Of a stretch of 64,000 nt of DNA, positions 1 to 64,000 are shown piece after piece. The translations under genes and the position numbers were made by a program. How positions within the stretch are numbered: position 1 is the stretch's first letter; each line of letters opens with the position of its first letter. Location of the stretch: NCBI GenBank assembly GCA_947258555.1, contig CAMYJF010000001.1, forward strand, positions 1-64,000, given 5' to 3'. Source of the stretch: an uncultured Eudoraea sp. Lineage in GTDB: Bacteria; Bacteroidota; Bacteroidia; Flavobacteriales; Flavobacteriaceae. Below the pieces are notes generated by a model. The model was not told the DNA's origin. It did no database searches and saw only the letters and a list, made by a program, of their open reading frames with translations.

Positions 1-12
1 TTTTCAAAAAAC

Positions 13-285
13 ATGGATTTTGTCACTTTAAATGAGATAACCCGACAATTCCCGGCAGTTTTTGAATTGGAGATTAAGAACGAGGAGCATTTTGAGAAGC
101 TGATGAAGATCATTGAAGCCGATCAAAACGTAGCACCGATATTTGTAAAAGACGCGAATGGTGAACTCAAAGTGCTATCTCAGGGTAATGGGCAAGTTGC
201 TGAACTCAAGGAAGCACAAAAACTGGTCTGTATTGGAAAAATGCTGGATATTGACATGCTTGCCGAGGCGCGGAAAGAAACCTAG
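13..285 (+). CDS. Unrecognised protein, possibly the C-terminal end of a longer gene
   Basis: I do not recognise this family. The first ATG gives 90 residues, but the frame is open to the left window edge, so this may be the end of a larger protein. The sequence is soluble and acidic, with a pattern that could be a small alpha/beta domain: helix around 20-35, then strands near APIFVKD and LKVLSQ, then a final helix. No signal peptide, membrane segment or catalytic motif is visible. It is convergent with lepA, and the two stop codons share the tetranucleotide CTAG at 282-285. Confidence 0.55.
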
Positions 286-2078
286 TCGTTTAATTTAAGA
301 ACAGCCATAAATGCCTGTTGAGGAATCTCTACATTCCCCACTTGCCGCATCCTTTTCTTTCCTTTCTTTTGCTTTTCAAGTAGCTTTCGCTTCCGGGTAA
401 TATCGCCCCCATAGCATTTTGCTGTCACATCTTTTCTCAATGCCTTAATGGTCTCTCTTGAAATGATCTTGGAACCAATTGCTGCCTGGATCGGGATATC
501 GAACTGCTGACGTGGAATTAGCTCTTTAAGTTTTTCACACATCCTTTTACCTATACTATGGGCATTGTCAAAGTGCACCAAAGCAGAAAGCGCATCCACG
601 GGCTGCGCATTCAGCAGTATATCTACACGTACTAATTTAGATACGCGCATACCAATTGGGGCATAATCAAATGAGGCATAGCCCTTTGAAACAGTCTTTA
701 ACCGGTCGTAAAAATCAAAAACGATTTCAGCCAACGGCATGTCAAAATTCAGCTCTACCCGCTCAGTCGTTAAGTAGGTCTGATTCGTGATCTGTCCGCG
801 CTTATCAATACATAAGGACATGACATTACCCACAAAATCTGATTTTGTAATAATAGTCGCCTGTATATAAGGTTCTTCAACCTTGCTTATGGTGGAAGGC
901 TCGGGTAAGTCCGAAGGATTATTAACGATAATAGGGATGTCCGGATTTTTAGTGGAATAGGCAAAATAGCTCACATTGGGAACTGTTGTAATTACTGTCA
1001 TCCCAAATTCCCTCTCCAATCGTTCTTGCACGATCTCCATATGCAACATTCCCAAAAAACCACATCGAAATCCAAACCCCAGGGCTGCACTACTCTCGGG
1101 TGTAAATACCAGTGAAGCATCATTGAGTTGAAGCTTTTCCATGGAAGAACGTAATTCTTCAAAATCTTCGGTATCAACAGGATATATCCCGGCAAACACC
1201 ATGGGCTTTACATCTTCAAAGCCTTCAATAGCATTGGGAGTGGGATTTTTGGCATCAGTAACAGTGTCACCCACTTTAACTTCCCTTGCATCCTTAATAC
1301 CTGTGATAAGATAGCCTACATCCCCGCAGTTAATTTCGGGCCGAGGTTCTTTATTTAGCTTGAGTGTGCCGACTTCATCTGCGAAATAATCCTTTCCGGT
1401 TGCCAGGAATTTGATCTTTTGCCCTTTCGTAATGCTGCCATTAAAGACGCGAAAATACGTTTCAACACCACGAAAAGAATTGTATACGGAATCGAAGACC
1501 AAGGCTTGAAGCGGTGCCTCAGGGTCACCATCTGGCGCAGGAACTTTATCGATAATAGCTTTTAAAATATTACCTATCCCGACTCCTTCTTTTGCACTGG
1601 CATGGATCACTTCCTCCGGATCACAACCTAAGAGATCTACGATATCATCGGTAACTTCCTCGGGTTTTGCGCTTGGCAGATCTACCTTATTAAGCACAGG
1701 AATGATCTCCAGGTCATTTTCCAATGCTAAATAAAGATTGGAAATGGTTTGAGCCTGAATACTCTGCGCGGCATCAACGACGAGTAAAGCGCCCTCACAG
1801 GCAGCTATAGACCGGGATACTTCATAGGAAAAATCCACATGGCCGGGTGTGTCAATCAGGTTGAGCACATATTCCTGGCCATCCAATTCGTAATTCATTT
1901 GAATGGCGTGACTTTTTATGGTAATACCTCGCTCCCTTTCCAAATCCATGTCATCCAGCAATTGCTCCTTCTTCTCACGCTCCGTGACCGATCCTGTAAA
2001 ATCCAAGAGGCGATCTGCCAGGGTACTTTTACCATGGTCAATATGGGCTATAATACAGAAGTTGCGAATGTGCTTCAT
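282..2078 (-). CDS. lepA: Elongation factor 4 (LepA), ribosomal back-translocase GTPase
   Basis: LepA is a translation GTPase that acts on stalled or mis-translocated ribosomes. The 598-residue length is normal for the family. Visible motifs are the P-loop AHIDHGKST (residues 11-19), the switch I segment RERGITIKS (about 50-58), DTPGH (about 77-81) and NKVD (about 131-134). EF-G-like domains II, III and V follow, and then the LepA-specific C-terminal domain that ends in a very basic stretch and [16 protein letters not shown]. The start fits the canonical [18 protein letters not shown] -7 box lies about 30 bp upstream. The gene is monocistronic and convergent with the unrecognised gene at the left edge. 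Confidence 0.98.
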
Positions 2079-2109
2079 GGGGCTTTGTCAGGAATTGCCT
2101 GCAGGGCTG

Positions 2110-2117
2110 CAAAGATA
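2110..2117 (-). promoter_or_regulatory. -7 box (TATCTTTG) of the lepA promoter
   Basis: The minus strand reads TATCTTTG, a full match to the Bacteroidota TAnnTTTG -7 consensus. It is 31 bp upstream of the lepA start codon, inside the short gap before the PD40 lipoprotein gene. No clear -33 element is visible. Confidence 0.5.
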
Positions 2118-2130
2118 CGGTTTCACCGGT

Positions 2131-3237
2131 TTATTCCTGCCATTCGGCAATAAACAAATTGGTGTCTCTTGTGCCTCCATTATTTCTATTGCTGGAAAAA
2201 GCCAGGTATTTTCCATCGTTTGAGAAGACAGGAAAGGCATCAAACGTCTTTCCATGGGTAACGCGCTCGAGGTTTTTCCCATCAATATCGATAAGATAAA
2301 GATTAAATGGAAAGCCGCGTTCGGCTTCAAAATTACTTGAGAATAAGATCTTTTCTCCGGATGGATGAAAGAAAGGACTCCAATTGGCATTACCCAGAAA
2401 AGTTAGCTGCTTCAGATCACTGCCATCTGCATTGCAAATAAACAGTTCCATTTCCGTAGGCTGAACGAGCCCTTGTGCCAGGAGGTCTTTGTATTCTTTA
2501 ATGGCTTCCTCAGTTGTTGGCCTCGAAGCTCTAAAAATAATTTTTGTCCCATCAGGGGAGAAAAAAGCACCACCGTCATAGCCCAATTCATCGGTGATCT
2601 GGTTAACATCAGACCCATCCAGGTTCATAGTATATAATTCCAGGTCACCACTCCGCATAGAGGTGAACACTATTTTATCACCTGTAGGAGATACCGTTGC
2701 CTCGGCATCATAGCCGGGCTCATCGGTAAGTTGTGCGGTAATATTTCCTTCCAGATCAGCGACGAAAATGTCGAAGGAATCATAAACCGGCCAAACATAT
2801 TTCCCATTTTTTCTTAGAGGAACTTCAGGGCATTCGTCATTAACAAGGTGGGTTGAGCCATAGACGAAATGTGTATCATCCGGTAAAAAATAAGCGCAGG
2901 TAGTGCGTCCTTTCCCAGTACTTATCATGGGTGGGATAGTATCCTTAAAGATATCCCCCACGTTCATAAGGAACATTTGGTCACACTCCATTCCCCAATT
3001 CTCGTTATTGGACTGGAAGACCATTTTTGAATCATCAAAACTCCAATACGCTTCGGCATTGTCGCCACCAAAAGTGATCTGCTTTATAGATTTGAAATAT
3101 TTTTCTTCCGGATATATCAACGTATCTGTACCGGCCATTAGTGAGGTTTCTTCAGAAGCGTCTGCCTTCTTGGTTTCATTGCCTTGTTTACAAGAAAATC
3201 CAAGAACAAAAACCAAAATCCATAGGTACTTTTTCAT
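2131..3237 (-). CDS. TolB-like PD40 beta-propeller lipoprotein
   Basis: Predicted exported lipoprotein. The start chosen is the internal Met at 3237, because it gives a textbook lipoprotein signal (MKKYLWILVFVLGFSC, lipidated Cys16); the longer frame adds 11 residues with no signal character. The mature part is a WD40-like (PD40) propeller. Repeats of the form SPxGDKIVFTS, SPDGTKIIFRAS, HPSGEKILFSSN and SNDGKYLAFSSN are each followed by LYLMNLDG-type strands, as in the TolB C-terminal domain. Such proteins sit in the periplasm or outer membrane and bind partners; a substrate cannot be deduced. It is divergent from a lipoprotein M28 peptidase with only 35 bp between start codons, which suggests linked expression and possibly joint peptide handling. 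Confidence 0.85.
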   Translation of the reverse strand: MKKYLWILVFVLGFSCKQGNETKKADASEETSLMAGTDTLIYPEEKYFKSIKQITFGGDNAEAYWSFDDSKMVFQSNNENWGMECDQMFLMNVGDIFKDTIPPMISTGKGRTTCAYFLPDDTHFVYGSTHLVNDECPEVPLRKNGKYVWPVYDSFDIFVADLEGNITAQLTDEPGYDAEATVSPTGDKIVFTSMRSGDLELYTMNLDGSDVNQITDELGYDGGAFFSPDGTKIIFRASRPTTEEAIKEYKDLLAQGLVQPTEMELFICNADGSDLKQLTFLGNANWSPFFHPSGEKILFSSNFEAERGFPFNLYLIDIDGKNLERVTHGKTFDAFPVFSNDGKYLAFSSNRNNGGTRDTNLFIAEWQE

Positions 3238-3245
3238 AAGAAGAG

Positions 3246-3263
3246 TATTTTTGCGCAAAAGTA
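3246..3263. promoter_or_regulatory. Back-to-back divergent -7 boxes for the PD40 lipoprotein and M28 peptidase
   Basis: In the 35-bp gap the plus strand has TATTTTTG at 3246-3253, facing the M28 peptidase. The minus strand has TACTTTTG at 3256-3263, facing the PD40 lipoprotein. Both match TAnnTTTG fully. The boxes are only 2 bp apart, so the two promoters overlap and RNA polymerase probably cannot occupy both at once. Confidence 0.6.
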
Positions 3264-3272
3264 GTTGCAAAT

Positions 3273-4499
3273 ATGAAGAATAGCTTAATTATTACCGCAT
3301 TAATCTCATTAATTTTTTCTTGTAAAAAAGAAGCTCCAATTGTCGTTAGCCTGGAAGAAGATGTCAGGTTATTGGCGAGCGACTCTCTTAAAGGTAGGGG
3401 GACGGGCACACAAGGTGAATTGGATGCCGCCAATTACATCAAGAGCCGAATGGAAACTCTCAAGCTATCACCGGCAGGAGAAGATGGGGGCTATTTTCAA
3501 TCGTTCACTTTTGCCCAGGAAAGGGACCCACATAAAGAAGTGGAGTATGTGGGCGCTACGGATAGCACATTGACAGGGACTAATGTGCTTGGATATATAG
3601 ATAACCAGGCTGAAAACACAATCATTGTTGGAGCACATTTTGACCACCTGGGTATGGGCGGCCAGGGGTCACTCCACAGAGGGGAACCGGAAATTCATAA
3701 TGGAGCGGATGATAATGCAAGCGGCGTAGCTGTAATGTTGAAACTTGCAAAAATGCTGGAGAACACCCATACAGGGAACAACTATTTATTTATGGCATTT
3801 TCGGGAGAAGAACTTGGACTTCTGGGGTCAAATTATTTTGCAAAAAATCCTACGGTTTCTTTAGATAAAGTGAATTATATGCTGAATATGGATATGGTAG
3901 GAAGGCTGCGGGCTGACAGCACCATGTCTGTGAGCGGCACAGGGACTTCGAATTTATGGAATCAGGCCCTGAATGCGAATAATACTTCCTTTAAACTAGT
4001 ACTCAAGGAATCCGGGGTAGGGCCTTCAGATCACACCTCTTTTTATTTACAGGATATTCCTGTTCTACATTTCTTTACCGGGCAACATGAAGATTATCAC
4101 AAGCCTGGAGACGACTATGACAAGTTGAATTATGAAGGAATGACCAAAATCGCAGATTATATCTATACCGTCATTGGCGACCTTGACCAATCCGCAAAAC
4201 TTACTTTCAAAAAGACAAAGAACGAAAGCGAAGAAGTGCCGCGTTTTAGAGTGGGCTTAGGGGTTATTCCTGATTATTTATATGACGGGAAAGGCATGCG
4301 GATCGATGGGATAAGCGAAGACAAACCGGCTCAGAAAGCGGGCTTACAGAAAGGAGATATCGTAATTCAGCTGGGGGACAGCCTGGTGACGGATATGATG
4401 AGTTACATGCGCGCGCTCTCTGCTTTTGAAGAAGGCCAAAGTACGGAAGTGGTAGTTACACGCGATGGCGCGGATATCAAAGTTGAGATCACTTTCTGA
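3273..4499 (+). CDS. M28-family zinc metallopeptidase lipoprotein with C-terminal PDZ domain
   Basis: Predicted secreted aminopeptidase. The N-terminus is a lipoprotein signal ending in LIFSC (Cys17). The M28 core shows the two-zinc ligands in order: AHFDHLG (His and Asp), NGADDNASG (Asp), SGEELGLLG (catalytic and metal-binding Glu pair), NMDMVGR (Asp) and the late His in HEDYHKPGDDYD. Residues from about 315 form a PDZ domain (FRVGLGVIPDY, then AQKAGLQKGDIVIQLGD), which may recognise peptide C-termini. The enzyme probably trims peptides at the cell surface. It shares a tiny divergent promoter region with the PD40 lipoprotein, and dusB follows after a 35-bp gap. Confidence 0.93.
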   Translation: MKNSLIITALISLIFSCKKEAPIVVSLEEDVRLLASDSLKGRGTGTQGELDAANYIKSRMETLKLSPAGEDGGYFQSFTFAQERDPHKEVEYVGATDSTLTGTNVLGYIDNQAENTIIVGAHFDHLGMGGQGSLHRGEPEIHNGADDNASGVAVMLKLAKMLENTHTGNNYLFMAFSGEELGLLGSNYFAKNPTVSLDKVNYMLNMDMVGRLRADSTMSVSGTGTSNLWNQALNANNTSFKLVLKESGVGPSDHTSFYLQDIPVLHFFTGQHEDYHKPGDDYDKLNYEGMTKIADYIYTVIGDLDQSAKLTFKKTKNESEEVPRFRVGLGVIPDYLYDGKGMRIDGISEDKPAQKAGLQKGDIVIQLGDSLVTDMMSYMRALSAFEEGQSTEVVVTRDGADIKVEITF

Positions 4500-4534
4500 T
4501 TTTTCGTAATTTTAGAGGTTCAAAACGATACGAT

Positions 4535-5533
4535 TTGCCTAAGATCGGTACCATACAACTGCCTGATTTTCCGCTGCTTCTTGCCCCGATGGAAGATGTG
4601 AGCGATCCCCCTTTCAGAGCGCTTTGCAAAGAACAGGGGGCAGATGTGGTCTATACCGAGTTTATCTCTTCAGAAGGCCTGATCCGCGACGCGGCTAAAA
4701 GCGTAATGAAGCTTGATATATATGAAAAGGAGCGCCCGGTAGGCATACAGATCTTTGGTGCTAACCTGGATTCTATGTTGCAATCGGTTGAGATCGTTGA
4801 GAAAACCAAGCCGGATATTATCGACATTAACTTTGGTTGCCCGGTTAAAAAAGTTGTGAGTAAAGGTGCAGGCGCTGGTATCCTCAAGGATATTGATAAA
4901 ATGGTCAGTCTGACGCAAGCCATGGTGAAGCGGACTCATTTGCCGATTACCGTAAAGACGCGTTTGGGATGGGATCACAAAACGATACGCATTGTTGAAG
5001 TTGCCGAGCGATTGCAGGATGTAGGCTGTCAGGCTATTGCCATCCACGGGCGAACACGGGTACAGATGTACAAAGGATCTGCAGATTGGGCTCCCATTGC
5101 AGAAGTAAAGAATAATACACGGATGCATATCCCGGTATTTGGAAATGGCGATATTGATACGCCGCAAGCAGCCCAAAAAATGCGCGATGAATACGGATTA
5201 GACGGCGCAATGATAGGCAGGGCAAGTATTGGAAACCCCTGGTTTTTTAATGAGGTGAAGCACTATTTGAAAACAGGAGAACTACTAACTGCACCAACCC
5301 TTATAGAACGTGTTAATGCTGCCCGAAGACACCTGCAAATGGCCATTGATTGGAAAGGGGAGAAATTAGGCGTTTTTGAAACCCGCAGGCATTACTCAAA
5401 TTACTTCAGAGGCATACCTCATTTTAAAGAATACCGGATGAAAATGGTCACAAGTGATGACGCAAAAGATGTTTTTGCTGCCTTTGATGAAGTAGCTGAG
5501 AAGTTCGCGGATCACGTTTTTGTGAGCCCTTAG
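4535..5533 (+). CDS. dusB: tRNA-dihydrouridine synthase, DusB type
   Basis: FMN- and NADPH-dependent reduction of uridine to dihydrouridine in tRNA D-loops. The 332-residue TIM-barrel has the Dus hallmarks: LAPMEDVSDPPFR near the N-terminus (FMN phosphate region), DINFGCPVKKV with the catalytic Cys at about residue 102, VKTRLGWD, IHGRTR, and GNGDI followed by GLDGAMIGRASIGNPW. The predicted start is TTG at 4535; no ATG exists before the conserved LAPMEDVSDPPF, so a non-ATG start is needed. The stop overlaps the stop of the convergent permease gene by 4 bp (TTAG). Confidence 0.92.
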   Translation: MPKIGTIQLPDFPLLLAPMEDVSDPPFRALCKEQGADVVYTEFISSEGLIRDAAKSVMKLDIYEKERPVGIQIFGANLDSMLQSVEIVEKTKPDIIDINFGCPVKKVVSKGAGAGILKDIDKMVSLTQAMVKRTHLPITVKTRLGWDHKTIRIVEVAERLQDVGCQAIAIHGRTRVQMYKGSADWAPIAEVKNNTRMHIPVFGNGDIDTPQAAQKMRDEYGLDGAMIGRASIGNPWFFNEVKHYLKTGELLTAPTLIERVNAARRHLQMAIDWKGEKLGVFETRRHYSNYFRGIPHFKEYRMKMVTSDDAKDVFAAFDEVAEKFADHVFVSP

Positions 5534-6738
5534 TACGCGAGTATTTTCTTAGTTACCCTGCTGCTCGCAATTCTGGACGCAATGACTCCAAGCACAATGA
5601 TCGTAACCAGCACAATGAGCACATTAATGATCCGAAATTCTACGGGATATGCTAAACTGGGAGTGATCTTAAGCCAGCCAAACTGAATTTGTGTCCAAAC
5701 CAGGATACATGCCAGTACAATTCCCAGGATTCCGCCAAGACTGGTAACCAGAACACCTTGTAGAAAATAGACTCTTCGAATTTCTTTTATGGTCGATCCG
5801 AGGCTGTACAAGGTCCTCGAATTCTTTTGTTTGTCTAGTATCATCATAATTATTGCCCCGACGACATTAAATAAAGCAATAACTAATACCAATGTAAAGA
5901 TGAGGTAGGTTGCCAGGTTTTCTGTGTTGAGCATGCGGTATAAAGTGCTGTTTAATTCCTGGCGATTTTTCATCTGAACAGTACTGCCTAGAATGCCGGA
6001 AATTTGCTCTTTCATGGCATTTAATTCAGCTTCAGGGGATAGCTTAAAATTAATACCGCTAACGGTAGTACCGTCTTTTTCCAACAAAGCTTGTACTAAT
6101 TGTAGTTCGGCAAAGACATAGGATTTATCCAGTGCCTCTTCCACGGCAAAAACACCGCTTAACACGAGCGGAAATTCATTATAAGGTTTTGCACTTAATC
6201 CGCCACTGCCAAGAGAGCCCTCACCCGGTTTTGGAGCAAGGACGACAAGCGGATTATTAAAATCATTAAGGGTAAGCCCCAGTAGATTAGCCACCCCAAT
6301 TCCGGCGACGGCTAATTGTGAGTTCACCTCCCACTTACCCCAATAGATAGTACTATCAATGCCCGTGGCTTTTGGATATGTATCATCTACCCCTTTGATA
6401 ACAGCGACATGGCTTTTTTGCTCGTGAGACAAGTATACACGTTCTTCTAACTCTGGAGCGAATGAAATAATGCCTGTGATCTTTGATAATTCAGAACGAT
6501 GTTCTTCTGTAAATTCGAAAAATTTCCCACTTTGGGGCACGGCTTTTAGATCAGGATCGAAAGATTCACTAAAAGAAAGGCTAAAAGTACGCAGCCCGGT
6601 AAAGGCCGAGAGGACGATGAACAATGCAGCAGCACCAATGACAATAACAAGAAAGGTTATGAAATTGATAATATTTATCGCATTCTGGCTACTTCTGGAG
6701 CGCACATATCTTTTTGCGATATAAAAGGGAAAATTCAA
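5530..6738 (-). CDS. FtsX/LolE-type ABC permease
   Basis: Inner-membrane protein of the MacB/FtsX/LolCE permease superfamily. One membrane helix near the N-terminus (about residues 20-45, rich in Ile/Val/Ala) is followed by a large periplasmic domain of about 230 residues. Three more helices lie in the last 130 residues (around LIFTLVLVIALFNVVGAI, LVTSLGGILGIVLACILV and NVLIVLVTIIVLGVI). In LolCE this class extracts lipoproteins; other members do mechanotransmission or export. No ATPase gene is adjacent, so the partner must lie elsewhere. The gene ends 2 bp before rbfA starts its own reading on the same strand (rbfA is upstream), so the two probably form an rbfA-permease operon. Confidence 0.85.
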   Translation of the reverse strand: MNFPFYIAKRYVRSRSSQNAINIINFITFLVIVIGAAALFIVLSAFTGLRTFSLSFSESFDPDLKAVPQSGKFFEFTEEHRSELSKITGIISFAPELEERVYLSHEQKSHVAVIKGVDDTYPKATGIDSTIYWGKWEVNSQLAVAGIGVANLLGLTLNDFNNPLVVLAPKPGEGSLGSGGLSAKPYNEFPLVLSGVFAVEEALDKSYVFAELQLVQALLEKDGTTVSGINFKLSPEAELNAMKEQISGILGSTVQMKNRQELNSTLYRMLNTENLATYLIFTLVLVIALFNVVGAIIMMILDKQKNSRTLYSLGSTIKEIRRVYFLQGVLVTSLGGILGIVLACILVWTQIQFGWLKITPSLAYPVEFRIINVLIVLVTIIVLGVIASRIASSRVTKKILAY

Positions 6739-6740
6739 AC

Positions 6741-7133
6741 TCAGGATTTTTTACGTTTGGGGAGAATGTCCGGGTTGGCTATAGGATTTTCACCTTTCTT
6801 CAAGGATTCATCGATCTTTTCTATGTAGTCCAGTGAATCATCGTGAAAGAATGCGAGTTCCGGCACACGCCTAAGCTGATTTCTTGTACGCTTGGCAAGC
6901 TCATTTCGTATAAATGGTAAGCTGTTGGTAATCCCTTCCATTATTGCTGCAACCTGTGATTGCGGGAAGATGCTAACATATATTTTGGCTATCGAGAGGT
7001 CTGAGGTAACGTAAACCTTGGATACAGATATAATGGTTCCCTGGAAGCCTCCATCCGTAGCAGCCCGTTGTAATATGTCGGCCAGATCTTTTTGTATGAC
7101 CCCAGCGATCTTCTTTTGTCGTTGCGTTTCCAT
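6741..7133 (-). CDS. rbfA: Ribosome-binding factor A
   Basis: 30S maturation factor that binds pre-16S rRNA. At 130 residues with a KH-like fold it has the family pattern: METQRQKKIAGVIQKDLADIL at the start, VYVTSDLSIAKIYVSIFP in the middle (the variant strand pair), RNELAKRTRNQLRRVPELAFFHDDSLDY, and a short basic tail. It is the promoter-proximal gene of a probable two-gene unit with the FtsX-like permease. Its -7 box starts only 6 bp from the ATG, so the transcript would have almost no leader. Confidence 0.95.
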   Translation of the reverse strand: METQRQKKIAGVIQKDLADILQRAATDGGFQGTIISVSKVYVTSDLSIAKIYVSIFPQSQVAAIMEGITNSLPFIRNELAKRTRNQLRRVPELAFFHDDSLDYIEKIDESLKKGENPIANPDILPKRKKS

Positions 7134-7138
7134 TCCCG

Positions 7139-7168
7139 CAAAATTACATCAAATAATGCGTATTTTTG
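7139..7168. promoter_or_regulatory. Divergent -7 boxes between rbfA and mce
   Basis: The minus strand carries TAATTTTG at 7139-7146 facing rbfA, and the plus strand carries TATTTTTG at 7161-7168 facing the epimerase gene. Both match TAnnTTTG. The leader of rbfA would be essentially absent, and that of mce about 17 nt. Confidence 0.55.
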
Positions 7169-7190
7169 AGGCTTTATTAAGTGGAAAGAA

Positions 7191-7592
7191 GTGGATAAGA
7201 TAGAGCACATTGGGATTGCAGTAAAAGACCTGGAAGTTTCTAACAGGATCTTTGAAAAGCTATTTGGCGTACCCCCTTATAAACAAGAGGTGGTTTTGAC
7301 AGAAGGCGTCCGAACTTCGTTCTTTGAATCCGGGCCTAATAAGATCGAGCTTTTGGAAGCGACAACTGAAGATAGCCCAATTGCTAAATTTTTGGAAAAA
7401 CGAGGCGAAGGGATCCACCATATCGCTTTTGCAGTAGAAGATATACGGTCGGAAATGGAGCGACTCAAGAATGAAGGGTTTGTGTTGTTGTCTGAAGAAC
7501 CTAAATCAGGCGCGGATAATAAATGGGTTGCTTTCTTACACCCTAAAAGCACGAATGGGGTTTTAATAGAACTTTGTCAGGACAAGGAATAA
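7191..7592 (+). CDS. mce: Methylmalonyl-CoA epimerase
   Basis: Interconverts (R)- and (S)-methylmalonyl-CoA in the propionyl-CoA/succinyl-CoA pathway. The 133-residue protein is a glyoxalase/VOC fold: KIEHIGIAVKDLE with the metal-binding His near the start, KIELLEAT, GIHHIAFAVEDI with a second His, and a C-terminal VLIELCQ with the metal-binding Glu. The start codon is GTG at 7191, chosen because the next residues (DKIEHIGIAV) are the family's usual N-terminus. Mutase and carboxylase genes are not in this window. Confidence 0.93.
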   Translation: MDKIEHIGIAVKDLEVSNRIFEKLFGVPPYKQEVVLTEGVRTSFFESGPNKIELLEATTEDSPIAKFLEKRGEGIHHIAFAVEDIRSEMERLKNEGFVLLSEEPKSGADNKWVAFLHPKSTNGVLIELCQDKE

Positions 7593-7628
7593 CGGGAAAT
7601 ATCTGCATTTGTGATTGAAAAATAAATG

Positions 7629-7636
7629 TATTTTTG
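7629..7636 (+). promoter_or_regulatory. -7 box (TATTTTTG) of the CAU tRNA gene
   Basis: TATTTTTG lies 29 bp before the mature tRNA 5' end. A TTG at 7609-7611 is a possible -33 element with a 17-bp spacer. A short direct repeat gtcatttgtcattt separates the box and the tRNA. Confidence 0.55.
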
Positions 7637-7664
7637 CACTCTTGGAATTTGTCATTTGTCATTT

Positions 7665-7738
7665 GGTCCTATAGCTCAGCTGGTTAGAGCACTTGACTCA
7701 TAATCAAGGGGTCCCTGGTTCGAGCCCAGGTGGGACCA
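7665..7738 (+). tRNA. tRNA with CAU anticodon, probably tRNA-Ile2 (lysidine type)
   Basis: The cloverleaf folds completely: acceptor GGTCCTA with TGGGACC (one T-G pair), D-arm with GCTCAGCTGGTTAGAGC, anticodon stem CTTGA/TCAAG with loop CTCATAA, and T-loop GGTTCGAGCC. Anticodon CAU can be Met or Ile2. The acceptor pairs C4-G69 and C5-G68 fit the recognition pattern reported for lysidine synthetase (TilS) substrates, and the stem lacks the three G-C pairs of initiator tRNA, so Ile2 is favoured; elongator Met is the alternative. CCA is not encoded. Tandem copies of the last bases of this gene follow directly. Confidence 0.93.
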
Positions 7739-7841
7739 CAACCGAAGGGAGTGGTCACAAAAGCCTTTGCGAAAGCAAGGGCTTTTTTCATGGAATGAAA
7801 CCTGGGCGAGAAGCCTGTACCGAGCGTAGTCGAGGTAAGCC
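7728..7841 (+). repeat. Tandem repeat unit 1, beginning in the tRNA 3' end
   Basis: The 114 bp starting with the last 11 bases of the tRNA and running through its terminator recur 145 bp downstream with only three substitutions. The unit contains the tRNA 3' strand (AGGTGGGACCAC), a short palindrome ACCGAAGGGAGTGGT, a GAAA-loop terminator, and the segment CCGAGCGTAGTCGAGGTAAG. The last resembles a degenerate palindrome that I have seen scattered in flavobacterial intergenic DNA. Confidence 0.85.
7759..7788 (+). terminator. Rho-independent terminator of the tRNA
   Basis: Stem AAAAGCCTTTGC pairs with GCAAGGGCTTTT around a GAAA tetraloop (one T-G pair) and is followed by T residues. Confidence 0.85.
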
Positions 7842-7872
7842 CAGCCTGCCCGTCCGTAATGAAATGAGGGTT

Positions 7873-7986
7873 AGGTGGGACCACGACCGAAGGGAGTGGT
7901 CACAAAAGCCTTTGCGAAAGCAAGGGCTTTTTTCATGGAATGAAACCTGGGCGAGAAGCCTGTGCCGAGTGTAGTCGAGGTAAGCC
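7873..7986 (+). repeat. Tandem repeat unit 2 (copy of tRNA 3' end plus terminator)
   Basis: Copy of 7728-7841, differing at A/G 7885, A/G in CTGTACC versus CTGTGCC, and C/T in GAGCG versus GAGTG. It begins with the same AGGTGGGACCAC as the tRNA 3' end, but no tRNA body precedes it. A third, diverged partial copy ends at 8090 (gtgagaccac). The near identity suggests a recent duplication. Confidence 0.85.
7904..7933 (+). terminator. Second copy of the GAAA-loop terminator
   Basis: Identical to the hairpin at 7759-7788. It lies within repeat unit 2 and follows no gene, so it is probably a by-product of the duplication. Confidence 0.6.
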
Positions 7987-8043
7987 TGGCCGCAGCTATT
8001 TGCAGGAACGGGACTTCTCTGATCCGCGAGCGTAGCGAGTCAA

Positions 8044-8090
8044 CCCAGCCTATGCCCGTCCGAAATAAAATGAAGGCGGGGTGAGACCAC
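8044..8090 (+). repeat. Diverged third partial copy of the tRNA-tail repeat
   Basis: The segment from CCCAGCCTATGCCCGTCC to GGTGAGACCAC matches the part of the array that runs into unit 2 (7840-7884) with several substitutions and small indels. Between it and unit 2 is about 55 bp not present in unit 1, which includes GAGCGTAGCGAGT. Confidence 0.6.
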
Positions 8091-8100
8091 ATCAAGCAGA

Positions 8101-8129
8101 AAACCCACGCCGTCTGGCGTGGGTTTTTT
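8101..8129. terminator. Strong hairpin terminator, probably bidirectional
   Basis: AAACCCACGCC pairs perfectly with GGCGTGGGTTT around GTCT, with a T-run on the plus side and AAAA on the other. It lies 22 bp beyond the stop of the minus-strand lipoprotein gene and can also stop plus-strand read-through from the repeat array. Confidence 0.8.
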
Positions 8130-8151
8130 AATTATTAAGAACTTACTACGC

Positions 8152-8715
8152 TTAATAAACGATATAACCTCCCCCGGCATTGGCATAAGTGCCACTTGGA
8201 GGGTCAATTGATTCAAAAACAGTGGGTTCAGTTTCGAACAATTTAAATTCACCTTTTGCATCATGAAAGCGACCGGTCCCGTTCGTGACCTTATATTCAA
8301 CTGATGTTCCAGTGAAGCTGCCATCTTTCGATTCAAAGTTGATCGTATGCCCGTTGGCCGCGGTTATGGTACCAGTAATGAAATCATTACCTTGGTTACC
8401 AGGCCCACCGGTACACCAGGTGATTTCAACCGTATAACGGCCTATATGGGAGGCCTCGCCACTGCCCAAAATCTTAAGGGGCAACAAGCCCTCACAAAAT
8501 TCACCTGCAGAGGGGTCGAATTCAAAGGTTCCGGCACTCCGGATCTTCCAGGGGCGTTCAACTTTTTGCCCGTTGTTTGCGGAGGCATTGACGGCTTCAA
8601 GATTTTCTAAAGAATTTATATCTGTTTCCGGACTACAGGAAAAGGATAGCAAAAAGACGGCCATAAAAGCCATCCCAAAAATTATTTTTGTGAGGTGTTG
8701 TTGGATTGTTTTCAT
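8152..8715 (-). CDS. Lipoprotein of unknown function
   Basis: A 187-residue protein with a long hydrophobic signal ending in LLSFSC (lipidated Cys near residue 27). The mature part is rich in Gly, Thr and Phe and probably forms a small beta-barrel. A segment near residue 148, GTGRFHDAKGEF, resembles the GTGRFxxAxGxF motif of allene-oxide-cyclase-like and related barrel proteins. Two Cys (in GEFCEG and TWCTGG) could form a disulfide outside the cytoplasm. I do not recognise a specific family. It is monocistronic, between the tRNA repeat array and a 500-bp gap. Confidence 0.75.
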   Translation of the reverse strand: MKTIQQHLTKIIFGMAFMAVFLLSFSCSPETDINSLENLEAVNASANNGQKVERPWKIRSAGTFEFDPSAGEFCEGLLPLKILGSGEASHIGRYTVEITWCTGGPGNQGNDFITGTITAANGHTINFESKDGSFTGTSVEYKVTNGTGRFHDAKGEFKLFETEPTVFESIDPPSGTYANAGGGYIVY

Positions 8716-9152
8716 CGTATTGATTATTAAGAAGTTACGCGCTAGGAATAAATCTTCAAAAGCATGATTGAAATGCCATTGAAAATGTCACATTGTAAGA
8801 GGGAATTTTTGCTAAATGGAAAGCTGCGACTGGGAGGGAGTTAGTGCTAATCGTGGCTCATCCAAAAAGATACGATAATTAAATTGAAAATCAACAAGTT
8901 ATGGAATGTGTTAAGGAAAATCGCATCGACTATAAAAGCATGAATAGTGTCATTTGTCAAATGGATTTAGCCGCAAAATGACTGTTATTTCGTATCTTTT
9001 AAACACAACGTGCGCTTACTGCGGGTAAAATTAAGGTTTACGTATATTTTATTTGGTCGGGATTTACCAGCTTTAAAACGAGCAAATCCTTTGTGAAATC
9101 CCAAAATACCCTATATTAGCCCTTCACGCGTAGTTGAAAAATGAGAAATATA
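8716..9152. other. Gap without recognisable genes
   Basis: No open frame with coding character, RNA fold or terminator stands out on either strand. The stretch is AT-rich. It includes gtcatttgtcaaatgg (8948-8963), which resembles the gtcatttgtcatttgg just before the CAU tRNA; I attach no function to that. Incomplete -7-like strings occur near 8993 and 9043. Confidence 0.5.
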
Positions 9153-9176
9153 ACGTCAGAAATTGACGTATTTTTA
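9153..9176 (+). promoter_or_regulatory. Inverted repeat overlapping a possible -7 box, upstream of the GTPase/kinase unit
   Basis: ACGTCA (9153-9158) and TGACGT (9164-9169) form a perfect 6-bp inverted repeat with a 5-bp spacer. The right arm runs into TATTTTTA (9169-9176), one mismatch from TAnnTTTG. A protein bound here would cover the -7 region. The first gene starts at 9219, giving a leader of about 40 nt. Confidence 0.4.
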
Positions 9177-9218
9177 AGAGAAAGAACCCACCCCCGATAG
9201 ATAAAAAACCTAAGGAAC

Positions 9219-9581
9219 ATGTCTAAATCACAACAACCTGTCATTTCCATCAATAAAAAAGAGGAAGACGCCCTGTCGAAATCTAAAATTGAGGTGATCA
9301 AAAACCTCATCTTTGGCGAGAACATACAGGAGTATAATACGGAGTTTGACAAGCTCAAAAAGGAAATCCTCGAAAAGAAAAAAGCACTCGAAGAACTCAT
9401 TGAGGAAGTTCGCACAGATCTAAAAGCCTCTATTGACGATGTTTCTACAGATGTAAATGTTCGTATTACTGACCTCGAAGAAAGCCTTACTCAAAGGATC
9501 GAGGCAGCAGAAAGCGATATTGTGCATCGTGAAGAATTAGGGAAACTACTCATTCAGCTGGGCGAAAAGATCAGCAAGTAA
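9219..9581 (+). CDS. Coiled-coil protein, first gene of the GTPase/hybrid-kinase unit
   Basis: A 120-residue, highly charged cytosolic protein without signal or membrane segment. Residues about 35-110 have continuous heptad character (LKKEILEKKKALEELIEEV, then ITDLEESLTQRIEAAE), so a long coiled coil is expected. Residues 26-46 begin VIKNLIFGENIQEY and resemble residues 10-30 of the next gene product (VLKDILFTDDRHYV), with V-h-K-[ND]-h-h-F in both; this hints at a shared docking helix or ancient duplication. The next gene starts 24 bp downstream on the same strand. I do not recognise a named family; a scaffold role is inference from context. Confidence 0.8.
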   Translation: MSKSQQPVISINKKEEDALSKSKIEVIKNLIFGENIQEYNTEFDKLKKEILEKKKALEELIEEVRTDLKASIDDVSTDVNVRITDLEESLTQRIEAAESDIVHREELGKLLIQLGEKISK

Positions 9582-9605
9582 TCATTAGCATAAAGGGGTT
9601 TTGGC

Positions 9606-10463
9606 ATGATGAACGAACGGGAAAGACTCGAAGTTCTTAAGGATATTCTCTTCACAGACGATCGGCATTACGTCGATAAGATCACCGAACGTATTGTGCA
9701 GTTAGAGCAGATCTTACATGATCGAAATAAGCTCTCCGGGAAGGTAGACCCAATTGTATCAGCTCAAATAGAAGAATTCACCAAAAACATACCCAGTACC
9801 CTGGGTCCTGTTATTACCGCAACATTAAAAGATGAGATCAAACACCATAAGGATGATGTAGTAGATGCATTGTATCCGATACTTGGTAAAATGATCAAAA
9901 AATATATTGCCCAGGAAATGAAGATGTTGTCTGAGAAAATTGATGATCAATTCAGTTTTGTAAAAAGTGCCAAGCGGAAAATGCAATCTGTTTTTGGGAA
10001 TGTGAAAGAAGAAGACCTGCTATTGAGCGAATTGTCAATGGCCAAAATAGAACAGGTTTTTCTTATTGAGCATGATTCCGGAATATTGAAAGCTGGATTT
10101 TCGAAAACAGAAACGATAGATGAAGAGATGATCTCGGGCATGCTTACTGCTATAAAGTCTTTCGTTGAAGACGCCTTTAATAAAAGAAGTCAAAGCCTGG
10201 AACTTATTGAATATGAGTTATACCAGATCCATATTCAAAGTTTTGTAACCCACTATGTAGCCGTGGTAATATCTGGTAATTATCTGACTCGCTCAAAGAA
10301 TAAAGTTCAGGATCTAATTTTCAATTTTTACAATAAGTATATGGCGATGAACCTGGATCTGGTTATGGACCTCGGAATGGGAAATGGCGAAGATGATGAG
10401 CCCGTTACACGTTTAGAGATCGAAAAGGAAATAGCCAAATACTTTGGGAATGCAAAAATCTAA
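9606..10463 (+). CDS. Putative GTPase partner with a predicted roadblock/longin-like C-terminal domain
   Basis: 285 residues, cytosolic. N-terminal helices (1-60) carry the VLKDILF motif shared with the previous gene. Residues 86-103 (VDALYPILGKMIKKYIAQ) and 148-192 (IEQVFLIEHDSGILKAGF, then ISGMLTAIKSFVEDAF) resemble the conserved cytosolic segment I recall from some OmpA-family proteins of proteobacteria and cyanobacteria, here without the OmpA domain. The predicted order strand-strand-helix-three strands-helix over residues 148-247 is that of roadblock/LC7 or longin domains, which bind small GTPases; this is inference. The GTPase gene overlaps its end by 14 bp, which supports a direct partnership. 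Confidence 0.8.
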   Translation: MMNERERLEVLKDILFTDDRHYVDKITERIVQLEQILHDRNKLSGKVDPIVSAQIEEFTKNIPSTLGPVITATLKDEIKHHKDDVVDALYPILGKMIKKYIAQEMKMLSEKIDDQFSFVKSAKRKMQSVFGNVKEEDLLLSELSMAKIEQVFLIEHDSGILKAGFSKTETIDEEMISGMLTAIKSFVEDAFNKRSQSLELIEYELYQIHIQSFVTHYVAVVISGNYLTRSKNKVQDLIFNFYNKYMAMNLDLVMDLGMGNGEDDEPVTRLEIEKEIAKYFGNAKI

Positions 10464-10941
10464 GAAAGTATTGCTTCTGGGGCACTTTGGGGTGGGAAAA
10501 ACCTCATTGATCCGAAGGTTCGTCAGCGATAGTTTCTCGGATGCCTACAAAGTAACTATCGGGGTACACATCACCAAGAAAGTTGTGGATCTCCCAAGCG
10601 GAACCAACCTTTCAATGATCTTGTGGGATCTTGAAGGTACTGATGAATTACACCTGATCAGAAACGCCTACCTCATGGGCACTCATGGAGTGATCTTCGT
10701 GTTCGATGTAACTCGCCCTGCTACCTTCCAGAACATACAACGCGATCTGGATATCATAAAAGAAAAGGTCAAGAAAGCGCCCGTGCTTATAGTGGGCAAT
10801 AAGATGGACCTGGTTGACCCGGCCGATGTAAAAAGACTTCTGGACGAAAACGATATAGATAGTGATTATCTGACTTCGGCAAAAACCGGAGATGAAGTAA
10901 ACGAGGCTTTTTTAGAGATGGCTAGCCAATTGGATGCTTAA
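10450..10941 (+). CDS. Rab/Ras-like small GTPase with altered switch II
   Basis: 163 residues from the ATG at 10450; an upstream TTG at 10444 is less likely. G1 is GHFGVGKTS (11-19), the G2 Thr is about 36 (VTIG), G3 is WDLEGTDE (59-66), G4 is NKMD (117-120) and G5 is TSAK (142-145). The shape of switch I and the conserved WD place it with Rab/Rho-like prokaryotic small GTPases, not with Era/Obg types. In Ras the G3 is DTAGQ; here Gln61 is replaced by Thr64 and Ala59 by Glu, so intrinsic hydrolysis is probably poor and an activating partner likely. It overlaps the upstream gene by 14 bp and the kinase gene by 1 bp (TAATG). Confidence 0.92.
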   Translation: MQKSKKVLLLGHFGVGKTSLIRRFVSDSFSDAYKVTIGVHITKKVVDLPSGTNLSMILWDLEGTDELHLIRNAYLMGTHGVIFVFDVTRPATFQNIQRDLDIIKEKVKKAPVLIVGNKMDLVDPADVKRLLDENDIDSDYLTSAKTGDEVNEAFLEMASQLDA

Positions 10942-12467
10942 TGCTCGAAAAATATAAAACTCAATTTATTGGAAACTCCATTCAGTTTGTTGTATTGGAT
11001 GAAAAAGGCCTGGTACGTGAATCGGATAACACCTGCTTTCTGCTAAAAACAGGAGATTCACTTAAAGAGTTTCACCCATTCTTTGAATCGCTTGAAGCCA
11101 TAGTTCCTGAGGCTAATAATGAGATCACCTTTAATTGTATTCACCTGGAATCGGAAGGCAAAGAATTGATAACAGATCTTGTGCTTCGACGCGAAGACAA
11201 TGCACTTTTATTGGTCATATATGATCTGACACAACACTACAATGAGTATCAATCCGTGGCACAGGCCCGTAATGAATCCATTATTCAAGAGCAACTGATC
11301 GCCCTTAAAAATATTGAGTTAGAAGAGCGGGAACGGTTTAAAGATCAGTTCATTCGTAATTTTAGTCACGAGATACGAAATCCCCTGACCAGCATTATGT
11401 CGCTGACCCAAGTATTAAGTCAGACCGACCTAAATGCGGAACAAGAGCAAATGGTGCAATACCTCAACCAGTCCAATGCTCAGTTACGGCTCTTGCTGGA
11501 AGACATATTAAGTATTAGCATGATCTCCTCTGGCAAATTGCAATTGGTTGAAAAGGAGTTTAACCTGATCAAGCTATTGAACCTTTTGACATTTACCTAT
11601 ACTGCCAAAGCAAAGGAAGCAGGCCTGGAATTTGTTGCCGAGATAGACGAAAAACTTCCGCAAATCGTTGCCTCAGACAGGCTGCGCATATATCAGGTTC
11701 TCACGAATATTCTTGATAATGCGATTAAATATACCGAGACCGGCCAAATTGAATTTTCTGTTCAATTGAATCAGAAGCGCGCCAATAAAGCGAATATCAG
11801 GTTTGAGATCTCAGATACGGGTAGAGGAATTCCAGAAGCACAATTAGAAAGCATTTTTACAAGTTTTACTCAGGTTTATGACAAGGATAAAGAACAGGGA
11901 AGCGGTTTGGGCCTGTCAATTGTAAAAGGGTTGCTTAGACTTATGGATTCAGAAATACAGCTGACATCAGAGCTGGACCAGGGAACCCGGTTCTTTTTTG
12001 ATCTGAACCTAAAATATCCATTGCCTTCTTCTCAAAGGACTGACAAGAAAGATGAAGTTTTAGATACTGTGGTTCGAAAAACCCTGAAGAAGGATAAATA
12101 CAAACTCCTTCTGGTTGAGGATGATGTAATGATCCAAACGGTTGTATTCAAGTTTCTTTCAGGGACAGATCGCTTTTTTATCGAGATTGTATCAGATGGG
12201 GCTAAAGTGATGGAGGAAGTGGTTAATACACAATATGACCTCATCATAATGGATATAAATATCCCGAATATCAGCGGAGACCAAATTGCAAGACTGATAC
12301 GCGACTTTCCATTTAAGGGAATTAAGGACATTCCTATAATAGGCGTCACCGGCACGTTATATGACGAAGATATAGCAGCTTATAAGGCGGCTGGTATGAA
12401 CGCTATTATTCCCAAACCTTTTGCCCAGGAAGAGCTTTTGAAGGCCGTATTTAGGTATCTTAAGTAG
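10941..12467 (+). CDS. Soluble hybrid histidine kinase (PAS-like, HisKA, HATPase, receiver)
   Basis: 508 residues with no membrane segment. Residues 1-100 look PAS-like (FIGNSIQFVVLDEKGLV, then LLLVIYDLT). A helical linker leads to HisKA with the phospho-accepting His143 in FSHEIRNPL. The HATPase domain has NILDNAIKY (N260), DTGRGIP (292-298) and GSGLGLS (320-326). The C-terminal receiver (about 386-508) has E393/D394/D395, phospho-acceptor D438 in IMDIN, T470 and K492, so it is intact. No signal-sensing periplasmic domain exists; the likely input is a cytosolic cue or the GTPase translated just before it (1-bp overlap). No output regulator gene is adjacent, so phosphotransfer must reach a distant partner. 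Confidence 0.95.
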   Translation: MLEKYKTQFIGNSIQFVVLDEKGLVRESDNTCFLLKTGDSLKEFHPFFESLEAIVPEANNEITFNCIHLESEGKELITDLVLRREDNALLLVIYDLTQHYNEYQSVAQARNESIIQEQLIALKNIELEERERFKDQFIRNFSHEIRNPLTSIMSLTQVLSQTDLNAEQEQMVQYLNQSNAQLRLLLEDILSISMISSGKLQLVEKEFNLIKLLNLLTFTYTAKAKEAGLEFVAEIDEKLPQIVASDRLRIYQVLTNILDNAIKYTETGQIEFSVQLNQKRANKANIRFEISDTGRGIPEAQLESIFTSFTQVYDKDKEQGSGLGLSIVKGLLRLMDSEIQLTSELDQGTRFFFDLNLKYPLPSSQRTDKKDEVLDTVVRKTLKKDKYKLLLVEDDVMIQTVVFKFLSGTDRFFIEIVSDGAKVMEEVVNTQYDLIIMDINIPNISGDQIARLIRDFPFKGIKDIPIIGVTGTLYDEDIAAYKAAGMNAIIPKPFAQEELLKAVFRYLK

Positions 12468-12540
12468 GCTGAGTTTTCACTATAATTACTTTCCAAATAG
12501 AGCATTATAAAGCATGTATTTGTAGGAATAACCCTACATA

Positions 12541-12576
12541 TATGCATTTCACCGATGTTTCTATGCATTTCACCGA
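12541..12576 (+). promoter_or_regulatory. Pair of 15-bp direct repeats, related to the sRNA upstream repeats at 52 kb
   Basis: TATGCATTTCACCGA occurs at 12541-12555 and again at 12562-12576 (period 21 bp, two helical turns). Its reverse complement TCGGTGAAATGCATA matches the repeat TCGATGAAATACACT at 52020-52060 in 11 of 15 positions. In both places the motif has the same orientation relative to the downstream promoter. The nearer element is 67 bp upstream of the start site predicted from the -7 box at 12626. Period and layout would suit a dimeric LytTR-type regulator; the protein is unknown. Confidence 0.65.
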
Positions 12577-12625
12577 GTCATTTTCAACTATTTAGTATTC
12601 CTGGTGGATTAGGATAACTGCAGCC

Positions 12626-12633
12626 TAGATTTG
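12626..12633 (+). promoter_or_regulatory. -7 box (TAGATTTG) before the small membrane protein gene
   Basis: Full TAnnTTTG match. With the 5-nt spacing seen in the sRNA genes, transcription would start near 12639 and give a leader of about 52 nt. The leader includes CCCCAAATTTACC (12657-12669), which is complementary to the 3' part of the sRNA core. Confidence 0.55.
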
Positions 12634-12690
12634 AGTGTTGTTTTGAATGAGACTCCCCCCAAATTTACCTCAGAACATAAAAAAAAGAAA

Positions 12691-12831
12691 ATGGAAACAT
12701 CATTGATCATCTTAATACTTTTTGTCATCAGCGCATTAGCTCTCATATTTTCTATCTATGTTAATGTGATGCAAAGAAATAAAATGAACAAAATTACAAC
12801 TGTATTTCTACCAGGTGAATTAGAAGAATAA
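12691..12831 (+). CDS. Small single-span membrane protein (46 residues)
   Basis: The chosen ATG at 12691 follows an A-rich stretch of the kind that serves as a translation signal in Bacteroidota. It leaves METSLIILILFVISALALIF as one membrane helix, then VNVMQRNKMNKITT as a short basic tail. A longer frame from 12631 would start inside the -7 box and is rejected. Small membrane proteins of this form often modulate larger membrane complexes, but no function can be assigned. The gene has its own promoter behind the direct-repeat pair, and a strong terminator follows 220 bp downstream. Confidence 0.5.
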   Translation: METSLIILILFVISALALIFSIYVNVMQRNKMNKITTVFLPGELEE

Positions 12832-13052
12832 GAGGGTAATACAAACCCTGTTGCCATTAAAGAGCACGAAGAAAAAATATACATAAATGCTGTACATTCA
12901 CTAACTACAGGTTGTTCGATCAACCATAACTATAGCACGTAGGGTTATGTTCTAACCATCGTAGCACTACGTATACATTAGAGTTGTCTTTGGTTTTTGG
13001 CAACTTTATTTTGGGTAAGCTAGTTGTTTTGATTTGTTTGGTTGGTTTTTTT
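12832..13052. other. Untranslated stretch, possible long 3' UTR or RNA
   Basis: No open frame of note. If transcription from the promoter at 12626 runs to the terminator at 13053-13080, this stretch is a 3' UTR. Around 12932-12953 the plus strand reads ATAGCACGTAGGGTTATGTTC, which weakly resembles the 5' half of the sRNA core at 51.5-52 kb (ATAGCATAAGTAGGTTAAGT). No -7 box precedes it at the expected place, so I do not call it a fourth copy. Confidence 0.35.
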
Positions 13053-13080
13053 GGGCCCTGAGAGATCAGGGCCCTTTTTT
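13053..13080 (+). terminator. Rho-independent terminator
   Basis: GGGCCCTGA pairs perfectly with TCAGGGCCC around GAGA and is followed by six T. It ends whatever is transcribed from the 12.6-kb promoter. Confidence 0.9.
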
Positions 13081-13162
13081 CCCACTTCTTCCCCCATGAT
13101 ATACCTACCTATTGAAAGATTTGTTGCACTAACAGTTTATGGAATTAAGAACTAATGCAACC

Positions 13163-13249
13163 ATGAAAAGAACATTTGAGAAAATAATAATTGTTGTGTT
13201 TGGAATGTTAAGTGCCTTATGTTTCCTGGCGTATTTTGCCGGATTGTAA
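13163..13249 (+). CDS. Possible 28-residue membrane peptide
   Basis: ATG at 13163 opens MKRTFEKIIIVVFGMLSALC and ends ...FLAYFAGL. Two to four basic residues are followed by one hydrophobic span, the right form for a small membrane protein. An in-frame ATG at 13139 would add eight residues. It lies 83 bp after a terminator and 58 bp before the lysozyme-like gene. At this length the frame could be chance; the charge and hydrophobicity pattern is the only support. Confidence 0.35.
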   Translation: MKRTFEKIIIVVFGMLSALCFLAYFAGL

Positions 13250-13307
13250 GCAGGTAGTCACGTTCCCGCATCGTTTCATACCAAAATTGAAGTAAAAACA
13301 AACCACT

Positions 13308-13970
13308 ATGAAAATCAGCCTAATGATTTTCGCCACCCTTGCATTGATTTTATTTTCAATTAATGTAAGTCATACGAAAGACGTTCCTTTAAATAAAGGA
13401 AATATAGAATTGCTGAGTATTCCTGAGCATTTGAAAATGAATTGCTGCATGGAAGTGCAATATCCGGCACGCCCTGTTCAACGAATTAGTATTCCAAGTG
13501 TGCTGCCTCCATTTATAGGGAGCTCATTTATCGGATTTAAAGAATCGCTTGCCTTCAAAGAATCCCGTGGCAATTATTTTACGGTTAATACATTGGGATA
13601 TTTGGGAAAATATCAATTTGGTATTGGCACGCTGCATCTGGTTGGCATTTATGATGCCGGGATATTTCTAAGTGATCCAATCCTGCAAGAAGCGGCTTTC
13701 AGATCCAATGTTTCACGAAACAAGTGGATCTTGAGAAAAGACATAATAAGGTATAGTGGAAAGAAAATAAATGGTATTCTAATAACAGAATCTGGGATCC
13801 TGGCTGCAGCACATCTTAGTGGCCCGGGAAATGTAAAACGCTTCTTGAGAAGTAACGGGGACTACAACGTCTCTGATGCATTCGGGTCCTTTCTGTCTGA
13901 TTACCTTAAACGCTTCTCCGGATACGACACATCTGAGATTCCCGCAATCAGGAATCCCAAAGTGGGATAA
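13308..13970 (+). CDS. Secreted lysozyme-like (lytic transglycosylase fold) protein
   Basis: 220 residues with an N-terminal signal segment (MKISLMIFATLALILFSINV). Residues 77-105 hold FKESRGNYFTVNTLGYLGKY followed by QFG, the signature of lysozyme-like/SLT proteins, with E85 as the likely catalytic acid. Later AAHLSGPGNVKRFL and DAFGSFLSDYLKRFSGYD match secreted peptidoglycan-acting proteins common in flavobacteria, some of which also carry LysM domains (absent here). It probably cuts or binds peptidoglycan in the periplasm. Two adjacent Cys (CC, residues 46-47) are unusual. It has no operon partner; the YegP-type gene downstream has its own promoter. Confidence 0.75.
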   Translation: MKISLMIFATLALILFSINVSHTKDVPLNKGNIELLSIPEHLKMNCCMEVQYPARPVQRISIPSVLPPFIGSSFIGFKESLAFKESRGNYFTVNTLGYLGKYQFGIGTLHLVGIYDAGIFLSDPILQEAAFRSNVSRNKWILRKDIIRYSGKKINGILITESGILAAAHLSGPGNVKRFLRSNGDYNVSDAFGSFLSDYLKRFSGYDTSEIPAIRNPKVG

Positions 13971-14045
13971 AAGGATACACGACAGATTATGTATTCAATA
14001 TTCAGAGAATGAGAAAATTAATTGCAGAGCAAATGCTATAAATCT

Positions 14046-14053
14046 TAAATTTG
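14046..14053 (+). promoter_or_regulatory. -7 box (TAAATTTG) of the YegP-type gene
   Basis: Full TAnnTTTG match 41 bp before the ATG at 14095, giving a leader of about 36 nt. Confidence 0.5.
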
Positions 14054-14094
14054 CTTCGTAACTTTAAATCGAATCGTTAATTTAACTTATTACA

Positions 14095-14424
14095 ATGGGA
14101 AAGTTTGAAATCAAAAAAGACAAATCTGGCCAGTTTAGATTTAATCTGAAAGCCGGAAATGGTCAGGTTATTTTAAGCAGTGAGGCCTATAAAACTAAAG
14201 CCGCCTGTGAAAACGGAATAGACTCCGTTAAAAAGAATTGTAAGAATGACAAGTGCTTTGATAGAAAGGTTGCTAAGAATGGAAAGCCCTACTTCAACCT
14301 TAAATCTACAAATGGACAGGTTATTGGCGCTAGCCAAATGTACGCCAGCGGTGCAACTATGCGAAATGGAATTGCTTCTGTAAAAAAGAACGCCCCCAGA
14401 GCAAAAGTTCAGGACAACAGCTAA
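14095..14424 (+). CDS. YegP-type protein with two DUF1508 repeats
   Basis: 109 residues made of two copies of the DUF1508 unit. Repeat 1 (about 3-48) reads FEIKKDKSGQFRFNLKAGNG then QVILSSEAY and GIDSVKKN. Repeat 2 (about 54-100) reads FDRKVAKNGKPYFNLKSTNG then QVIGASQMY and GIASVKKN. The length and duplication are those of E. coli YegP. Members often accompany stress responses, but no biochemical role is established. It is small, basic and cytosolic, and is closed by a terminator 53 bp downstream. Confidence 0.93.
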   Translation: MGKFEIKKDKSGQFRFNLKAGNGQVILSSEAYKTKAACENGIDSVKKNCKNDKCFDRKVAKNGKPYFNLKSTNGQVIGASQMYASGATMRNGIASVKKNAPRAKVQDNS

Positions 14425-14477
14425 AAGCCATAACCTCCTGAACACTTCAGTTTGACACTGTAGTAATACGATATCAA

Positions 14478-14503
14478 GGACGACATAATGTCGTCCTTTT
14501 TTT
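14478..14503 (+). terminator. Rho-independent terminator after the YegP-type gene
   Basis: GGACGACAT pairs perfectly with ATGTCGTCC around a minimal A loop, followed by seven T. Confidence 0.88.
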
Positions 14504-14568
14504 ATTTACCCCCGTCCTTCCGACCCTGATTAAAAAGTATATCTTTATAGGCTAACCAACCAATTTGT

Positions 14569-16377
14569 ATGGAACTCAGTACGCTAGATTATACGCTGAT
14601 CATTGGATTCTTTACCATTGTTTTGACAATAGGAATCGTTGTCTCCAAGAGATCTGGAAAGAATTCTACTGAATTTTTTCTTTCAGGCAAGACTATGCCT
14701 TGGTGGCTTTTAGGCCTTTCAATGGTGGCGACCACATTTTCTACCGATACACCTAATCTTGTAACTGATATTGTCAGAACCGATGGCGTTTCTGGTAACT
14801 GGGTGTGGTGGTGTTTTTTAATAACGGGAATGCTAACCGTATTTGTTTACGCCAAACTCTGGAGAAAATCGAATGTTAATACTGATTTAGAATTTTATGA
14901 ATTAAGATATGGCGGCAAACCAGCTAGTTTTTTAAGGAAATTCAGAGCGGTTTATCTAGGCGTTATTTTTAATGTGATTACCATGTCAGCAGTGACCTTG
15001 GCAGCCATTAAAATCGGAGGAATCATGTTAGGGCTTGAACCTTGGCAAACCGTTGTGAGTGCTGGCCTGATTACTGTAACCTTTAGTGCATTAGGAGGTT
15101 TTAAAGGTGTTGTTTATACTGATTTTCTATTGTTTTTTGTGGCAATGGCCGGTGCAATAGGCGCAGCATATTACCTGGTTAATTTACCCGAAGTCGGCGG
15201 TATAAACGCAGTAATGTCTAATGAAAATGTAATTGACAAACTTTCTATATTACCAGAGCTTAGCAACACAAAGGCAGTAATTACACTATTGGCTATTCCG
15301 TTTGCCGTGCAATGGTGGAGTTCCTGGTATCCTGGAGGGGAACCAGGAGGCGGAGGCTACATTGCCCAACGTATGTTAGCTGCAAAAAATGAGAATCATG
15401 CTATCGGAGCTACATTTTTCTTCAATATCATGCATTATGCCCTTAGGCCCTGGCCTTGGATATTGGTTGCCTTGGCCTCATTAGTAATTTACCCTGACAT
15501 TGCAAGTATCTCAGCGGCGTTTCCGAATGTTCCGGCAGACAAACTAGGACATGATCTGGCGTATTCTGCGATGTTGACTAAATTACCAAGCGGTCTATTA
15601 GGATTGGTTTTGGCATCGTTGATTGCAGCTTATATGAGCACTATTTCTACTCAATTAAATTGGGGTTCCTCTTATATAGTGTTCGATTTTTATAAACAAC
15701 AGATCAATCCCCAGGCTTCTGAAAAAAGGCTTGTTGCTGTTGGTAGATTTTCAACCGTAATATTAATGGTATTCAGTGCTGCTCTGGCGTTGTTGATGCA
15801 AAATGCAATGCAAATATTTGATATGCTCCTATTATTTGGCGCGGGTACAGGTCTAATTTTTATTCTACGCTGGTTTTGGTGGCGAATAAATGCCTGGACT
15901 GAAATTTCAGCCATGTTTGCCTCAGGTATTCTATCCATACTTTTGAAAGCAACACCCCTGGGTGATTTCTTCTTTAATACTGATACAGGGATATTTCCTG
16001 ATTGGGGAGAGATCCCTTTTGTAATGATAATAACCACTATTATATGGCTCACGGCTACTTTTACCACTCAACCAGAATCCAAAGATGTACTGCGTTCTTT
16101 TTACAAGAAAATCCAGCCTGGAGGCCCTGGATGGAGTAAAGTGGTTGATGAGGCCAAAATAGATAATGTTGAGGTTGACTTGGGTGAAAAATGGAGCGTG
16201 CCCTCCGGAATTCTGGCTATGCTATTGGGTGTTGTTTTGATTTATACGATAATGTTCGCTACAGGACATTGGATTTATGGTCATACAACTTCGGCTTTGA
16301 TTCTTACAGGCATTGCAATAGTTTCTGGATTCTTATTGATCAAAGCTTGGGGCCGAATGAAAGATGATATTTTATAA
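14569..16377 (+). CDS. Sodium:solute symporter (SSS family)
   Basis: 602 residues with about 14 hydrophobic segments spread over the whole length, as in SGLT/PutP-type transporters. The N-terminus (STLDYTLIIGFFTIVLTIGI) and the segment STEFFLSGKTMPWWLLGLSM followed by VATTFSTDTP are typical of the sugar-type branch, and ISTQLNWGSSYIVFDFY marks the helix 8 region with conserved Ser/Thr for sodium binding. The next gene starts 10 bp downstream with a TTG codon and encodes a NagX-type protein, so transport of a sugar, perhaps an amino sugar or chitooligosaccharide product, is a reasonable inference. A near-consensus -7 box TATCTTTA lies at 14540-14547. Confidence 0.95.
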   Translation: MELSTLDYTLIIGFFTIVLTIGIVVSKRSGKNSTEFFLSGKTMPWWLLGLSMVATTFSTDTPNLVTDIVRTDGVSGNWVWWCFLITGMLTVFVYAKLWRKSNVNTDLEFYELRYGGKPASFLRKFRAVYLGVIFNVITMSAVTLAAIKIGGIMLGLEPWQTVVSAGLITVTFSALGGFKGVVYTDFLLFFVAMAGAIGAAYYLVNLPEVGGINAVMSNENVIDKLSILPELSNTKAVITLLAIPFAVQWWSSWYPGGEPGGGGYIAQRMLAAKNENHAIGATFFFNIMHYALRPWPWILVALASLVIYPDIASISAAFPNVPADKLGHDLAYSAMLTKLPSGLLGLVLASLIAAYMSTISTQLNWGSSYIVFDFYKQQINPQASEKRLVAVGRFSTVILMVFSAALALLMQNAMQIFDMLLLFGAGTGLIFILRWFWWRINAWTEISAMFASGILSILLKATPLGDFFFNTDTGIFPDWGEIPFVMIITTIIWLTATFTTQPESKDVLRSFYKKIQPGGPGWSKVVDEAKIDNVEVDLGEKWSVPSGILAMLLGVVLIYTIMFATGHWIYGHTTSALILTGIAIVSGFLLIKAWGRMKDDIL

Positions 16378-16387
16378 ACTAGAGTAA

Positions 16388-17476
16388 TTGAACAAGAGGG
16401 TAATTTCAGTTGATATTTTTAGAGGCTTGACCATCGTACTTATGATTTTGGTCAACACCCCCGGCACTTGGTCTAATGTTTATACTCCTCTTTTACATGC
16501 AGATTGGCATGGCTATACCCCAACGGATCTTGTTTTCCCATTCTTTCTGTTCATTGTAGGGACTTCTATCGTATTCGCCTATCAAAATAAAACGCCTAAT
16601 TGGCCGGCGCATCGAAAAATCATAATTAGAACACTTAAGTTACTGGGACTAGGCCTTTTCCTTGGCGCGTTTATGATCGAATTTCCTTTTATAAAGAATT
16701 TTGAGTCTATCAGATTTCCAGGGGTTCTTCAGCGCATAGGCGTAGTATTCTTTTTTGCCTCTTTACTTTTTCTTCATTGCAACTGGCGCGTCCTGATCGG
16801 GATATGTATTGCCATTCTTTTAGGTTATTGGATATGGCTGGGATTCATTCCTTTGAATGGAGAGACACCAACTTTTGACAGGGCTCCGAATAATTGGGCG
16901 AACTATATTGACTTAAATATACTGGGCACTCATATGTACAAGGAAGATTATGATCCCGAAGGCATATTAAGCAGCCTTCCTTCTATAGCTACTGCACTTA
17001 TGGGAATCTTTACAGGCCTCATTCTTAGGGCAAAGACTCAAAGCAAGATCAAGTTTATGATCATCATTGGCGTAGCCTGCTTATTCCTTGGCTACATTTG
17101 GGATCTCGTATTCCCGATCAACAAGGCCATCTGGACAAGTAGTTATGTGCTCGTAACTGCAGGGTGGGCAAATCTTGCCTTATGCCTTATATATTATTTT
17201 ACAGATTATAAGAAGATCCGTCTTGGAAGTATATTCAGTTATGCAGGGGCCAATGCCATCACCGTATATTTTTTGTCGAGTTTCTTTACCAAGCTCTTTT
17301 ATCTGATTAAGGTAAACGAATCGCAATCACTACATGGATGGTTGTTTGACACGCTTTATACGTATGATTTCCTTTCTCTAAAGTTTTCATCCATGCTCTA
17401 TGGATTAACAGTAGCTGCATTCTATTGCCTACTGGCTTATATAATGTATAAGAGGAAGATCTTCATTAAAGTTTAG
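16388..17476 (+). CDS. NagX/HGSNAT-like membrane acyltransferase (DUF5009 type)
   Basis: 362 residues with about ten membrane helices. The N-terminus (VISVDIFRGLTIVLMILVNT, then PLLHADWHGYTPTDLVFPFF with a conserved His) is that of the family containing NagX of N-acetylglucosamine pathways and human heparan-alpha-glucosaminide N-acetyltransferase. Exact activity in bacteria is not settled; acetyl transfer to an amino sugar or a role in its uptake is usual inference. The start is TTG at 16388; the next in-frame Met comes after the first conserved motif. It is 10 bp behind the symporter, so both are one transcription unit. The stop lies 3 bp from the convergent ribE stop. Confidence 0.88.
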   Translation: MNKRVISVDIFRGLTIVLMILVNTPGTWSNVYTPLLHADWHGYTPTDLVFPFFLFIVGTSIVFAYQNKTPNWPAHRKIIIRTLKLLGLGLFLGAFMIEFPFIKNFESIRFPGVLQRIGVVFFFASLLFLHCNWRVLIGICIAILLGYWIWLGFIPLNGETPTFDRAPNNWANYIDLNILGTHMYKEDYDPEGILSSLPSIATALMGIFTGLILRAKTQSKIKFMIIIGVACLFLGYIWDLVFPINKAIWTSSYVLVTAGWANLALCLIYYFTDYKKIRLGSIFSYAGANAITVYFLSSFFTKLFYLIKVNESQSLHGWLFDTLYTYDFLSLKFSSMLYGLTVAAFYCLLAYIMYKRKIFIKV

Positions 17477-17479
17477 GGA

Positions 17480-18064
17480 CTAGCGTTCCAGAAACTTGGC
17501 GACATATTTGCCGATTACATCAAATTCAAGATTTACCCGATGTCCTATGTCATATGAGTTAAAGCGAGTATGCTGGTAAGTGTAGGGTATAATTGCCACA
17601 TCAAAGCTATTACGTCCGGAGTTTACAACGGTTAGACTAACCCCATCGATAGTTATGGACCCTTTTTCTACGGTGAGCAATTCTGGCAGAGGCTCATACT
17701 GAAAGGAAAAAAACCAACTGCCATCTTGTTCTTCGATCGCCGTGCATCGGGCTGTGGTATCTACGTGTCCTTGCACCAGATGACCGTCTAAGCGATCCCC
17801 GATTTTCATCGCACGTTCTAAATTAACCTGATCCCCCTCCTGCAATTCACCTAAAGCCGACTTTAGTAATGTTTCCTGTATGGCGGTAACAACATGATTA
17901 GCTCCTTCGACGGCGATCACCGTAAGACAGACACCATTATGAGATAGGCTTTGATCGATTTTTAATGACGAAGATATATCTGACCGAATATGGAGATGAA
18001 GATTCTGCCCCTCCTTTTCAAGTTTGGTAACCAAGCCTAATGTTTCAATGATCCCTGTAAACAC
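17480..18064 (-). CDS. ribE: Riboflavin synthase, alpha chain
   Basis: Dismutates two 6,7-dimethyl-8-ribityllumazine molecules into riboflavin. The start is set at GTG 18064, because family members begin (M)FTGIIE and the 14 residues before it in the longer frame have no counterpart; this gives 194 residues, the usual length. The two internal lumazine-binding repeats are visible: FTGIIETLG with SHNGVCLTV, and GHLVQGHVDTTA with TIDGVSLTVV. The gene is divergent from pdxA with a 57-bp gap, so two vitamin cofactor genes share one promoter region. Confidence 0.96.
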   Translation of the reverse strand: MFTGIIETLGLVTKLEKEGQNLHLHIRSDISSSLKIDQSLSHNGVCLTVIAVEGANHVVTAIQETLLKSALGELQEGDQVNLERAMKIGDRLDGHLVQGHVDTTARCTAIEEQDGSWFFSFQYEPLPELLTVEKGSITIDGVSLTVVNSGRNSFDVAIIPYTYQHTRFNSYDIGHRVNLEFDVIGKYVAKFLER

Positions 18065-18121
18065 GTGTCCTTTAAAATAAGTAGTTTTACCGTGTAAAGG
18101 TAGCATTTAAGGATTTTTTGA

Positions 18122-19168
18122 ATGAATGAATCGGCAAAAATAAGACTGGGTATTTCAATAGGCGATCTGAATGGCATAGGTTCAGAAGTGGCGTTGAAGA
18201 CTTTTGCAGATAGCAGAATGATGGAATTCTGCACGCCGGTCATTTTTGCCTCTAATAAGACCATAAGCCAGGTAAATAACACCCTGAAACTGAATATTAA
18301 TTTCAATGGGGTTAAAGAGCTGAACAAGATCATATATGGGAAGATCAACGTGGTGAATGTTTGGCAGGAAGAGGCAGAGATCAAATTCGGAGAAACGACG
18401 GATATTGCCGGCAAATATGCACTTCGATCCTTAAAAGCAGCCGTAGAAGCTCTTAAAAAAAATCAGATCGATGTGCTGGTGACTGCGCCCATAAGTAAAA
18501 GCAATATCCAATCTGAAGATTTCAAATTTCCGGGCCATACCGATTTCCTGGCCGAGACTTTTCAATCGGATAGTCTGATGTTCATGGTTACAGACGATTT
18601 TAAGATCGGACTAATGACAGACCATGTAGCCCTTAAAGATATTGCTGAGGTGATCACAGCTGAATTGGTCAAGAAGAAGATCAAGAAGATAATTGATTCC
18701 CTGGAACGCGATTTTGCTGTGCGCAAACCAAAGATTGCAGTGCTCGGAATAAATCCTCATAGTGGAGATAATGGGGTGATTGGCAAAGAAGACGATGAAA
18801 TTGTAAAACCTGTTATTCAGGAGTGCCTTGACGAAGGATTACTTGTCTTCGGCCCTTATGCGGCAGATAGCTTTTTTGGTACAGGAAATCACCAAAAGTT
18901 TGACGCAGTTTTAGCTGCTTATCACGATCAGGGATTGATCCCATTTAAAACCCTATCGTTTGGAAAAGGGGTAAATTTCACTGCGGGCTTACCCGTAGTA
19001 CGTACGTCTCCCGATCATGGAACTGCTTTTGAGATAGCTGGAAAAGGAGAAGCCGACGCAGGATCTTTTAAAGAAGCTGTTTTTATGGCGATACGGATAT
19101 TCAAAAACAGGGAGGAGTATAAGAAATTGACAGCAACCCCACTCGAAGCCCAAATTCAAAAGAAATAA
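18122..19168 (+). CDS. pdxA: 4-hydroxythreonine-4-phosphate dehydrogenase
   Basis: NAD-dependent oxidation step of the DXP-dependent pyridoxal phosphate pathway. 348 residues. Family motifs: LGISIGDLNGIGSEV at the start, VTAPISKSNIQ, FPGHTDFLAE (substrate and metal His), MTDHVALKDI, LGINPHSGDNGVIG, AAYHDQGLIPFKTLSFGKGV with a metal-binding His, and LPVVRTSPDHGTAFEIAGKG at the end. It is followed by the DUF177-rpmF unit, which has its own -7 box. Confidence 0.97.
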   Translation: MNESAKIRLGISIGDLNGIGSEVALKTFADSRMMEFCTPVIFASNKTISQVNNTLKLNINFNGVKELNKIIYGKINVVNVWQEEAEIKFGETTDIAGKYALRSLKAAVEALKKNQIDVLVTAPISKSNIQSEDFKFPGHTDFLAETFQSDSLMFMVTDDFKIGLMTDHVALKDIAEVITAELVKKKIKKIIDSLERDFAVRKPKIAVLGINPHSGDNGVIGKEDDEIVKPVIQECLDEGLLVFGPYAADSFFGTGNHQKFDAVLAAYHDQGLIPFKTLSFGKGVNFTAGLPVVRTSPDHGTAFEIAGKGEADAGSFKEAVFMAIRIFKNREEYKKLTATPLEAQIQKK

Positions 19169-19237
19169 CCACTACTTATTCCTCTGGTATGAGGCTCAAA
19201 TTCTTGTTGCAAAGGTTGTGAAATCTTAAATAAACCC

Positions 19238-19245
19238 TATCTTTG
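19238..19245 (+). promoter_or_regulatory. -7 box (TATCTTTG) of the DUF177-rpmF unit
   Basis: Full TAnnTTTG match. A possible TTG start codon at 19243 lies inside this box, so it cannot be the translation start of a transcript beginning here. This moves the gene start to ATG 19270. Confidence 0.55.
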
Positions 19246-19269
19246 CAGGCCGAAATTGATTGGAAACCA

Positions 19270-19803
19270 ATGGAGATGAATAAGGAGTTTATTATTCCTT
19301 TTGCGGGCTTGAAATTGGGAAAACACCATTTTAAGTACCAAATTTCGAATTCGTTCTTTGAATCTTTTAATTATGAGGAGTTTAACGCCTCATCGATTGA
19401 TGTCACTGCCGATCTGGAAAAGACCTCAACGATCATGGAGTTATCTTTAAAAGCACAAGGCTCGGTCAATGTAAATTGCGACCTTTCCAGTGAGGCTTTT
19501 GATCTGCCACTCTCCGGGGAACTTGATCTTGTGATCAAGTTTGGGGAAGCGTATGATGATGACTTTGAAGATATTGTCGTACTGCCTCATGGAGAACACC
19601 AGTTAGATATTTCACAATTTGTATATGAAATGATCGTGCTGGCTGTTCCTCAAAAAAGAATACATCCCGGTGTTGAAGACGGTAGTCTCAAATCTGAGTT
19701 ACTTGACAAATTGCGGGATATGGATCTATCAGGTTCAAAGAATCAGGAAAAAAAGAATGATCCCAGATGGGATGCATTAAAAAAATTATTAACGAATAAA
19801 TAA
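19270..19803 (+). CDS. DUF177 (YceD-like) protein
   Basis: About 177 residues from ATG 19270 (a second ATG follows at 19276). Members of DUF177 are encoded directly before ribosomal protein L32 in most bacteria and are needed for normal 23S rRNA and 50S accumulation. The usual core with the conserved Cys ([20 protein letters not shown]) and the acidic ...[20 protein letters not shown] is visible, and the tail ends in [11 protein letters not shown] as expected. rpmF starts 8 bp downstream. Confidence 0.93.
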
Positions 19804-19811
19804 CCTTCGTC

Positions 19812-20006
19812 ATGGCACATCCTAAACGGAAAACGTCTAAAACGCGTCGCGACAAAAGAAGAACACATTACAAAGCTACGGCTCCAACACTTGCCAAAGA
19901 CCCAACAACAGGTGAGACACATCTGTTTCACAGAGCGCATTGGCATGAAGGAAAACTGTACTATCGCGGACAAGTACTGATCGATAAAACAGATGAATCC
20001 GTATAA
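19812..20006 (+). CDS. rpmF: 50S ribosomal protein L32
   Basis: 64 residues beginning [20 protein letters not shown], the standard L32 N-terminus. The usual zinc-binding Cys are absent ([17 protein letters not shown]), as in the zinc-free form. It lies in the conserved DUF177-rpmF-fabH order; a terminator separates it from fabH. Confidence 0.98.
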
Positions 20007-20028
20007 GGATCTTGTACCTGAGAAATTC

Positions 20029-20052
20029 ACCCACTTTTTAGTGGGTTTTTTT
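20029..20052 (+). terminator. Rho-independent terminator after rpmF
   Basis: ACCCACT pairs with AGTGGGT around TTTT, and the right arm is followed by seven T. Confidence 0.82.
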
Positions 20053-20166
20053 ATAGTCGATTTTCTTTAAAATTGATTGAAAATGAGTCAAAATTGCCCA
20101 AAATTGCCTATTTTTCGCTGATTTTATAGGATTTTTGGACGTTTTTGACAAAAAACCAACACTAGC

Positions 20167-21168
20167 ATGAGCACAATCTCGGCGGCCATTACCGCAGTTG
20201 GCGCCTACCTTCCTGAATACAGGTTAACCAATGAAATTTTGGAGACCATGGTGGATACCACAGATGAGTGGATCACCACGCGAACAGGAGTAAAAGAACG
20301 ACGGATCTTAAAGGACCCTGATAAAGGAACATCCTATTTGGCCATTAAAGCTGCGCAAGATCTTATGGAGAAAAGAGATCTGGACCCGTTAGAGATTGAT
20401 CTGGTATTAGTAGGCACAGCGACTCCCGATATGCCCGTGGCTTCCACGGCAGTCTACGTCGCCACGGAAATTGGAGCGACAAATGCTTTTGCTTATGACA
20501 TCCAGGCAGCCTGCTCTAATTTTTTGTACGGAATGTCAACAGCTGCCAGATATATTGAATCTGGTAAATACAAAAAAGTCTTGCTCATTGGCGCAGATAA
20601 GATGTCGTCTATTTTAGACTATACAGATAGGACGACCTGCATTATTTTTGGTGATGGCGGGGGTGCTGTTCTATTTGAACCGAATACAGAGGGATATGGG
20701 GTCCAGGACGAATACCTGAGATCGGATGGAACAGGGCGTCAGTTTCTTAAAATAGAAGCAGGGGGATCTCTAATGCCTGCATCAGAGGAAACGGTTCGCG
20801 ATAAAAAGCACTATGTATTCCAGGACGGGAAATCGGTCTTTAAATTTGCAGTTTCCAATATGGCCGATGTAGCAGAAAAAATAATGGAAAGAAATGGACT
20901 GACACATGAAGATGTTCAATGGCTTGTTCCACATCAGGCAAATAAGCGTATTATTGACGCGACCTCAAATAGGATGGGATTAGATGCCTCAAAAGTCATG
21001 ATGAACATTCAGCGATATGGAAACACTACTTCAGCAACCTTACCTCTTTTGCTTCACGACTACGAGAAGCAGTTGAAAAAAGGGGATAATTTAGTGTTTG
21101 CTGCTTTTGGTGGTGGCTTTACCTGGGGAGCTCTTTATCTCAAGTGGGCCTATGATACAAATGATTAA
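20167..21168 (+). CDS. fabH: 3-oxoacyl-ACP synthase III
   Basis: Condenses acetyl- or branched acyl-CoA with malonyl-ACP to start fatty-acid synthesis. 333 residues. The catalytic Cys lies in DIQAACSNFLYG (near 117), the His in WLVPHQANKRII (near 258) and the Asn in RYGNTTSATLPLL (near 288). The DEWITTRTGVKERR segment near residue 40 and the C-terminal FAAFGGGFTWGALYLKW are canonical. accB starts 21 bp downstream, which makes a fabH-accB-accC unit for the first steps of fatty-acid synthesis. The -7 region shows TATTTTTC, one mismatch from consensus. Confidence 0.97.
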   Translation: MSTISAAITAVGAYLPEYRLTNEILETMVDTTDEWITTRTGVKERRILKDPDKGTSYLAIKAAQDLMEKRDLDPLEIDLVLVGTATPDMPVASTAVYVATEIGATNAFAYDIQAACSNFLYGMSTAARYIESGKYKKVLLIGADKMSSILDYTDRTTCIIFGDGGGAVLFEPNTEGYGVQDEYLRSDGTGRQFLKIEAGGSLMPASEETVRDKKHYVFQDGKSVFKFAVSNMADVAEKIMERNGLTHEDVQWLVPHQANKRIIDATSNRMGLDASKVMMNIQRYGNTTSATLPLLLHDYEKQLKKGDNLVFAAFGGGFTWGALYLKWAYDTND

Positions 21169-21189
21169 AACAGAACAAATACGAAGTCA

Positions 21190-21690
21190 ATGGATATTAA
21201 GGAAATTCAAAGTCTAATCAAATTCGTAGCCAAATCTGGTGCCAGCGAAGTGAAGCTGGAGACTCCGGAATTGAAGATTACGATCCGCACAGGTGCACCA
21301 AATGCCGGGGCGGAAACAACAATTGTTCAACAGATTCCTGTGGCACAGGCTCCTGTACCAACTGTAGTGGCAACCCCACCACCTGCAGCTGCTGAAAGCC
21401 CGGCCCCTGCGGCAGAAGTCCCTCCAACTGAGGAGGCGGATGACCCCAGGTACATAACAATTAAGTCACCCATCATTGGAACATTCTATAGGAAGCCATC
21501 CCCTGATAAACCTTCTTTTGTAGAAGTTGGAAGGTCTATTGCACCTGGCGATGTGCTTTGTGTGATTGAAGCCATGAAACTTTTCAATGATATAGAATCT
21601 GAAGTTTCAGGAAAGGTTGTAAAAGTTCTGGTAGAAGATGCTTCACCAGTCGAGTTTGATCAACCTTTATTCCTTATAGATCCTTCATAA
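21190..21690 (+). CDS. accB: Biotin carboxyl carrier protein of acetyl-CoA carboxylase
   Basis: 166 residues. An N-terminal domain ([20 protein letters not shown]) is followed by a Pro/Ala-rich flexible linker (about 55-85) and the biotinyl domain with the biotin-accepting Lys in [15 protein letters not shown] and the thumb region around [11 protein letters not shown]. It carries biotin between AccC and the carboxyltransferase. accC follows after 72 bp. Confidence 0.97.
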
Positions 21691-21762
21691 GTTGTAACTC
21701 AACATGTCTAGTAACAGATGGATTGGTTCATAATGAAGCAATCCTATTGAAAGTCTTGTAGT

Positions 21763-23121
21763 ATGTTCAAAAAAATACTAATTGCCAATCGAGGGGAGAT
21801 CGCCCTAAGAATTATCCGCACATGTAAGGAGATGGGGATCAAAACGGTCGCGGTATATTCTAAAGCCGATGAAGAAAGCCTCCATGTTAGGTTTGCAGAT
21901 GAAGCCGTATGTATAGGTCCTGCCCCGAGTAGTGAGTCATACCTGAAAATTCCAAACATTATTGCAGCGGCAGAGATCACTAATGCAGATGCAATACATC
22001 CCGGCTATGGTTTTCTATCTGAAAATTCAAAGTTCTCTAAGATTTGTGCAGAGCACGACATCAAGTTCATTGGGGCGACTGGTGAACAAATTGATAAAAT
22101 GGGTGACAAGGCTACCGCTAAAAAAACAATGAAGGAAGCCGGAGTGCCAACTATTCCTGGTTCTGAAGGATTGCTGAAGAATGTGGCTGATGCCAAAAAG
22201 ACTGCCAAAAAAGTAGGGTATCCGGTAATGATCAAAGCTACTGCTGGTGGCGGTGGAAAAGGAATGCGAGCTGTTTGGAGCGAAGAGGAAATGCAAAAGC
22301 ATTTTGAAAGCGCTGTACAGGAAGCTGAAGCGGCTTTCGGGAATGGCGGCATGTATATGGAAAAACTTATCCAGGAGCCACGGCACATAGAAATACAAGT
22401 AGTAGGAGACCAATATGGCAAAGCATGCCATTTGTCTGAACGCGATTGCAGCATTCAACGAAGACACCAAAAGCTAACTGAAGAAACCCCCTCACCTTTT
22501 ATGACTGACAAACTAAGGGAGAACATGGGTCTTGCAGCAATTAAAGCTGCTGAATATATTAAGTATGAGGGTGCAGGTACTGTAGAATTCCTGGTTGATA
22601 AACACCGGAATTTCTACTTTATGGAAATGAATACCCGTATCCAGGTAGAACATCCAATTACAGAACAGGTGATTGATTATGATCTCATACGCGAACAAAT
22701 ATTAGTAGCTGCCGGAGTTCCAATTTCTGGTAAGAATTACGTTCCTAAGCTGCATTCCATCGAGTGCAGGATCAACGCAGAAGATCCTTATAATGACTTC
22801 CGGCCCTCGCCAGGAAAGATCACAACCTTACACACCCCCGGAGGTCACGGAATACGTTTAGACACCCATGTATATAGCGGATATATTATTCCACCATACT
22901 ATGACTCCATGATCGCAAAATTAATTACCTCGGCCCAAACACGTGAGGAGGCGATCAATAAGATGAAGCGTGCATTGGATGAATTTGTGATTGAAGGAGT
23001 GAAAACCACAATTCCGTTCCACAGGCAATTGATGGACCACCCGGATTACCTTGCCGGTAATTATACTACGAAGTTTATGGAAGACTTTGAAATGAAGGAA
23101 GAGAAAGGGCAGGGGCTTTAA
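21763..23121 (+). CDS. accC: Biotin carboxylase subunit of acetyl-CoA carboxylase
   Basis: ATP-dependent carboxylation of biotin on AccB. 452 residues, normal for AccC. Visible motifs are [20 protein letters not shown] at the start, [26 protein letters not shown], the glycine-rich ATP-grasp loop [25 protein letters not shown], and [15 protein letters not shown] with catalytic residues. It ends the fabH-accB-accC unit; an oxidoreductase gene begins 23 bp later and may be co-transcribed. Confidence 0.98.
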
Positions 23122-23144
23122 AAAAAACAGAAACCGCATATCAC

Positions 23145-24257
23145 ATGCTGAGTTATTGGGAGTATAAATCTTGGCTTCAACAGGTAGATTTTACTATTGT
23201 TGGAAGCGGGATTGTAGGGATCAATTGCGCCTTGACTCTCCGAAAAAAATTTCCAAAAGCAAAGATCATTATCCTGGAACGGGGTATTCTGCCCCAGGGA
23301 GCAAGTACAAAAAATGCCGGTTTTGCCTGCTTTGGCAGCGTATCCGAAATTCTGGATGACCTTAAATCACATAGCGAAGAAGAGGTCATTAATCTCATTC
23401 AAAATAGATGGACAGGCGTTCAACACTTAAGAAGCTTGCTGGGCGATGAAAAACTCAAGTTCCATTCTCTGGGCGGGTACGAAGTGTTTTCCGAAAAGGA
23501 AACGGACCTCTATGAAGAATGCCTGAAAGCCCGAGAGTGCATTAATACTATGCTCTCACCTATCTTTGGTCAGTCTGTTTTTGAAGAAAGGTCGAATACT
23601 TTTGGATTCCAAAACATAAAGGAAACTCTTCTCTGGAACCAGTTCGAAGGACAATTGGATACAGGTGAAATGATGAGGGGTTTACTGGATCTTGCGCTAA
23701 AGCAGGACATTCTGATATTAAATTCTATCACCGTCACCTCATTCGAAGAGAATGCTTCCCATGTGTCTATAAAAACAGATAAGTTCGACATGGAGAGCAG
23801 CTATTTATTAGTTGCCACCAACGGTTTCGCCAAGGAGATCTTAAATGAACAAGTGCAGCCCGCGAGAGCTCAGGTGCTGATCACCAAACCCATCAATGAC
23901 CTTTCTATTAAAGGTACTTTCCACATGTACAAAGGGTTCAACTATTTTCGCAATGTTGAAAACAGGATATTATTGGGCGGAGGCCGCCACCTGAATATGG
24001 ATCAGGAGGAAACAATATCATTCGGGCAATCAGAGGAGATCAAAACATATCTATTATCGCTTTTGAAAGAAGTTATTTTACCCGACACCGATTTTGAGAT
24101 CGATCAGTGGTGGAGCGGAATAATGGGGGTTGGAAGTAAGAAACACCCAATTGTAAAGCCTGTAAGCGCTCGTGTTTATTGCGGAGTTCGTTTAGGCGGA
24201 ATGGGTGTGGCAATAGGCAGTGCCGTGGGCCAGGAATTGGCGGACTTGATCTCCTAA
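23145..24257 (+). CDS. FAD-dependent oxidoreductase (DAO family)
   Basis: 370 residues. The dinucleotide-binding motif VGSGIVGINCALTL (residues about 18-31) ends in the ribose-binding Glu of IIILERG. GASTKNAGFACFGS is typical of D-amino-acid oxidase/glycine oxidase-type enzymes, and the C-terminal GVRLGGMGVAIGSAVGQELA closes the FAD site. The substrate is probably an amine or amino acid but cannot be named. It lies 23 bp after accC and 20 bp before a GntP-type permease, so it could act on what that permease imports or simply be read through. Confidence 0.88.
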   Translation: MLSYWEYKSWLQQVDFTIVGSGIVGINCALTLRKKFPKAKIIILERGILPQGASTKNAGFACFGSVSEILDDLKSHSEEEVINLIQNRWTGVQHLRSLLGDEKLKFHSLGGYEVFSEKETDLYEECLKARECINTMLSPIFGQSVFEERSNTFGFQNIKETLLWNQFEGQLDTGEMMRGLLDLALKQDILILNSITVTSFEENASHVSIKTDKFDMESSYLLVATNGFAKEILNEQVQPARAQVLITKPINDLSIKGTFHMYKGFNYFRNVENRILLGGGRHLNMDQEETISFGQSEEIKTYLLSLLKEVILPDTDFEIDQWWSGIMGVGSKKHPIVKPVSARVYCGVRLGGMGVAIGSAVGQELADLIS

Positions 24258-24277
24258 GAATTAAGTACATTTCACAT

Positions 24278-25606
24278 ATGGAATTACTCTATCTGTTATT
24301 TGCAGTACTTCTGATCATAGTGATGACTACCCGATGGAAGATCCACCCCTTCCTCACGCTGTTTATCATTGCCATTTTATACGGATTAGCTGCAGGAATG
24401 CCGCTTGATGCCTTGGTAAAGTCTGTAAATAGCGGCTTTGGTGATACGTTGGGCAAGATTGGGTTGATTATCCTATTCGGGGTTATTATTGGGGCCTTCC
24501 TGGAGCGCACCGGCGGAGCTTTTAGTATTGCGGAACGTGTGTTGCAATGGATTGGCAGGAAGAATATACCCTCAGCAATGGGGATTATAGGCTATATCAT
24601 TTCTATTCCCGTATTTGCCGATAGCGGCTTTCTCCTACTTCAGCCACTGAACAAAGGCTTGAGCCGAAGAGCTAAAATCACAATAGCAGGCTCCTCTGTA
24701 GCCTTAGGCCTCGGACTCCTGGCTTCGCATACGCTTGTCCCCCCTACGCCCGGACCCATTGCTGCGGCAGGGATCTTAGATGCAAATTTAGGGTTAGTCA
24801 TAGCAATTGGCTTTCCGGTAAGTTTGGTCGCACTTTTGGCAGCACTGGTTTATTCTAAGGTGTATGCGTCAAAGACTTTTATTGACCCCGATTCTATAGG
24901 GGATCTGGGGCAACTTCCAGACAAGGATGAAGAAAGGCCCAGTGCATTCCGATCCTCCATTCCGATCCTCTTACCTATCATTCTGATTATCCTTAAATCA
25001 GTTACAAGTCAAGTGATAGAGAACCCATCGGGAATTTGGAAACTGATAGGCTTCCTGGGTGAGCCCGTCATCGCGTTATTTATTGGGGTAGTCCTTTGTT
25101 TAATGCTTCCAAAGAAAATTGAATACAAAATGCTGTCCGCTACAGGGTGGATTGGATCGGCAGTGAAGGAGGCCGCAGGGATCATTATGATCACTGGTGC
25201 CGGAGGTATTTTCGGAAAAGTATTATATGATTCGGGCATTGCGAATACGTTGGGAGAGAGCCTGGTTTCATTGGAAATTGGACTACTCCTGCCTTTTGTT
25301 CTCGCAGCAGCCTTGAAAACTGCTCAAGGCTCATCAACAGTAGCCTTGATCACTACAGCCTCTATATTAGTACCTATGCTGCCTGTTCTGGGATTTGAAT
25401 CTGAAATGGAAAAGGCTATGGTCGTAGTGGCCATAGGTGCAGGTTCTTCAGTTATTTCCCATGCCAATGACAGTTTCTTTTGGGTAGTTACCCAAATGAG
25501 CGGAATGAACGTGAAAACAGGATATCGCTTATTTAGTCTTGGCAGCTTTGTTCTCGGGACGACCGGACTGCTAACGCTTTACGTAATATCTTTCTTTATT
25601 ACCTAA
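24278..25606 (+). CDS. GntP-family gluconate/organic acid:H+ symporter
   Basis: 442 residues from ATG 24278; the longer frame from 24179 lies within the preceding gene and is rejected. About 12-13 membrane helices fill the length. Signature stretches: RWKIHPFLTLFIIAILYGLA, GFGDTLGKIGLIILFGVIIG, GASHTLVPPTPGPIAAAG-like (here ASHTLVPPTPGPIAAAG), GAGSSVISHANDSFFWVV near the end. Family members take up gluconate, idonate, fructuronate or glycerate. No gluconate kinase is adjacent, so the substrate is open. Confidence 0.94.
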   Translation: MELLYLLFAVLLIIVMTTRWKIHPFLTLFIIAILYGLAAGMPLDALVKSVNSGFGDTLGKIGLIILFGVIIGAFLERTGGAFSIAERVLQWIGRKNIPSAMGIIGYIISIPVFADSGFLLLQPLNKGLSRRAKITIAGSSVALGLGLLASHTLVPPTPGPIAAAGILDANLGLVIAIGFPVSLVALLAALVYSKVYASKTFIDPDSIGDLGQLPDKDEERPSAFRSSIPILLPIILIILKSVTSQVIENPSGIWKLIGFLGEPVIALFIGVVLCLMLPKKIEYKMLSATGWIGSAVKEAAGIIMITGAGGIFGKVLYDSGIANTLGESLVSLEIGLLLPFVLAAALKTAQGSSTVALITTASILVPMLPVLGFESEMEKAMVVVAIGAGSSVISHANDSFFWVVTQMSGMNVKTGYRLFSLGSFVLGTTGLLTLYVISFFIT

Positions 25607-25621
25607 ACTGAAATCTCATAA

Positions 25622-26026
25622 CTAGTCTAGATCAGGCCTTTTTCGGTCTTTCTTTTTTTCACTGTGGGCCTTCTTTTTCTTCAATCGCTTTTCTTTTGAT
25701 GCCCTTGAAGGCTTTGTCTTTCTCCTTGGCTTGGGTTTTTTGAGTGTGTCGGCCAGCAAAGAAAGGAGTTTCTTTTCCGCGATATCCCTGTTTTTGGCCT
25801 GGCTACGACTATCTTCAGCATGTACGGTCAAAAATCCTTCTTTGGAAATTCTGTTTGAAAGCTTTTCCCATAAACGATTTTTCTCCCAGGATGAAAGTCC
25901 CTCTGAAGTATTAAGATGCAGGGACGCAATAACTTTGGTTGCCACTTTGTTCACGTGCTGGCCTCCGGGACCACCGCTTCGGCTAAATTTTACAACTAGT
26001 TCTTTACGTATTTGTTCTCGATCCAT
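25622..26026 (-). CDS. arfB: Peptidyl-tRNA hydrolase ArfB (alternative ribosome rescue)
   Basis: 134 residues. The release-factor-like GGQ motif is in SRSGGPGGQHVNKVATKV (GGQ at about 21-23), and the C-terminus is a very basic tail (KKPKPRRKTKPSRASKEKRL, more Lys/Arg to the end) that enters the empty mRNA channel of stalled ribosomes. The protein hydrolyses peptidyl-tRNA on non-stop ribosomes. The stop-start overlap with the ABC ATPase gene upstream is 1 bp (26026), so arfB is translated from the same message. Confidence 0.95.
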   Translation of the reverse strand: MDREQIRKELVVKFSRSGGPGGQHVNKVATKVIASLHLNTSEGLSSWEKNRLWEKLSNRISKEGFLTVHAEDSRSQAKNRDIAEKKLLSLLADTLKKPKPRRKTKPSRASKEKRLKKKKAHSEKKKDRKRPDLD

Positions 26027-27012
26027 CAGTACCCATTCTTATTCTGCAATCGCTTATTGATAATATCGATCGAGATATTAAGCCTCACTTCAGTCCCTAA
26101 GTCAAGATCACGCTTGGATTCAAAGAGTAAATATTGATTTTCCGCCTCTCCTTTATAGAGGAAATGGCTCCCCATTGGATATTTTTTTATCACCACGGCG
26201 GAGATACCTGAAGTATGAGCCAGTGTAAATTCATGGGCATACACAATGATCCGCCTCTTGGTGTTCGCATAGGATTTGATCACTTCAATGGAGACTTTGT
26301 TTGCCTCCCCAAATAAGGATGCTATATAGAGATCCCCTGGTTTATCATAAAGCTCTAAGATAGGTTGATGAGCTAACACCTCGCGATCTTTAAGGACAAG
26401 CCCCGAATCGGCGAAAGGCAGCACATCATTGGAGTCATGAGTAGCCGTTAAACAGGTAATGCCTTCTGTTTTCAAATAGTCATAGAGATTCCGCCGCAAA
26501 TAACTCTTCCTGAAATTATCTATATGGCCAAAGGGCTCGTCAAGCAATAAAAGCTGAGGTTTTTGCGCCAACACTTTAGCGAGTCCTACACGTTGTTGCT
26601 GACCAACACTAAGGTTTTTAACCTTAGTTCCTGCGAATTCCACCATATCTATCACATAGAGTAATTCTCGCACGCGTTTTTCCAGTTTTTTTGGAGACGC
26701 AGGGGATAAGTATGAACTAATATTTTCGGCAACAGACGTGAAAGGCATTAGGTCGAATTCCTGGGACATGTACTTGACGCCTTGTTTACCCGGCACAAGT
26801 ATCTGATCCGGACCTTTTATCTGCTCACCGTTCCAAAATATGTCACCCTGGCTCGGTTGAAGCGCACCATAAATGATCTTCAGCAGAGTGCTTTTTCCAC
26901 AACCACTTTCCCCCATGACTGCTAAATGCTCGCCCTGTGCCAATTGAAAGTTTATTCCTTCCAATACAGGTATGCGATCATATGCAAAGGAGACTTCTTT
27001 AACTTCTAACAC
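26026..27012 (-). CDS. Orphan ABC transporter ATP-binding protein with extra C-terminal domain
   Basis: 328 residues. Walker A is GESGCGKST (about 34-42), the Q-loop MSQEFDLMPF, the signature NLSVGQQQRVGLAKVL, Walker B LLLLDEPFGHID and the H-loop TATHDSND. Residues from about 230 form a beta-rich extension (VIVYAHEFTL, LRLNISIDII-type strands) similar to the TOBE-type domain of PotA/FbpC-like importers. No permease or binding protein is adjacent; its only operon partner is arfB. The substrate is unknown. Confidence 0.88.
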   Translation of the reverse strand: MLEVKEVSFAYDRIPVLEGINFQLAQGEHLAVMGESGCGKSTLLKIIYGALQPSQGDIFWNGEQIKGPDQILVPGKQGVKYMSQEFDLMPFTSVAENISSYLSPASPKKLEKRVRELLYVIDMVEFAGTKVKNLSVGQQQRVGLAKVLAQKPQLLLLDEPFGHIDNFRKSYLRRNLYDYLKTEGITCLTATHDSNDVLPFADSGLVLKDREVLAHQPILELYDKPGDLYIASLFGEANKVSIEVIKSYANTKRRIIVYAHEFTLAHTSGISAVVIKKYPMGSHFLYKGEAENQYLLFESKRDLDLGTEVRLNISIDIINKRLQNKNGY

Positions 27013-27181
27013 GATACTCCTTTTAATTTATGCTAACTAGGTAGTAGTTTTGGTTTCTTTGAAGATGGATTTTTTGTGGCTAGCTTCAACTTCCTTGAAT
27101 TTGAAGAACGCTAAATGTACTATAAATTAGGCGATTATCCTTATTTGTCGGCTCAATTGCAAATGAAAGGGATAAGTGGAA

Positions 27182-28171
27182 TTATGCCAGGTTTTTGGCC
27201 AATAGATATTCAGCGATTTGAATAGCATTCGTAGCAGCTCCTTTTCGCAAGTTATCCGCAACGATCCATAGGTTTAAAGTGTTCCGCTGGGTCTCATCCC
27301 GACGTATCCGCCCGACAAACACCTCATCTTTTTCATGCGCATCAATAGGCATGGGGTAGCGATTATTTTTTGGGTCGTCTACTACAGTAACACCGGGTGT
27401 TTGTTCCAGAATATGTCGGACTTCCTTTAGATCAAAATCCTCATAAAATTCGATATTAACAGACTCTGAATGCCCTCCGGCAGTGGGTATGCGCACCGCC
27501 GTTGCTGAAACGGAAAAAGTGCGATCATCCAATATTTTTTGCGGTTCTCTGGCAAGCTTCATTTCTTCCTTGGTGTATCCATTATCCATGAACACATCGC
27601 AATGGGGGAGCGCATTTTTGTGTATTGGATGCGGGTAGGCCATTTCCCCATCAATACCAGCCAATTCATTTTCTAATTGCTGCACTGCTTTGCTTCCGGT
27701 ACCGGAAACAGATTGATAGGTAGAAATAACGATCCGTTTAAGCTTGTACTTAAGATGAAGTGGCGATAAGACCATAACGAGCTGAATAGTAGAACAATTT
27801 GGATTTGCAATGATCTTATCCTTATCCGTTAAGCTATGGGCATTAATTTCCGGGACGATGAGCTTTTTAGTCGGGTCCATCCGCCATGCAGAAGAATTAT
27901 CGATTACAGTTGTACCCACTGAGGCAAAATGTGGGGCCCATTCTTTTGACGTATCCCCGCCAGCGGAAAATAAGGCAACATCCGGTTTTGCCGCAATGGC
28001 TTCTTCCATTCCAATAACTGTATACTTCTTATCCTGGTATTGGATCTGTTTCCCAACAGAACGTTCAGAGGCAACAAGCAATAACTCAGATATGGGGAAT
28101 TCACGTTCGCCCAACACCTTGAGCATCATTTGCCCAACTAGTCCGGTAGCTCCAACAACAGCAACTCTCAT
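27182..28171 (-). CDS. asd: Aspartate-semialdehyde dehydrogenase
   Basis: NADPH-dependent reduction of aspartyl phosphate, the branch point to lysine/diaminopimelate, threonine and methionine. 329 residues. N-terminal VAVVGATGLVGQMMLKVL (NADP binding), FSAGGDTSKEW, the active-site Cys in NPNCSTIQLV (near 128), and VRIPTAGGHSESVNIEFY with the catalytic His are all present. It stands alone with its own -7 box at 28191. Confidence 0.97.
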   Translation of the reverse strand: MRVAVVGATGLVGQMMLKVLGEREFPISELLLVASERSVGKQIQYQDKKYTVIGMEEAIAAKPDVALFSAGGDTSKEWAPHFASVGTTVIDNSSAWRMDPTKKLIVPEINAHSLTDKDKIIANPNCSTIQLVMVLSPLHLKYKLKRIVISTYQSVSGTGSKAVQQLENELAGIDGEMAYPHPIHKNALPHCDVFMDNGYTKEEMKLAREPQKILDDRTFSVSATAVRIPTAGGHSESVNIEFYEDFDLKEVRHILEQTPGVTVVDDPKNNRYPMPIDAHEKDEVFVGRIRRDETQRNTLNLWIVADNLRKGAATNAIQIAEYLLAKNLA

Positions 28172-28190
28172 AATCGTATTTTTCGAGCCA

Positions 28191-28198
28191 CAAATGTA
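28191..28198 (-). promoter_or_regulatory. -7 box (TACATTTG) of asd
   Basis: Full TAnnTTTG match on the minus strand, 19 bp upstream of the asd start codon. Confidence 0.5.
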
Positions 28199-28263
28199 AT
28201 TCAGGGACTTATCCCTTACAAGCTCTTTCAGAAATAATTAAGGGAGAGGGGGGTTAGTAAGAC

Positions 28264-28303
28264 AAAAAAAGACCGCCACTTACCAGAATAGGTAAATGGC
28301 GGT
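28264..28303 (-). terminator. Terminator of mscL
   Basis: Read on the minus strand, ACCGCCATTTACC pairs with GGTAAGTGGCGGT (one G-T pair) around a 6-nt loop, and the hairpin is followed by seven T. It lies 48 bp beyond the mscL stop. Confidence 0.82.
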
Positions 28304-28351
28304 TTAAAGTTTTGCATGTAGTATAGCGGTGAACCGAATACTTGCAATTCT

Positions 28352-28756
28352 TTATTGTCTCTTCAAAAGATCCCTGATCTCTCCTAATAAATCTTCTTGA
28401 GATGGACCAGCGGGGGCTTCAGGTTCTGCAGGTTTCTTTGATTTGTTGTATGCCTTGACTATCAAGAACATAACAAAACCTACAATGAGTAAATTGACAA
28501 TGGTATTAACCCATGATCCCCAGCGTATTGCATTCTCAGCCACAAATCCTTCTTCTCCCGCAACTCCGGAAGTTTCAGTCAGTACATACTTGAGGTTTGC
28601 AAAATCAGTACCACCCAGGAATTCACCAACGACGGGCATAACGATGTCTGCCACAAATCCATTGATGACAAGTCCGAGGGCACCTGCCATGATCACAGCC
28701 ACTGCGAAATCAATCACATTACCTGTCATGATAAAATCTTTGAATTCTTTCAACAT
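28352..28756 (-). CDS. mscL: Large-conductance mechanosensitive channel
   Basis: Inner-membrane pore that opens under membrane tension during osmotic downshock. 134 residues. The N-terminal amphipathic helix (MLKEFKDFIMTGNVIDFAVA) leads into TM1 (VIMAGALGLVINGFVADIVMP, the tightly packed Gly/Ala pore helix). The periplasmic loop (GGTDFANLKYVL...) is followed by TM2 (NTIVNLLIVGFVMFLIVKAY) and a cytosolic helix bundle ending GEIRDLLKRQ. It is monocistronic. Confidence 0.97.
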   Translation of the reverse strand: MLKEFKDFIMTGNVIDFAVAVIMAGALGLVINGFVADIVMPVVGEFLGGTDFANLKYVLTETSGVAGEEGFVAENAIRWGSWVNTIVNLLIVGFVMFLIVKAYNKSKKPAEPEAPAGPSQEDLLGEIRDLLKRQ

Positions 28757-28834
28757 GATATTAGTGTTTAATTAGAATAAGTTAAAATAAGCACCCGCAA
28801 TTTACAGAAAAAAAGCATTAAATGTTAAATACTG

Positions 28835-29941
28835 TTAAATCTTCCCTGTAATTACGCGCGGAATCCTCTGTGAAATACCTGTGATTAATTCGTACGAAAT
28901 GGTATGGGCTTTCCCTGCTAAAGCTTCGGCAGAATAGCTCCCACCAAAAACTACAACCTCATCTCCTTCCTTGCATTCAATTCCTGTGATATCGATCATG
29001 AGCATATCCATACAGACATTGCCAATAATAGCAGCGGCAGAGCCATTTACATACACTTCTCCAATACCATTTCCAAAATGCCGGCCAATGCCATCGGCAT
29101 GTCCAAGTGGTATCGTAGCAGTTGTCTGGTATCCTTTGGACGCATAGGCACGGTTGTATCCAACGGTCTCATCAGGTTCTATCTTGTGTATTTGTGAAAT
29201 GATGGATTTAAGACTAGCCGTTGGTTTTAATTGAGAATCGACCTCAGGATCATTGGCATAGCCATGAAGTCCAATACCACAACGTACCATATCGAATTGT
29301 GCGTTCGCATAATTGAGTATTCCGGAGGTATTAAGAATATGCTTAATGGGTTTTATGGCTAATACATCACAAAGGTTCGTATAGATCATATTAAATGATT
29401 CTATTTGATTCTTAGTAAAGAGTTGCTCATCAAGATCATCTGAAGCGGCTAAATGCGAGAATACAGAACGGATCTCCATACAAGATGTGTCCCTTAGCTC
29501 GCTTGCGATGAAATCCACATCATTCTCCCAAAAACCTAGTCGATTAAGCCCGGTGTTGAACTTTATATGTATCGGATAGGCTTTCTGATCCCTGGCTGCT
29601 TCTTTAAATTTTCGGAGGATATTAGGAGAATAAAGACTGGGCTCCAAACATCGTTCAATGGCCAATTCAAAATTTACCGGCTGCGGATGCAATACCAATA
29701 TAGGAAGTGTAATGCCGGCATCCCGTAAGGCAACGCCTTCATGAACATAGGCAACGGCGAGATAGTCGGCGCCCCAATGTGCAAGTGCTTTCGCTATTTC
29801 TTGTGCATGGCTGCCATAACCGTAAGCCTTAACTACTGCGAGAAATCTTGTTTCTGGTTGGAGTCGGTTTTTGAAGTAATGGTAGTTATGCTTTAAGGCA
29901 TCTAAATTGATCTCGAGAACCGATTGGCTAGCCTTATGCAT
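28835..29941 (-). CDS. alr: Alanine racemase
   Basis: PLP-dependent interconversion of L- and D-alanine for peptidoglycan. The start is ATG 29941 (MHKASQSVLEINLDALKHNY); the longer frame lies inside tdk. 368 residues. The PLP lysine is in FLAVVKAYGYGSHA (near 37), the phosphate-binding and catalytic Tyr region in DMVRCGIGLHGYAND and VGYNRAYASKG, and the metal/carboxylate segment in GNVCMDMLMIDIT. The start overlaps the tdk stop by 8 bp, so alr is translationally coupled to tdk. Confidence 0.96.
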   Translation of the reverse strand: MHKASQSVLEINLDALKHNYHYFKNRLQPETRFLAVVKAYGYGSHAQEIAKALAHWGADYLAVAYVHEGVALRDAGITLPILVLHPQPVNFELAIERCLEPSLYSPNILRKFKEAARDQKAYPIHIKFNTGLNRLGFWENDVDFIASELRDTSCMEIRSVFSHLAASDDLDEQLFTKNQIESFNMIYTNLCDVLAIKPIKHILNTSGILNYANAQFDMVRCGIGLHGYANDPEVDSQLKPTASLKSIISQIHKIEPDETVGYNRAYASKGYQTTATIPLGHADGIGRHFGNGIGEVYVNGSAAAIIGNVCMDMLMIDITGIECKEGDEVVVFGGSYSAEALAGKAHTISYELITGISQRIPRVITGKI

Positions 29942-30578
29942 TGGCGTCCTTTTTAAAAGGAATGACTTCTTCTGCCTGAACACGCAAAACGTTGATCTTC
30001 TCTTTTAACATGGCTTTGTAAAAAGCAGCCCTGCTCAAGGGTTCATATTCTTCAGTTTCCCCCAAAAATACCAGGCTGTCATTTTGGGCTTTCCTAAAAC
30101 TGTAGTTAGCCAGGTTCCCAGTTCTTGTACAGATCGCATGTACCTTGGTCACATACTCAGCGGTGGCCATGAGAGCGGGCATGGGGCCAAATGGATTACC
30201 CTTAAAATCCATATCTAATCCGGCAACCACTACACGTATCCCCTGATTGGCGAGATCATTACATACGGATATAATCTCGTCGTCAAAGAATTGCGCCTCA
30301 TCTATACCCACAACATCGCAATCGTCTGCCAATAATCTGATATTGGCTGCTGCCGGAACAGGAGTAGACCGAATTTCATTGTCATCATGTGAAATTACTT
30401 TTTCATCATGATAACGTGTATCAATGATAGGTTTGAAGATTTCTACTTTTTGGCGCGCTATTTGTGCACGTTTTAAACGTCGGATCAATTCTTCTGTTTT
30501 TCCCGAAAACATGGAGCCGCAGATGACTTCGATCCAACCGAATTGCTCTTTGTGATTAACTGTGTTTTCGAGAAACAT
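29934..30578 (-). CDS. tdk: Thymidine kinase (TK1 type)
   Basis: Phosphorylates thymidine in the salvage route. 214 residues. The P-loop is CGSMFSGKTEELIR (near 20-30), the Walker B-like DVVGIDEAQFFDD holds the catalytic Glu, and the lasso region is TRTGNLANYSFRK. TK1 enzymes normally have two Cys pairs for zinc; here only one Cys is seen at that place (ICTRTG), so the zinc site appears degenerate. It forms a two-gene unit with alr. Confidence 0.95.
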   Translation of the reverse strand: MFLENTVNHKEQFGWIEVICGSMFSGKTEELIRRLKRAQIARQKVEIFKPIIDTRYHDEKVISHDDNEIRSTPVPAAANIRLLADDCDVVGIDEAQFFDDEIISVCNDLANQGIRVVVAGLDMDFKGNPFGPMPALMATAEYVTKVHAICTRTGNLANYSFRKAQNDSLVFLGETEEYEPLSRAAFYKAMLKEKINVLRVQAEEVIPFKKDANA

Positions 30579-30680
30579 TTTGTACTTTTAAACGAAATTG
30601 ATAAGGGTTACGTTATCCCTATATACAACGTATAAAAGTATTAAAAAAATACACCTTTATCGGGGGGAATATAAAAAAGC

Positions 30681-31355
30681 ATGAAACAGAAACTAAAGGA
30701 AGAACTTGCAATATTATGCTCGCAGATCCTTGCATCGGAAGAGGCGACTGAGATCCCTCAGCTTTATGAGGCAGCAAAAAGCCTGTATGAAAAATTGGCT
30801 GTACTAAAGTTTATTGACGATAAACTAAACGATATTCAAATAGATGTCACCGAGAACGGCATTGCCTCTAAGTTTGAAAAAATGGCAAATGCGGTTATGG
30901 AGGGCAATACGTCTGTGCCGGAAACTAATCCGCACGCTGAAGATATTATCACACCCGGAATTGATACCATCAAAGGGATGGTAGCTGAAATGCCGTCTAA
31001 TGCGGAAGTTGAAAAAATATTCTCAGATTTTGTCGCCAAACCAGAAGTTATCAAATCAGATAAGGATGAGGTCACCCCGGATACTACGGAAGCCTCAGAC
31101 AAAAAATCAGTAAATGATGTCTTTGGTCCGAACGAGATTAAAGTTGGCCTGAATGACCGCCATGCATTTGTCAAAAACTTGTTTGGGGATGATGCGGATA
31201 ATTTTGCCCGGGTTATATCTCAATTAAATACGATCGATTCAGAAGAAAGATCCCTGGCCTTTATCAATAATATGGTAAAGCCGGAGTATGACTGGAGTGG
31301 AAAAGAAGAAATTGAATCTCGCTTTATTGAATTGATCACCAGACGATTTGCCTAA
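30681..31355 (+). CDS. Unrecognised protein encoded before rsmI
   Basis: 224 residues, cytosolic and acidic. An N-terminal helical part (1-60, KLKEELAILCSQILASEE) is followed by a long low-complexity acidic linker (about 70-145, rich in Glu, Asp, Pro and Thr). A compact C-terminal part (about 150-224) carries VGLNDRHAFVKNLFGDDADN and FINNMVKPEYDWSGKEEIES. I recall similar proteins in flavobacteria, but no function is established. It is 2 bp from the rsmI start, so the two are one operon. Confidence 0.85.
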   Translation: MKQKLKEELAILCSQILASEEATEIPQLYEAAKSLYEKLAVLKFIDDKLNDIQIDVTENGIASKFEKMANAVMEGNTSVPETNPHAEDIITPGIDTIKGMVAEMPSNAEVEKIFSDFVAKPEVIKSDKDEVTPDTTEASDKKSVNDVFGPNEIKVGLNDRHAFVKNLFGDDADNFARVISQLNTIDSEERSLAFINNMVKPEYDWSGKEEIESRFIELITRRFA

Positions 31356-31357
31356 GC

Positions 31358-32038
31358 ATGTCGAAGGGTAAATTATTTCTTGTCCCCACACCAATTGGAA
31401 ATTTAAAGGATATGACTTTTAGGGCCATTGAGGTGCTAAAAAGTGTAGATCTCATTCTTGCCGAGGACACTCGAACGAGCGGAGTGCTTTTAAAACATTA
31501 CGAAATAGCTACGCCTACACGCTCTTATCACATGTTTAATGAGCATAAAACCCTAGAATCCTGGGTTAAGCAAATAAATCAGGGAATGCATTTGGCCTTG
31601 ATCTCAGATGCAGGAACACCGGGGATCTCAGATCCGGGTTTCTTGTTATCGCGGGAATGCATAAAAAATGGAATAGAAATAGAATGCCTTCCAGGAGCAA
31701 CTGCTTTAATACCGGCTTTGGTAAATAGCGGACTCCCCTCTGATCACTTTTGTTTTGAAGGGTTTCTTCCTGTTAAAAAAGGAAGGCAAACCCGGATCCG
31801 GGAATTGGCAGAAGAAAAAAGAACCATGATTTTTTATGAATCCCCTCATAGAATTTTGAAAACCTTACTTCAATTAAGAGATGAGTTTGGAGAAGAACGG
31901 CAAGCGAGTGTTTCTCGCGAGATCAGCAAGCTCCATGAAGAAACAAGACGCGGGAGTTTAAAGGATTTGGCGGAACACTTCGAAGAAAACGCGCCTAAAG
32001 GGGAAATAGTTTTAGTGGTTGCGGGAGCGGAAAAATAA
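31358..32038 (+). CDS. rsmI: 16S rRNA (cytidine1402-2'-O)-methyltransferase
   Basis: SAM-dependent ribose methylation of C1402 in the ribosomal P site. 226 residues of the SAM-MT tetrapyrrole-type fold. GKLFLVPTPIGNLKDMTFRA is the classic N-terminus, LAEDTRTSGVLLKHYEI and ALISDAGTPGISDPGF the mid motifs, and FYESPHRILKTL with RGSLKDLAEHF the later ones. The C-terminal extension of longer homologues is missing, as is common in short members. Co-transcribed with the preceding gene. Confidence 0.96.
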   Translation: MSKGKLFLVPTPIGNLKDMTFRAIEVLKSVDLILAEDTRTSGVLLKHYEIATPTRSYHMFNEHKTLESWVKQINQGMHLALISDAGTPGISDPGFLLSRECIKNGIEIECLPGATALIPALVNSGLPSDHFCFEGFLPVKKGRQTRIRELAEEKRTMIFYESPHRILKTLLQLRDEFGEERQASVSREISKLHEETRRGSLKDLAEHFEENAPKGEIVLVVAGAEK

Positions 32039-32040
32039 AA

Positions 32041-32325
32041 CTACCCGGAACGGTCCTTATGCAATTTAAGTGCAAAAAGGCAAATGAAAAGCACAACTAC
32101 GCCTAACAGGATCAATAGGAAAAACTCCATCCCTTGCATGATCATAAAATGACGTGTCCAGTCTTTCTCCGGGGCTTTGTTCATCCAGTAAGGCACTACA
32201 AACCTAAATACTGAGAGTATAAATACAAGCAGGGAAACAACGAATAGCACATACCCTTCCCAGCGTTTTGTTCTAGCAATAAGCAGGGCCCCTGCGATCA
32301 TCAAGAATAAACTACCTACAACCAT
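32041..32325 (-). CDS. Small three-helix membrane protein of unknown function
   Basis: 94 residues with three hydrophobic spans (about 1-17, 24-46 and 68-88: VVGSLFLMIAGALLI, GYVLFVVSLLVFILSVFRFV and EFFLLILLGVVVLFICLFAL) and a short charged loop NKAPEKDW. The family is not recognised. It starts 3 bp after the AhpD-like gene on the same strand, which suggests co-expression, and its stop is 2 bp from the convergent rsmI stop. Confidence 0.75.
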   Translation of the reverse strand: MVVGSLFLMIAGALLIARTKRWEGYVLFVVSLLVFILSVFRFVVPYWMNKAPEKDWTRHFMIMQGMEFFLLILLGVVVLFICLFALKLHKDRSG

Positions 32326-32328
32326 AGA

Positions 32329-32919
32329 TCATCTGTGTTTACCAGTTTCCCACCCATGTTTTGACAGGTATTTTTCACCGCTTTCTACGGCCCCATCCTC
32401 TATGGATGTTCCCATAGAATCATTCCATCGATTTAAATAACCGAATAAGGAAATAACCCCCAACATTTCTACGATCTCGCCCTCATTCCAATGTTGGTAT
32501 AATCGCCCCTTAATGGTCTCATCAACGGCATTTGGAATTTGTGATGCAGCCAACGAAAAATCCAGGGCCGCTCTTTCTGCCTCTGAGAATGCAGGATGAA
32601 TGCGATATTCCCAGATATTATCTAGTTTTTCCTGCTCTCCTCCGTAGCGTTCTGCTGCCCGAATGGCATGTGCCTGGCAATACCTGCAGCCTGTGGCATT
32701 GCTACTCACCCATGCGATCATTCGCTTCAGAGCTGATGTCACCCGACCCTCATTTGCCATTACGGCCTTGTTTAAATTGATAAATGCCTTTGAGATGGCC
32801 GGCCTGTGCTGCATGGTTAATACAGAATTGGGACAAAATCCGAGGGTTTCATTAAAGAATGTGGCGAGTTCCTTGGTGTCGTTGTCATGGTTGGGATCAA
32901 GTGGGCTTACAAGTGGCAT
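32329..32919 (-). CDS. AhpD-like carboxymuconolactone decarboxylase-family protein
   Basis: 196 residues, all-helical. The AhpD core is seen as ALKRMIAWVSSNATGCRYCQ then AHAIRAA, with the redox CxxC (CRYC) and downstream His. Members act as peroxidase/disulfide partners in alkyl-hydroperoxide defence. An OsmC-like gene is divergent with a 49-bp gap, which supports an oxidative or thiol stress context. It forms an operon with the small membrane protein. Confidence 0.9.
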   Translation of the reverse strand: MPLVSPLDPNHDNDTKELATFFNETLGFCPNSVLTMQHRPAISKAFINLNKAVMANEGRVTSALKRMIAWVSSNATGCRYCQAHAIRAAERYGGEQEKLDNIWEYRIHPAFSEAERAALDFSLAASQIPNAVDETIKGRLYQHWNEGEIVEMLGVISLFGYLNRWNDSMGTSIEDGAVESGEKYLSKHGWETGKHR

Positions 32920-32968
32920 GATAGGATCTATTTATCGTATTTTTAGCATTCACAAGAAACGAAAAAGA

Positions 32969-33400
32969 ATGGGCAAAACAAATCATGTAACTACCAGGTG
33001 GATGGGCAAAATGGCCTTTGAAAGCACAAATCCATCGGGTAAAATTTTACGAATAGATGCCGGTGAAGAAGACGGCGGTGAGAGTTCGGGTTATCGGCCT
33101 AAAGCACTAATGTTGAGTTCCTTGGCCGGATGTACAGGATTAGATGTAGCCTCCTTGATGAAGAAAATGAAATTAGATGTGGATGATTTCACCATAGACA
33201 TTGTCGCGGAAATCTCGGAGGAGCATCCTCAGACTTATGAAAAGGTGATTATGGAATACCATTTTTACGGCAATAATCTGAATGAAAAGAAACTTCAAAA
33301 AGCTATAGACCTCTCTTTCGAAAAATACTGTGGCGTATCTGAGATGTTCAAAAAGTTTGCAGATGTGAAGATCGCATCATTTTTTCACCATACGTCATAA
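32969..33400 (+). CDS. OsmC-family peroxide reductase
   Basis: 143 residues from ATG 32969; the longer frame runs back through the divergent AhpD-like gene and is rejected. OsmC features are RPKALMLSSLAGCTGLDVAS with the first active Cys, VDDFTIDIVAEI, and a second Cys in LSFEKYCGVSEMF. These proteins reduce organic hydroperoxides with dihydrolipoyl-type thiols. The divergent AhpD-like gene makes this look like a small peroxide-defence locus. Confidence 0.93.
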   Translation: MGKTNHVTTRWMGKMAFESTNPSGKILRIDAGEEDGGESSGYRPKALMLSSLAGCTGLDVASLMKKMKLDVDDFTIDIVAEISEEHPQTYEKVIMEYHFYGNNLNEKKLQKAIDLSFEKYCGVSEMFKKFADVKIASFFHHTS

Positions 33401-33449
33401 TTAATATCAGTGAAGGGGAACTTCAGTGTAGTCCTCTATAATTGAAAGC

Positions 33450-35162
33450 ATGAAGAAAAAAATGAGGTGGACACTTAAACCTAAACCGGATCCGGAAAAA
33501 GTTAAGCAACTGGCAACTGATATCCAGGTAGACGCGCTGATCGCCTCATTATTGGTTCAGCGGGGGATCCAGTCCTATGAGCAGGCTAAATTGTTCTTCA
33601 GACCTGAACTGTCACAGCTACATGATCCATTTCTAATGAAAGATATGGATAAGGCTGTAAGCAGGATACAGCGCGCCATTGCTTCAAATGAAAATATACT
33701 TGTCTATGGTGATTATGATGTAGATGGTACTACTGCTGTGGCCCTAATGGCGTCTTATTTAAGAAGCAATTACCCCAATGTTGCAACCTATATCCCTGAC
33801 AGATACGGCGAAGGATATGGTATTTCCTATGAAGGGATCGATTACGCAGACGACAATGGAATAAGTCTGATTATTGCGCTGGATTGCGGAATTAAAGCGA
33901 TAGACAAGATCGCATACGCTTCCAAAAAGAATATAGATTTTATTATTTGCGATCACCACAGGCCTGGAGATCAATTGCCGCTGGCCCATGCTGTGCTTGA
34001 TCCGAAACGAAAAGATTGTTCCTATCCCTATGATGAATTATGCGGGTGTGGAGTCGGGTTTAAGTTGATCCAGGCCTTGTCTCTAGCAAACGAAGAGGAT
34101 GTCGAGGAGATTCTTCCCTATTTGGACCTGGTGGCAACAGCTATTGCCGCGGATATTGTGCCATTGACAGGAGAAAACAGAGTGCTGTGTACTCAAGGTT
34201 TGCGAATGATCAACTCCAACCCTAGGCCCGGAATTAAAGCCATACTTACTAGTGCAAAAAAAAATGGAAAGATCAATGTTACAGACCTGGTATTTGCAGT
34301 AGCCCCCAGGATCAATGCAGCCGGTCGCATTAAGCATGGCTTGTACGCCGTAGATCTTTTGCTGGAAAATGACTTCACAAAAGCAGAAGCCCTGGCGTCT
34401 GAAATAAATGCCTTCAATGAAGAACGTAAAGGCCTGGATAAGAAAACTACAGAGGAGGTGCTTCAATATATTGTTGATGAAGGGGAAGAGGACAGGAAGA
34501 CAACGGTAGCTTTAAACGACTCCTGGCACAAAGGAATTTTAGGGATTGTCGCTTCAAGGGTGATGGAAACGTATTATAGACCCACACTAATATTCACCCG
34601 ATCCGGAGACAAACTGGCTGCTTCGGCCAGATCGGTGAAAGGGTTTGACGTATACAATGCCTTATCTCAATGTACGGACTATATTGAACAGTTCGGTGGG
34701 CATAAATATGCGGCAGGCCTCACCATGCTACCTGAACAATTTGAAGGGTTTAAAGCGAAATTTGAGGAAGTAGTGTCCGCGCAGATAGATCCTCAACTTC
34801 TAATCCCGGAGATCCCCGTGGATGCCCGGATGACCATGGACACGATATCGCCTAAATTTTACAGGATCATAAAACAGTTTCAGCCATTTGGACCGGGAAA
34901 TAGCGCCCCCTGTTTTATGGTAAACGATCTGTATGATACAGGATATGCGCGCGGAGTGGGAGAAGATAATAAGCATCTCAAAATGACTGTCTACCAACCC
35001 GGATCAAATGCCATTAACGCTATAGGCTTTAATCTTGGGAGAAAAATAGAGCTCGTAAAACACAATGCCCCGTTTAGTGCTGTTTTTTCAGTAGAAGAGA
35101 ATGAATGGAATGGAAATGTAAACCTACAACTTAAAGTAAAAGACATTCGGGCAGACAATTAG
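33450..35162 (+). CDS. recJ: Single-stranded-DNA-specific exonuclease
   Basis: 5'-3' exonuclease of recombination and mismatch repair. 570 residues. DHH-superfamily motifs: VYGDYDVDGTTAVALM (motif I Asp residues, near 80), IALDCGIKA, ICDHHRPGDQLP (DHH), LDLVATAIAADIVPL, and the DHHA1 part with SARSVKGFDVYNAL and FGGHKYAAGLTM. The C-terminal OB domain (QPFGPGNSAPCF...) follows. The stop shares TTAG with lpxH. Confidence 0.96.
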   Translation: MKKKMRWTLKPKPDPEKVKQLATDIQVDALIASLLVQRGIQSYEQAKLFFRPELSQLHDPFLMKDMDKAVSRIQRAIASNENILVYGDYDVDGTTAVALMASYLRSNYPNVATYIPDRYGEGYGISYEGIDYADDNGISLIIALDCGIKAIDKIAYASKKNIDFIICDHHRPGDQLPLAHAVLDPKRKDCSYPYDELCGCGVGFKLIQALSLANEEDVEEILPYLDLVATAIAADIVPLTGENRVLCTQGLRMINSNPRPGIKAILTSAKKNGKINVTDLVFAVAPRINAAGRIKHGLYAVDLLLENDFTKAEALASEINAFNEERKGLDKKTTEEVLQYIVDEGEEDRKTTVALNDSWHKGILGIVASRVMETYYRPTLIFTRSGDKLAASARSVKGFDVYNALSQCTDYIEQFGGHKYAAGLTMLPEQFEGFKAKFEEVVSAQIDPQLLIPEIPVDARMTMDTISPKFYRIIKQFQPFGPGNSAPCFMVNDLYDTGYARGVGEDNKHLKMTVYQPGSNAINAIGFNLGRKIELVKHNAPFSAVFSVEENEWNGNVNLQLKVKDIRADN

Positions 35163-35920
35163 TATGATTTCAATTGTACTTTATCACCATCGAACTCACC
35201 ATAGGTAAAGTGCTGAATCCAATCCCCGAGATTTATATACGTAGCCCTATCATCCAAATTAATTTCAAGAGGTAAGTGACGGTGTCCAAAGATGAAATAA
35301 TCATAGTGCGACTCTTCCAATTTCCTTTTTGCATATTGCACCAGCCATTCCTGATCAGGACCGCTGTAATTCAAATCTTCTTTCCCTGAGATCAATTTAT
35401 TTTTTACCGAAAAGTAATGCCCCAGTTTCATGCCGAAATCTGGATGAAGCCATCGAAAAAACCATTGGGCTACTGGATTAGTGAATACCTTTTTCATCCG
35501 TTTAAAACCTTTATCGCCAGGCCCCAATCCATCTCCATGGCCAATAAGAAAAAGCTTGTCGTTTATAGTGAACTCCTTAGGCTCATGAAAGACATCTATA
35601 TTAAGTTCTTCTTCAAAATACCCATTCATCCATAAATCGTGATTTCCCACGAAGAAGTAGATAGGTATGCCTTTATCTGAGAGTTCGGCTAATTTCCCCA
35701 GTGTGCGTGTAAACCCTTTAGGAACAACATGTTTATACTCAACCCAAAAATCAAAGAGATCTCCAAGGAGGAAAATAGCTGCTGCATCCTCTTTTATGGT
35801 ATCGAGCCACTGCACGAATTTCTTTTCCCTATCGGCACTTGCCTTTCTGCTGGGGGCACCAAGATGATTATCACTTGAAAAGTAAATCTTCTTGCCGGTG
35901 GGAATTTTAATAGACTTCAT
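35159..35920 (-). CDS. lpxH: UDP-2,3-diacylglucosamine diphosphatase (LpxH-like)
   Basis: Calcineurin-type phosphohydrolase that makes lipid X in lipid A synthesis. 253 residues. Metal-binding motifs in order: SSDNHLGAP (D and H), LLGDLFDFWVEY (GDxxD), FFVGNHDLWM (GNHD), IGHGDGLGPGD and FGHRHLPLE (GHxH). The first motif has N in place of the more usual SDxHL, as in the flavobacterial branch. The gene is convergent with recJ and 48 bp upstream of queD on the same strand order. Confidence 0.9.
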   Translation of the reverse strand: MKSIKIPTGKKIYFSSDNHLGAPSRKASADREKKFVQWLDTIKEDAAAIFLLGDLFDFWVEYKHVVPKGFTRTLGKLAELSDKGIPIYFFVGNHDLWMNGYFEEELNIDVFHEPKEFTINDKLFLIGHGDGLGPGDKGFKRMKKVFTNPVAQWFFRWLHPDFGMKLGHYFSVKNKLISGKEDLNYSGPDQEWLVQYAKRKLEESHYDYFIFGHRHLPLEINLDDRATYINLGDWIQHFTYGEFDGDKVQLKSY

Positions 35921-35968
35921 AAATTGGAAATAAACTAGCCTCTTTTAGATCTAATTTTAATTAGATAA

Positions 35969-36415
35969 TCATTTATTATCGCTCGCATACCACTCGGCAA
36001 ATGCAGTTTCAGTCTCTCTTAATTTCAAAGAATATAGCGTAACACCTTCAGGTAATCTTTTAATGATTCGGTCTGCAAAGTCATTGACCATATTCTCACA
36101 AGTGGGTTGGTAGTTTGCCAAAATGACCTTATGCCCTTGGGCTTCCAGGGTTCTGCCCAGATCGACATGTGGCGTATTTTTATCAAAGACAGTAGCGTGA
36201 TCGAAGGGATCGACCACCTCTTCTTTTACAATTTTTTTTAAATCCCCAAAATCGATAACCATACCATATTTTACATGGCTGGAATCTGAAATCGGCTTAC
36301 CAATTACAGTTACTGATAATTTATAACTATGGCCATGTATATTTCGGCATTTGCCGTCATAGCCGTACAGTGCATGCCCTGTTTCAAATGTAAATTGTTT
36401 GGTAACCCGTATCAT
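35969..36415 (-). CDS. queD: 6-carboxy-5,6,7,8-tetrahydropterin synthase (QueD/PTPS family)
   Basis: 148 residues. The zinc His are in TFETGHALYGY and NIHGHSYKLSVTV, with the catalytic Cys in KCRNIHGHSY and MVIDFGDLKKIVKE following. The end has VTLYSLKLRETETAFAEWY with the substrate-anchoring Glu. It acts in queuosine precursor synthesis; a biopterin-type role cannot be excluded. Its -7 box lies at 36435. Confidence 0.93.
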   Translation of the reverse strand: MIRVTKQFTFETGHALYGYDGKCRNIHGHSYKLSVTVIGKPISDSSHVKYGMVIDFGDLKKIVKEEVVDPFDHATVFDKNTPHVDLGRTLEAQGHKVILANYQPTCENMVNDFADRIIKRLPEGVTLYSLKLRETETAFAEWYASDNK

Positions 36416-36434
36416 ACCTTTTTTAGAATTGACG

Positions 36435-36442
36435 CAAAGGTA
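36435..36442 (-). promoter_or_regulatory. -7 box (TACCTTTG) of queD
   Basis: Full TAnnTTTG match on the minus strand, 19 bp upstream of the queD ATG. Confidence 0.5.
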
Positions 36443-36485
36443 GAAAAATTGGGAGGGAGAAGGCTTATTAATGAATCACCAATTC

Positions 36486-37607
36486 TTATGCCTTCGATTT
36501 TAGTTTTAAACCGAACAAAGGTCGGATCCAGGTCCAGCGCCTGATCAGGAATTCGTAGAGTATCCAGGAGCCTCCAAATGTTCCAATGAGCAGAATGAGC
36601 GCCTTTGCGATAAACCCCCAAGGGGCGTCAATCAAGTAATAGGCAATTATGATGGTTATGGTTTGATGCAAGATGTAAAAAGGATAGACACTTTCATTGG
36701 CATATGACAAGGCTTTACTTGGTTTATTCAGATATGTGGCGGCATAACCAAAAAAGATCAGCACCCATAGCCATAGATTGGCGACCTTAAGGAAGGCCTC
36801 GGTAAAGTGTACATAAATACTATCTTCAAATAGGGAAATAAGGCCAAGAAATAAAGTAAAGCTGACAATTCCCATGTACAGAAATTTGCGACGATGGGTC
36901 TTTACCTGAAACCAGAATTCTTCCTGGGCAGAGATCAGGAGAAAACCAAAGAAGAACATCAAGCCATAATTTACCAGTGCAAACCAATCGCCTACTAATG
37001 CATGTGTGACAGGGAAGAAAGGCTCCATTAATGCTTCCACTAAATACATTGGAATTAAGAAAATAAATAATCCCCAGGGAGATTGGAATTTTCTTTTCAC
37101 CCATGCTATAAACCGTGAATTAGTATTTTTCCGCAAGTGTAGAAAAGCAGGGGCCAGAATAAAGGAAAAAACCAGTAAATAAGGCAAAAACCAGAGGTGA
37201 TGCCAGCTTAGATTACCTTCCGGATAGACACCAATAAAGGCTTTTGAAGGCCAGAATTCAAAATAATCACCTGGGAATTGCCCCTCGGCCAGGCGCTCGA
37301 TATAGATCTGTGGAGGTACTATCAAAAGCATGCCAATAGCCAAAGGGATCAAGAGCCTTCTGAACCGCTCCCACAGGAACTGCCTCCCTGTCCGCTTTCC
37401 CAGCGCGTAATAGGTTCCCATCCCGGAAATAACAAAGAGAATCGGAAGTCGCCATTGATTCAGGAAAAGCATGGGATATACTAACCAACTGTAAATGACA
37501 TTATTTTTAATGTGCCAACCCCATGGAACAAAGAACATCCCAACATGATACAATATCAAAAGGGCAAATACGAACACACGCAGCCAGTCAAGATCATGTC
37601 TTCTCAT
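36486..37607 (-). CDS. Acyltransferase-3 family membrane protein (OpgC-like)
   Basis: 373 residues with about ten membrane helices. The start RRHDLDWLRVFVFALLILYH carries the family's conserved Arg/His pair, followed by LFLNQWRLPILFVISGMGTY. Related proteins succinylate or acetylate surface glycans, lipids or antibiotics. The mid segment FGFLLISAQEEFWFQV and the C-terminal ILHQTITIIIAYYLI are typical. The acceptor is unknown. It is flanked by queD and an enoyl-CoA hydratase gene with no obvious functional link. Confidence 0.9.
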   Translation of the reverse strand: MRRHDLDWLRVFVFALLILYHVGMFFVPWGWHIKNNVIYSWLVYPMLFLNQWRLPILFVISGMGTYYALGKRTGRQFLWERFRRLLIPLAIGMLLIVPPQIYIERLAEGQFPGDYFEFWPSKAFIGVYPEGNLSWHHLWFLPYLLVFSFILAPAFLHLRKNTNSRFIAWVKRKFQSPWGLFIFLIPMYLVEALMEPFFPVTHALVGDWFALVNYGLMFFFGFLLISAQEEFWFQVKTHRRKFLYMGIVSFTLFLGLISLFEDSIYVHFTEAFLKVANLWLWVLIFFGYAATYLNKPSKALSYANESVYPFYILHQTITIIIAYYLIDAPWGFIAKALILLIGTFGGSWILYEFLIRRWTWIRPLFGLKLKSKA

Positions 37608-37689
37608 AAAGACTTCAATATTGGAGGGTAGTTGATCTTTTTATATAGGTTATTTTTTCAAATTAATACAAACACCTGGAATTTCGATC

Positions 37690-38457
37690 TCAACCCATAA
37701 GTTTAGCCAATCGCTTTTTCGTTTCAGGGAGCAAGGCTAATTTACCTGACATAGCAGAACGCGCCGCCATGAGTTCTTCCCAGTGCTCTGTATTTTGCCA
37801 TAGAACGCTTTTGACATTCTGAAGCGCTTCGGAATTGTAATTACTAAGGGTTGCAGAATAATGCTCGAGTTCCTTATCCAGGTCGACAATTTTATCAAAT
37901 ACCCTGGTGAAGAGGCCTTTATCACGGGCCCAATAGGCATTCCGCCACTCATGAGGCGTTAGTGTAAGTTCTGCAAATCCTGCGACCCCAATTTTTCGGG
38001 TAACAGCCGGTTCAATGACCAGGGGAGCTATGCAAATAGCTAATTCAGAGAGTTTTACAGAGGCAGCTTCTGTAGCAAAAACATAATCACAGGCTGAAAT
38101 CAAGCCAACTCCGCCTCCAACAGCCTTTCCTTGCACGCGACCAATTATTATTTTTGAACAACGCCGCATGGCGTTCAATACATTTGCAAAGCCGCTAAAA
38201 AATTGCTTGCCTTCCTCAGGCGTTTGAATTTGAGATAATTCAGTTAAAGAGGCTCCTCCACAGAAAGCCTTGTCTCCCTCCGATCTTAAAATGATCACCT
38301 TGACTTCCGGATTTGAAGAGAGTTCATCAATAGCCCTGGCCAGCCTTTCCAGCATTTCAGACACAAAAGAATTTCCTGCAGGATGGCCAAATTCAATAGA
38401 GGCTACACTCCCTTCATTTTTTACATATAAACTTCCATTTTCTCGTGTGGTCCCCAT
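37690..38457 (-). CDS. Enoyl-CoA hydratase/isomerase family protein
   Basis: 255 residues, crotonase fold. The oxyanion-hole segments are KAFCGGASLTEL (near 65) and GRVQGKAVGGGVGLISACDY (near 105), with the usual acidic position in ELAICIAPLVIEPAV altered from the canonical catalytic Glu pattern. This makes the exact reaction (hydration, isomerisation or other) uncertain. The C-terminal helices follow the trimerisation pattern. Next to a MATE gene on the same strand, 15 bp apart. Confidence 0.9.
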   Translation of the reverse strand: MGTTRENGSLYVKNEGSVASIEFGHPAGNSFVSEMLERLARAIDELSSNPEVKVIILRSEGDKAFCGGASLTELSQIQTPEEGKQFFSGFANVLNAMRRCSKIIIGRVQGKAVGGGVGLISACDYVFATEAASVKLSELAICIAPLVIEPAVTRKIGVAGFAELTLTPHEWRNAYWARDKGLFTRVFDKIVDLDKELEHYSATLSNYNSEALQNVKSVLWQNTEHWEELMAARSAMSGKLALLPETKKRLAKLMG

Positions 38458-38472
38458 CTTTATTCGATTAGA

Positions 38473-39816
38473 TTAAAGGTAACTTTTTTGTAATAGGGGG
38501 CGAAATTTTCGCCTGAACTTGTACACTAACAAGCCAGCACGAACTGCCATCCAGGCTGTGATCGCTATCCAAACACCATAAAGTCCCCAACCAAAATATT
38601 GTGAGCACAAAAGGAGCGGAATAAAGACTAAGAAAGTTGCCGCCAATAGCACATTTCGCAGATATTTCATCTCACCAAGACCTTTAAACAAGCCATCTAA
38701 GGTAAATGCCACGGAATTTATAGGCATACCAAGGATAACAATAAAGAACACGGAATAAAAAGCGCTTAGCACAAGGGGATCCGCGGTAAACAATGTTCCC
38801 AGGGGTTTGTAGAAGATAACGCCTATGGCGATTAGTATCAGACCTACTCCTTCCCCATACAGGACAATACGTTTTGCCAATTTCCAAAGGCCTGCATACG
38901 ATTTTTCACCTAAAAGTTTACCTCCCAAAATATTGCCGGCTGCGCCATATCCATCGATAAAGAAAGCAGCTAATAACCATAAATTGACAGCAATGGTATG
39001 TGCACCAATACTCTCTTCTCCAATTTTAGCTGCTTCTCTGACGGCTAAAATGAGCGTTATATTCAGAGCTACGGTACGCAGAAACAAATTAAGACTCATG
39101 CCAATTAGCCGGCCTAGCTCTTTATTAAGCTTTCTATTTGGGATCAGTGAAATTTTTGTTTTTCTGACCAGTAAGACAAGTGCCATTACTGCCATAACTC
39201 CCTGAGCGATCAAACTTGCCCAGGCTGCTCCTTCAAGATATAATGGTTCTACGTATCCCTCAATACCATAGACCAGGATAAAATCCAAAACAATGTTTAA
39301 TACGGCCCCGGTTATGGCTATTACCATAGGCCAGACGGTATTCTGCAAACCCCTAAAAATTCCCATTACCGCAAAGACGAAGAGTGTAAGCGGGAATCCC
39401 CAAACCCGAATGGAATAGTATGAAATGCAGAAGTCGAGGATCTTTCCTCGAGCATTCATCAACCAGAATATTTCTTCGACGAAAAATACGGTAGATAAGA
39501 GTATAAGAATACTCAGTAGGACATTAAAGAAAATAGCCTGGGCCGGTAGGGTACGTACCTCTTCTAGTTTACCAGCGCCTAAATACTGACTAATTATTGC
39601 AGAGATCGCACTCCTGGTCTGGCCTAAGATCCAAATGAGCATGGATAGGAATGAACCAACAATACCTACTGCCGCAAGGGCCTCGACACCATCAACGGGG
39701 ATATTTCCAACAATAGCCGTATCGGTAATAGATAAGATTGGCTCGGCTATTCCGGCAATGGTGGCAGGAATGGCCAAACGGTTAATCGATCTATATGTGA
39801 TTTCTGTTTTAGGCAA
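38473..39816 (-). CDS. MATE-family efflux transporter (DinF-like)
   Basis: 447 residues with 12 membrane helices arranged in two similar halves. SINRLAIPATIAGIAEPILS followed by ITDTAIVG is the MATE start, and GAGNILGGKLLGEKSYAG with GMPINSVAFTLDGLFKGLGE marks the second half. These export drugs or metabolites using Na+ or H+. It lies between a GNAT gene (9 bp upstream) and the enoyl-CoA hydratase gene, and all three are probably one transcription unit. Confidence 0.95.
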   Translation of the reverse strand: MPKTEITYRSINRLAIPATIAGIAEPILSITDTAIVGNIPVDGVEALAAVGIVGSFLSMLIWILGQTRSAISAIISQYLGAGKLEEVRTLPAQAIFFNVLLSILILLSTVFFVEEIFWLMNARGKILDFCISYYSIRVWGFPLTLFVFAVMGIFRGLQNTVWPMVIAITGAVLNIVLDFILVYGIEGYVEPLYLEGAAWASLIAQGVMAVMALVLLVRKTKISLIPNRKLNKELGRLIGMSLNLFLRTVALNITLILAVREAAKIGEESIGAHTIAVNLWLLAAFFIDGYGAAGNILGGKLLGEKSYAGLWKLAKRIVLYGEGVGLILIAIGVIFYKPLGTLFTADPLVLSAFYSVFFIVILGMPINSVAFTLDGLFKGLGEMKYLRNVLLAATFLVFIPLLLCSQYFGWGLYGVWIAITAWMAVRAGLLVYKFRRKFRPLLQKSYL

Positions 39817-39825
39817 GTTTGAAGA

Positions 39826-40326
39826 TTATAGGCAAAGCTCGTAACAATGAAAGGGATAGGCACTCTGTTTTGGAAAATAAACATCGCTTAACCTGGTATA
39901 CCCTCTCTGTTCATAGAAGCGTTGATTTCTTTTATTCTGAGAAAAAGTATCCAGTCGGATAGAAGCAAACGCATGATCCCTGGCATATTGCTCTGCAAAA
40001 TCCATGAGTTTACGAGCATTACCTTTGCCTTGGTAATTAGGGTGAACCGCTAGTCGGTGTACATATAGATTACGATTATCCTCTATCAGCCATTCAACAG
40101 ATTTATATTCCTCGTCGATTTCTGTACTCAGGGCAATGATACCAATGATCTTCGAAGCTTCCGTCAAGACAAATAATTGTACATTTTCAATGTCCTTAAT
40201 GAGGACACCTTCAGAAGGATAGGATTCATTCCATTGATAGATGCCACGACTGATCATATCATGAGCACATGCTTGCGTTAGCAATAAAATCTCAGGGATT
40301 TCAAGTATCTTTGCACGTCTGATCAT
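39826..40326 (-). CDS. GNAT-family N-acetyltransferase
   Basis: 166 residues. The acetyl-CoA-binding motif A is VHRLAVHPNYQGKGNARKLM (Q/RxxGxG/A), followed by FAEQYARDHAFASIRLDTFS and FYEQRGYTRLSDVYF (motif B). The acceptor is unknown. It heads the GNAT-MATE-hydratase unit and is divergent from a universal stress protein gene with a 47-bp gap. Confidence 0.93.
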   Translation of the reverse strand: MIRRAKILEIPEILLLTQACAHDMISRGIYQWNESYPSEGVLIKDIENVQLFVLTEASKIIGIIALSTEIDEEYKSVEWLIEDNRNLYVHRLAVHPNYQGKGNARKLMDFAEQYARDHAFASIRLDTFSQNKRNQRFYEQRGYTRLSDVYFPKQSAYPFHCYELCL

Positions 40327-40373
40327 GGCACCAATTATAGGGCCATAAATTTAGAGGATAAATTAAAACGACC

Positions 40374-41171
40374 ATGAATAAAATATTAGTTCCAATAGGT
40401 ACTTCGGAAGCAGGAAAAAGCACGCTGCAATATGCGGTTGATTTTGCATCTGCTTTTGGAGCAGAGGTATTTGCAATGGAAGTATTTTCTGCCAGCACTG
40501 GGGCAGGAAACTTGGCAAATGTTACAGATAAAATAGCAGCTTCAAGTAAACAACGGTTGAAAGATCTGATTCAGGAATTAGACACGAAGCAAGTAAAAGT
40601 CAGCATTGCCACTTATAAAGGAGATTTGCTAGATGGCATTAAAGAAGTCTCCTCTGAACTGGAAATAGACCTGATTATCATAGCAGCTAAGAGCAATGAT
40701 ATTCGAGAGGGACTTTACCTCGGTCAAACCACTGGCCGCATCGTTAAGAGAACGAATGTTCCCACTTTGATCATACCCCGAGAAACTACTTTTGCTCCTT
40801 TCAAGAATGTCCTGGTAGGATTAAAATCAGGTGTCTTGAAAAAGAGGAGAATTCTTAATCCGCTCTTTGCTATTCAGAAGGCCTTTAAAGTCACAACTGA
40901 TCTGTTATTTGTGAAAACACCTGGGTATAAAGAAGAGGACCTGGTGATCCATCCGGCATTGATGGACCTCAGTTCACAGATCACATTTACAGAGAACGCA
41001 ACTACGTACCAAGGAGTGTTGGAGCATTTTCAATCTAAACATCCGGATCTGTTGGCAGTATTTAGGAGAAAAAGAGGATTTTTTAATACCCTCTGGGAAA
41101 AGAACACCATACCTAAAGCTGAATTTGCTGCCAAAATACCTGTTTTGGTATTAAGTGTAAAGAAGTATTGA
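40374..41171 (+). CDS. Universal stress protein (UspA family), two domains
   Basis: 265 residues. The N-terminal Usp domain (1-140) shows ILVPIGTSEAGKSTLQYAVD and a degenerate ATP loop in LGQTTGRIVKRTNVPTLIIP (usual GxxGxxxxxS/T replaced in part). The second half begins FKNVLVGLKSGVLKKRRILN and lacks the binding loop, so it is likely a dimer partner without ATP. Tandem Usp proteins of this length are common in flavobacteria. Function in stress survival is by family only. Confidence 0.92.
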   Translation: MNKILVPIGTSEAGKSTLQYAVDFASAFGAEVFAMEVFSASTGAGNLANVTDKIAASSKQRLKDLIQELDTKQVKVSIATYKGDLLDGIKEVSSELEIDLIIIAAKSNDIREGLYLGQTTGRIVKRTNVPTLIIPRETTFAPFKNVLVGLKSGVLKKRRILNPLFAIQKAFKVTTDLLFVKTPGYKEEDLVIHPALMDLSSQITFTENATTYQGVLEHFQSKHPDLLAVFRRKRGFFNTLWEKNTIPKAEFAAKIPVLVLSVKKY

Positions 41172-41226
41172 TGGAGAGAACGACATTTTGATACTTTCTC
41201 AAAATGTTTTTCCTTTGCCAGTCTCA

Positions 41227-41303
<77 letters not shown>

Positions 41304-41340
41304 AAACCCTCCAATGCACAAGCAAAGGAGGGTTTTATTT
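41304..41340 (+). terminator. Rho-independent terminator after tRNA-Ala
   Basis: AAACCCTCC pairs with GGAGGGTTT around a 14-nt loop, followed by TATTT. Confidence 0.78.
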
Positions 41341-41358
41341 TTCACTCAAAGGAATCTT

Positions 41359-42072
41359 ATGAAAGAACTAAAGAATAAAGTGGTTTATATAACTGGAGGA
41401 TCTAAAGGCATTGGTCTTGGAATTGCCAGAGCCTTGCTAAATGCGGGCATGAAGGTAGCTATCAGTAGCAGGAATAAGGAGAATATTAATTTGGCCATAG
41501 AACAACTGGAGGAAAATGAGAACTTGTTCGGACTAGTTTCGGATGTATCCGACTTAGCTAGTGAAATTCAGGCCATTGAAGCAATTACTTCTAAATGGGG
41601 TAAAATTGATGTTCTGATCGCAAATGCCGGGGTAGGCCATTTTTCTCCTATAGATGCGATGTCAGAAGTAGAATGGAAAGAAATGATCGACACAAACCTG
41701 ACGGGCGCCTTCAATACATTAAAAGCCGGCGTAGAAACCCTAAAACAATCAGAGGGATATTATCTTACGATCGCTAGTTTGGCAGGGGTAAATTTCTTTG
41801 CTCAAGGCGCTGGATATAATGCTACTAAATTTGGACTGGTTGGATTTACCCAAGCGGCAATGCTTGATCTAAGGCCTCATAATGTGAAAGTTAGCTGTAT
41901 AATGCCAGGATCTGTGGCGTCCCATTTCAGAGGGAATACTCCGTCTCCAAAAGACGACTGGAAAATACAACCTGAGGATATTGGTCAGATCGTTCTTGAC
42001 CTCTTAAAAATGCCGGCCAGAACGCTACCGAGTAAAATTGAAGTGAGGCCCACAAGGCCCGATCTAAAATAG
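41359..42072 (+). CDS. Short-chain dehydrogenase/reductase
   Basis: 237 residues from ATG 41359; an upstream extension would run through the tRNA and is rejected. TGGSKGIGLGIARAL is the cofactor loop (TGxxxGIG, near 11), NAGVG the following motif, and the catalytic Ser, Tyr and Lys lie in YYLTIASLAGVNFFAQGAGY followed by NATKFGL. The usual SGLAG-type region is present. Probably NADP-dependent; the substrate is unknown. The stop overlaps the convergent nuclease gene by 9 bp. Confidence 0.95.
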   Translation: MKELKNKVVYITGGSKGIGLGIARALLNAGMKVAISSRNKENINLAIEQLEENENLFGLVSDVSDLASEIQAIEAITSKWGKIDVLIANAGVGHFSPIDAMSEVEWKEMIDTNLTGAFNTLKAGVETLKQSEGYYLTIASLAGVNFFAQGAGYNATKFGLVGFTQAAMLDLRPHNVKVSCIMPGSVASHFRGNTPSPKDDWKIQPEDIGQIVLDLLKMPARTLPSKIEVRPTRPDLK

Positions 42073-44817
42073 CCGGACTTTACTTTTATGTTCAAATTCG
42101 GTTTCCGGGTCCAGGATCCTCACAAACAAGGCAACTAGCTGCTCTTTAAATGCTAATAACTCTGCCGGAGTAATATTTGAATGAAGTTGCCGGCCCTCTT
42201 TTACTCCAAAGAATTGGACGCCATTGTTAAGTTTTTTGAAGGAGATGATGCCAGCTTTAAATTCTGACACCCTTTTTTGTTCATACGCCATTAGGGCATA
42301 GCACATAATTTGAAAGGCTTTCTGAAATTTGGGTTCGTCTATAATATCCTGCCAATCGGAAATTTGAAGATCCCGGGGATTGACAACACCTGTTTTGTAA
42401 TCCAGGACTCTTACAATGCCATCCACCGTATCTATCCGATCCGCGGTTCCTCGTAATTTTACCCCATCAGCCGGAAGAGATTCGTGCATAATTACAGCCT
42501 GAAGTTGCTCTTCCAAACCAAGGATCACAACATCGTGTTCCTTGCAAAATTCTATTTCATATTTGATGAGTCGCTCCAGGTATCTGATGACCACTTCATA
42601 GGCCAGTAGATTTTTCCCTTTTGTAAAATTTCCAGCTGGAAACTGAGAACGGAACTGCCCTTGTACAATAGAATGGATCTTTTTATATCGGCTTTCCAAA
42701 TGCTCGGTAGTTAAAGTTTTCTGTAGAAGCGGACCATACAAAAGTTCCAGCGATTGATGGACTATGATACCTAATGTCATCGGCCCAATGGTTTCTTCAT
42801 ACAATTGATCATCCTGGATGCCCAAAACTCCTCGCTTATAAAAAAGAAAAGGGTTTTCAATATAGGTGCTCAACAGGGTTGGGCTGAATCCTTTTTTTGA
42901 TTTAGTATACAATGCCTCGAGGAGGGCAGGAGATTTAATAACTTTTCTTATTTCCATCACTGATGTGTCATAGGCAGGAATGGCTATGCTCGAGCTGATA
43001 TTTCCTTTTTGAAAGGGATCTGTTTCCAATTGCATAATTAACCGGCTCTTTTCTCCGCCTGCCAGGGCATCTGGCTCTGTATCATAAAGCAGGTATATGG
43101 TTTCTGCCCGCTGTAATAGTCGATAGAAATGATAGGTATATACGGCGTCCTTTTCCTTATATGTAGGGATGCCGAATTGTTTTTTGACATCGAAAGGGAT
43201 AAGAGATGAATGCGTTTTGCCTGTTGGGATCACTCCTTCATTTACCGAGGTCATAATGATTGTCTTATAATCCAGGAGCCTGCTCTCCAGCATGCCCATG
43301 ATCTGTAGGCCTTTCAGAGGTTCCCCGCGCATATCAACCTGTTGCATCTGCAGAATATTCTCAAAGAGCATTCTCAATGCAGGGATATCATCGATGAAAT
43401 CATATTGATCTGCAAATTCTGCTATTTGGTTACATACCTGATGGAACCCATATAGTAATTGTAACCCTACCCTATTATCCTTCCGGATCATAGATTCTTT
43501 TAATCGACTAATGATCTGTATTATATTGTTAATGCCCGTTTTTGCATTGTTTGGCTTAGACGGATAAAACAAATGCAAGACCTGAGCTTTATCCAGCTCT
43601 GACCGTAAAGTTTCAGGACCAACATATGCTGGATTCTCATTGTATATTGATGCGCGCAGCTCAGCGATAATTGCTTCCCCATTGTTATCTAATACTCTTT
43701 TAAAAATGGGATGAGCCAGCATAGACAGAATATTCCTGGCATACCATCCTTTAGGATCCTGATCTTCATAACATTGAATGATCTTCGAGAAAAATCCGGC
43801 CAAAGCCGTTTTCTCTAGCGGATATCCCATAGTAATATTGGCGTCAGGCACAGTAGATGGAAGGGAGTGCAATAAAGGATTTAGCAGTGCTTCATCATTA
43901 AGAATAACTGCAGTTTCATTCAAGACTTGTTTGTGCGTTTCATTAAGCTCAGTGAGCAAGTCTGCCACATATTGAGCTTGTGATACTTCCCTGGGTATCC
44001 CAATAGCCTTAATTGTCTTAGAATTAGCATAATGGGTTGTAAATCCTTTTGGGGTATTTTCTGAAAAATATGACCACTTGTTTAGATAGCCCCTGATAAA
44101 ATAGGAGGCATCATGTTCATTATCCTCAACAAATACACTATCCAGATCCCAATAGATCTCGCTTTTAGTTCGGTTTAAGATCCGTTGAATAACCAAAGAC
44201 TCGGCTTTGGTCAGGGCATTAAAACCAACAAATACATAAGTTGGATCCGTTTGCCCATCCAAGTATGCGTCTATTGCTTCTGCTGCTTTTCTGAATACCA
44301 AGCCAGGGTAGCCCAATCCTTGCTGCAGCAATAAGGATGAATAGGAGTCATATAAAGGCCCCAGATCTTTCCAGAACCTGAGGTAATTAGATATCATGGT
44401 TGTGGGTTCTGCCTGTAGATCCCATTTATTAATCTCGTGAATAGCAGCCAGGTGATCGAACAAGTTATTTGCATCTACCAGGTACCGATCGAGCTCATTA
44501 AAATCCTGTAGCAGCGGAGCGGCCCAATGACAGAAATCTACAAAGGACTCCGTATTAGATGAATTTAATTTTCGATAGGTATTGTATAGCTCAAAGAGCT
44601 GTGTAGTGGGGGGGGCATAATCAAGTCCGGATACCTCTTGAACAAAGGATTCTATACTATAGATCTTTGGCGCAAATGTGGTTTTGCCAGTAATACCGGC
44701 CAGAGCATTGAGTAAAAAAGTTCCGGCACGCTTGTTTGGAAGGATAAAGATCAGATCTTCAAAGGAGTCGTGGATCTTATGTAAGTCTTCCAGTACCTCT
44801 TCTAAAAATCGACGCAT
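42064..44817 (-). CDS. AddB-like helicase/PD-(D/E)XK nuclease
   Basis: 917 residues from ATG 44817; the longer frame starts inside a terminator. The N-terminal part carries LIFILPNKRAGTFLLNALAG, a degenerate P-loop region as in AddB, with inactivated helicase motifs. The C-terminal nuclease has LRGTADRIDTVDGIVRVLDY then KTG (PD-(D/E)XK with D and K). AddB usually has CPFxxF and three further Cys that hold an Fe-S cluster; here it is ENPFLFYKRG and no Cys cluster is visible. It should pair with the AddA-like protein encoded 3 kb upstream to process double-strand breaks. Confidence 0.88.
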   Translation of the reverse strand: MRRFLEEVLEDLHKIHDSFEDLIFILPNKRAGTFLLNALAGITGKTTFAPKIYSIESFVQEVSGLDYAPPTTQLFELYNTYRKLNSSNTESFVDFCHWAAPLLQDFNELDRYLVDANNLFDHLAAIHEINKWDLQAEPTTMISNYLRFWKDLGPLYDSYSSLLLQQGLGYPGLVFRKAAEAIDAYLDGQTDPTYVFVGFNALTKAESLVIQRILNRTKSEIYWDLDSVFVEDNEHDASYFIRGYLNKWSYFSENTPKGFTTHYANSKTIKAIGIPREVSQAQYVADLLTELNETHKQVLNETAVILNDEALLNPLLHSLPSTVPDANITMGYPLEKTALAGFFSKIIQCYEDQDPKGWYARNILSMLAHPIFKRVLDNNGEAIIAELRASIYNENPAYVGPETLRSELDKAQVLHLFYPSKPNNAKTGINNIIQIISRLKESMIRKDNRVGLQLLYGFHQVCNQIAEFADQYDFIDDIPALRMLFENILQMQQVDMRGEPLKGLQIMGMLESRLLDYKTIIMTSVNEGVIPTGKTHSSLIPFDVKKQFGIPTYKEKDAVYTYHFYRLLQRAETIYLLYDTEPDALAGGEKSRLIMQLETDPFQKGNISSSIAIPAYDTSVMEIRKVIKSPALLEALYTKSKKGFSPTLLSTYIENPFLFYKRGVLGIQDDQLYEETIGPMTLGIIVHQSLELLYGPLLQKTLTTEHLESRYKKIHSIVQGQFRSQFPAGNFTKGKNLLAYEVVIRYLERLIKYEIEFCKEHDVVILGLEEQLQAVIMHESLPADGVKLRGTADRIDTVDGIVRVLDYKTGVVNPRDLQISDWQDIIDEPKFQKAFQIMCYALMAYEQKRVSEFKAGIISFKKLNNGVQFFGVKEGRQLHSNITPAELLAFKEQLVALFVRILDPETEFEHKSKVRLF

Positions 44818-44827
44818 TTCTAAAAAT

Positions 44828-44860
44828 AAAAAAAGCCCTGACAATACTGTCAGGGCTTTT
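44828..44860 (-). terminator. Terminator of ompA
   Basis: On the minus strand GCCCTGACAG pairs with the matching CTGTCAGGGC arm (GCCCTGACA/TGTCAGGGC) around a 4-nt loop, followed by seven T. It lies 33 bp beyond the ompA stop and just before the AddB-like gene. Confidence 0.88.
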
Positions 44861-44892
44861 CAAATTTATTTAAATCGTATCAGTAGCGGAAA

Positions 44893-46257
44893 TTACTTAA
44901 GTAAGTTAATTTCAACTCGTCTGTTTTGAGATCTACCGCTGCGTGTATTGTTATTAGCGATCGGTCTGTCTTCACCGTAACCGGCAGCAACCAATCTGTC
45001 TGCACCAATACCCTTGTCGATCAAGAAGTCACGAACAGCATTCGCTCTTGACTCAGAAAGCTTCTGGTTCAAGGATGCGCTACCTACGCTATCAGTGTGA
45101 CCTTCTACTGTAAATCGTGCATTAGGATACTCATTCAGGATTTGAATGATATCAACCATTACAGAAGTGGATTCTGCTTTGATGCTAGATTTGCCAGTAT
45201 CGAATAAGATAGTTCTTGCATAGTCATTCAATTGCTTCTGAACTTCCTCAGTAACTTCTGGGCATCCGTTGTTAGCAACTGTACCAGCAACTGTTGGACA
45301 CTGATCGTCTTTGTCTAAGACACCATCGGCATCGCCATCAGCCCAAGGACAACCGTTATTCTCAGCAGGACCAGCTTCATTAGGACATTGGTCATCACCG
45401 TCAGCAATACCATCACCATCTGCATCCGGGCATCCTGCAAGAGCAGCAAGTCCAGCTACATTAGCACATGCATCGTCTTTGTCAGCAACGCCGTCACCAT
45501 CTGTATCAGGACATCCGTTCATTTCTTTAGAACCAGCTGCATTTGGACAACCATCTTTAGCGTCCTCGATACCATCTCCGTCAGAATCAGGACAGCCGTT
45601 GAAGGCCTCAAGACCTGCAACTTCCGGACACGCATCGTCTTTGTCGTAGATTCCATCACCGTCAGTATCAGCACCACCAAATTTGATAGCGACACCAGCA
45701 AGGTGTTGGAAATGACGAACACCGAAGTCTTCGAATGCATGCTTGTAAGAAGATTGTACAGTTAGGCCAATGTTATCAGAGAACCAGTAGTTTAATCCTA
45801 GTCCACCATTAAAAGTACCTGCACCGATTTCATCAACCCAGGTGTATCCTCCACCTATTTCAACGAAAGGCTGCAAATTCTTACCGTTACTTAGATTGTA
45901 TTTGATAGTTCCGTCTATTCCATAATGAGAAACGTCATCAACACTTACATCACCTAATTTACTGATTCGGTTGAGGGAACCTCTAGCGCCTACGGAAAAC
46001 CCATCACCAACAGATCTACTTACCGAAACATAGGATAAAGAAGGGATAATGTTCCAATGGTCGTTTACATTGAAATACTCATCAAAAAGAGTACCTGTGG
46101 GATAATCGGCAGAACTATCATTGGTAGGCCAAACATCAATGGCATTTACACCAAAGCTAACCTGCCACGGATTATTGTCATCCTGTGCTTGAATGTTGTT
46201 AAACCCTATTACAAGTAGGCCCACAACCAATAATCTGCTAAGCTGTTTCATGTTCAA
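44893..46257 (-). CDS. OmpA-family outer-membrane protein with five TSP type-3 repeats
   Basis: 454 residues. A signal peptide ([20 protein letters not shown], cleaved after IQA) precedes a beta-barrel domain to about 205. Five calcium-type thrombospondin-3 repeats ([73 protein letters not shown]) cover about 210-330. The OmpA C-terminal domain that binds peptidoglycan ends with [20 protein letters not shown] and [20 protein letters not shown]. It anchors the outer membrane to the wall. It has a full -33/-7 promoter and its own terminator, which fits high expression. Confidence 0.97.
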
Positions 46258-46285
46258 AATTTTAAGTTTAAGTGTTTATCAGCTG

Positions 46286-46316
46286 CAAATGTAAGTTGTT
46301 AAGAATTATTAACAAA
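46286..46316 (-). promoter_or_regulatory. Complete promoter of ompA (TTTG, 19 bp, TACATTTG)
   Basis: On the minus strand TTTG at 46313-46316 is separated by 19 bp from TACATTTG at 46286-46293. This matches the full Bacteroidota -33/-7 arrangement and is the best promoter in the window. The -7 box ends 28 bp before the start codon. Confidence 0.75.
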
Positions 46317-46365
46317 ATCATACACTCATTTTTTTTAAGCGCATTTCATAGGTAAAATCGGGCAC

Positions 46366-47559
46366 TTAAACGATATTTAATGCCTTTCCAACTTCTGTAA
46401 ATGCATTTATTGCTTTGTCAATTTGTTCAGGCGAATGTGCTGCAGAAAGTTGCACTCTGATGCGTGCTTTTTCTTTCGGGACGACAGGGAAGAAAAAGCC
46501 AATCACATAGATACCTTTTGCTAACAACTGCCTGGCCATTTCTTGTGCCAATTTTGCATCATATAGCATAACCGGCACAATTGCCGACTCCCCATCAATG
46601 ATATCAAAACCGGCGGCCTTCATGCCTTTTTTAAAATGGGCTGCATTTTCTTCAAGGGTATCCCTAAGATCAGAATCATCTTGAAGCATCTCAAATACCT
46701 TAATTGAAGCCCCTACAATAGCCGGGGCAAGGGAATTGGAAAATAAGTAAGGCCTTGATCGTTGGCGCAACATTTCAATGATCTCTTTCTTACCCGTTGT
46801 ATAACCACCCATTGCACCACCAAGCGCTTTACCTAAGGTGCCTGTAATTATATCCACCCTATCCATAACCCCTTTGGCCTCCAGGGTTCCACGGCCTGTT
46901 GCACCAATAAATCCTGCAGCATGGCATTCATCTATCATGACCATTGCATCGTATTTATCGGCCAGGTTACATATTTCATCAAGCGGTGCGAGAAGGCCAT
47001 CCATGGAGAAAACCCCATCAGTAACTATGATCTGGAAACGCGCCCCGTCTTGCCTGGCCTGTTTCAATTGTTTCTCGAGATCGGCCATATCTCCATTGGC
47101 ATATCTGTACCGCTTCGCCTTACACAATCGCACGCCATCTATTATGGAAGCGTGATTCAGACTATCTGAAATAATCGCATCTTCTGCTGTCAGAAGAGGT
47201 TCAAATAAGCCCCCGTTAGCATCAAATGCGGCCGCGTATAAAATGGTATCCTCTGTTCCGTAAAAGGAGGCGATCTTCGCCTCAAGTTCCTTGTGAATAT
47301 CCTGGGTTCCACAGATAAATCGAACCGAAGACATTCCAAAGCCATGAGTGTCCATAGTATCTTTGGCAGCCTGGATGACTTCGGGATGTGAAGACAAGCC
47401 CAGGTAATTGTTCGCACAGAAGTTCAATACCTCCTCACCGGTGCTCACTCGTATTAAAGCCCCTTGAGGGGATGTAATAATGCGTTCTTCTTTAAAAAGC
47501 CCGGCCTCTTGAATTTCCTGGAGTTCTTTTTCTAAATGATCTTTGATCTTTCCGTACAT
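46366..47559 (-). CDS. kbl: Glycine C-acetyltransferase (2-amino-3-ketobutyrate CoA ligase)
   Basis: Converts 2-amino-3-ketobutyrate and CoA to glycine and acetyl-CoA in threonine breakdown. The start is ATG 47559 ([20 protein letters not shown]), 1 bp after the stop of the helicase gene; the longer frame lies inside that gene. 397 residues, as in E. coli. [53 protein letters not shown] and the PLP lysine in [19 protein letters not shown] are visible. It is translationally coupled to the AddA-like gene, an odd pairing; tdh is not here. Confidence 0.96.
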
Positions 47560-47560
47560 A

Positions 47561-50500
47561 TCAGATGAATTTAACCTTGACATTTTCTCCAAGGTATACT
47601 AAAATCTTATGAGGGATTTGATATCCCATTTCTTCTAAAACGGCTTGGTAAATATATAGCTGTTTCTCGTGTTCCGGATTTTCCTTTCCGGTTTTATAAT
47701 CAATTATAGTTGCTGTATTTCCTTTTATCGCTATACGATCCGGTCTGAAAATGACACCATTTTTCGTAAGTATGTCTTGTTCGTTGCGGTTGATGTATTC
47801 CTCTGAAAAATAGGGCGCCAGTTGTTCATCGGCAACGACCCTCAGCAATAGATCTCGGATGTTTGCGCTTGATTCATCAGTCAGATCACCATTATTGAGT
47901 CGCTTTTGAATGGCCGAATCAATATCGGCAGAAGTGTGAATTTCACTAAGTAATTGATGGGCCCATCGCCCATGTTCAATTGCTTTTTGCTGCCCGGATT
48001 CCCAGATCATATCGGAATCAACTATGGTGTTCCTGGGCCCATGCTCATGTTGTGAATAGGTAAAACTAATTTCCGTCTCCGAAATGGGGTCTGACACTTC
48101 TTCAAAAGTCACCAGGCTCCCAAAGTCATATTGGAGTTTGGTGTCATCCCATTCTCCCTGTTGCATCAGGTAATTAATGAATAACCCATTGTACGTTTTC
48201 TGGGATGCCTTGCCATCCTTGGTTACTTCCTTATTGGCTAAGACATACAATCCATGGATCGCCCTGGTCAAGGCCACATAGAGGACATTGAAGGAGTCTA
48301 ATTCGAGTCGGCATTGCTCTTCTTCATAGGCGTTCCGTATAGCGTCCGGATATAGCGCAAGACTGGAATTCTTGTTGAGCATTATATGCGACAGAGGGTC
48401 AAAGACCTGTTCAGTTGCAGGCACCCAAATTTTAGGTTTAAGGTCGTCATAGATCCGTGAATTGGCGAAGGGGTAAATAACGATAGGAAACTCCAACCCT
48501 TTTGCCTTGTGAACTGTCATTATTGTCAAGGCATTCAGTCCTTCAGGAGAAGGGATTCCTAAAGAAGATTTTTTTGATTCCCAATGTGTCAGAAAAGTCT
48601 CAATTCCGGCACCTTTGGTTTTCTCAACGGACAAGACCTCATCCAGGAAAAAGGAAATATAGGCAGATCCATTTTCAGCCATGTTAAATTTTTTGATCGC
48701 ATGGGTGCATCCTTCATAAACAGATAAACCCTCCATGGAAACCGGATCATAAGAATATTCGCGAACCAATAATTCTGGGATTCCTTCCAAATGCGCATGG
48801 ATGAATTCATGTTTGTTTTCATTCTGCGGTGCCAGGTAATTAAGTATTTCAAATCCAACGGCAAGATCCGTTGGGTGCAGAGCGAAATACAATATATGTA
48901 TTAGAAAATTTACTTTTGGACTCGATGCCAATAAAAGAGATTCCGGAGAGATCACCGGAACACCCTGGGCGGTGAGTGCCTTAGCCAACAAGCTTGCTTC
49001 CTTTCTTTTTCGGACCAGGATACATACTTCTGGCAATCCGTATCCTTTTTGGGTGCATTCTTCCAGAATGGCAAGAACACCCTGGGTGTATGCCTGTTCC
49101 AGATCCGGATCGGTTTTTTCGATGAATCTCAGGGATACCAGTCCACCTTTGCGTTCATTTATTTCCTGAACCACTTCTTCTTCAAATAAGGATCTGAAGT
49201 CCTGTTGTTGTAAAACAGGGCTGGTCGACTTAAAAAAATCGTTGTTAAATGCGATAATTTCTTCTGAGCTCCTGTAATTTTTTAAGAGTGCGCTTCTACT
49301 TATTTCAGCCTGGAAAGGATTTTGTGTAAGATTTATGAGATTAAGGAATTGTTCGGCCTTTCCACCTCGCCACCTGTAAATGGCTTGCTTAACATCTCCA
49401 ACCAATGTCAGGGAACCTGCATGTCCGGAATCGTCAAGTCCGCTTAACGCACCTTGAATAAGAGGTATCAGATTATTCCATTGGAGTAAGGATGTGTCCT
49501 GAAATTCATCAATAAAATAATGCCGATAGATTTCCCCCATCCTTTCATATATATAAGGTGTAGGCTGGTCCCTGATCTGTTCAGAGATCAATTGGTTGAA
49601 TTTACCTATGGGCAACAACGATCTTTGTTGTTCTATTTCCTGGATCTCCTGATTTATAGAAGCAAGAAGTGTTAGCGGAACGAAATTTCTATATGCATTT
49701 AATAGTAGCACATTTCTGGTGACTTCTTCCTTTTGCTTCAGATAATGTGTTAAGAGAAAATCTAAATGTGTTTCTTTTGGGAGGGTCATTTTGGAATTGA
49801 ATACTGTGCCTGCAGTTAAATTAGTTTCCAATTGATTTCCATACAGTTTGTTCAGATCCCATGGGATCGAATAAAATTTTCTGAAGTGATTGGGCAATGT
49901 TTTTCGGTTAAACAAGCTATCATCTAACTCATGCTCTTTTAAATAGGACAGAACATTCTCTGAAATGGATATGATCTCCTTTTTAGATTTGCCTATTTCT
50001 TTTTTTAGGTGATTTCTGATCTTTTGAAATTCTTCCAAAGACAAGGGCAATAATTCTGCGAGAAAACCTCTGTGATTTTCATTGAATAAGAAACGACCGA
50101 AATTTTGAAGGTCCTTACTGATATCCCAGTTTCTATCTTCCTCTGCCTGTTCAATGGCGAAATCCAAAAGCAAATCCGTTAACTCTTTATTTATACCTGT
50201 CTTGGCAAGAAGTTTATCTACTCCTTCTTCTAAAAGCGCATCCGTATCAAGGGTGACTTCAAAGTTGTGAGCCAGCCCCAGATCTTTACTAAATGTCCTT
50301 ATCAGCCTATGGTTGAACTTATCTATAGTTGAGACATCAAAAAACGCATAGTTGTGAAGGATGTCTTTTAGCAGACTGCGCGAACGATCTTTAATTTCCT
50401 GTTCACCTAGTTGCATCTCCTTACACAGGGCGTGGAACAGAGCGGTGCTTCTCGATGGGATTTTATCATAAGTGAAATCCGAGAGTGACCTGAGAATTCG

Positions 50501-50668
50501 TTCTTTCATTTCATTCACCGCTTTATTGGTGAATGTTATGGCTAAAAGTTTCCTGAAACCTCTTCTTCCACCTTGGGACAAAGCGATCTTCAAATAAGAT
50601 TTCACTAATGTGAAGGTCTTTCCTGAACCGGCTGATGAATGGTATATATGGAAGCTAGGTAGCTGCAT
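47561..50668 (-). CDS. AddA-like UvrD-family helicase-nuclease
   Basis: 1035 residues. Helicase motif I is [18 protein letters not shown], Ia [73 protein letters not shown] and [18 protein letters not shown]. The C-terminal nuclease has RPDRIAIKG and [20 protein letters not shown]. This is the motor-nuclease of a two-subunit AddAB-type complex; the AddB-like subunit is encoded downstream beyond kbl and ompA. Confidence 0.93.
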
Positions 50669-50744
50669 GTATTGAACTGCAAATTACGCAATCTTAAGGG
50701 CATTCTGACAGGTGATTTCGTTTCTCGAGCACGCAAAAAAAATG

Positions 50745-50752
50745 TACCTTTG
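50745..50752 (+). promoter_or_regulatory. -7 box (TACCTTTG) of sodA
   Basis: Full TAnnTTTG match 34 bp before the ATG; the leader would be about 29 nt. No clear TTG is seen at -33. Confidence 0.55.
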
Positions 50753-50786
50753 ATAGTCAAACCTTTTTATTTAAAACAAAGAAATT

Positions 50787-51395
50787 ATGGCTTTTGAATT
50801 ACCAAATTTGTCGTATGCCTATGATGCCCTGGAGCCTCATATAGACGCGCGCACAATGGAAATACATCATACAAAACATCATAACGGATATACGACCAAG
50901 CTCAATGCGGCAATTGCCGGATCAGAGCTGGAAGGCAAGTCCATTGAAGATATCCTGAATGATCTCGACATGTCAAACATGGCCGTTCGGAATAATGGTG
51001 GAGGATTTTATAATCATGTGCTTTATTGGGATATTATGTCTCCCAATGGTGGTGGTACTCCTGGTGGAGATCTGGGCTCAGCAATTGCAGATGCTTTCGG
51101 ATCCTTTGAAGCATTTAAAGATAAGTTTAGCGCAGCTGCTGCGACCAGATTTGGATCTGGTTGGGCATGGCTGTGTGCGCACAAAGGGGGCAAGTTAGAT
51201 ATATGTTCCACTCCTAATCAAGACAATCCGTTAATGCCAAGTACCGGATGTGGCGGACACCCTATTCTAGGTATTGATGTATGGGAGCACGCGTATTATT
51301 TAAATTATCAGAACCGACGCCCGGATTATATAAACGCATTTTTTGAAGTGATCAACTGGGGCCGAGTGGCTGAACTTTACCAAGTAAACAGCTAA
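50787..51395 (+). CDS. sodA: Superoxide dismutase (Fe/Mn family)
   Basis: 202 residues. Metal ligands: His in [16 protein letters not shown], His in [11 protein letters not shown], and Asp and His in [20 protein letters not shown]. The GWAWLC segment and C-terminal [14 protein letters not shown] are canonical. Metal use (Fe, Mn or either) cannot be settled by sight. It has its own promoter and terminator; the sRNA cluster begins just beyond. Confidence 0.97.
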
Positions 51396-51426
51396 TCATA
51401 GGTTAAGAAAATCCTTAAAATAGATG

Positions 51427-51458
51427 AAGCCATTCCTTATATCAAGGAGTGGCTTTTT
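51427..51458 (+). terminator. Rho-independent terminator of sodA
   Basis: AAGCCATTCCTT pairs with AAGGAGTGGCTT (one T-G pair) around ATATC, followed by TTT. Confidence 0.85.
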
Positions 51459-51474
51459 GGTTTGTATAAAATAG

Positions 51475-51544
51475 AAAAGGGCAGAGAAGCCTCCGCCCTT
51501 TTCGTCCCAAATCTTACCATAAACTTAACCTACTTATGCTATGG
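51475..51544 (-). ncRNA. Small RNA copy A of a three-copy family
   Basis: On the minus strand the copy opens with CCATAGCATAAGTAGGTTAA and has 38 of 40 core bases in common with copies B and C (differences at 51505 and 51521). The core is followed by a hairpin GGGCGGAG...CTCTGCCC (one mismatch) flanked by AAAA/TTTT and then CTATTTTA. The -7 box TAATTTAG sits exactly 5 nt before the core. The transcript would be about 70 nt. Upstream activator repeats are not convincing here. The nearest gene is sodA, on the opposite strand. No function can be assigned from this alone. Confidence 0.7.
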
Positions 51545-51549
51545 CAGCA

Positions 51550-51557
51550 CTAAATTA
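51550..51557 (-). promoter_or_regulatory. -7 box (TAATTTAG) of sRNA copy A
   Basis: One mismatch from TAnnTTTG, shared with copy C (TTAG ending). The gap to the conserved core is 5 nt, as in copies B and C. Confidence 0.6.
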
Positions 51558-51671
51558 CTGGTATTGTGAGAAATAACAAAGGTTTTTTCAGAAATTTTAA
51601 ATATAAGGCGATAGTCCTGGAAATAGGAGCTTGGGGTCAAGCACTATTTTTATGCCGAATAAGCACCAAAT

Positions 51672-51741
51672 AAAAAAGGCAGGAGTTATCCTGCCTTTTT
51701 TCCCCAAATCTTACCATGAACTTAACCTACTTATGCTATGG
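51672..51741 (-). ncRNA. Small RNA copy B of a three-copy family
   Basis: Minus-strand core at 51741-51702 identical to copy C in all 40 bases (opens CCATAGCATAAG, ends AAGATTTGGGG). It is followed by a perfect terminator: AAAAAAGGCAGGA pairs with TCCTGCCTTTTTT around a 4-nt loop. The stem sequence differs from those of copies A and C but pairing is kept, which is what selection on an RNA hairpin would produce. The -7 box TACATTTG is a full consensus match exactly 5 nt upstream. Length about 70 nt. Confidence 0.75.
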
Positions 51742-51746
51742 TCCTC

Positions 51747-51754
51747 CAAATGTA
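51747..51754 (-). promoter_or_regulatory. -7 box (TACATTTG) of sRNA copy B
   Basis: Full TAnnTTTG match, 5 nt before the conserved core. Confidence 0.65.
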
Positions 51755-51784
51755 TGCTAAAGGGACACAGCCAAAAAAGGTTTT

Positions 51785-51817
51785 GGATGAACGCCTCTTT
51801 ATTCAGTTGAAATGCGC
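51785..51817 (-). promoter_or_regulatory. Degenerate upstream repeat pair of sRNA copy B
   Basis: GGATGAACGCC and GTTGAAATGCGC (plus-strand reading) have their TGAA at 51788 and 51808, that is 47 and 67 bp upstream of the start of core B. The perfect repeats of copy C have TGAA at exactly 47 and 67 bp from core C. In a 31-base alignment the two regions agree at 19 positions. Confidence 0.5.
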
Positions 51818-51905
51818 AATGATGGGTTAATTGAAAGAATTTTCGTTCTATTCGTATTAGGTGGGATTGAAAGCTTGTAGCTAGAAGTCGCAAAGATGGA
51901 AAAAT

Positions 51906-51976
51906 AAAAAAGGTGGAGAAGTCTCCACCTTTTTTGCCCCAAATCTTACCATGAACTTAACCTACTTATGCTATGG
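51906..51976 (-). ncRNA. Small RNA copy C of a three-copy family
   Basis: First copy in reading direction, with the best upstream site. The core at 51976-51937 is identical to copy B. The terminator is AAAAAAGGTGGAGA pairing with TCTCCACCTTTTTT, again a private stem. The -7 box TACTTTAG (one mismatch) is 5 nt upstream and no -33 TTG is present at the right distance, which is typical of an activator-dependent promoter. The perfect direct-repeat pair at 52020-52060 is centred about 60 bp upstream. The possible Rfam match to compare is the Flavo-1 family; I cannot verify it. Confidence 0.78.
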
Positions 51977-51981
51977 CAAGC

Positions 51982-51989
51982 CTAAAGTA
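51982..51989 (-). promoter_or_regulatory. -7 box (TACTTTAG) of sRNA copy C
   Basis: One mismatch from TAnnTTTG, 5 nt before the conserved core. Confidence 0.62.
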
Positions 51990-52019
51990 AACGAGTCACT
52001 CCCCAGACCTCTATAAATC

Positions 52020-52060
52020 CGATGAAATACACTTTTTATCGATGAAATACACTTTTTTAT
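52020..52060 (-). promoter_or_regulatory. Perfect direct-repeat pair upstream of sRNA copy C
   Basis: On the plus strand CGATGAAATACACTTTTT occurs at 52020 and again at 52040, with the start of a third (CGAT) at 52061. The period is 20-21 bp, so both lie on one face of the helix, at about -44 to -56 and -64 to -76 from the sRNA start. This is where an activator that works on a promoter without a -33 element would bind. The related pair at 12541-12576 has the same orientation to its promoter. Confidence 0.7.
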
Positions 52061-52079
52061 CGATTTTGCGGTAATTTGT

Positions 52080-53978
52080 TTAGTACGCTCTTTGATTCTT
52101 GCCTTCGAAGAAATTGATGAAAGCTCTGTTCACCACCCTGTTGCCTCCAGGTGTAGGATAGTCACCAGTAAAGTACCAGTCGCCTAAATTATGTGGGCAG
52201 GCCCGATGTAAATTTTCAATTGTCTGGTATATAATCTGAACCTCTGCTTGCACATGATCCGGGCATAGAAGTTCTGCTATTTTATTGGAAATTTGTTCAG
52301 GAGTTAGGGATGAATAAAATTCCTGTACATGATTGACAACCTGATCGGCCGGTAATTCCATAGAACCTATACATTTATCATATACGCTTTTGATCAAATC
52401 CTCATTTCCCGCATCTTTGTGCAATTGCAGCGCTGCCCTGAAGGCGATGAAATCTTCCAGTTTTGCCATATCAATCCCATAACAATCAGGATATCTTATC
52501 TGTGGGGCTGAAGATACTACTATGATCTTTTCAGGCCCTAGGCGATCCAGAATACTAAGAATGCTCTTTCGTAGCGTAGTGCCTCGCACAATGCTATCGT
52601 CAATTATTACAAGGTTATCTCCCGATTCAACAGAACCATACGTTATGTCGTAAACATGCGCCACCAGGTCATCCCTACTGCTGTCCTGTGTTATGAACGT
52701 CCTAAGTTTTGCATCCTTTATGGCCACTTTCTCTATGCGTGGCCTGATATTGAGAATTCTATGCAAGTCTTCACTGGTAATTGTATTCCCCAGATCCAGA
52801 ATTTGTTTTTCCTTTTTGGAATTCAGATAGTTTTGGGCTTCGTGGACCATACCGAGAAAAGAAGTTTCAGCCGTATTGGGAATATAAGAGAATACCGTTT
52901 TCAACAAGTTGTGATCTATTGCCTCCAGGATTTGTGGAAACAAAAAGCGGCCCAGGTTCTTGCGCTCCTCATATATCTCCTTATCACTACCCCTGGAAAA
53001 ATAAATACGTTCAAAGGAGCAGGCTCTTCGTGTTTGAGGTTTTAAAACTTCCTGGATAGAAAAACTCGCATCTTTCTTTACGATTAAGGCATGCCCCGGG
53101 TCTAACTCCTTAATTTCATCATAAGGCACATTAAAAACAGTTTGGATAGCCGGTCGTTCTGAAGCAACTACGACCACCTCTTCATCCTGATAAAAATAAG
53201 CAGGCCTGATCCCCGAAGGATCTCTGAGAACAAAGGCATCACCATGCCCCAGCATGCCTGCCATGGTATAACCTCCATCCCAATTCTTTGCAGATTTGCG
53301 AAGGATCTTTGCCACATTTAATCTTTCGGCGATAATAGAAGAGGCTTCAATCTTAGAATGCCCCTGCTTCTTAATATCCTTATATAACTTGGCCACTGCA
53401 TCATCCAGAAAGTGACCTATTTTTTCCATGACCGTAATAGTGTCAGCTTTCTCTTTTGGATGTTGGCCTAATTGAACGAGATTATCAAAGAGCTCATGAA
53501 CATTGGTCATATTAAAATTCCCGGCAACGATCAGGTTTCGATGCATCCAATTATTCTGACGTAAAAAGGGATGTACCGTTTCCAAACTATTCTTTCCAAA
53601 AGTGCCATATCGTACATGCCCCAACATCAGTTCACCGATATACGGAAGATTGCTTTTCTGCCAGGCCACGTCATCTTCCTTACCTGGATTCTCGCTAAGT
53701 AAATTACCCACTCGAACATTTATCTGATCAAATATATCCTGTATAGGTTGGGGTTGTACAGAACGGATCCTGCTCATATAGCGTTCTCCCGCAGCCATAT
53801 TCAATTTGATGCTGGCAAAGCCTGCTCCATCTTGTCCGCGATTGTGCTGCTTCTCCATCATCAGGTACATCTTATGCACCGGATAAAAGGCCGTGCCGTA
53901 TTTTTCTTTATAATATTCAAGGGGCTTGCGCAGGCGGATCAGGGATACTCCGCATTCGTGCTTGATGGCATCACTCAT
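52080..53978 (-). CDS. PurF-family amidophosphoribosyltransferase, long form
   Basis: 632 residues, about 130 more than typical PurF. The Ntn-hydrolase nucleophile is Cys9 in KHECGVSLIRL, so eight residues must be removed as a propeptide. HNRGQDGAGFASI, LGHVRYGTFG and the glutamine-site segment NLIVAGNFNMTN are visible. The phosphoribosyltransferase loop is VIIDDSIVRGTTLRKSIL. Long forms of this kind occur widely in Bacteroidota, often beside a classical PurF; whether this one is the purine enzyme or a paralogue with another acceptor cannot be told here. A PfkB kinase gene lies 33 bp upstream on the same strand. Confidence 0.88.
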   Translation of the reverse strand: MSDAIKHECGVSLIRLRKPLEYYKEKYGTAFYPVHKMYLMMEKQHNRGQDGAGFASIKLNMAAGERYMSRIRSVQPQPIQDIFDQINVRVGNLLSENPGKEDDVAWQKSNLPYIGELMLGHVRYGTFGKNSLETVHPFLRQNNWMHRNLIVAGNFNMTNVHELFDNLVQLGQHPKEKADTITVMEKIGHFLDDAVAKLYKDIKKQGHSKIEASSIIAERLNVAKILRKSAKNWDGGYTMAGMLGHGDAFVLRDPSGIRPAYFYQDEEVVVVASERPAIQTVFNVPYDEIKELDPGHALIVKKDASFSIQEVLKPQTRRACSFERIYFSRGSDKEIYEERKNLGRFLFPQILEAIDHNLLKTVFSYIPNTAETSFLGMVHEAQNYLNSKKEKQILDLGNTITSEDLHRILNIRPRIEKVAIKDAKLRTFITQDSSRDDLVAHVYDITYGSVESGDNLVIIDDSIVRGTTLRKSILSILDRLGPEKIIVVSSAPQIRYPDCYGIDMAKLEDFIAFRAALQLHKDAGNEDLIKSVYDKCIGSMELPADQVVNHVQEFYSSLTPEQISNKIAELLCPDHVQAEVQIIYQTIENLHRACPHNLGDWYFTGDYPTPGGNRVVNRAFINFFEGKNQRAY

Positions 53979-54011
53979 GAAGTCTTCCTCTAAGCGTTAG
54001 CAGTTTTGGAA

Positions 54012-54938
54012 TCATTGTAGCTCAATATCAAATTGGGTCAATTCTCGAAATTGTTTGAGTCGGCCTCTAACCTCACTTTCAGTAAGATTAAGCATGCGTT
54101 CTGTACCAAATCGTTCTACACAAAAGGAAGCGAGATTAGATCCGTGAATTACGGCATTTCGCATATTGTTAAAAGACACATTCTGTGTCTCGGCAAGATA
54201 CCCAACGAATCCTCCTGCAAAAGTGTCGCCGGCACCGGTCGGGTCAAATACTTCCTCCAACGGCAGGGCCGGTGCAAAGAAAATATTCTGCTGATTAAAC
54301 AGCAAGGCGCCGTGTTCTCCCTTTTTGATCACTACATATTTCGGTCCCATATCATGAATAGCCGTTGCAGCTTTTACTAAGGAGTATTCATCCGTTAATT
54401 GTCTGGCTTCGGCATCATTTATGGCGATTACATCTACCTTTTTAATCACTTCCATCAGAGTGTCCAAACTATTATCCATCCAATAGTTCATAGTATCAAG
54501 CACTACTAATTTTGGACGATAATCCATTTGGCGAAGTACACTTAATTGAATCTCGGGGTGGAGATTGCCAAGCATTACTACATCTGCATTTTTAAAATGA
54601 TCCGGGACTTTTGGATCAAAATCCGCAAGGACATTCAGCTCAGTGACCAGAGTATCTCTACTATTTAAGTCATTGTGATAGCGACCACTCCAAAAGAAGG
54701 TTTTCCCTCCCTTAATAACTTCAATGGCCGAGGTATCAATATTTTCATCATTTAACAGGTCTATGTAGGCAGAGGGGAAATCTTCACCAACGACTGAAAC
54801 AATAGCTGATTGAATGTTATATCTGGAGGCTGCCAGCCCAATAAAGGTGCCAGCGCCGCCCAAAATTTTGTCGGTTTTTCCGAAGGGTGTTTCGATAGCA
54901 TCGAAGGCAACCGTGCCGACAATCAGAAGCTTACCCAT
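54012..54938 (-). CDS. PfkB-family carbohydrate/nucleoside kinase
   Basis: 308 residues, ribokinase fold. LGGAGTFIGLAASRYNIQSA is the sugar-binding glycine region, VVMLGNLHPEIQ and AINDAEARQL the mid motifs, and DPTGAGDTFAGGFVGYLA the signature with the catalytic Asp and anion hole. The phosphate acceptor (ribose, adenosine, other) cannot be named. It precedes the PurF-family gene on the same strand, which would suit a phosphoribosyl or nucleoside salvage role; that link is inference. Its -7 box is at 54958. Confidence 0.93.
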   Translation of the reverse strand: MGKLLIVGTVAFDAIETPFGKTDKILGGAGTFIGLAASRYNIQSAIVSVVGEDFPSAYIDLLNDENIDTSAIEVIKGGKTFFWSGRYHNDLNSRDTLVTELNVLADFDPKVPDHFKNADVVMLGNLHPEIQLSVLRQMDYRPKLVVLDTMNYWMDNSLDTLMEVIKKVDVIAINDAEARQLTDEYSLVKAATAIHDMGPKYVVIKKGEHGALLFNQQNIFFAPALPLEEVFDPTGAGDTFAGGFVGYLAETQNVSFNNMRNAVIHGSNLASFCVERFGTERMLNLTESEVRGRLKQFRELTQFDIELQ

Positions 54939-54957
54939 AGGCAGAGATCATTTGCTG

Positions 54958-54965
54958 CAAATATA
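54958..54965 (-). promoter_or_regulatory. -7 box (TATATTTG) of the PfkB gene
   Basis: Full TAnnTTTG match on the minus strand, 19 bp upstream of the ATG. Confidence 0.5.
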
Positions 54966-55016
54966 CCTTTTTTAGAATGCAAATCAGGCAGGTAATTTCA
55001 GGCTTCCCGGGAGGGA

Positions 55017-55652
55017 TTATTTCCTGCCAAAATCTGCAGGAATTTCACCCCATGCCTTGGTTTCCCATTTGACGATCGGCGTATCATAATCATTCTTTTG
55101 AAGCCAATTGACAGCACGTCTTATTAATTCAAATAATTCTTTATTTTCGGGTCGTTCCTCGAGTTTAGTATTGCATTTTTTTCTACGCACCCAGCTAATA
55201 GCTGTTCGTGAATCTGAATAAAGTATCCGATCGCTCTTTTTTTTCTTCAGAAAAGCGAGGCCGTGCACAATGGCAAGAAATTCCCCGATATTGTTCGTGC
55301 CTTCAGGAAAAGGCCCCTGCTTAAAAAATTGCTTCCCGGTTTTGGTGTCAACACCGCGATATTCCATCTTCCCCGGATTTCCGGAAGAAGCGGCATCTAC
55401 AGATATAGAATGATAATTTGGGTTCCCGATCCGGCTCAATTCTTCTGCGGTTAATGAGCCTTTTTTCTGTCCTTTTCCCACATAGGCCTTGTAATTGCTA
55501 TTAAATGCTTCTTCTGCCTCATCCCGGGAAGTAAAGGCTTTATACCTGGCGTCCTTAACCCCTTTTATCTGCGCATTGCATTCATCCCAGCTGGTATAAA
55601 TACCAGGCCTCTTACCTTGCCAAACCACATAATATTTCTGTTTTTTTGCCAC
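55017..55652 (-). CDS. rnhA: Ribonuclease HI with N-terminal viroplasmin domain
   Basis: 211 residues. Residues 5-50 (KYYVVWQGKRPGIYTSWDEC, then FTSRDEAEEAF) form the viroplasmin-type domain that binds RNA/DNA hybrids in eukaryotic and some bacterial RNase H1. The catalytic domain has the first Asp in SVDAASSGNPG, Glu in NNIGEFLAIVHGL, Asp in ILYSDSRTAISW and a late Asp near IPADFG. It removes RNA from hybrids. It follows purN by 4 bp on the same strand. Confidence 0.93.
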   Translation of the reverse strand: MAKKQKYYVVWQGKRPGIYTSWDECNAQIKGVKDARYKAFTSRDEAEEAFNSNYKAYVGKGQKKGSLTAEELSRIGNPNYHSISVDAASSGNPGKMEYRGVDTKTGKQFFKQGPFPEGTNNIGEFLAIVHGLAFLKKKKSDRILYSDSRTAISWVRRKKCNTKLEERPENKELFELIRRAVNWLQKNDYDTPIVKWETKAWGEIPADFGRK

Positions 55653-55656
55653 TGTA

Positions 55657-56235
55657 CTAGGTTAAGAGCTCCTTGATCACTTCCGGATAATGTTGATATT
55701 CGAGTTGGTGAACCTTTTTGGCAATATCTTCTGCGCTGTCTTCGGGAAGAACAGGGATCTGGGCCTGCCTGATGATGGCCCCTTCATCATAAGCTTCATT
55801 TACATAATGAATGGTAATACCCGATTCTGTATCGCCAGCATTTTTAACAGCGTTGTGTACATGCATGCCATACATGCCTTTACCGCCATATTTTGGTAGT
55901 AAAGCCGGATGAATATTTATGATCCGGTCTTCAAAATCCTGAACGATGGTATCAGGCACTTTCCACATAAAGCCAGCGAGAACAATAAGGTCTGGATTAA
56001 GTCTTCTCAGTATTTCCAGGACTGTATCCGATCGATAGAAGGCCCACTTATTGAAGTACAAAACACTGATATTTAATCGATTACACCGATCAATTACTTT
56101 GGCATCTCTTTTGTTGGTCAGGACAGCAGAGATACTTACGTCAGGATGGTCTTGAAAGTAGTTGGCTATAGCTTCCACATTGGTTCCTGAACCTGAGGCA
56201 AATAGCACCAATTTTTTCCTAGAACCTGCCTGCAT
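55657..56235 (-). CDS. purN: Phosphoribosylglycinamide formyltransferase
   Basis: Third step of purine synthesis, transferring formyl from 10-formyl-THF to GAR. 192 residues. LFASGSGTNVEAIANYF is the N-terminal phosphate-binding loop, VLAGFMWKVP and IINIHPALLPKYGGKGMYGM carry the catalytic Asn/His, and HYVNEAYDEGAIIRQAQIPV the catalytic Asp region. It is divergent from acpP and precedes rnhA in the same unit. Confidence 0.96.
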   Translation of the reverse strand: MQAGSRKKLVLFASGSGTNVEAIANYFQDHPDVSISAVLTNKRDAKVIDRCNRLNISVLYFNKWAFYRSDTVLEILRRLNPDLIVLAGFMWKVPDTIVQDFEDRIINIHPALLPKYGGKGMYGMHVHNAVKNAGDTESGITIHYVNEAYDEGAIIRQAQIPVLPEDSAEDIAKKVHQLEYQHYPEVIKELLT

Positions 56236-56339
56236 TAATGAACTTTTGATTTATGGCTAATGTACTATTCTTGACCATAAAATGTGTAACTTACTAGACA
56301 AATTTATTGTCTAAATATCTAGATAAAGGCAAAGTTTTA

Positions 56340-56347
56340 TATTTTTG
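56340..56347 (+). promoter_or_regulatory. -7 box (TATTTTTG) of acpP
   Basis: Full TAnnTTTG match 33 bp before the acpP ATG, in the purN-acpP divergent gap. Confidence 0.6.
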
Positions 56348-56380
56348 CCAACGATTTAAAAATTTAAAACCAAATTAATT

Positions 56381-56614
56381 ATGTCAGACATTGCATCACG
56401 AGTAAAAGCTATCATTGTTGACAAGTTGGGAGTTGATGAAAATGAAGTAGTCGCAGAAGCTAGCTTTACGAACGACCTTGGCGCTGATTCCTTGGATACT
56501 GTTGAATTGATCATGGAATTCGAAAAGGAATTTGATATTCAGATCCCAGATGATCAAGCCGAGAACATTGCTACCGTTGGTCAAGCCATAAGCTACATAG
56601 AAGAGGCTAAGTAA
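56381..56614 (+). CDS. acpP: Acyl carrier protein
   Basis: 77 acidic residues with the phosphopantetheine Ser in [16 protein letters not shown]. It carries growing acyl chains for fatty-acid and lipid A synthesis. A terminator follows before fabF, so high expression apart from fabF is likely. The start [20 protein letters not shown] is typical. Confidence 0.98.
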
Positions 56615-56640
56615 ATTCGAGCTATCTTAACATAAGATGT

Positions 56641-56683
56641 AAAATTATCCATGTGGTAAGTTTTCTGCATGGATAATTTTTTT
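56641..56683 (+). terminator. Rho-independent terminator of acpP
   Basis: AAAATTATCCATG pairs perfectly with CATGGATAATTTT around a 14-nt loop, followed by TTT. Confidence 0.85.
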
Positions 56684-56722
56684 AATTTTCACAAAGGTTA
56701 GATATCTACCAAAATCAAGACT

Positions 56723-57973
56723 ATGCAGTTAAGACGTGTTGTAGTCACCGGGTTAGGAGCCCTTACACCTATAGGGAATAACCTGAGCGAATATTGGGAA
56801 GGGTTGAAGAACGGCCGAAGCGGTTGCCGTGACATCACCTATTTCGATACAGAAAAATTTAAGACCAAATTTGCCTGTGAGCTCAAAAACTATGACCCAT
56901 CAGCGTTTTTTGATAGGAAAGAGGCTCGTAAACTGGATAAATTTGCTCAATATGCATTGGTTTCCTCTGATGAAGCCATAGCAGATTCTGGCTTAGATCT
57001 GGACTCCATTGATAAATTTCGCGTAGGCGTTATCTGGGGTGCAGGTATCGGTGGCCTTGAAACTTTCCAGACGGAGGTGTTGAATTTTGCAGCTGGCGAT
57101 GGCACACCGAGATTCAATCCCTTCTTTATTCCAAAGATGATCGCAGATATTGCACCCGGGAATATTTCCATTAAACATGGATTTATGGGACCCAACTATA
57201 CGACAGTTTCGGCCTGTGCATCTTCGGCAAACGCCATGATAGATGCCTTAAATTATATTCGTTTGGGACATTGTGATGTAGTTGTGAGCGGGGGTAGTGA
57301 AGCTGCAGTTACTATTGCAGGCATGGGCGGATTTAATGCCATGCATGCCTTATCGACCAGAAATGATAGTCCGGAAACAGCATCACGACCTTTCGATGCT
57401 ACACGGGATGGTTTTGTACTCGGAGAGGGTGCAGGAGCACTGATCCTTGAGGAATATGAGCATGCCAAAGCAAGGGGCGCAAAGATCTATGCCGAATTAG
57501 TCGGAGGTGGGTTATCCAGTGATGCGTACCACATGACCGCACCACATCCTGATGGTATTGGTGTTATACAGGTAATGAAAAACTGCCTGCGGGACGCAGG
57601 CATGTCCCCGGAAGAAGTAGATCATATTAATACTCATGGAACAAGCACACCGCTGGGAGATGTCGCGGAGTTAAAAGCCATTTCTGAAGTATTCGGCGCA
57701 CATGCATCTTCCATAAATATTAATTCAACGAAATCAATGACGGGACATCTGTTAGGTGCTGCCGGGGCGATAGAAGCTATCGCATCCATTCTTTCGATCA
57801 CTCATGGAATGGTTCCGCCAACGATAAATCATTCCACAGTGGATGAGAATATTGATCAATCTTTAAACCTTACCCTTAATAAAGCACAAAAACGGGATGT
57901 GAATGTGGCCATGAGTAATACCTTTGGTTTCGGCGGCCATAATGCATGTGTATTGTTTAAGAAAGTTAGCTAG
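56723..57973 (+). CDS. fabF: 3-oxoacyl-ACP synthase II
   Basis: Chain-elongating condensing enzyme. 416 residues. The catalytic Cys is in TVSACASSANAMIDAL (near 163), the two His in HINTHGTSTPLGD (near 305) and SMTGHLLGAAGAIEA (near 342). It starts VVVTGLGALTPIGN and ends NTFGFGGHNACVLFK. rnc follows 8 bp downstream. Confidence 0.98.
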   Translation: MQLRRVVVTGLGALTPIGNNLSEYWEGLKNGRSGCRDITYFDTEKFKTKFACELKNYDPSAFFDRKEARKLDKFAQYALVSSDEAIADSGLDLDSIDKFRVGVIWGAGIGGLETFQTEVLNFAAGDGTPRFNPFFIPKMIADIAPGNISIKHGFMGPNYTTVSACASSANAMIDALNYIRLGHCDVVVSGGSEAAVTIAGMGGFNAMHALSTRNDSPETASRPFDATRDGFVLGEGAGALILEEYEHAKARGAKIYAELVGGGLSSDAYHMTAPHPDGIGVIQVMKNCLRDAGMSPEEVDHINTHGTSTPLGDVAELKAISEVFGAHASSININSTKSMTGHLLGAAGAIEAIASILSITHGMVPPTINHSTVDENIDQSLNLTLNKAQKRDVNVAMSNTFGFGGHNACVLFKKVS

Positions 57974-57981
57974 CATTCCTA

Positions 57982-58725
57982 ATGAGTTTCCCTTCTAATA
58001 TATTTAATTCTCATTCCAAAAAGGATGGGGATTTTTTATTAGGGGTAAGTAATATCCTGGGATTTAAACCAAAGGATCTCAAAATATATAAAAAGGCATT
58101 TCTCCATCGGTCCGCAAATAAAAAAGACAAACAAGGAAATCCACAGAATTATGAGCGACTAGAATTTCTGGGGGACGCTATGTTGGGAACTATTATATCC
58201 AAACATTTGTACAATGAGGTTCCTGCAGGAGATGAGGGTTACCTTACCAAAATGCGCTCAAAAATAGTTAGCCGTAAACATTTGAATGAATTAGGTAAAG
58301 ACCTCGGTCTGATAGATTTTGTTGTAAGTCGGATCCCAAAAACGCACTTTGGGGATAATATTCACGGAAATGTATTTGAAGCCCTGGTTGGGGCAATTTA
58401 TCTGGACAGAGGGTATAAGTATTGTGAAAAATTCATCAATAACCGGGTGATAATACCTTATGTGGACATTGAACAATTGGAAGGAAAAGTCATCAGCTAC
58501 AAAAGCCTTGTTATTGAATGGTGTCAGAAAGAGAAGAAGGAGTTCAAGTACCAGATATATGAAGATACCGGGAAAGATCCATTGAAGCACTTTGCCGTAA
58601 GACTTAGTATTAATAATAAGGTGATGGCTAAAGCCCGGGCTACTTCCAAAAAGAAGGCGGAAGAAAAAGCCTCAAGACGAGCCTATTTTGCGCTACAGGA
58701 ACGCATGAAAGATCATAATAATTAG
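57982..58725 (+). CDS. rnc: Ribonuclease III
   Basis: Double-stranded RNA endonuclease. 247 residues. The signature NYERLEFLGDAMLGTIISKH holds the catalytic Glu and Asp, and GNVFEALVGAIYLDRGYKY the second metal site. The C-terminal dsRNA-binding domain runs from about 170 (SYKSLVIEWCQKEKKEFKY, then VMAKARATSKKKAEEKASRR). It would be the candidate to process duplexes formed by the sRNAs at 51.5-52 kb. It is coupled with fabF. Confidence 0.97.
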   Translation: MSFPSNIFNSHSKKDGDFLLGVSNILGFKPKDLKIYKKAFLHRSANKKDKQGNPQNYERLEFLGDAMLGTIISKHLYNEVPAGDEGYLTKMRSKIVSRKHLNELGKDLGLIDFVVSRIPKTHFGDNIHGNVFEALVGAIYLDRGYKYCEKFINNRVIIPYVDIEQLEGKVISYKSLVIEWCQKEKKEFKYQIYEDTGKDPLKHFAVRLSINNKVMAKARATSKKKAEEKASRRAYFALQERMKDHNN

Positions 58726-58826
58726 CCGCAGCGCTCAAAGGTATCCTTCACACCCTCAATTCAATAAAATTACTTCAACTAGGCTGGTTCTGGGATAAGT
58801 TCTATCTTTATGGCTTCGGAATTACC

Positions 58827-59291
58827 ATGGTTACCAGGCATAAGATCAATACCGATTTTTACGATGATACGTTTTCACTGATTGCTATACACAGTAGCCT
58901 TGAAGATCATAGCCTTGTATTTATGTTGAACCGCTATCTTAAAACCGGCTTCAAAAGAAAAAGAAAGGATCTCCTATTGACAGACAGCATATCGTTCCCC
59001 ATTTACGAATGGGACGATACCATCCATGACCGGTACTGGACATGTATGGGGAATAGTTGTGAATTAGAAGAATCGTTTGATGTTAACGACCTATTTGGAA
59101 GTGAAGTGGGCATATCAAAATATCATCTTATCCCGGAATACAGGGATGCGGATTATTTTCTTAAGATAGAACAAGACGGGACATTTGTTGAAGATGAAAT
59201 TGTTAAACAAGTTTCATCTATTCCACAAGTTATTACAGCATATTCCATAAACAGAAACGAACTGCGTTCAATTGAGAATATAATTTATTAA
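58827..59291 (+). CDS. IPExxxVDY family protein
   Basis: 154 residues. The family-defining segment appears as YHLIPEYRDADYFLKI (IPE, then DY; here A-D-Y for V-D-Y). The N-terminal FYDDTFSLIAIHSSLEDHSL is usual. The family is restricted to Bacteroidota, lies between rnc and pyk in many of them, and has no known function. It is 5 bp from pyk, so the two are co-transcribed. A near-consensus -7 box TATCTTTA sits just upstream at about 58803. Confidence 0.9.
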   Translation: MVTRHKINTDFYDDTFSLIAIHSSLEDHSLVFMLNRYLKTGFKRKRKDLLLTDSISFPIYEWDDTIHDRYWTCMGNSCELEESFDVNDLFGSEVGISKYHLIPEYRDADYFLKIEQDGTFVEDEIVKQVSSIPQVITAYSINRNELRSIENIIY

Positions 59292-59296
59292 GCTGC

Positions 59297-60739
59297 ATGT
59301 TGAATAAAAAGAAAACTAAAATAGTAGCCACACTTGGTCCGGCCTCCAGCAAGAAGGAAGTTATCAAGGAAATGATACTTTCCGGCGTAGATGTGTTTAG
59401 GATAAATTTCTCTCATGCCGATTATGATGACGTAAAAGAACGCATAGCCATCATTAAAGAGTTAGATGAGGAACTAGGTACTTATACGGCTATTTTAGGG
59501 GATTTGCAGGGCCCTAAACTACGCGTTGGAAATATGGATGGGGATGTCGTTGTTGCACCGGGCGATGAAATAACCTTTGCGACCGGAGAGCCATTTGATG
59601 GAACGAGCAAGCGGGTGTATATGAATTATAAAGAATTCCCGAGGGATGTTAACCCTGGAGAACGCATATTGCTTGATGATGGAAAGCTCATTTTTGAAAT
59701 AATATCTACAAATAAAAAAGATGAGGTTAACACCAAAGTGATCCAGGGCGGACCACTCAAGTCAAAGAAAGGAGTTAACCTGCCGAATACCAATATTTCA
59801 CTTCCGGCCCTGACAGAAAAAGATATTGAGGATGCGTTGTTTGCAATAGAGATAGAAGTAGATTGGATTGCACTATCTTTTGTGCGATTCAGTCAGGATC
59901 TGATCGATTTACAAAATCTGATAAAAGAAAACGCCAAACACAAGATTCCCATAATTGCCAAAATAGAGAAACCGGAAGCCGTTAAGAATATTGATAAGAT
60001 CGTATCTTATTGTGACGGACTCATGGTGGCACGGGGGGATCTGGGCGTTGAAGTCCCGGCAGAAGAAGTTCCTCTGATACAAAAGCGATTGGTATTAAGG
60101 GCAAAAAAGGCCAGGGTTCCTGTGATCATTGCAACACAGATGATGGAAACCATGATCACCAGCCTGACCCCAACACGGGCAGAGGTCAATGACGTAGCCA
60201 ACTCCGTCATGGATGGGGCTGATGCAGTGATGTTGTCGGGTGAAACTTCCGTAGGGAATTACCCGGTTGAAGTGATCCAAAAAATGGCCAGTATTCTGGA
60301 TAGGGTGGAATCATCTGAGCTTATCAGAGTTCCGCAGGAACCTCCTCATATCAGGACAAAAAGATATGTTACCAAAGCCGTTTGTTACCATGCAGCAACT
60401 ATGGCAAATGAGATCAAGGCAAGGGCAATTTCTACATTGACCAATAGTGGATACACCGCTTTTCAGATTTCTGCTTGGCGCCCTTCGGCTCATATTCTTG
60501 TGTTTACTTCCAACAAGAGAATATTGACGCAGTTAAACCTTCTTTGGGGCGTGAAGGCATTTTATTATGACAGATTTGTCTCTACGGATGAGACCATTGA
60601 AGATGTAAACATGATCGCTTGTAAAAAGGGCTACCTGGATGTGGGGGACATGCTCATTAGTCTGGCAGCCATGCCTATAAAAGACAAAGGAATGGTAAAC
60701 ACATTACGGGTTACCGAAATAGAAACCTGCTCCTTCTAA
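59297..60739 (+). CDS. pyk: Pyruvate kinase
   Basis: Last step of glycolysis. 480 residues. KTKIVATLGPASSKKEVIKE is the start, DVFRINFSHADYDDV and GDLQGPKLRVG follow, the signature is IPIIAKIEKPEAVKNIDKIV with the catalytic Lys and metal Glu, and VMVARGDLGVEVPAEEVPLI-type (here LMVARGDLGVEVPAEEVPLI) with MMETMITSLTPTRAEVNDVA. Its stop overlaps the dinB stop by 4 bp (CTAA). Confidence 0.98.
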   Translation: MLNKKKTKIVATLGPASSKKEVIKEMILSGVDVFRINFSHADYDDVKERIAIIKELDEELGTYTAILGDLQGPKLRVGNMDGDVVVAPGDEITFATGEPFDGTSKRVYMNYKEFPRDVNPGERILLDDGKLIFEIISTNKKDEVNTKVIQGGPLKSKKGVNLPNTNISLPALTEKDIEDALFAIEIEVDWIALSFVRFSQDLIDLQNLIKENAKHKIPIIAKIEKPEAVKNIDKIVSYCDGLMVARGDLGVEVPAEEVPLIQKRLVLRAKKARVPVIIATQMMETMITSLTPTRAEVNDVANSVMDGADAVMLSGETSVGNYPVEVIQKMASILDRVESSELIRVPQEPPHIRTKRYVTKAVCYHAATMANEIKARAISTLTNSGYTAFQISAWRPSAHILVFTSNKRILTQLNLLWGVKAFYYDRFVSTDETIEDVNMIACKKGYLDVGDMLISLAAMPIKDKGMVNTLRVTEIETCSF

Positions 60740-61845
60740 AAATCGAATTCCAACTGCACGGAAATTCCATCTCTTTCCTCATTATTAGTAGCGGAGCTTT
60801 TTTCTTGCGTATTTAAATTGCTAAGTGTTATCCCTACCAAGCGTACAGAATCCTGAAGGGCTTCCTGATACAATAGAGCCTTTACAGTTTTCATGATCTC
60901 CGGAATATCATTTATATAGGTTGGAAGGGTCTTGCTGCGGGTGTGGGAACTAAAATCACTGTATCGGATCTTTAGGGTGACTGTTTTCCCTGATATCGAG
61001 TGGCGTTCGATGCGTTTCTTTAATTCGGCTGCGATCTTCTCGAGCCGCTCCAGCAGAAATATTTCACTGGAAATATTCTCGGCAAAGGTTCGTTCGGCCC
61101 CTACGGATTTGGGAGTGCGATCCGGGCTCACTTCACTCTTGTGGATCCCTCTTACGGCGTCATAATAATATCGTCCGCTTTTGCCAAAATGTTCAACTAA
61201 ATAAACCAGGGACTTTTCTTTCAGATCCCTGCCCTTAAAGATTCCCATTTTGTACATTTTTTCGGCTGTGACTTTTCCAACCCCGTAAAATTTGCGAATA
61301 TCCAGCTCTTCTAAAAAAGGAATGACTTCATCAGGACCAACGGTCTTTTGTCCATTAGGCTTGTTGATATCACTGGCAACTTTCGCAATAAACTTGTTTA
61401 TGGAAATTCCGGCCGAGGCAGTGAGCTGTACCTCTTCCCATATCCTTTGTCTTATTTCAGAGGCGATCAAGGTGGCCGATGGATTTCCTTTCCTGTTTTG
61501 GGTCACATCCAGATAGGCCTCATCAAGAGAAAGAGGCTCTACCAGATCTGTGTAGTCGTAGAAGATGGATCGGATCTGAGTAGAGATCTCCCTATACCTT
61601 TCGAAGCGGGGTTTTACAAAAATGAGATCCGGACAATTCTTTTTGGCCTGAAACCCGGTCATTGCACTTCTCACGCCATATTTTCTTGCTTCATAGCTGG
61701 CAGCTGCAACCACTCCCCGTTTTTCACCCCCTCCGACAGCAATAGGCTTATCCCGCAACTCAGGGTTATCTAACTGCTCTACTGACGCATAAAACGCATC
61801 CATATCTACATGGATTATTTTCCGGGAGTCCAATTCACTGGCCAT
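60736..61845 (-). CDS. dinB: DNA polymerase IV
   Basis: Y-family translesion polymerase. Start set to ATG 61845 (MASELDSRKIIHVDMDAFYA); a TTG two codons upstream lies inside the -7 box. 369 residues. Catalytic carboxylates are in HVDMDAFYASVEQLDNP and EPLSLDEAYLDVT, with the HhH part and little-finger domain after FYGVGKVTAEKMYKMGI. The last residues SVQLEFDF include a probable beta-clamp-binding motif (QLEFDF). Confidence 0.97.
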   Translation of the reverse strand: MASELDSRKIIHVDMDAFYASVEQLDNPELRDKPIAVGGGEKRGVVAAASYEARKYGVRSAMTGFQAKKNCPDLIFVKPRFERYREISTQIRSIFYDYTDLVEPLSLDEAYLDVTQNRKGNPSATLIASEIRQRIWEEVQLTASAGISINKFIAKVASDINKPNGQKTVGPDEVIPFLEELDIRKFYGVGKVTAEKMYKMGIFKGRDLKEKSLVYLVEHFGKSGRYYYDAVRGIHKSEVSPDRTPKSVGAERTFAENISSEIFLLERLEKIAAELKKRIERHSISGKTVTLKIRYSDFSSHTRSKTLPTYINDIPEIMKTVKALLYQEALQDSVRLVGITLSNLNTQEKSSATNNEERDGISVQLEFDF

Positions 61846-61848
61846 ACT

Positions 61849-61856
61849 CAAATTTA
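61849..61856 (-). promoter_or_regulatory. -7 box (TAAATTTG) of dinB
   Basis: Full TAnnTTTG match on the minus strand, only 3 bp before the ATG, so the message would be leaderless or nearly so. No SOS-type operator is recognised near it. Confidence 0.45.
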
Positions 61857-61898
61857 AATTATATTTTAGCCAGATAGGCGATCTTGAGCCCTATTAAT

Positions 61899-62369
61899 AT
61901 GCAAGAACACGAACGAAAATTCCTTGTAACCTCCCTAAATTTCCAAAAGGAAGCGAAAAAGATCATCCCAATAAAGCAGGGATTTCTTCAAAACGCACCG
62001 GAACGCCTGGTACGAATTCGTATTGCGGGAGATAGGGGTCTTATCACCATTAAGGGAATAGCTTCTCCTGATGGAATTACAAGAAAGGAATGGGAGTACG
62101 AGATCCCAGTAGCGGATGCAGAAGCGCTATTAGATCTTTGTATCCCTCCGACATTAAACAAGGAACGCTATATTGTTCCTGAAGGAAAACACAGTTATGA
62201 AGTAGATGTATTTCATGGCGAAAATGAGGGGTTGATCATTGCGGAAATTGAATTAAACTACCCACAGGAGACTTTTTCTAAGCCTGAATGGTTGGGCCAT
62301 GAAGTCACAGGAGATATCCGATATTACAATGTTTCATTACTAACAAAACCATATTCAACATGGGAATAA
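61899..62369 (+). CDS. CYTH-domain protein (triphosphate tunnel metalloenzyme)
   Basis: 156 residues from ATG 61899; an upstream TTG at 61884 is less likely. The ExExK signature is EHERKFLV at the start. Lys/Arg pairs of the tunnel are in RLVRIRIAGDRGLITIKGI and RKEWEYEIPVADAE, and the late acidic residues in HGENEGLIIAEIELNYP. Bacterial members are often inorganic triphosphatases. The YciI-like lipoprotein gene overlaps its end by 10 bp. Confidence 0.92.
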   Translation: MQEHERKFLVTSLNFQKEAKKIIPIKQGFLQNAPERLVRIRIAGDRGLITIKGIASPDGITRKEWEYEIPVADAEALLDLCIPPTLNKERYIVPEGKHSYEVDVFHGENEGLIIAEIELNYPQETFSKPEWLGHEVTGDIRYYNVSLLTKPYSTWE

Positions 62370-62866
62370 GAATGGCATTTCTATTACTAGCTGTGATCTG
62401 CCTGGTATCAGCTTGCCAGCAGGAACATAAGGAAAAAGCAAATCCACTTCATGGCCATGAAACCCATGAGGAAACGCTGTCGAAGGCTGCTGTTAAAGCA
62501 AAATTGGAATCTGAAGGATATCAACTTTTTGAATATGTGGATGAGGCTACGGGAGACACCATTATCATGCAACAATATTTTATTGCTTTTTTAAAAAATG
62601 GCCCGGACAGATCTCAATCTAAAGAAGCGGCAGATAGCCTCCAGATCCTTCATTTAAATCATTTATCGCTTATGTATGAATTAGGCCATGCAGATATTTC
62701 CGGACCCTTTGGTGATGACGGAGAGATCCGCGGTATTACTGTATATAATACGCCAACATTTGAAATGGCAGATAGCCTTGCAAATGCCGATCCGATGGTA
62801 AAAGCTGGTAGATTAGTAATTGAAATGCACCCCTGGTGGGCAGCTAAAGGATTTTCATTGCGCTAG
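62360..62866 (+). CDS. Lipoprotein with YciI-like domain
   Basis: 168 residues. [19 protein letters not shown] is a lipoprotein signal with the lipidated Cys near 19; the ATG at 62360 is kept because it supplies the basic n-region, though 62372 is possible. His-rich residues follow ([10 protein letters not shown]). Residues about 65-168 match a YciI-like alpha/beta barrel ([36 protein letters not shown], then [17 protein letters not shown]). Function is unknown; exported YciI-like proteins are common in Bacteroidota. Overlaps the CYTH gene by 10 bp and shares CTAG with the pheS stop. Confidence 0.82.
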
Positions 62867-63882
62867 AGCGCAGAACGAAATTGGCTAAGGAAACGCATGT
62901 CATTTTCACTTAATAACCGAATATCAGGGATCTGATGAAGCAACAATGCAATTCTGTCGATCCCCATACCAAAAGCAAATCCGGAGTACTCATTTGAGTC
63001 GATCCCACAGTTTTCCAACACATTAGGATCTACCATCCCGGTTCCCATGATCTCCAACCAACCCGTTCCTTTTGTGATCTTATGGTCCGTTTCGGTTTCA
63101 AGCCCCCAGTAGACATCTACTTCAGCACTGGGTTCTGTAAAAGGGAAATAGGAAGGACGTAATCTTATCTTTGATTTTCCAAAAAGTTCTGTAGTAAAGA
63201 ACTGTAGTGTTTGTTTCAAATCGGCAAAGGAAACATCTTTATCAATATATAATCCTTCCACCTGGTGAAAAAAACAATGTGAACGAGCAGAGATCGCTTC
63301 GTTCCTATATACTCTTCCTGGAGATATTGTTCGAATGGGAGGTTTATGTTTTTCCATATAGCGCACTTGCACGGTGGACGTATGTGTACGCAATAATATG
63401 TCCGGATCAGTTTGGATAAAAAATGTATCCTGCATGTCCCTGGCCGGATGATGTTCAGGCAAGTTCAAAGCGGTAAAATTGTGCCAATCGTCTTCGATCT
63501 CAGGTCCTTCCGATACATTGAACCCGATCCTGGAAAATATATCAATGATCCTATTTTTTACAATAGAAATGGGATGTCTCGAACCCAATTCCATCGGTTC
63601 GCCCGGCCTAGTCAGATCTCCATATTTCGCTTGTTCATCAAGACCATTCGACAAGGCACTTTTAAGACTAGCCACCTTATCCGTAGCCGCCAATTTCAAT
63701 TCATTGATAGCCTGTCCGTACGCTTTCTTTTCTTCAGGAGGGACTTTTTTGAAATCAGCAAACAAGGCATTCAAAATCCCTTTCTTTCCCAAATACTTGA
63801 TACGGAATTCCTCTATGGCTTCAGCAGAATCTGTCTGGAAGGAAGCTACATCTTTTATATGTTCTTTGATACTGTCGATCAT
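62863..63882 (-). CDS. pheS: Phenylalanine-tRNA ligase, alpha subunit
   Basis: 339 residues. The N-terminal coiled coil ([20 protein letters not shown]) binds tRNA. The class II core has motif 1 in [20 protein letters not shown], motif 2 in [18 protein letters not shown] and motif 3 in [38 protein letters not shown] is typical. pheT is not adjacent, as is normal in Bacteroidota. The -7 box lies 15 bp upstream. Confidence 0.98.
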
Positions 63883-63896
63883 AATCTATGAATGCT

Positions 63897-63904
63897 CAAA
63901 AATA
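63897..63904 (-). promoter_or_regulatory. -7 box (TATTTTTG) of pheS
   Basis: Full TAnnTTTG match on the minus strand, 14 bp upstream of the pheS ATG. Confidence 0.5.
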
Positions 63905-63976
63905 GTACAATTTACTGATAAGATAAATGATTGTTTCTCGTCTTTAACAAAGTAAACACGCTGAAAAACAATACTT

Positions 63977-63996
63977 TATGTCAAACTCATGACATA
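63977..63996. promoter_or_regulatory. Inverted repeat TATGTCA-6-TGACATA, probable operator
   Basis: Perfect 7-bp arms with a 6-bp spacer at the right window edge, in the gap upstream of pheS and presumably upstream of a gene beyond the window. The size suits a dimeric repressor of the TetR or MarR type. The neighbour is not visible. Confidence 0.45.
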
Positions 63997-64000
63997 CTGT

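Follow-up and report, generated by a model that had tools for sequence, protein, structure and literature searches.

The array between sodA and the purF-like gene

The window (the whole 64,000-nt stretch of DNA analysed) carries an array of three short minus-strand units between sodA, which encodes an Fe/Mn superoxide dismutase (50787-51395, plus strand), and a gene for a purF-like glutamine amidotransferase (52080-53978, minus strand). The former is a convergent neighbour and marks the locus, and the latter lies upstream of the array; its name, purF, is our reading beyond a weak Pfam match to GATase_7. A pattern search of the window placed the cores of units C, B and A at 51976-51938, 51741-51703 and 51544-51506, agreeing to the base with the three units of the initial annotation, and no match arose in 100 shuffled versions of the window (chance expectation 0.00). 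Units C and B match at all 39 nt of this pattern and unit A has a C-to-T change, while the 40th base is G in units B and C and A in unit A. The 40-nt core is thus as it was originally described, identical in B and C and with two changes in A (C to T at position 24, G to A at position 40). A terminator stem of 13 pairs, followed by T's, lies behind each core (C, 51935-51906; B, 51701-51672; A, 51503-51474), and the earlier observation that these stems differ in sequence and still pair holds for all three, each being fully paired. Fold z-scores against shuffles were -4.2, -3.2 and -4.0 for the three units.

Unit C, of the first class (51906-51977, minus strand), comprises a 5' hairpin with an invariant loop, the linker GATTTGGGGC and the terminator stem AAAAAAGGTGGAG/CTCCACCTTTTTT. 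Unit B, of the middle class (51672-51742, minus strand), is defined by its core, its fold and a C at core position 24, and unit A, of the last class (51474-51545, minus strand), by a T at that position and a GGGACG linker. As had been claimed, a box of the TAnnTTTG/TTTAG type ends exactly 5 nt before each core. These predicted -7 boxes, all on the minus strand, are TACTTTAG for unit C (51982-51989) and TACATTTG for unit B (51747-51754), both identified from the sequence and the consensus of their class, and TAATTTAG for unit A (51550-51557), identified from the sequence. When the window's own assembly was searched (2.73 Mb, 104 contigs, 95% complete), these three units were the only copies found. 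These features are best explained if the units are paralogues, each encoding a small regulatory RNA with a predicted length of about 72-77 nt. A protein-coding core was considered and rejected by eye, all codon positions being equally invariant and the ATG-like frame of the core entering non-conserved terminators.

Across the whole window, Rfam 15 gave no family at the gathering threshold except tRNA, twice. Flavo-1, a flavobacterial RNA motif that the initial annotation thought might already cover the core, had no match up to E=10 over 50500-53000, and no other Rfam family reached gathering there. Neither Qrr nor Rsm-type RNAs matched at gathering in the window or to E=10 over 50500-53000, and the likeness to them suggested at the outset stands as an analogy, with neither among the Rfam matches. 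The model for FopS (RF04319) scored 19.9 bits on unit C and 17.3 on unit B, not reaching its gathering threshold of 56, and the weak matches to STnc40, sraA and FopS were set aside as they look, by eye, terminator-driven. The open-access literature searched did not describe an RNA of this family, and as far as that search goes the family is undescribed. Candidate sRNAs of F. columnare are listed without Rfam matches in the available text of one report (PMC5395568), so copies of the array family may sit unlabelled in such lists, and one of Rfp1-89 of F. psychrophilum (Table S8 of PMC9723704) may be such a copy.

Distribution, synteny and the conserved hairpin

Comparison with relatives argues that the predicted sRNA gene family is real and widely conserved across the Flavobacteriaceae. 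The BLASTN search against relatives proposed in the initial annotation, run with one unit as query, found matches in 164 of 199 genomes of the window's family, and R1, a covariance model of the 43-nt core that uses sequence only, matched 331 of 395 family genomes (84%), representing 175 of 203 genera. Applied to the order, R1 matched 67 of 395 genomes, 64 in the same family and three outside it; one of these three (G566, from another family of the order) carries a purF-sRNA-sodA-uvrD locus, and the remaining two matches are weak. Over the phylum there were matches in 26 of 296 genomes, all of the same family. The locus in G566 (L106) could reflect an ancient origin, transfer or a binning error. 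A pattern scan of named genomes returned at least 118 stretches, and among the 80 matches listed the names were Maribacter, Zobellia, Flavobacterium, Aquimarina, Robiginitalea and similar ones, or Bacteroidota/Flavobacteriia; the five genera named are Flavobacteriaceae.

Synteny is equally widespread. A purF-like gene and/or sodA adjoins the array in 29/29 (L008-L036), 18/20 and 20/20 of the loci fetched, that is, in 67 of the 69 relatives' loci read, and the two loci with neither neighbour are second loci of their genomes. Split arrays or second loci away from purF/sodA were seen at L054 and L057 (G007), L051 and L052 (G094) and L056 (G120). Copy number exceeds six in some genomes, with seven R1 matches in G588. 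The order promoter, core, terminator, which the initial annotation expected of homologues, is present in the relatives' loci read, and the 40-nt core is nearly invariant across them. In all 84 distinct hairpin segments (169 units, 70 loci) the 3'-side UGGU is paired with the 5' arm, and pairing-preserving changes include A-U/G-U exchanges at the base of the hairpin and a shifted pairing in L043. This comparative evidence supports the earlier proposal of a multicopy, independently transcribed and probably trans-acting sRNA family.

Unit classes and their predicted promoters

Class statistics were taken from 27 loci with 3-6 copies (13 with three, 10 with four, three with five and one with six), which were among the top BLAST matches of unit C; this choice favours similar first units and leaves the middle and last ones unselected. 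Units are spaced 156-431 nt apart (median 209). Core position 24 is C in 26/27 first units and 46/46 middle units, and T in 27/27 last units, and the linker continues after GGG with GCA in 27/27 first, GAA in 44/46 middle and ACG in 25/27 last units. The promoter regions also fall into first, middle and last types, each with its own conserved sequence in the 27 loci, and the earlier statement that the DNA between units is unrelated has to be modified accordingly, these regions being not wholly unrelated. In last units the information content of the promoter spacer is about 17.6 bits out of 20 for the ten positions up to and including the initial base of the -7 box; the predicted promoter of unit A, TTTGTTATTTCTCACAATACCAGTAATTTAG (51550-51580, minus strand), has this spacer, nearly invariant over the 27 loci. 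Upstream of unit C there is a direct repeat, (A)AAAAGTGTATTTCATCG x2 (52019-52061, minus strand), and upstream of the first units of relatives TTTCATCG occurs in 15/27 loci where 0.35 would be expected. Middle-unit terminators have 33 distinct 5' arms among 46 units, each forming at least 12 pairs. Going by these sequences, the units fall into three fixed classes (first, middle and last), each having a predicted promoter of its own, and the fixity of the promoters within each class suggests that different signals may feed one common RNA activity.

Complements of the core in mRNA leaders

Away from the arrays, the weak R1 matches proved to be complementary copies of the core. A set of 25 hand-chosen genomes, mostly of near relatives, contained nine such sites at E<=0.01, where about 0.25 would be expected, the E-values being rough because of a shortened calibration. 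These nine comprise four sites of a class here called S1, one of S3, three of S2 and one mRNA leader, and among the 62 sites read, with E up to 0.42, there are 8 S1, 11 S2, 5 S3, 3 S4 and 35 others. An open frame of at least 60 codons begins between -5 and +35 nt from the site on the complementary strand in 9/62 cases and on the other strand in 1/62; two of the nine are S1 loci, and with the S1, S3, S4 and S2 sites removed the figures are 7/35 against 1/35.

Predicted duplexes over start codons reach -45.0 kcal/mol in L288, -41.2 in L228, -35.4 in L287, -34.9 in L250, -34.2 in L293, -34.0 in L226 and -31.9 in L309, with weaker leaders in L248 (-23.8), L300 (-23.4, the site lying 29 nt upstream) and L241 (-15.2); L226, with a frame of 42 codons, and L228 were found separately, outside the 62-site set. 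The products include a CAP-domain lipoprotein (L228), a subtilase (L287) and an Amidase_3 protein (L300), and all those listed except that of L226 begin, by eye, with a signal peptide or lipoprotein signal. Typically the AUG of the target is paired close to the sRNA's 5' CAU, and CCCAAAUC lies opposite the linker GAUUUGGGG. Relatives thus have unlinked loci whose mRNA start regions are complementary to the core.

In the window's own genome no strong mRNA target was found, and the array itself was all that R1 reported there at E<=10, with 150 of the 1686 candidates scored. The short seed TTAACCTACN{0,6}ATGA occurred 120 times in 149 genomes against 242 times for its reversed control; with no excess over the control, a genome-wide target list cannot be drawn up by that route. 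The own genome has no such short-seed site before ATGA. Among 29 short-seed sites that were read there were 10 open frames of at least 60 codons, three of them (L335, L344, L348) seemingly internal to longer frames, and strong pairing was confined to L331 (-30.2), the internal L339 (-33.0; 59 codons) and a few others. The pattern CCCCAAATC..ATG gave three matches in the own genome and three in the control, which is no signal; two of the three are the array and one lies, by eye, before a mazG-like gene. That gene, on contig C74 of the same assembly (L233, 1490-1530), starts with TATTTTTGCCCCAAATCTGAGACTATG, 16 nt of which are complementary to unit C, a site not above the control rate. Pairing is clear where it is long.

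Candidate sponges

S1, S3 and S4 appear to be separate RNA units complementary to the sRNA seed, and on that pattern they are candidate sponges. The S1 loci, eight copies in seven genomes, have in common a promoter, a GTCCCAAATCTTACCAAACTAAACCTACTTAATGCT-like body of roughly 38 nt and a terminator. R2, a model of S1 that includes the promoter, matched 40 of 249 family genomes at E<=3e-8 (counted among the matches listed), seven of the 40 having supplied the model; the weaker R2 matches listed are mostly the array read backwards. In G129 there are four tandem S1 copies. The predicted duplexes of S1 with the core lie between -28.1 and -47.0 kcal/mol in the loci read, 29 of 30, with shuffle means of -13.0 to -16.8 kcal/mol and z-scores of -4.6 to -10.2. 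S1 is mostly found beside yidC. In a set of 30 genomes it adjoins that gene in 15 (one locus being cut by a contig end) and S3 lies behind hflX in 11, counts that are not frequencies because the genomes were hand-picked and include known S1 or S3 carriers. In the same-genus sister genome G106, S1 was not found beside yidC; the yidC of the own genome lies at the very end of a contig. A single TTGACAACT-like box stands 47 nt upstream of S1 in the four loci examined (L234, L235, L243, L246).

In S3 a pair of CCCCAAATC-like sites is separated by 34-46 nt, and an ACCTAC-like sequence and a terminator often follow. Duplexes with z <= -2.7, a cut-off fixed after the values had been seen, occur behind hflX in 12/30 genomes on the hflX-sense strand and 1/30 on the other, and two of the 12 (L367, L371) have no CCCCAAATC-like site close behind the gene. 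In the own genome (L379) and in G106 (L381) hflX is followed by one CCCCAAATC site, one TACCTACT site and a terminator. An exceptional continuous duplex is absent there (z -0.8 and -1.6), so an own-genome S3 sponge would rest on position and motif, which suggest a weaker form of it.

S4 is represented by three loci (L296, L299, L316) carrying CCCAAATCTTACCAT, which has 15-16 nt of complementarity with the core and a terminator behind it. All adjoin a response regulator, of LytTR type by Pfam in L299, where the other flank is an exported-protein gene with no Pfam match. Direct TTCACAACA-like repeats 21 bp apart are found in 7/7 S3 and S4 sequences (six loci: L236, L245, L227, L296, L299, L316), about 60-100 nt upstream of the sites, a spacing which we take to resemble that of LytTR sites. 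A similar repeat pair was seen by eye at the target L287. Twenty S1, S2, S3 and target loci (S4 loci not included) gave no Rfam match at gathering.

The S2 element, TCCCAAATCTTACCATAACCT...GCGCRTGGATCCTGTGGAATTTTTG...GATAAGCG, accounts for 11 of the 62 sites (L237, L239, L240, L244, L247, L249, L252, L253, L291, L295, L313), which have a complement of roughly 18 nt in common. It lies upstream of mobC/relaxase-like genes in L237 and near a relaxase-like gene in L252, these genes being named by eye. S2 may be a transfer origin that incidentally contains the core complement, or a decoy on mobile elements, and it was left out of the sponge count on account of its mobilisation-like neighbours in some loci and this possible role as a transfer origin.

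Proposed mechanism and alternatives

What can be read from the sequences themselves is the family, with its synteny, classes and hairpin, and its complementarity to start codons and sponge loci; transcription, repression as the direction of the effect, titration and the inducing signals are what the following proposal would add. It is highly probable, in our judgement, that the array sRNAs act through an antisense core that blocks the translation starts of exported proteins, that they are titrated by sponges, and that they are driven by promoters particular to each class. Each RNA would consist of a 5' hairpin exposing AGUAGGUUAAGUU in its loop, then the single-stranded linker GAUUUGGGG and finally an intrinsic terminator. 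CAUAAGUAGGUUAAG together with GAUUUGGGG would pair with leaders of the form CCCAAAUC...ACUUAACCUAC..UUAUG, and with the start codon covered by the duplex, translation of the exported protein would be blocked. In many relatives the antisense RNAs S1, S3 and S4, each with a predicted promoter, a core complement and a terminator, would titrate the sRNA. Antisense pairing over start codons, with titration by dedicated sponges in a large subclade, is the most likely reading of these data.

A wider version can be put forward tentatively, as one that falls a little short of being probable: a competing-RNA circuit spanning the family, in which mRNAs for exported proteins and no fewer than three sponges of independent origin compete for the core, with co-switching through LytTR. 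Since the 21-bp TTCACAACA repeats are common to S3, S4 and some targets, a LytTR-type two-component system may co-switch both, and it could be speculated that such a system turns on sponges and targets while the array represses them.

The near-invariance of the core spans some 31 nt and counts against a pure-seed reading. It goes beyond the usual need of a seed and may be due in part to a protein partner. Taken further, the same feature suggests that the RNAs are protein-binding decoys, whose hairpin loop and linker would bind a CsrB/RsmZ-type system's protein or one of RRM type, with tandem copies providing dosage and the complementarity being secondary. Almost the entire 40-nt core is invariant, more than base-pairing requires, and the copies have been multiplied. 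A protein decoy predicts sites that resemble the sequence, however, and what recurs is the complement of core and linker, over the start codons of leaders and in very strong predicted duplexes, as well as in separate promoter-terminator units; we regard the decoy as improbable. It is less probable still that the roles are reversed, S1, S3 and S4 being the effectors and the purF-sodA array their sponge. Both sides do resemble independently transcribed RNAs, and the array is multicopy and decoy-like, but it is present in 331/395 family genomes against 40/249 for S1, and the mRNA leaders stand on the complement side along with the sponges. Leaders and sponges both carrying the complement, the array would be their common antisense partner. 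A conserved DNA element between the purF-like and sodA genes, whether a regulator-binding or a recombination repeat, would fit the intergenic position and the high conservation at the DNA level, but is hardly credible given the promoter box at a fixed distance, terminator stems that vary yet stay paired (33 distinct 5' arms in 46 middle units), the recurring RNA hairpin and the complement at start codons.

If the antisense reading is right, the locus bears on how flavobacteria choose their exported enzymes and lipoproteins. The literature searched says little about post-transcriptional control in Flavobacteriaceae; the Bacteroidota examples in it were FopS and GibS of gut Bacteroides and Rfp18 of a fish pathogen. 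The array locus, found in 84% of the family genomes sampled, absent from Rfam 15 and with a readable pairing code, offers a testable entry point, and the recurring pairs of sRNA and candidate sponge form an unusual natural series for studying how decoys originate.

Comparison with known systems

The nearest known system in logic, going by the portions of the report available to us, would be FopS of B. thetaiotaomicron. FopS has 14 copies with a single-stranded 5' seed; its predicted targets are enriched in mRNAs of outer-membrane (SusC-like) proteins, repression was shown, and the RRM protein RbpB counteracts FopS (PMC11697453). On that account, both are multicopy paralogues of Bacteroidota with a common 5' sequence followed by a terminator, and both appear to have exported targets, those of the array being apparent by eye. 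The tandem copies at one syntenic locus, the 5' hairpin and the antisense sponge loci belong to the array, as far as the same text describes FopS, and there is no significant sequence match between the two. Rfp18 of F. psychrophilum is described in the consulted part of its report as strongly structured, with a third stem-loop pairing with predicted targets, one deletion mutant with effects and a link to exported proteases (PMC9723704). Like the array family it is a flavobacterial sRNA tied to exported proteins; the array units fold into one hairpin and a terminator, and would be set apart from it by that description of a third stem-loop.

The Qrr sRNAs of Vibrio are several and near-identical, have private promoters and act by base-pairing at start regions, and their genes are Hfq/sigma-54-dependent. 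The likeness of the array to them lies in near-identical copies with private promoters; it is found in a different phylum and has no Rfam match. In sponges of the SroC type a second RNA base-pairs with the sRNA and lifts its effect, and RNA sponges have reportedly been found in Bacillus and, it is said, in Caulobacter as well. What distinguishes S1, S3 and S4 from the known sponges is that here several unrelated loci carry the complement of one core.
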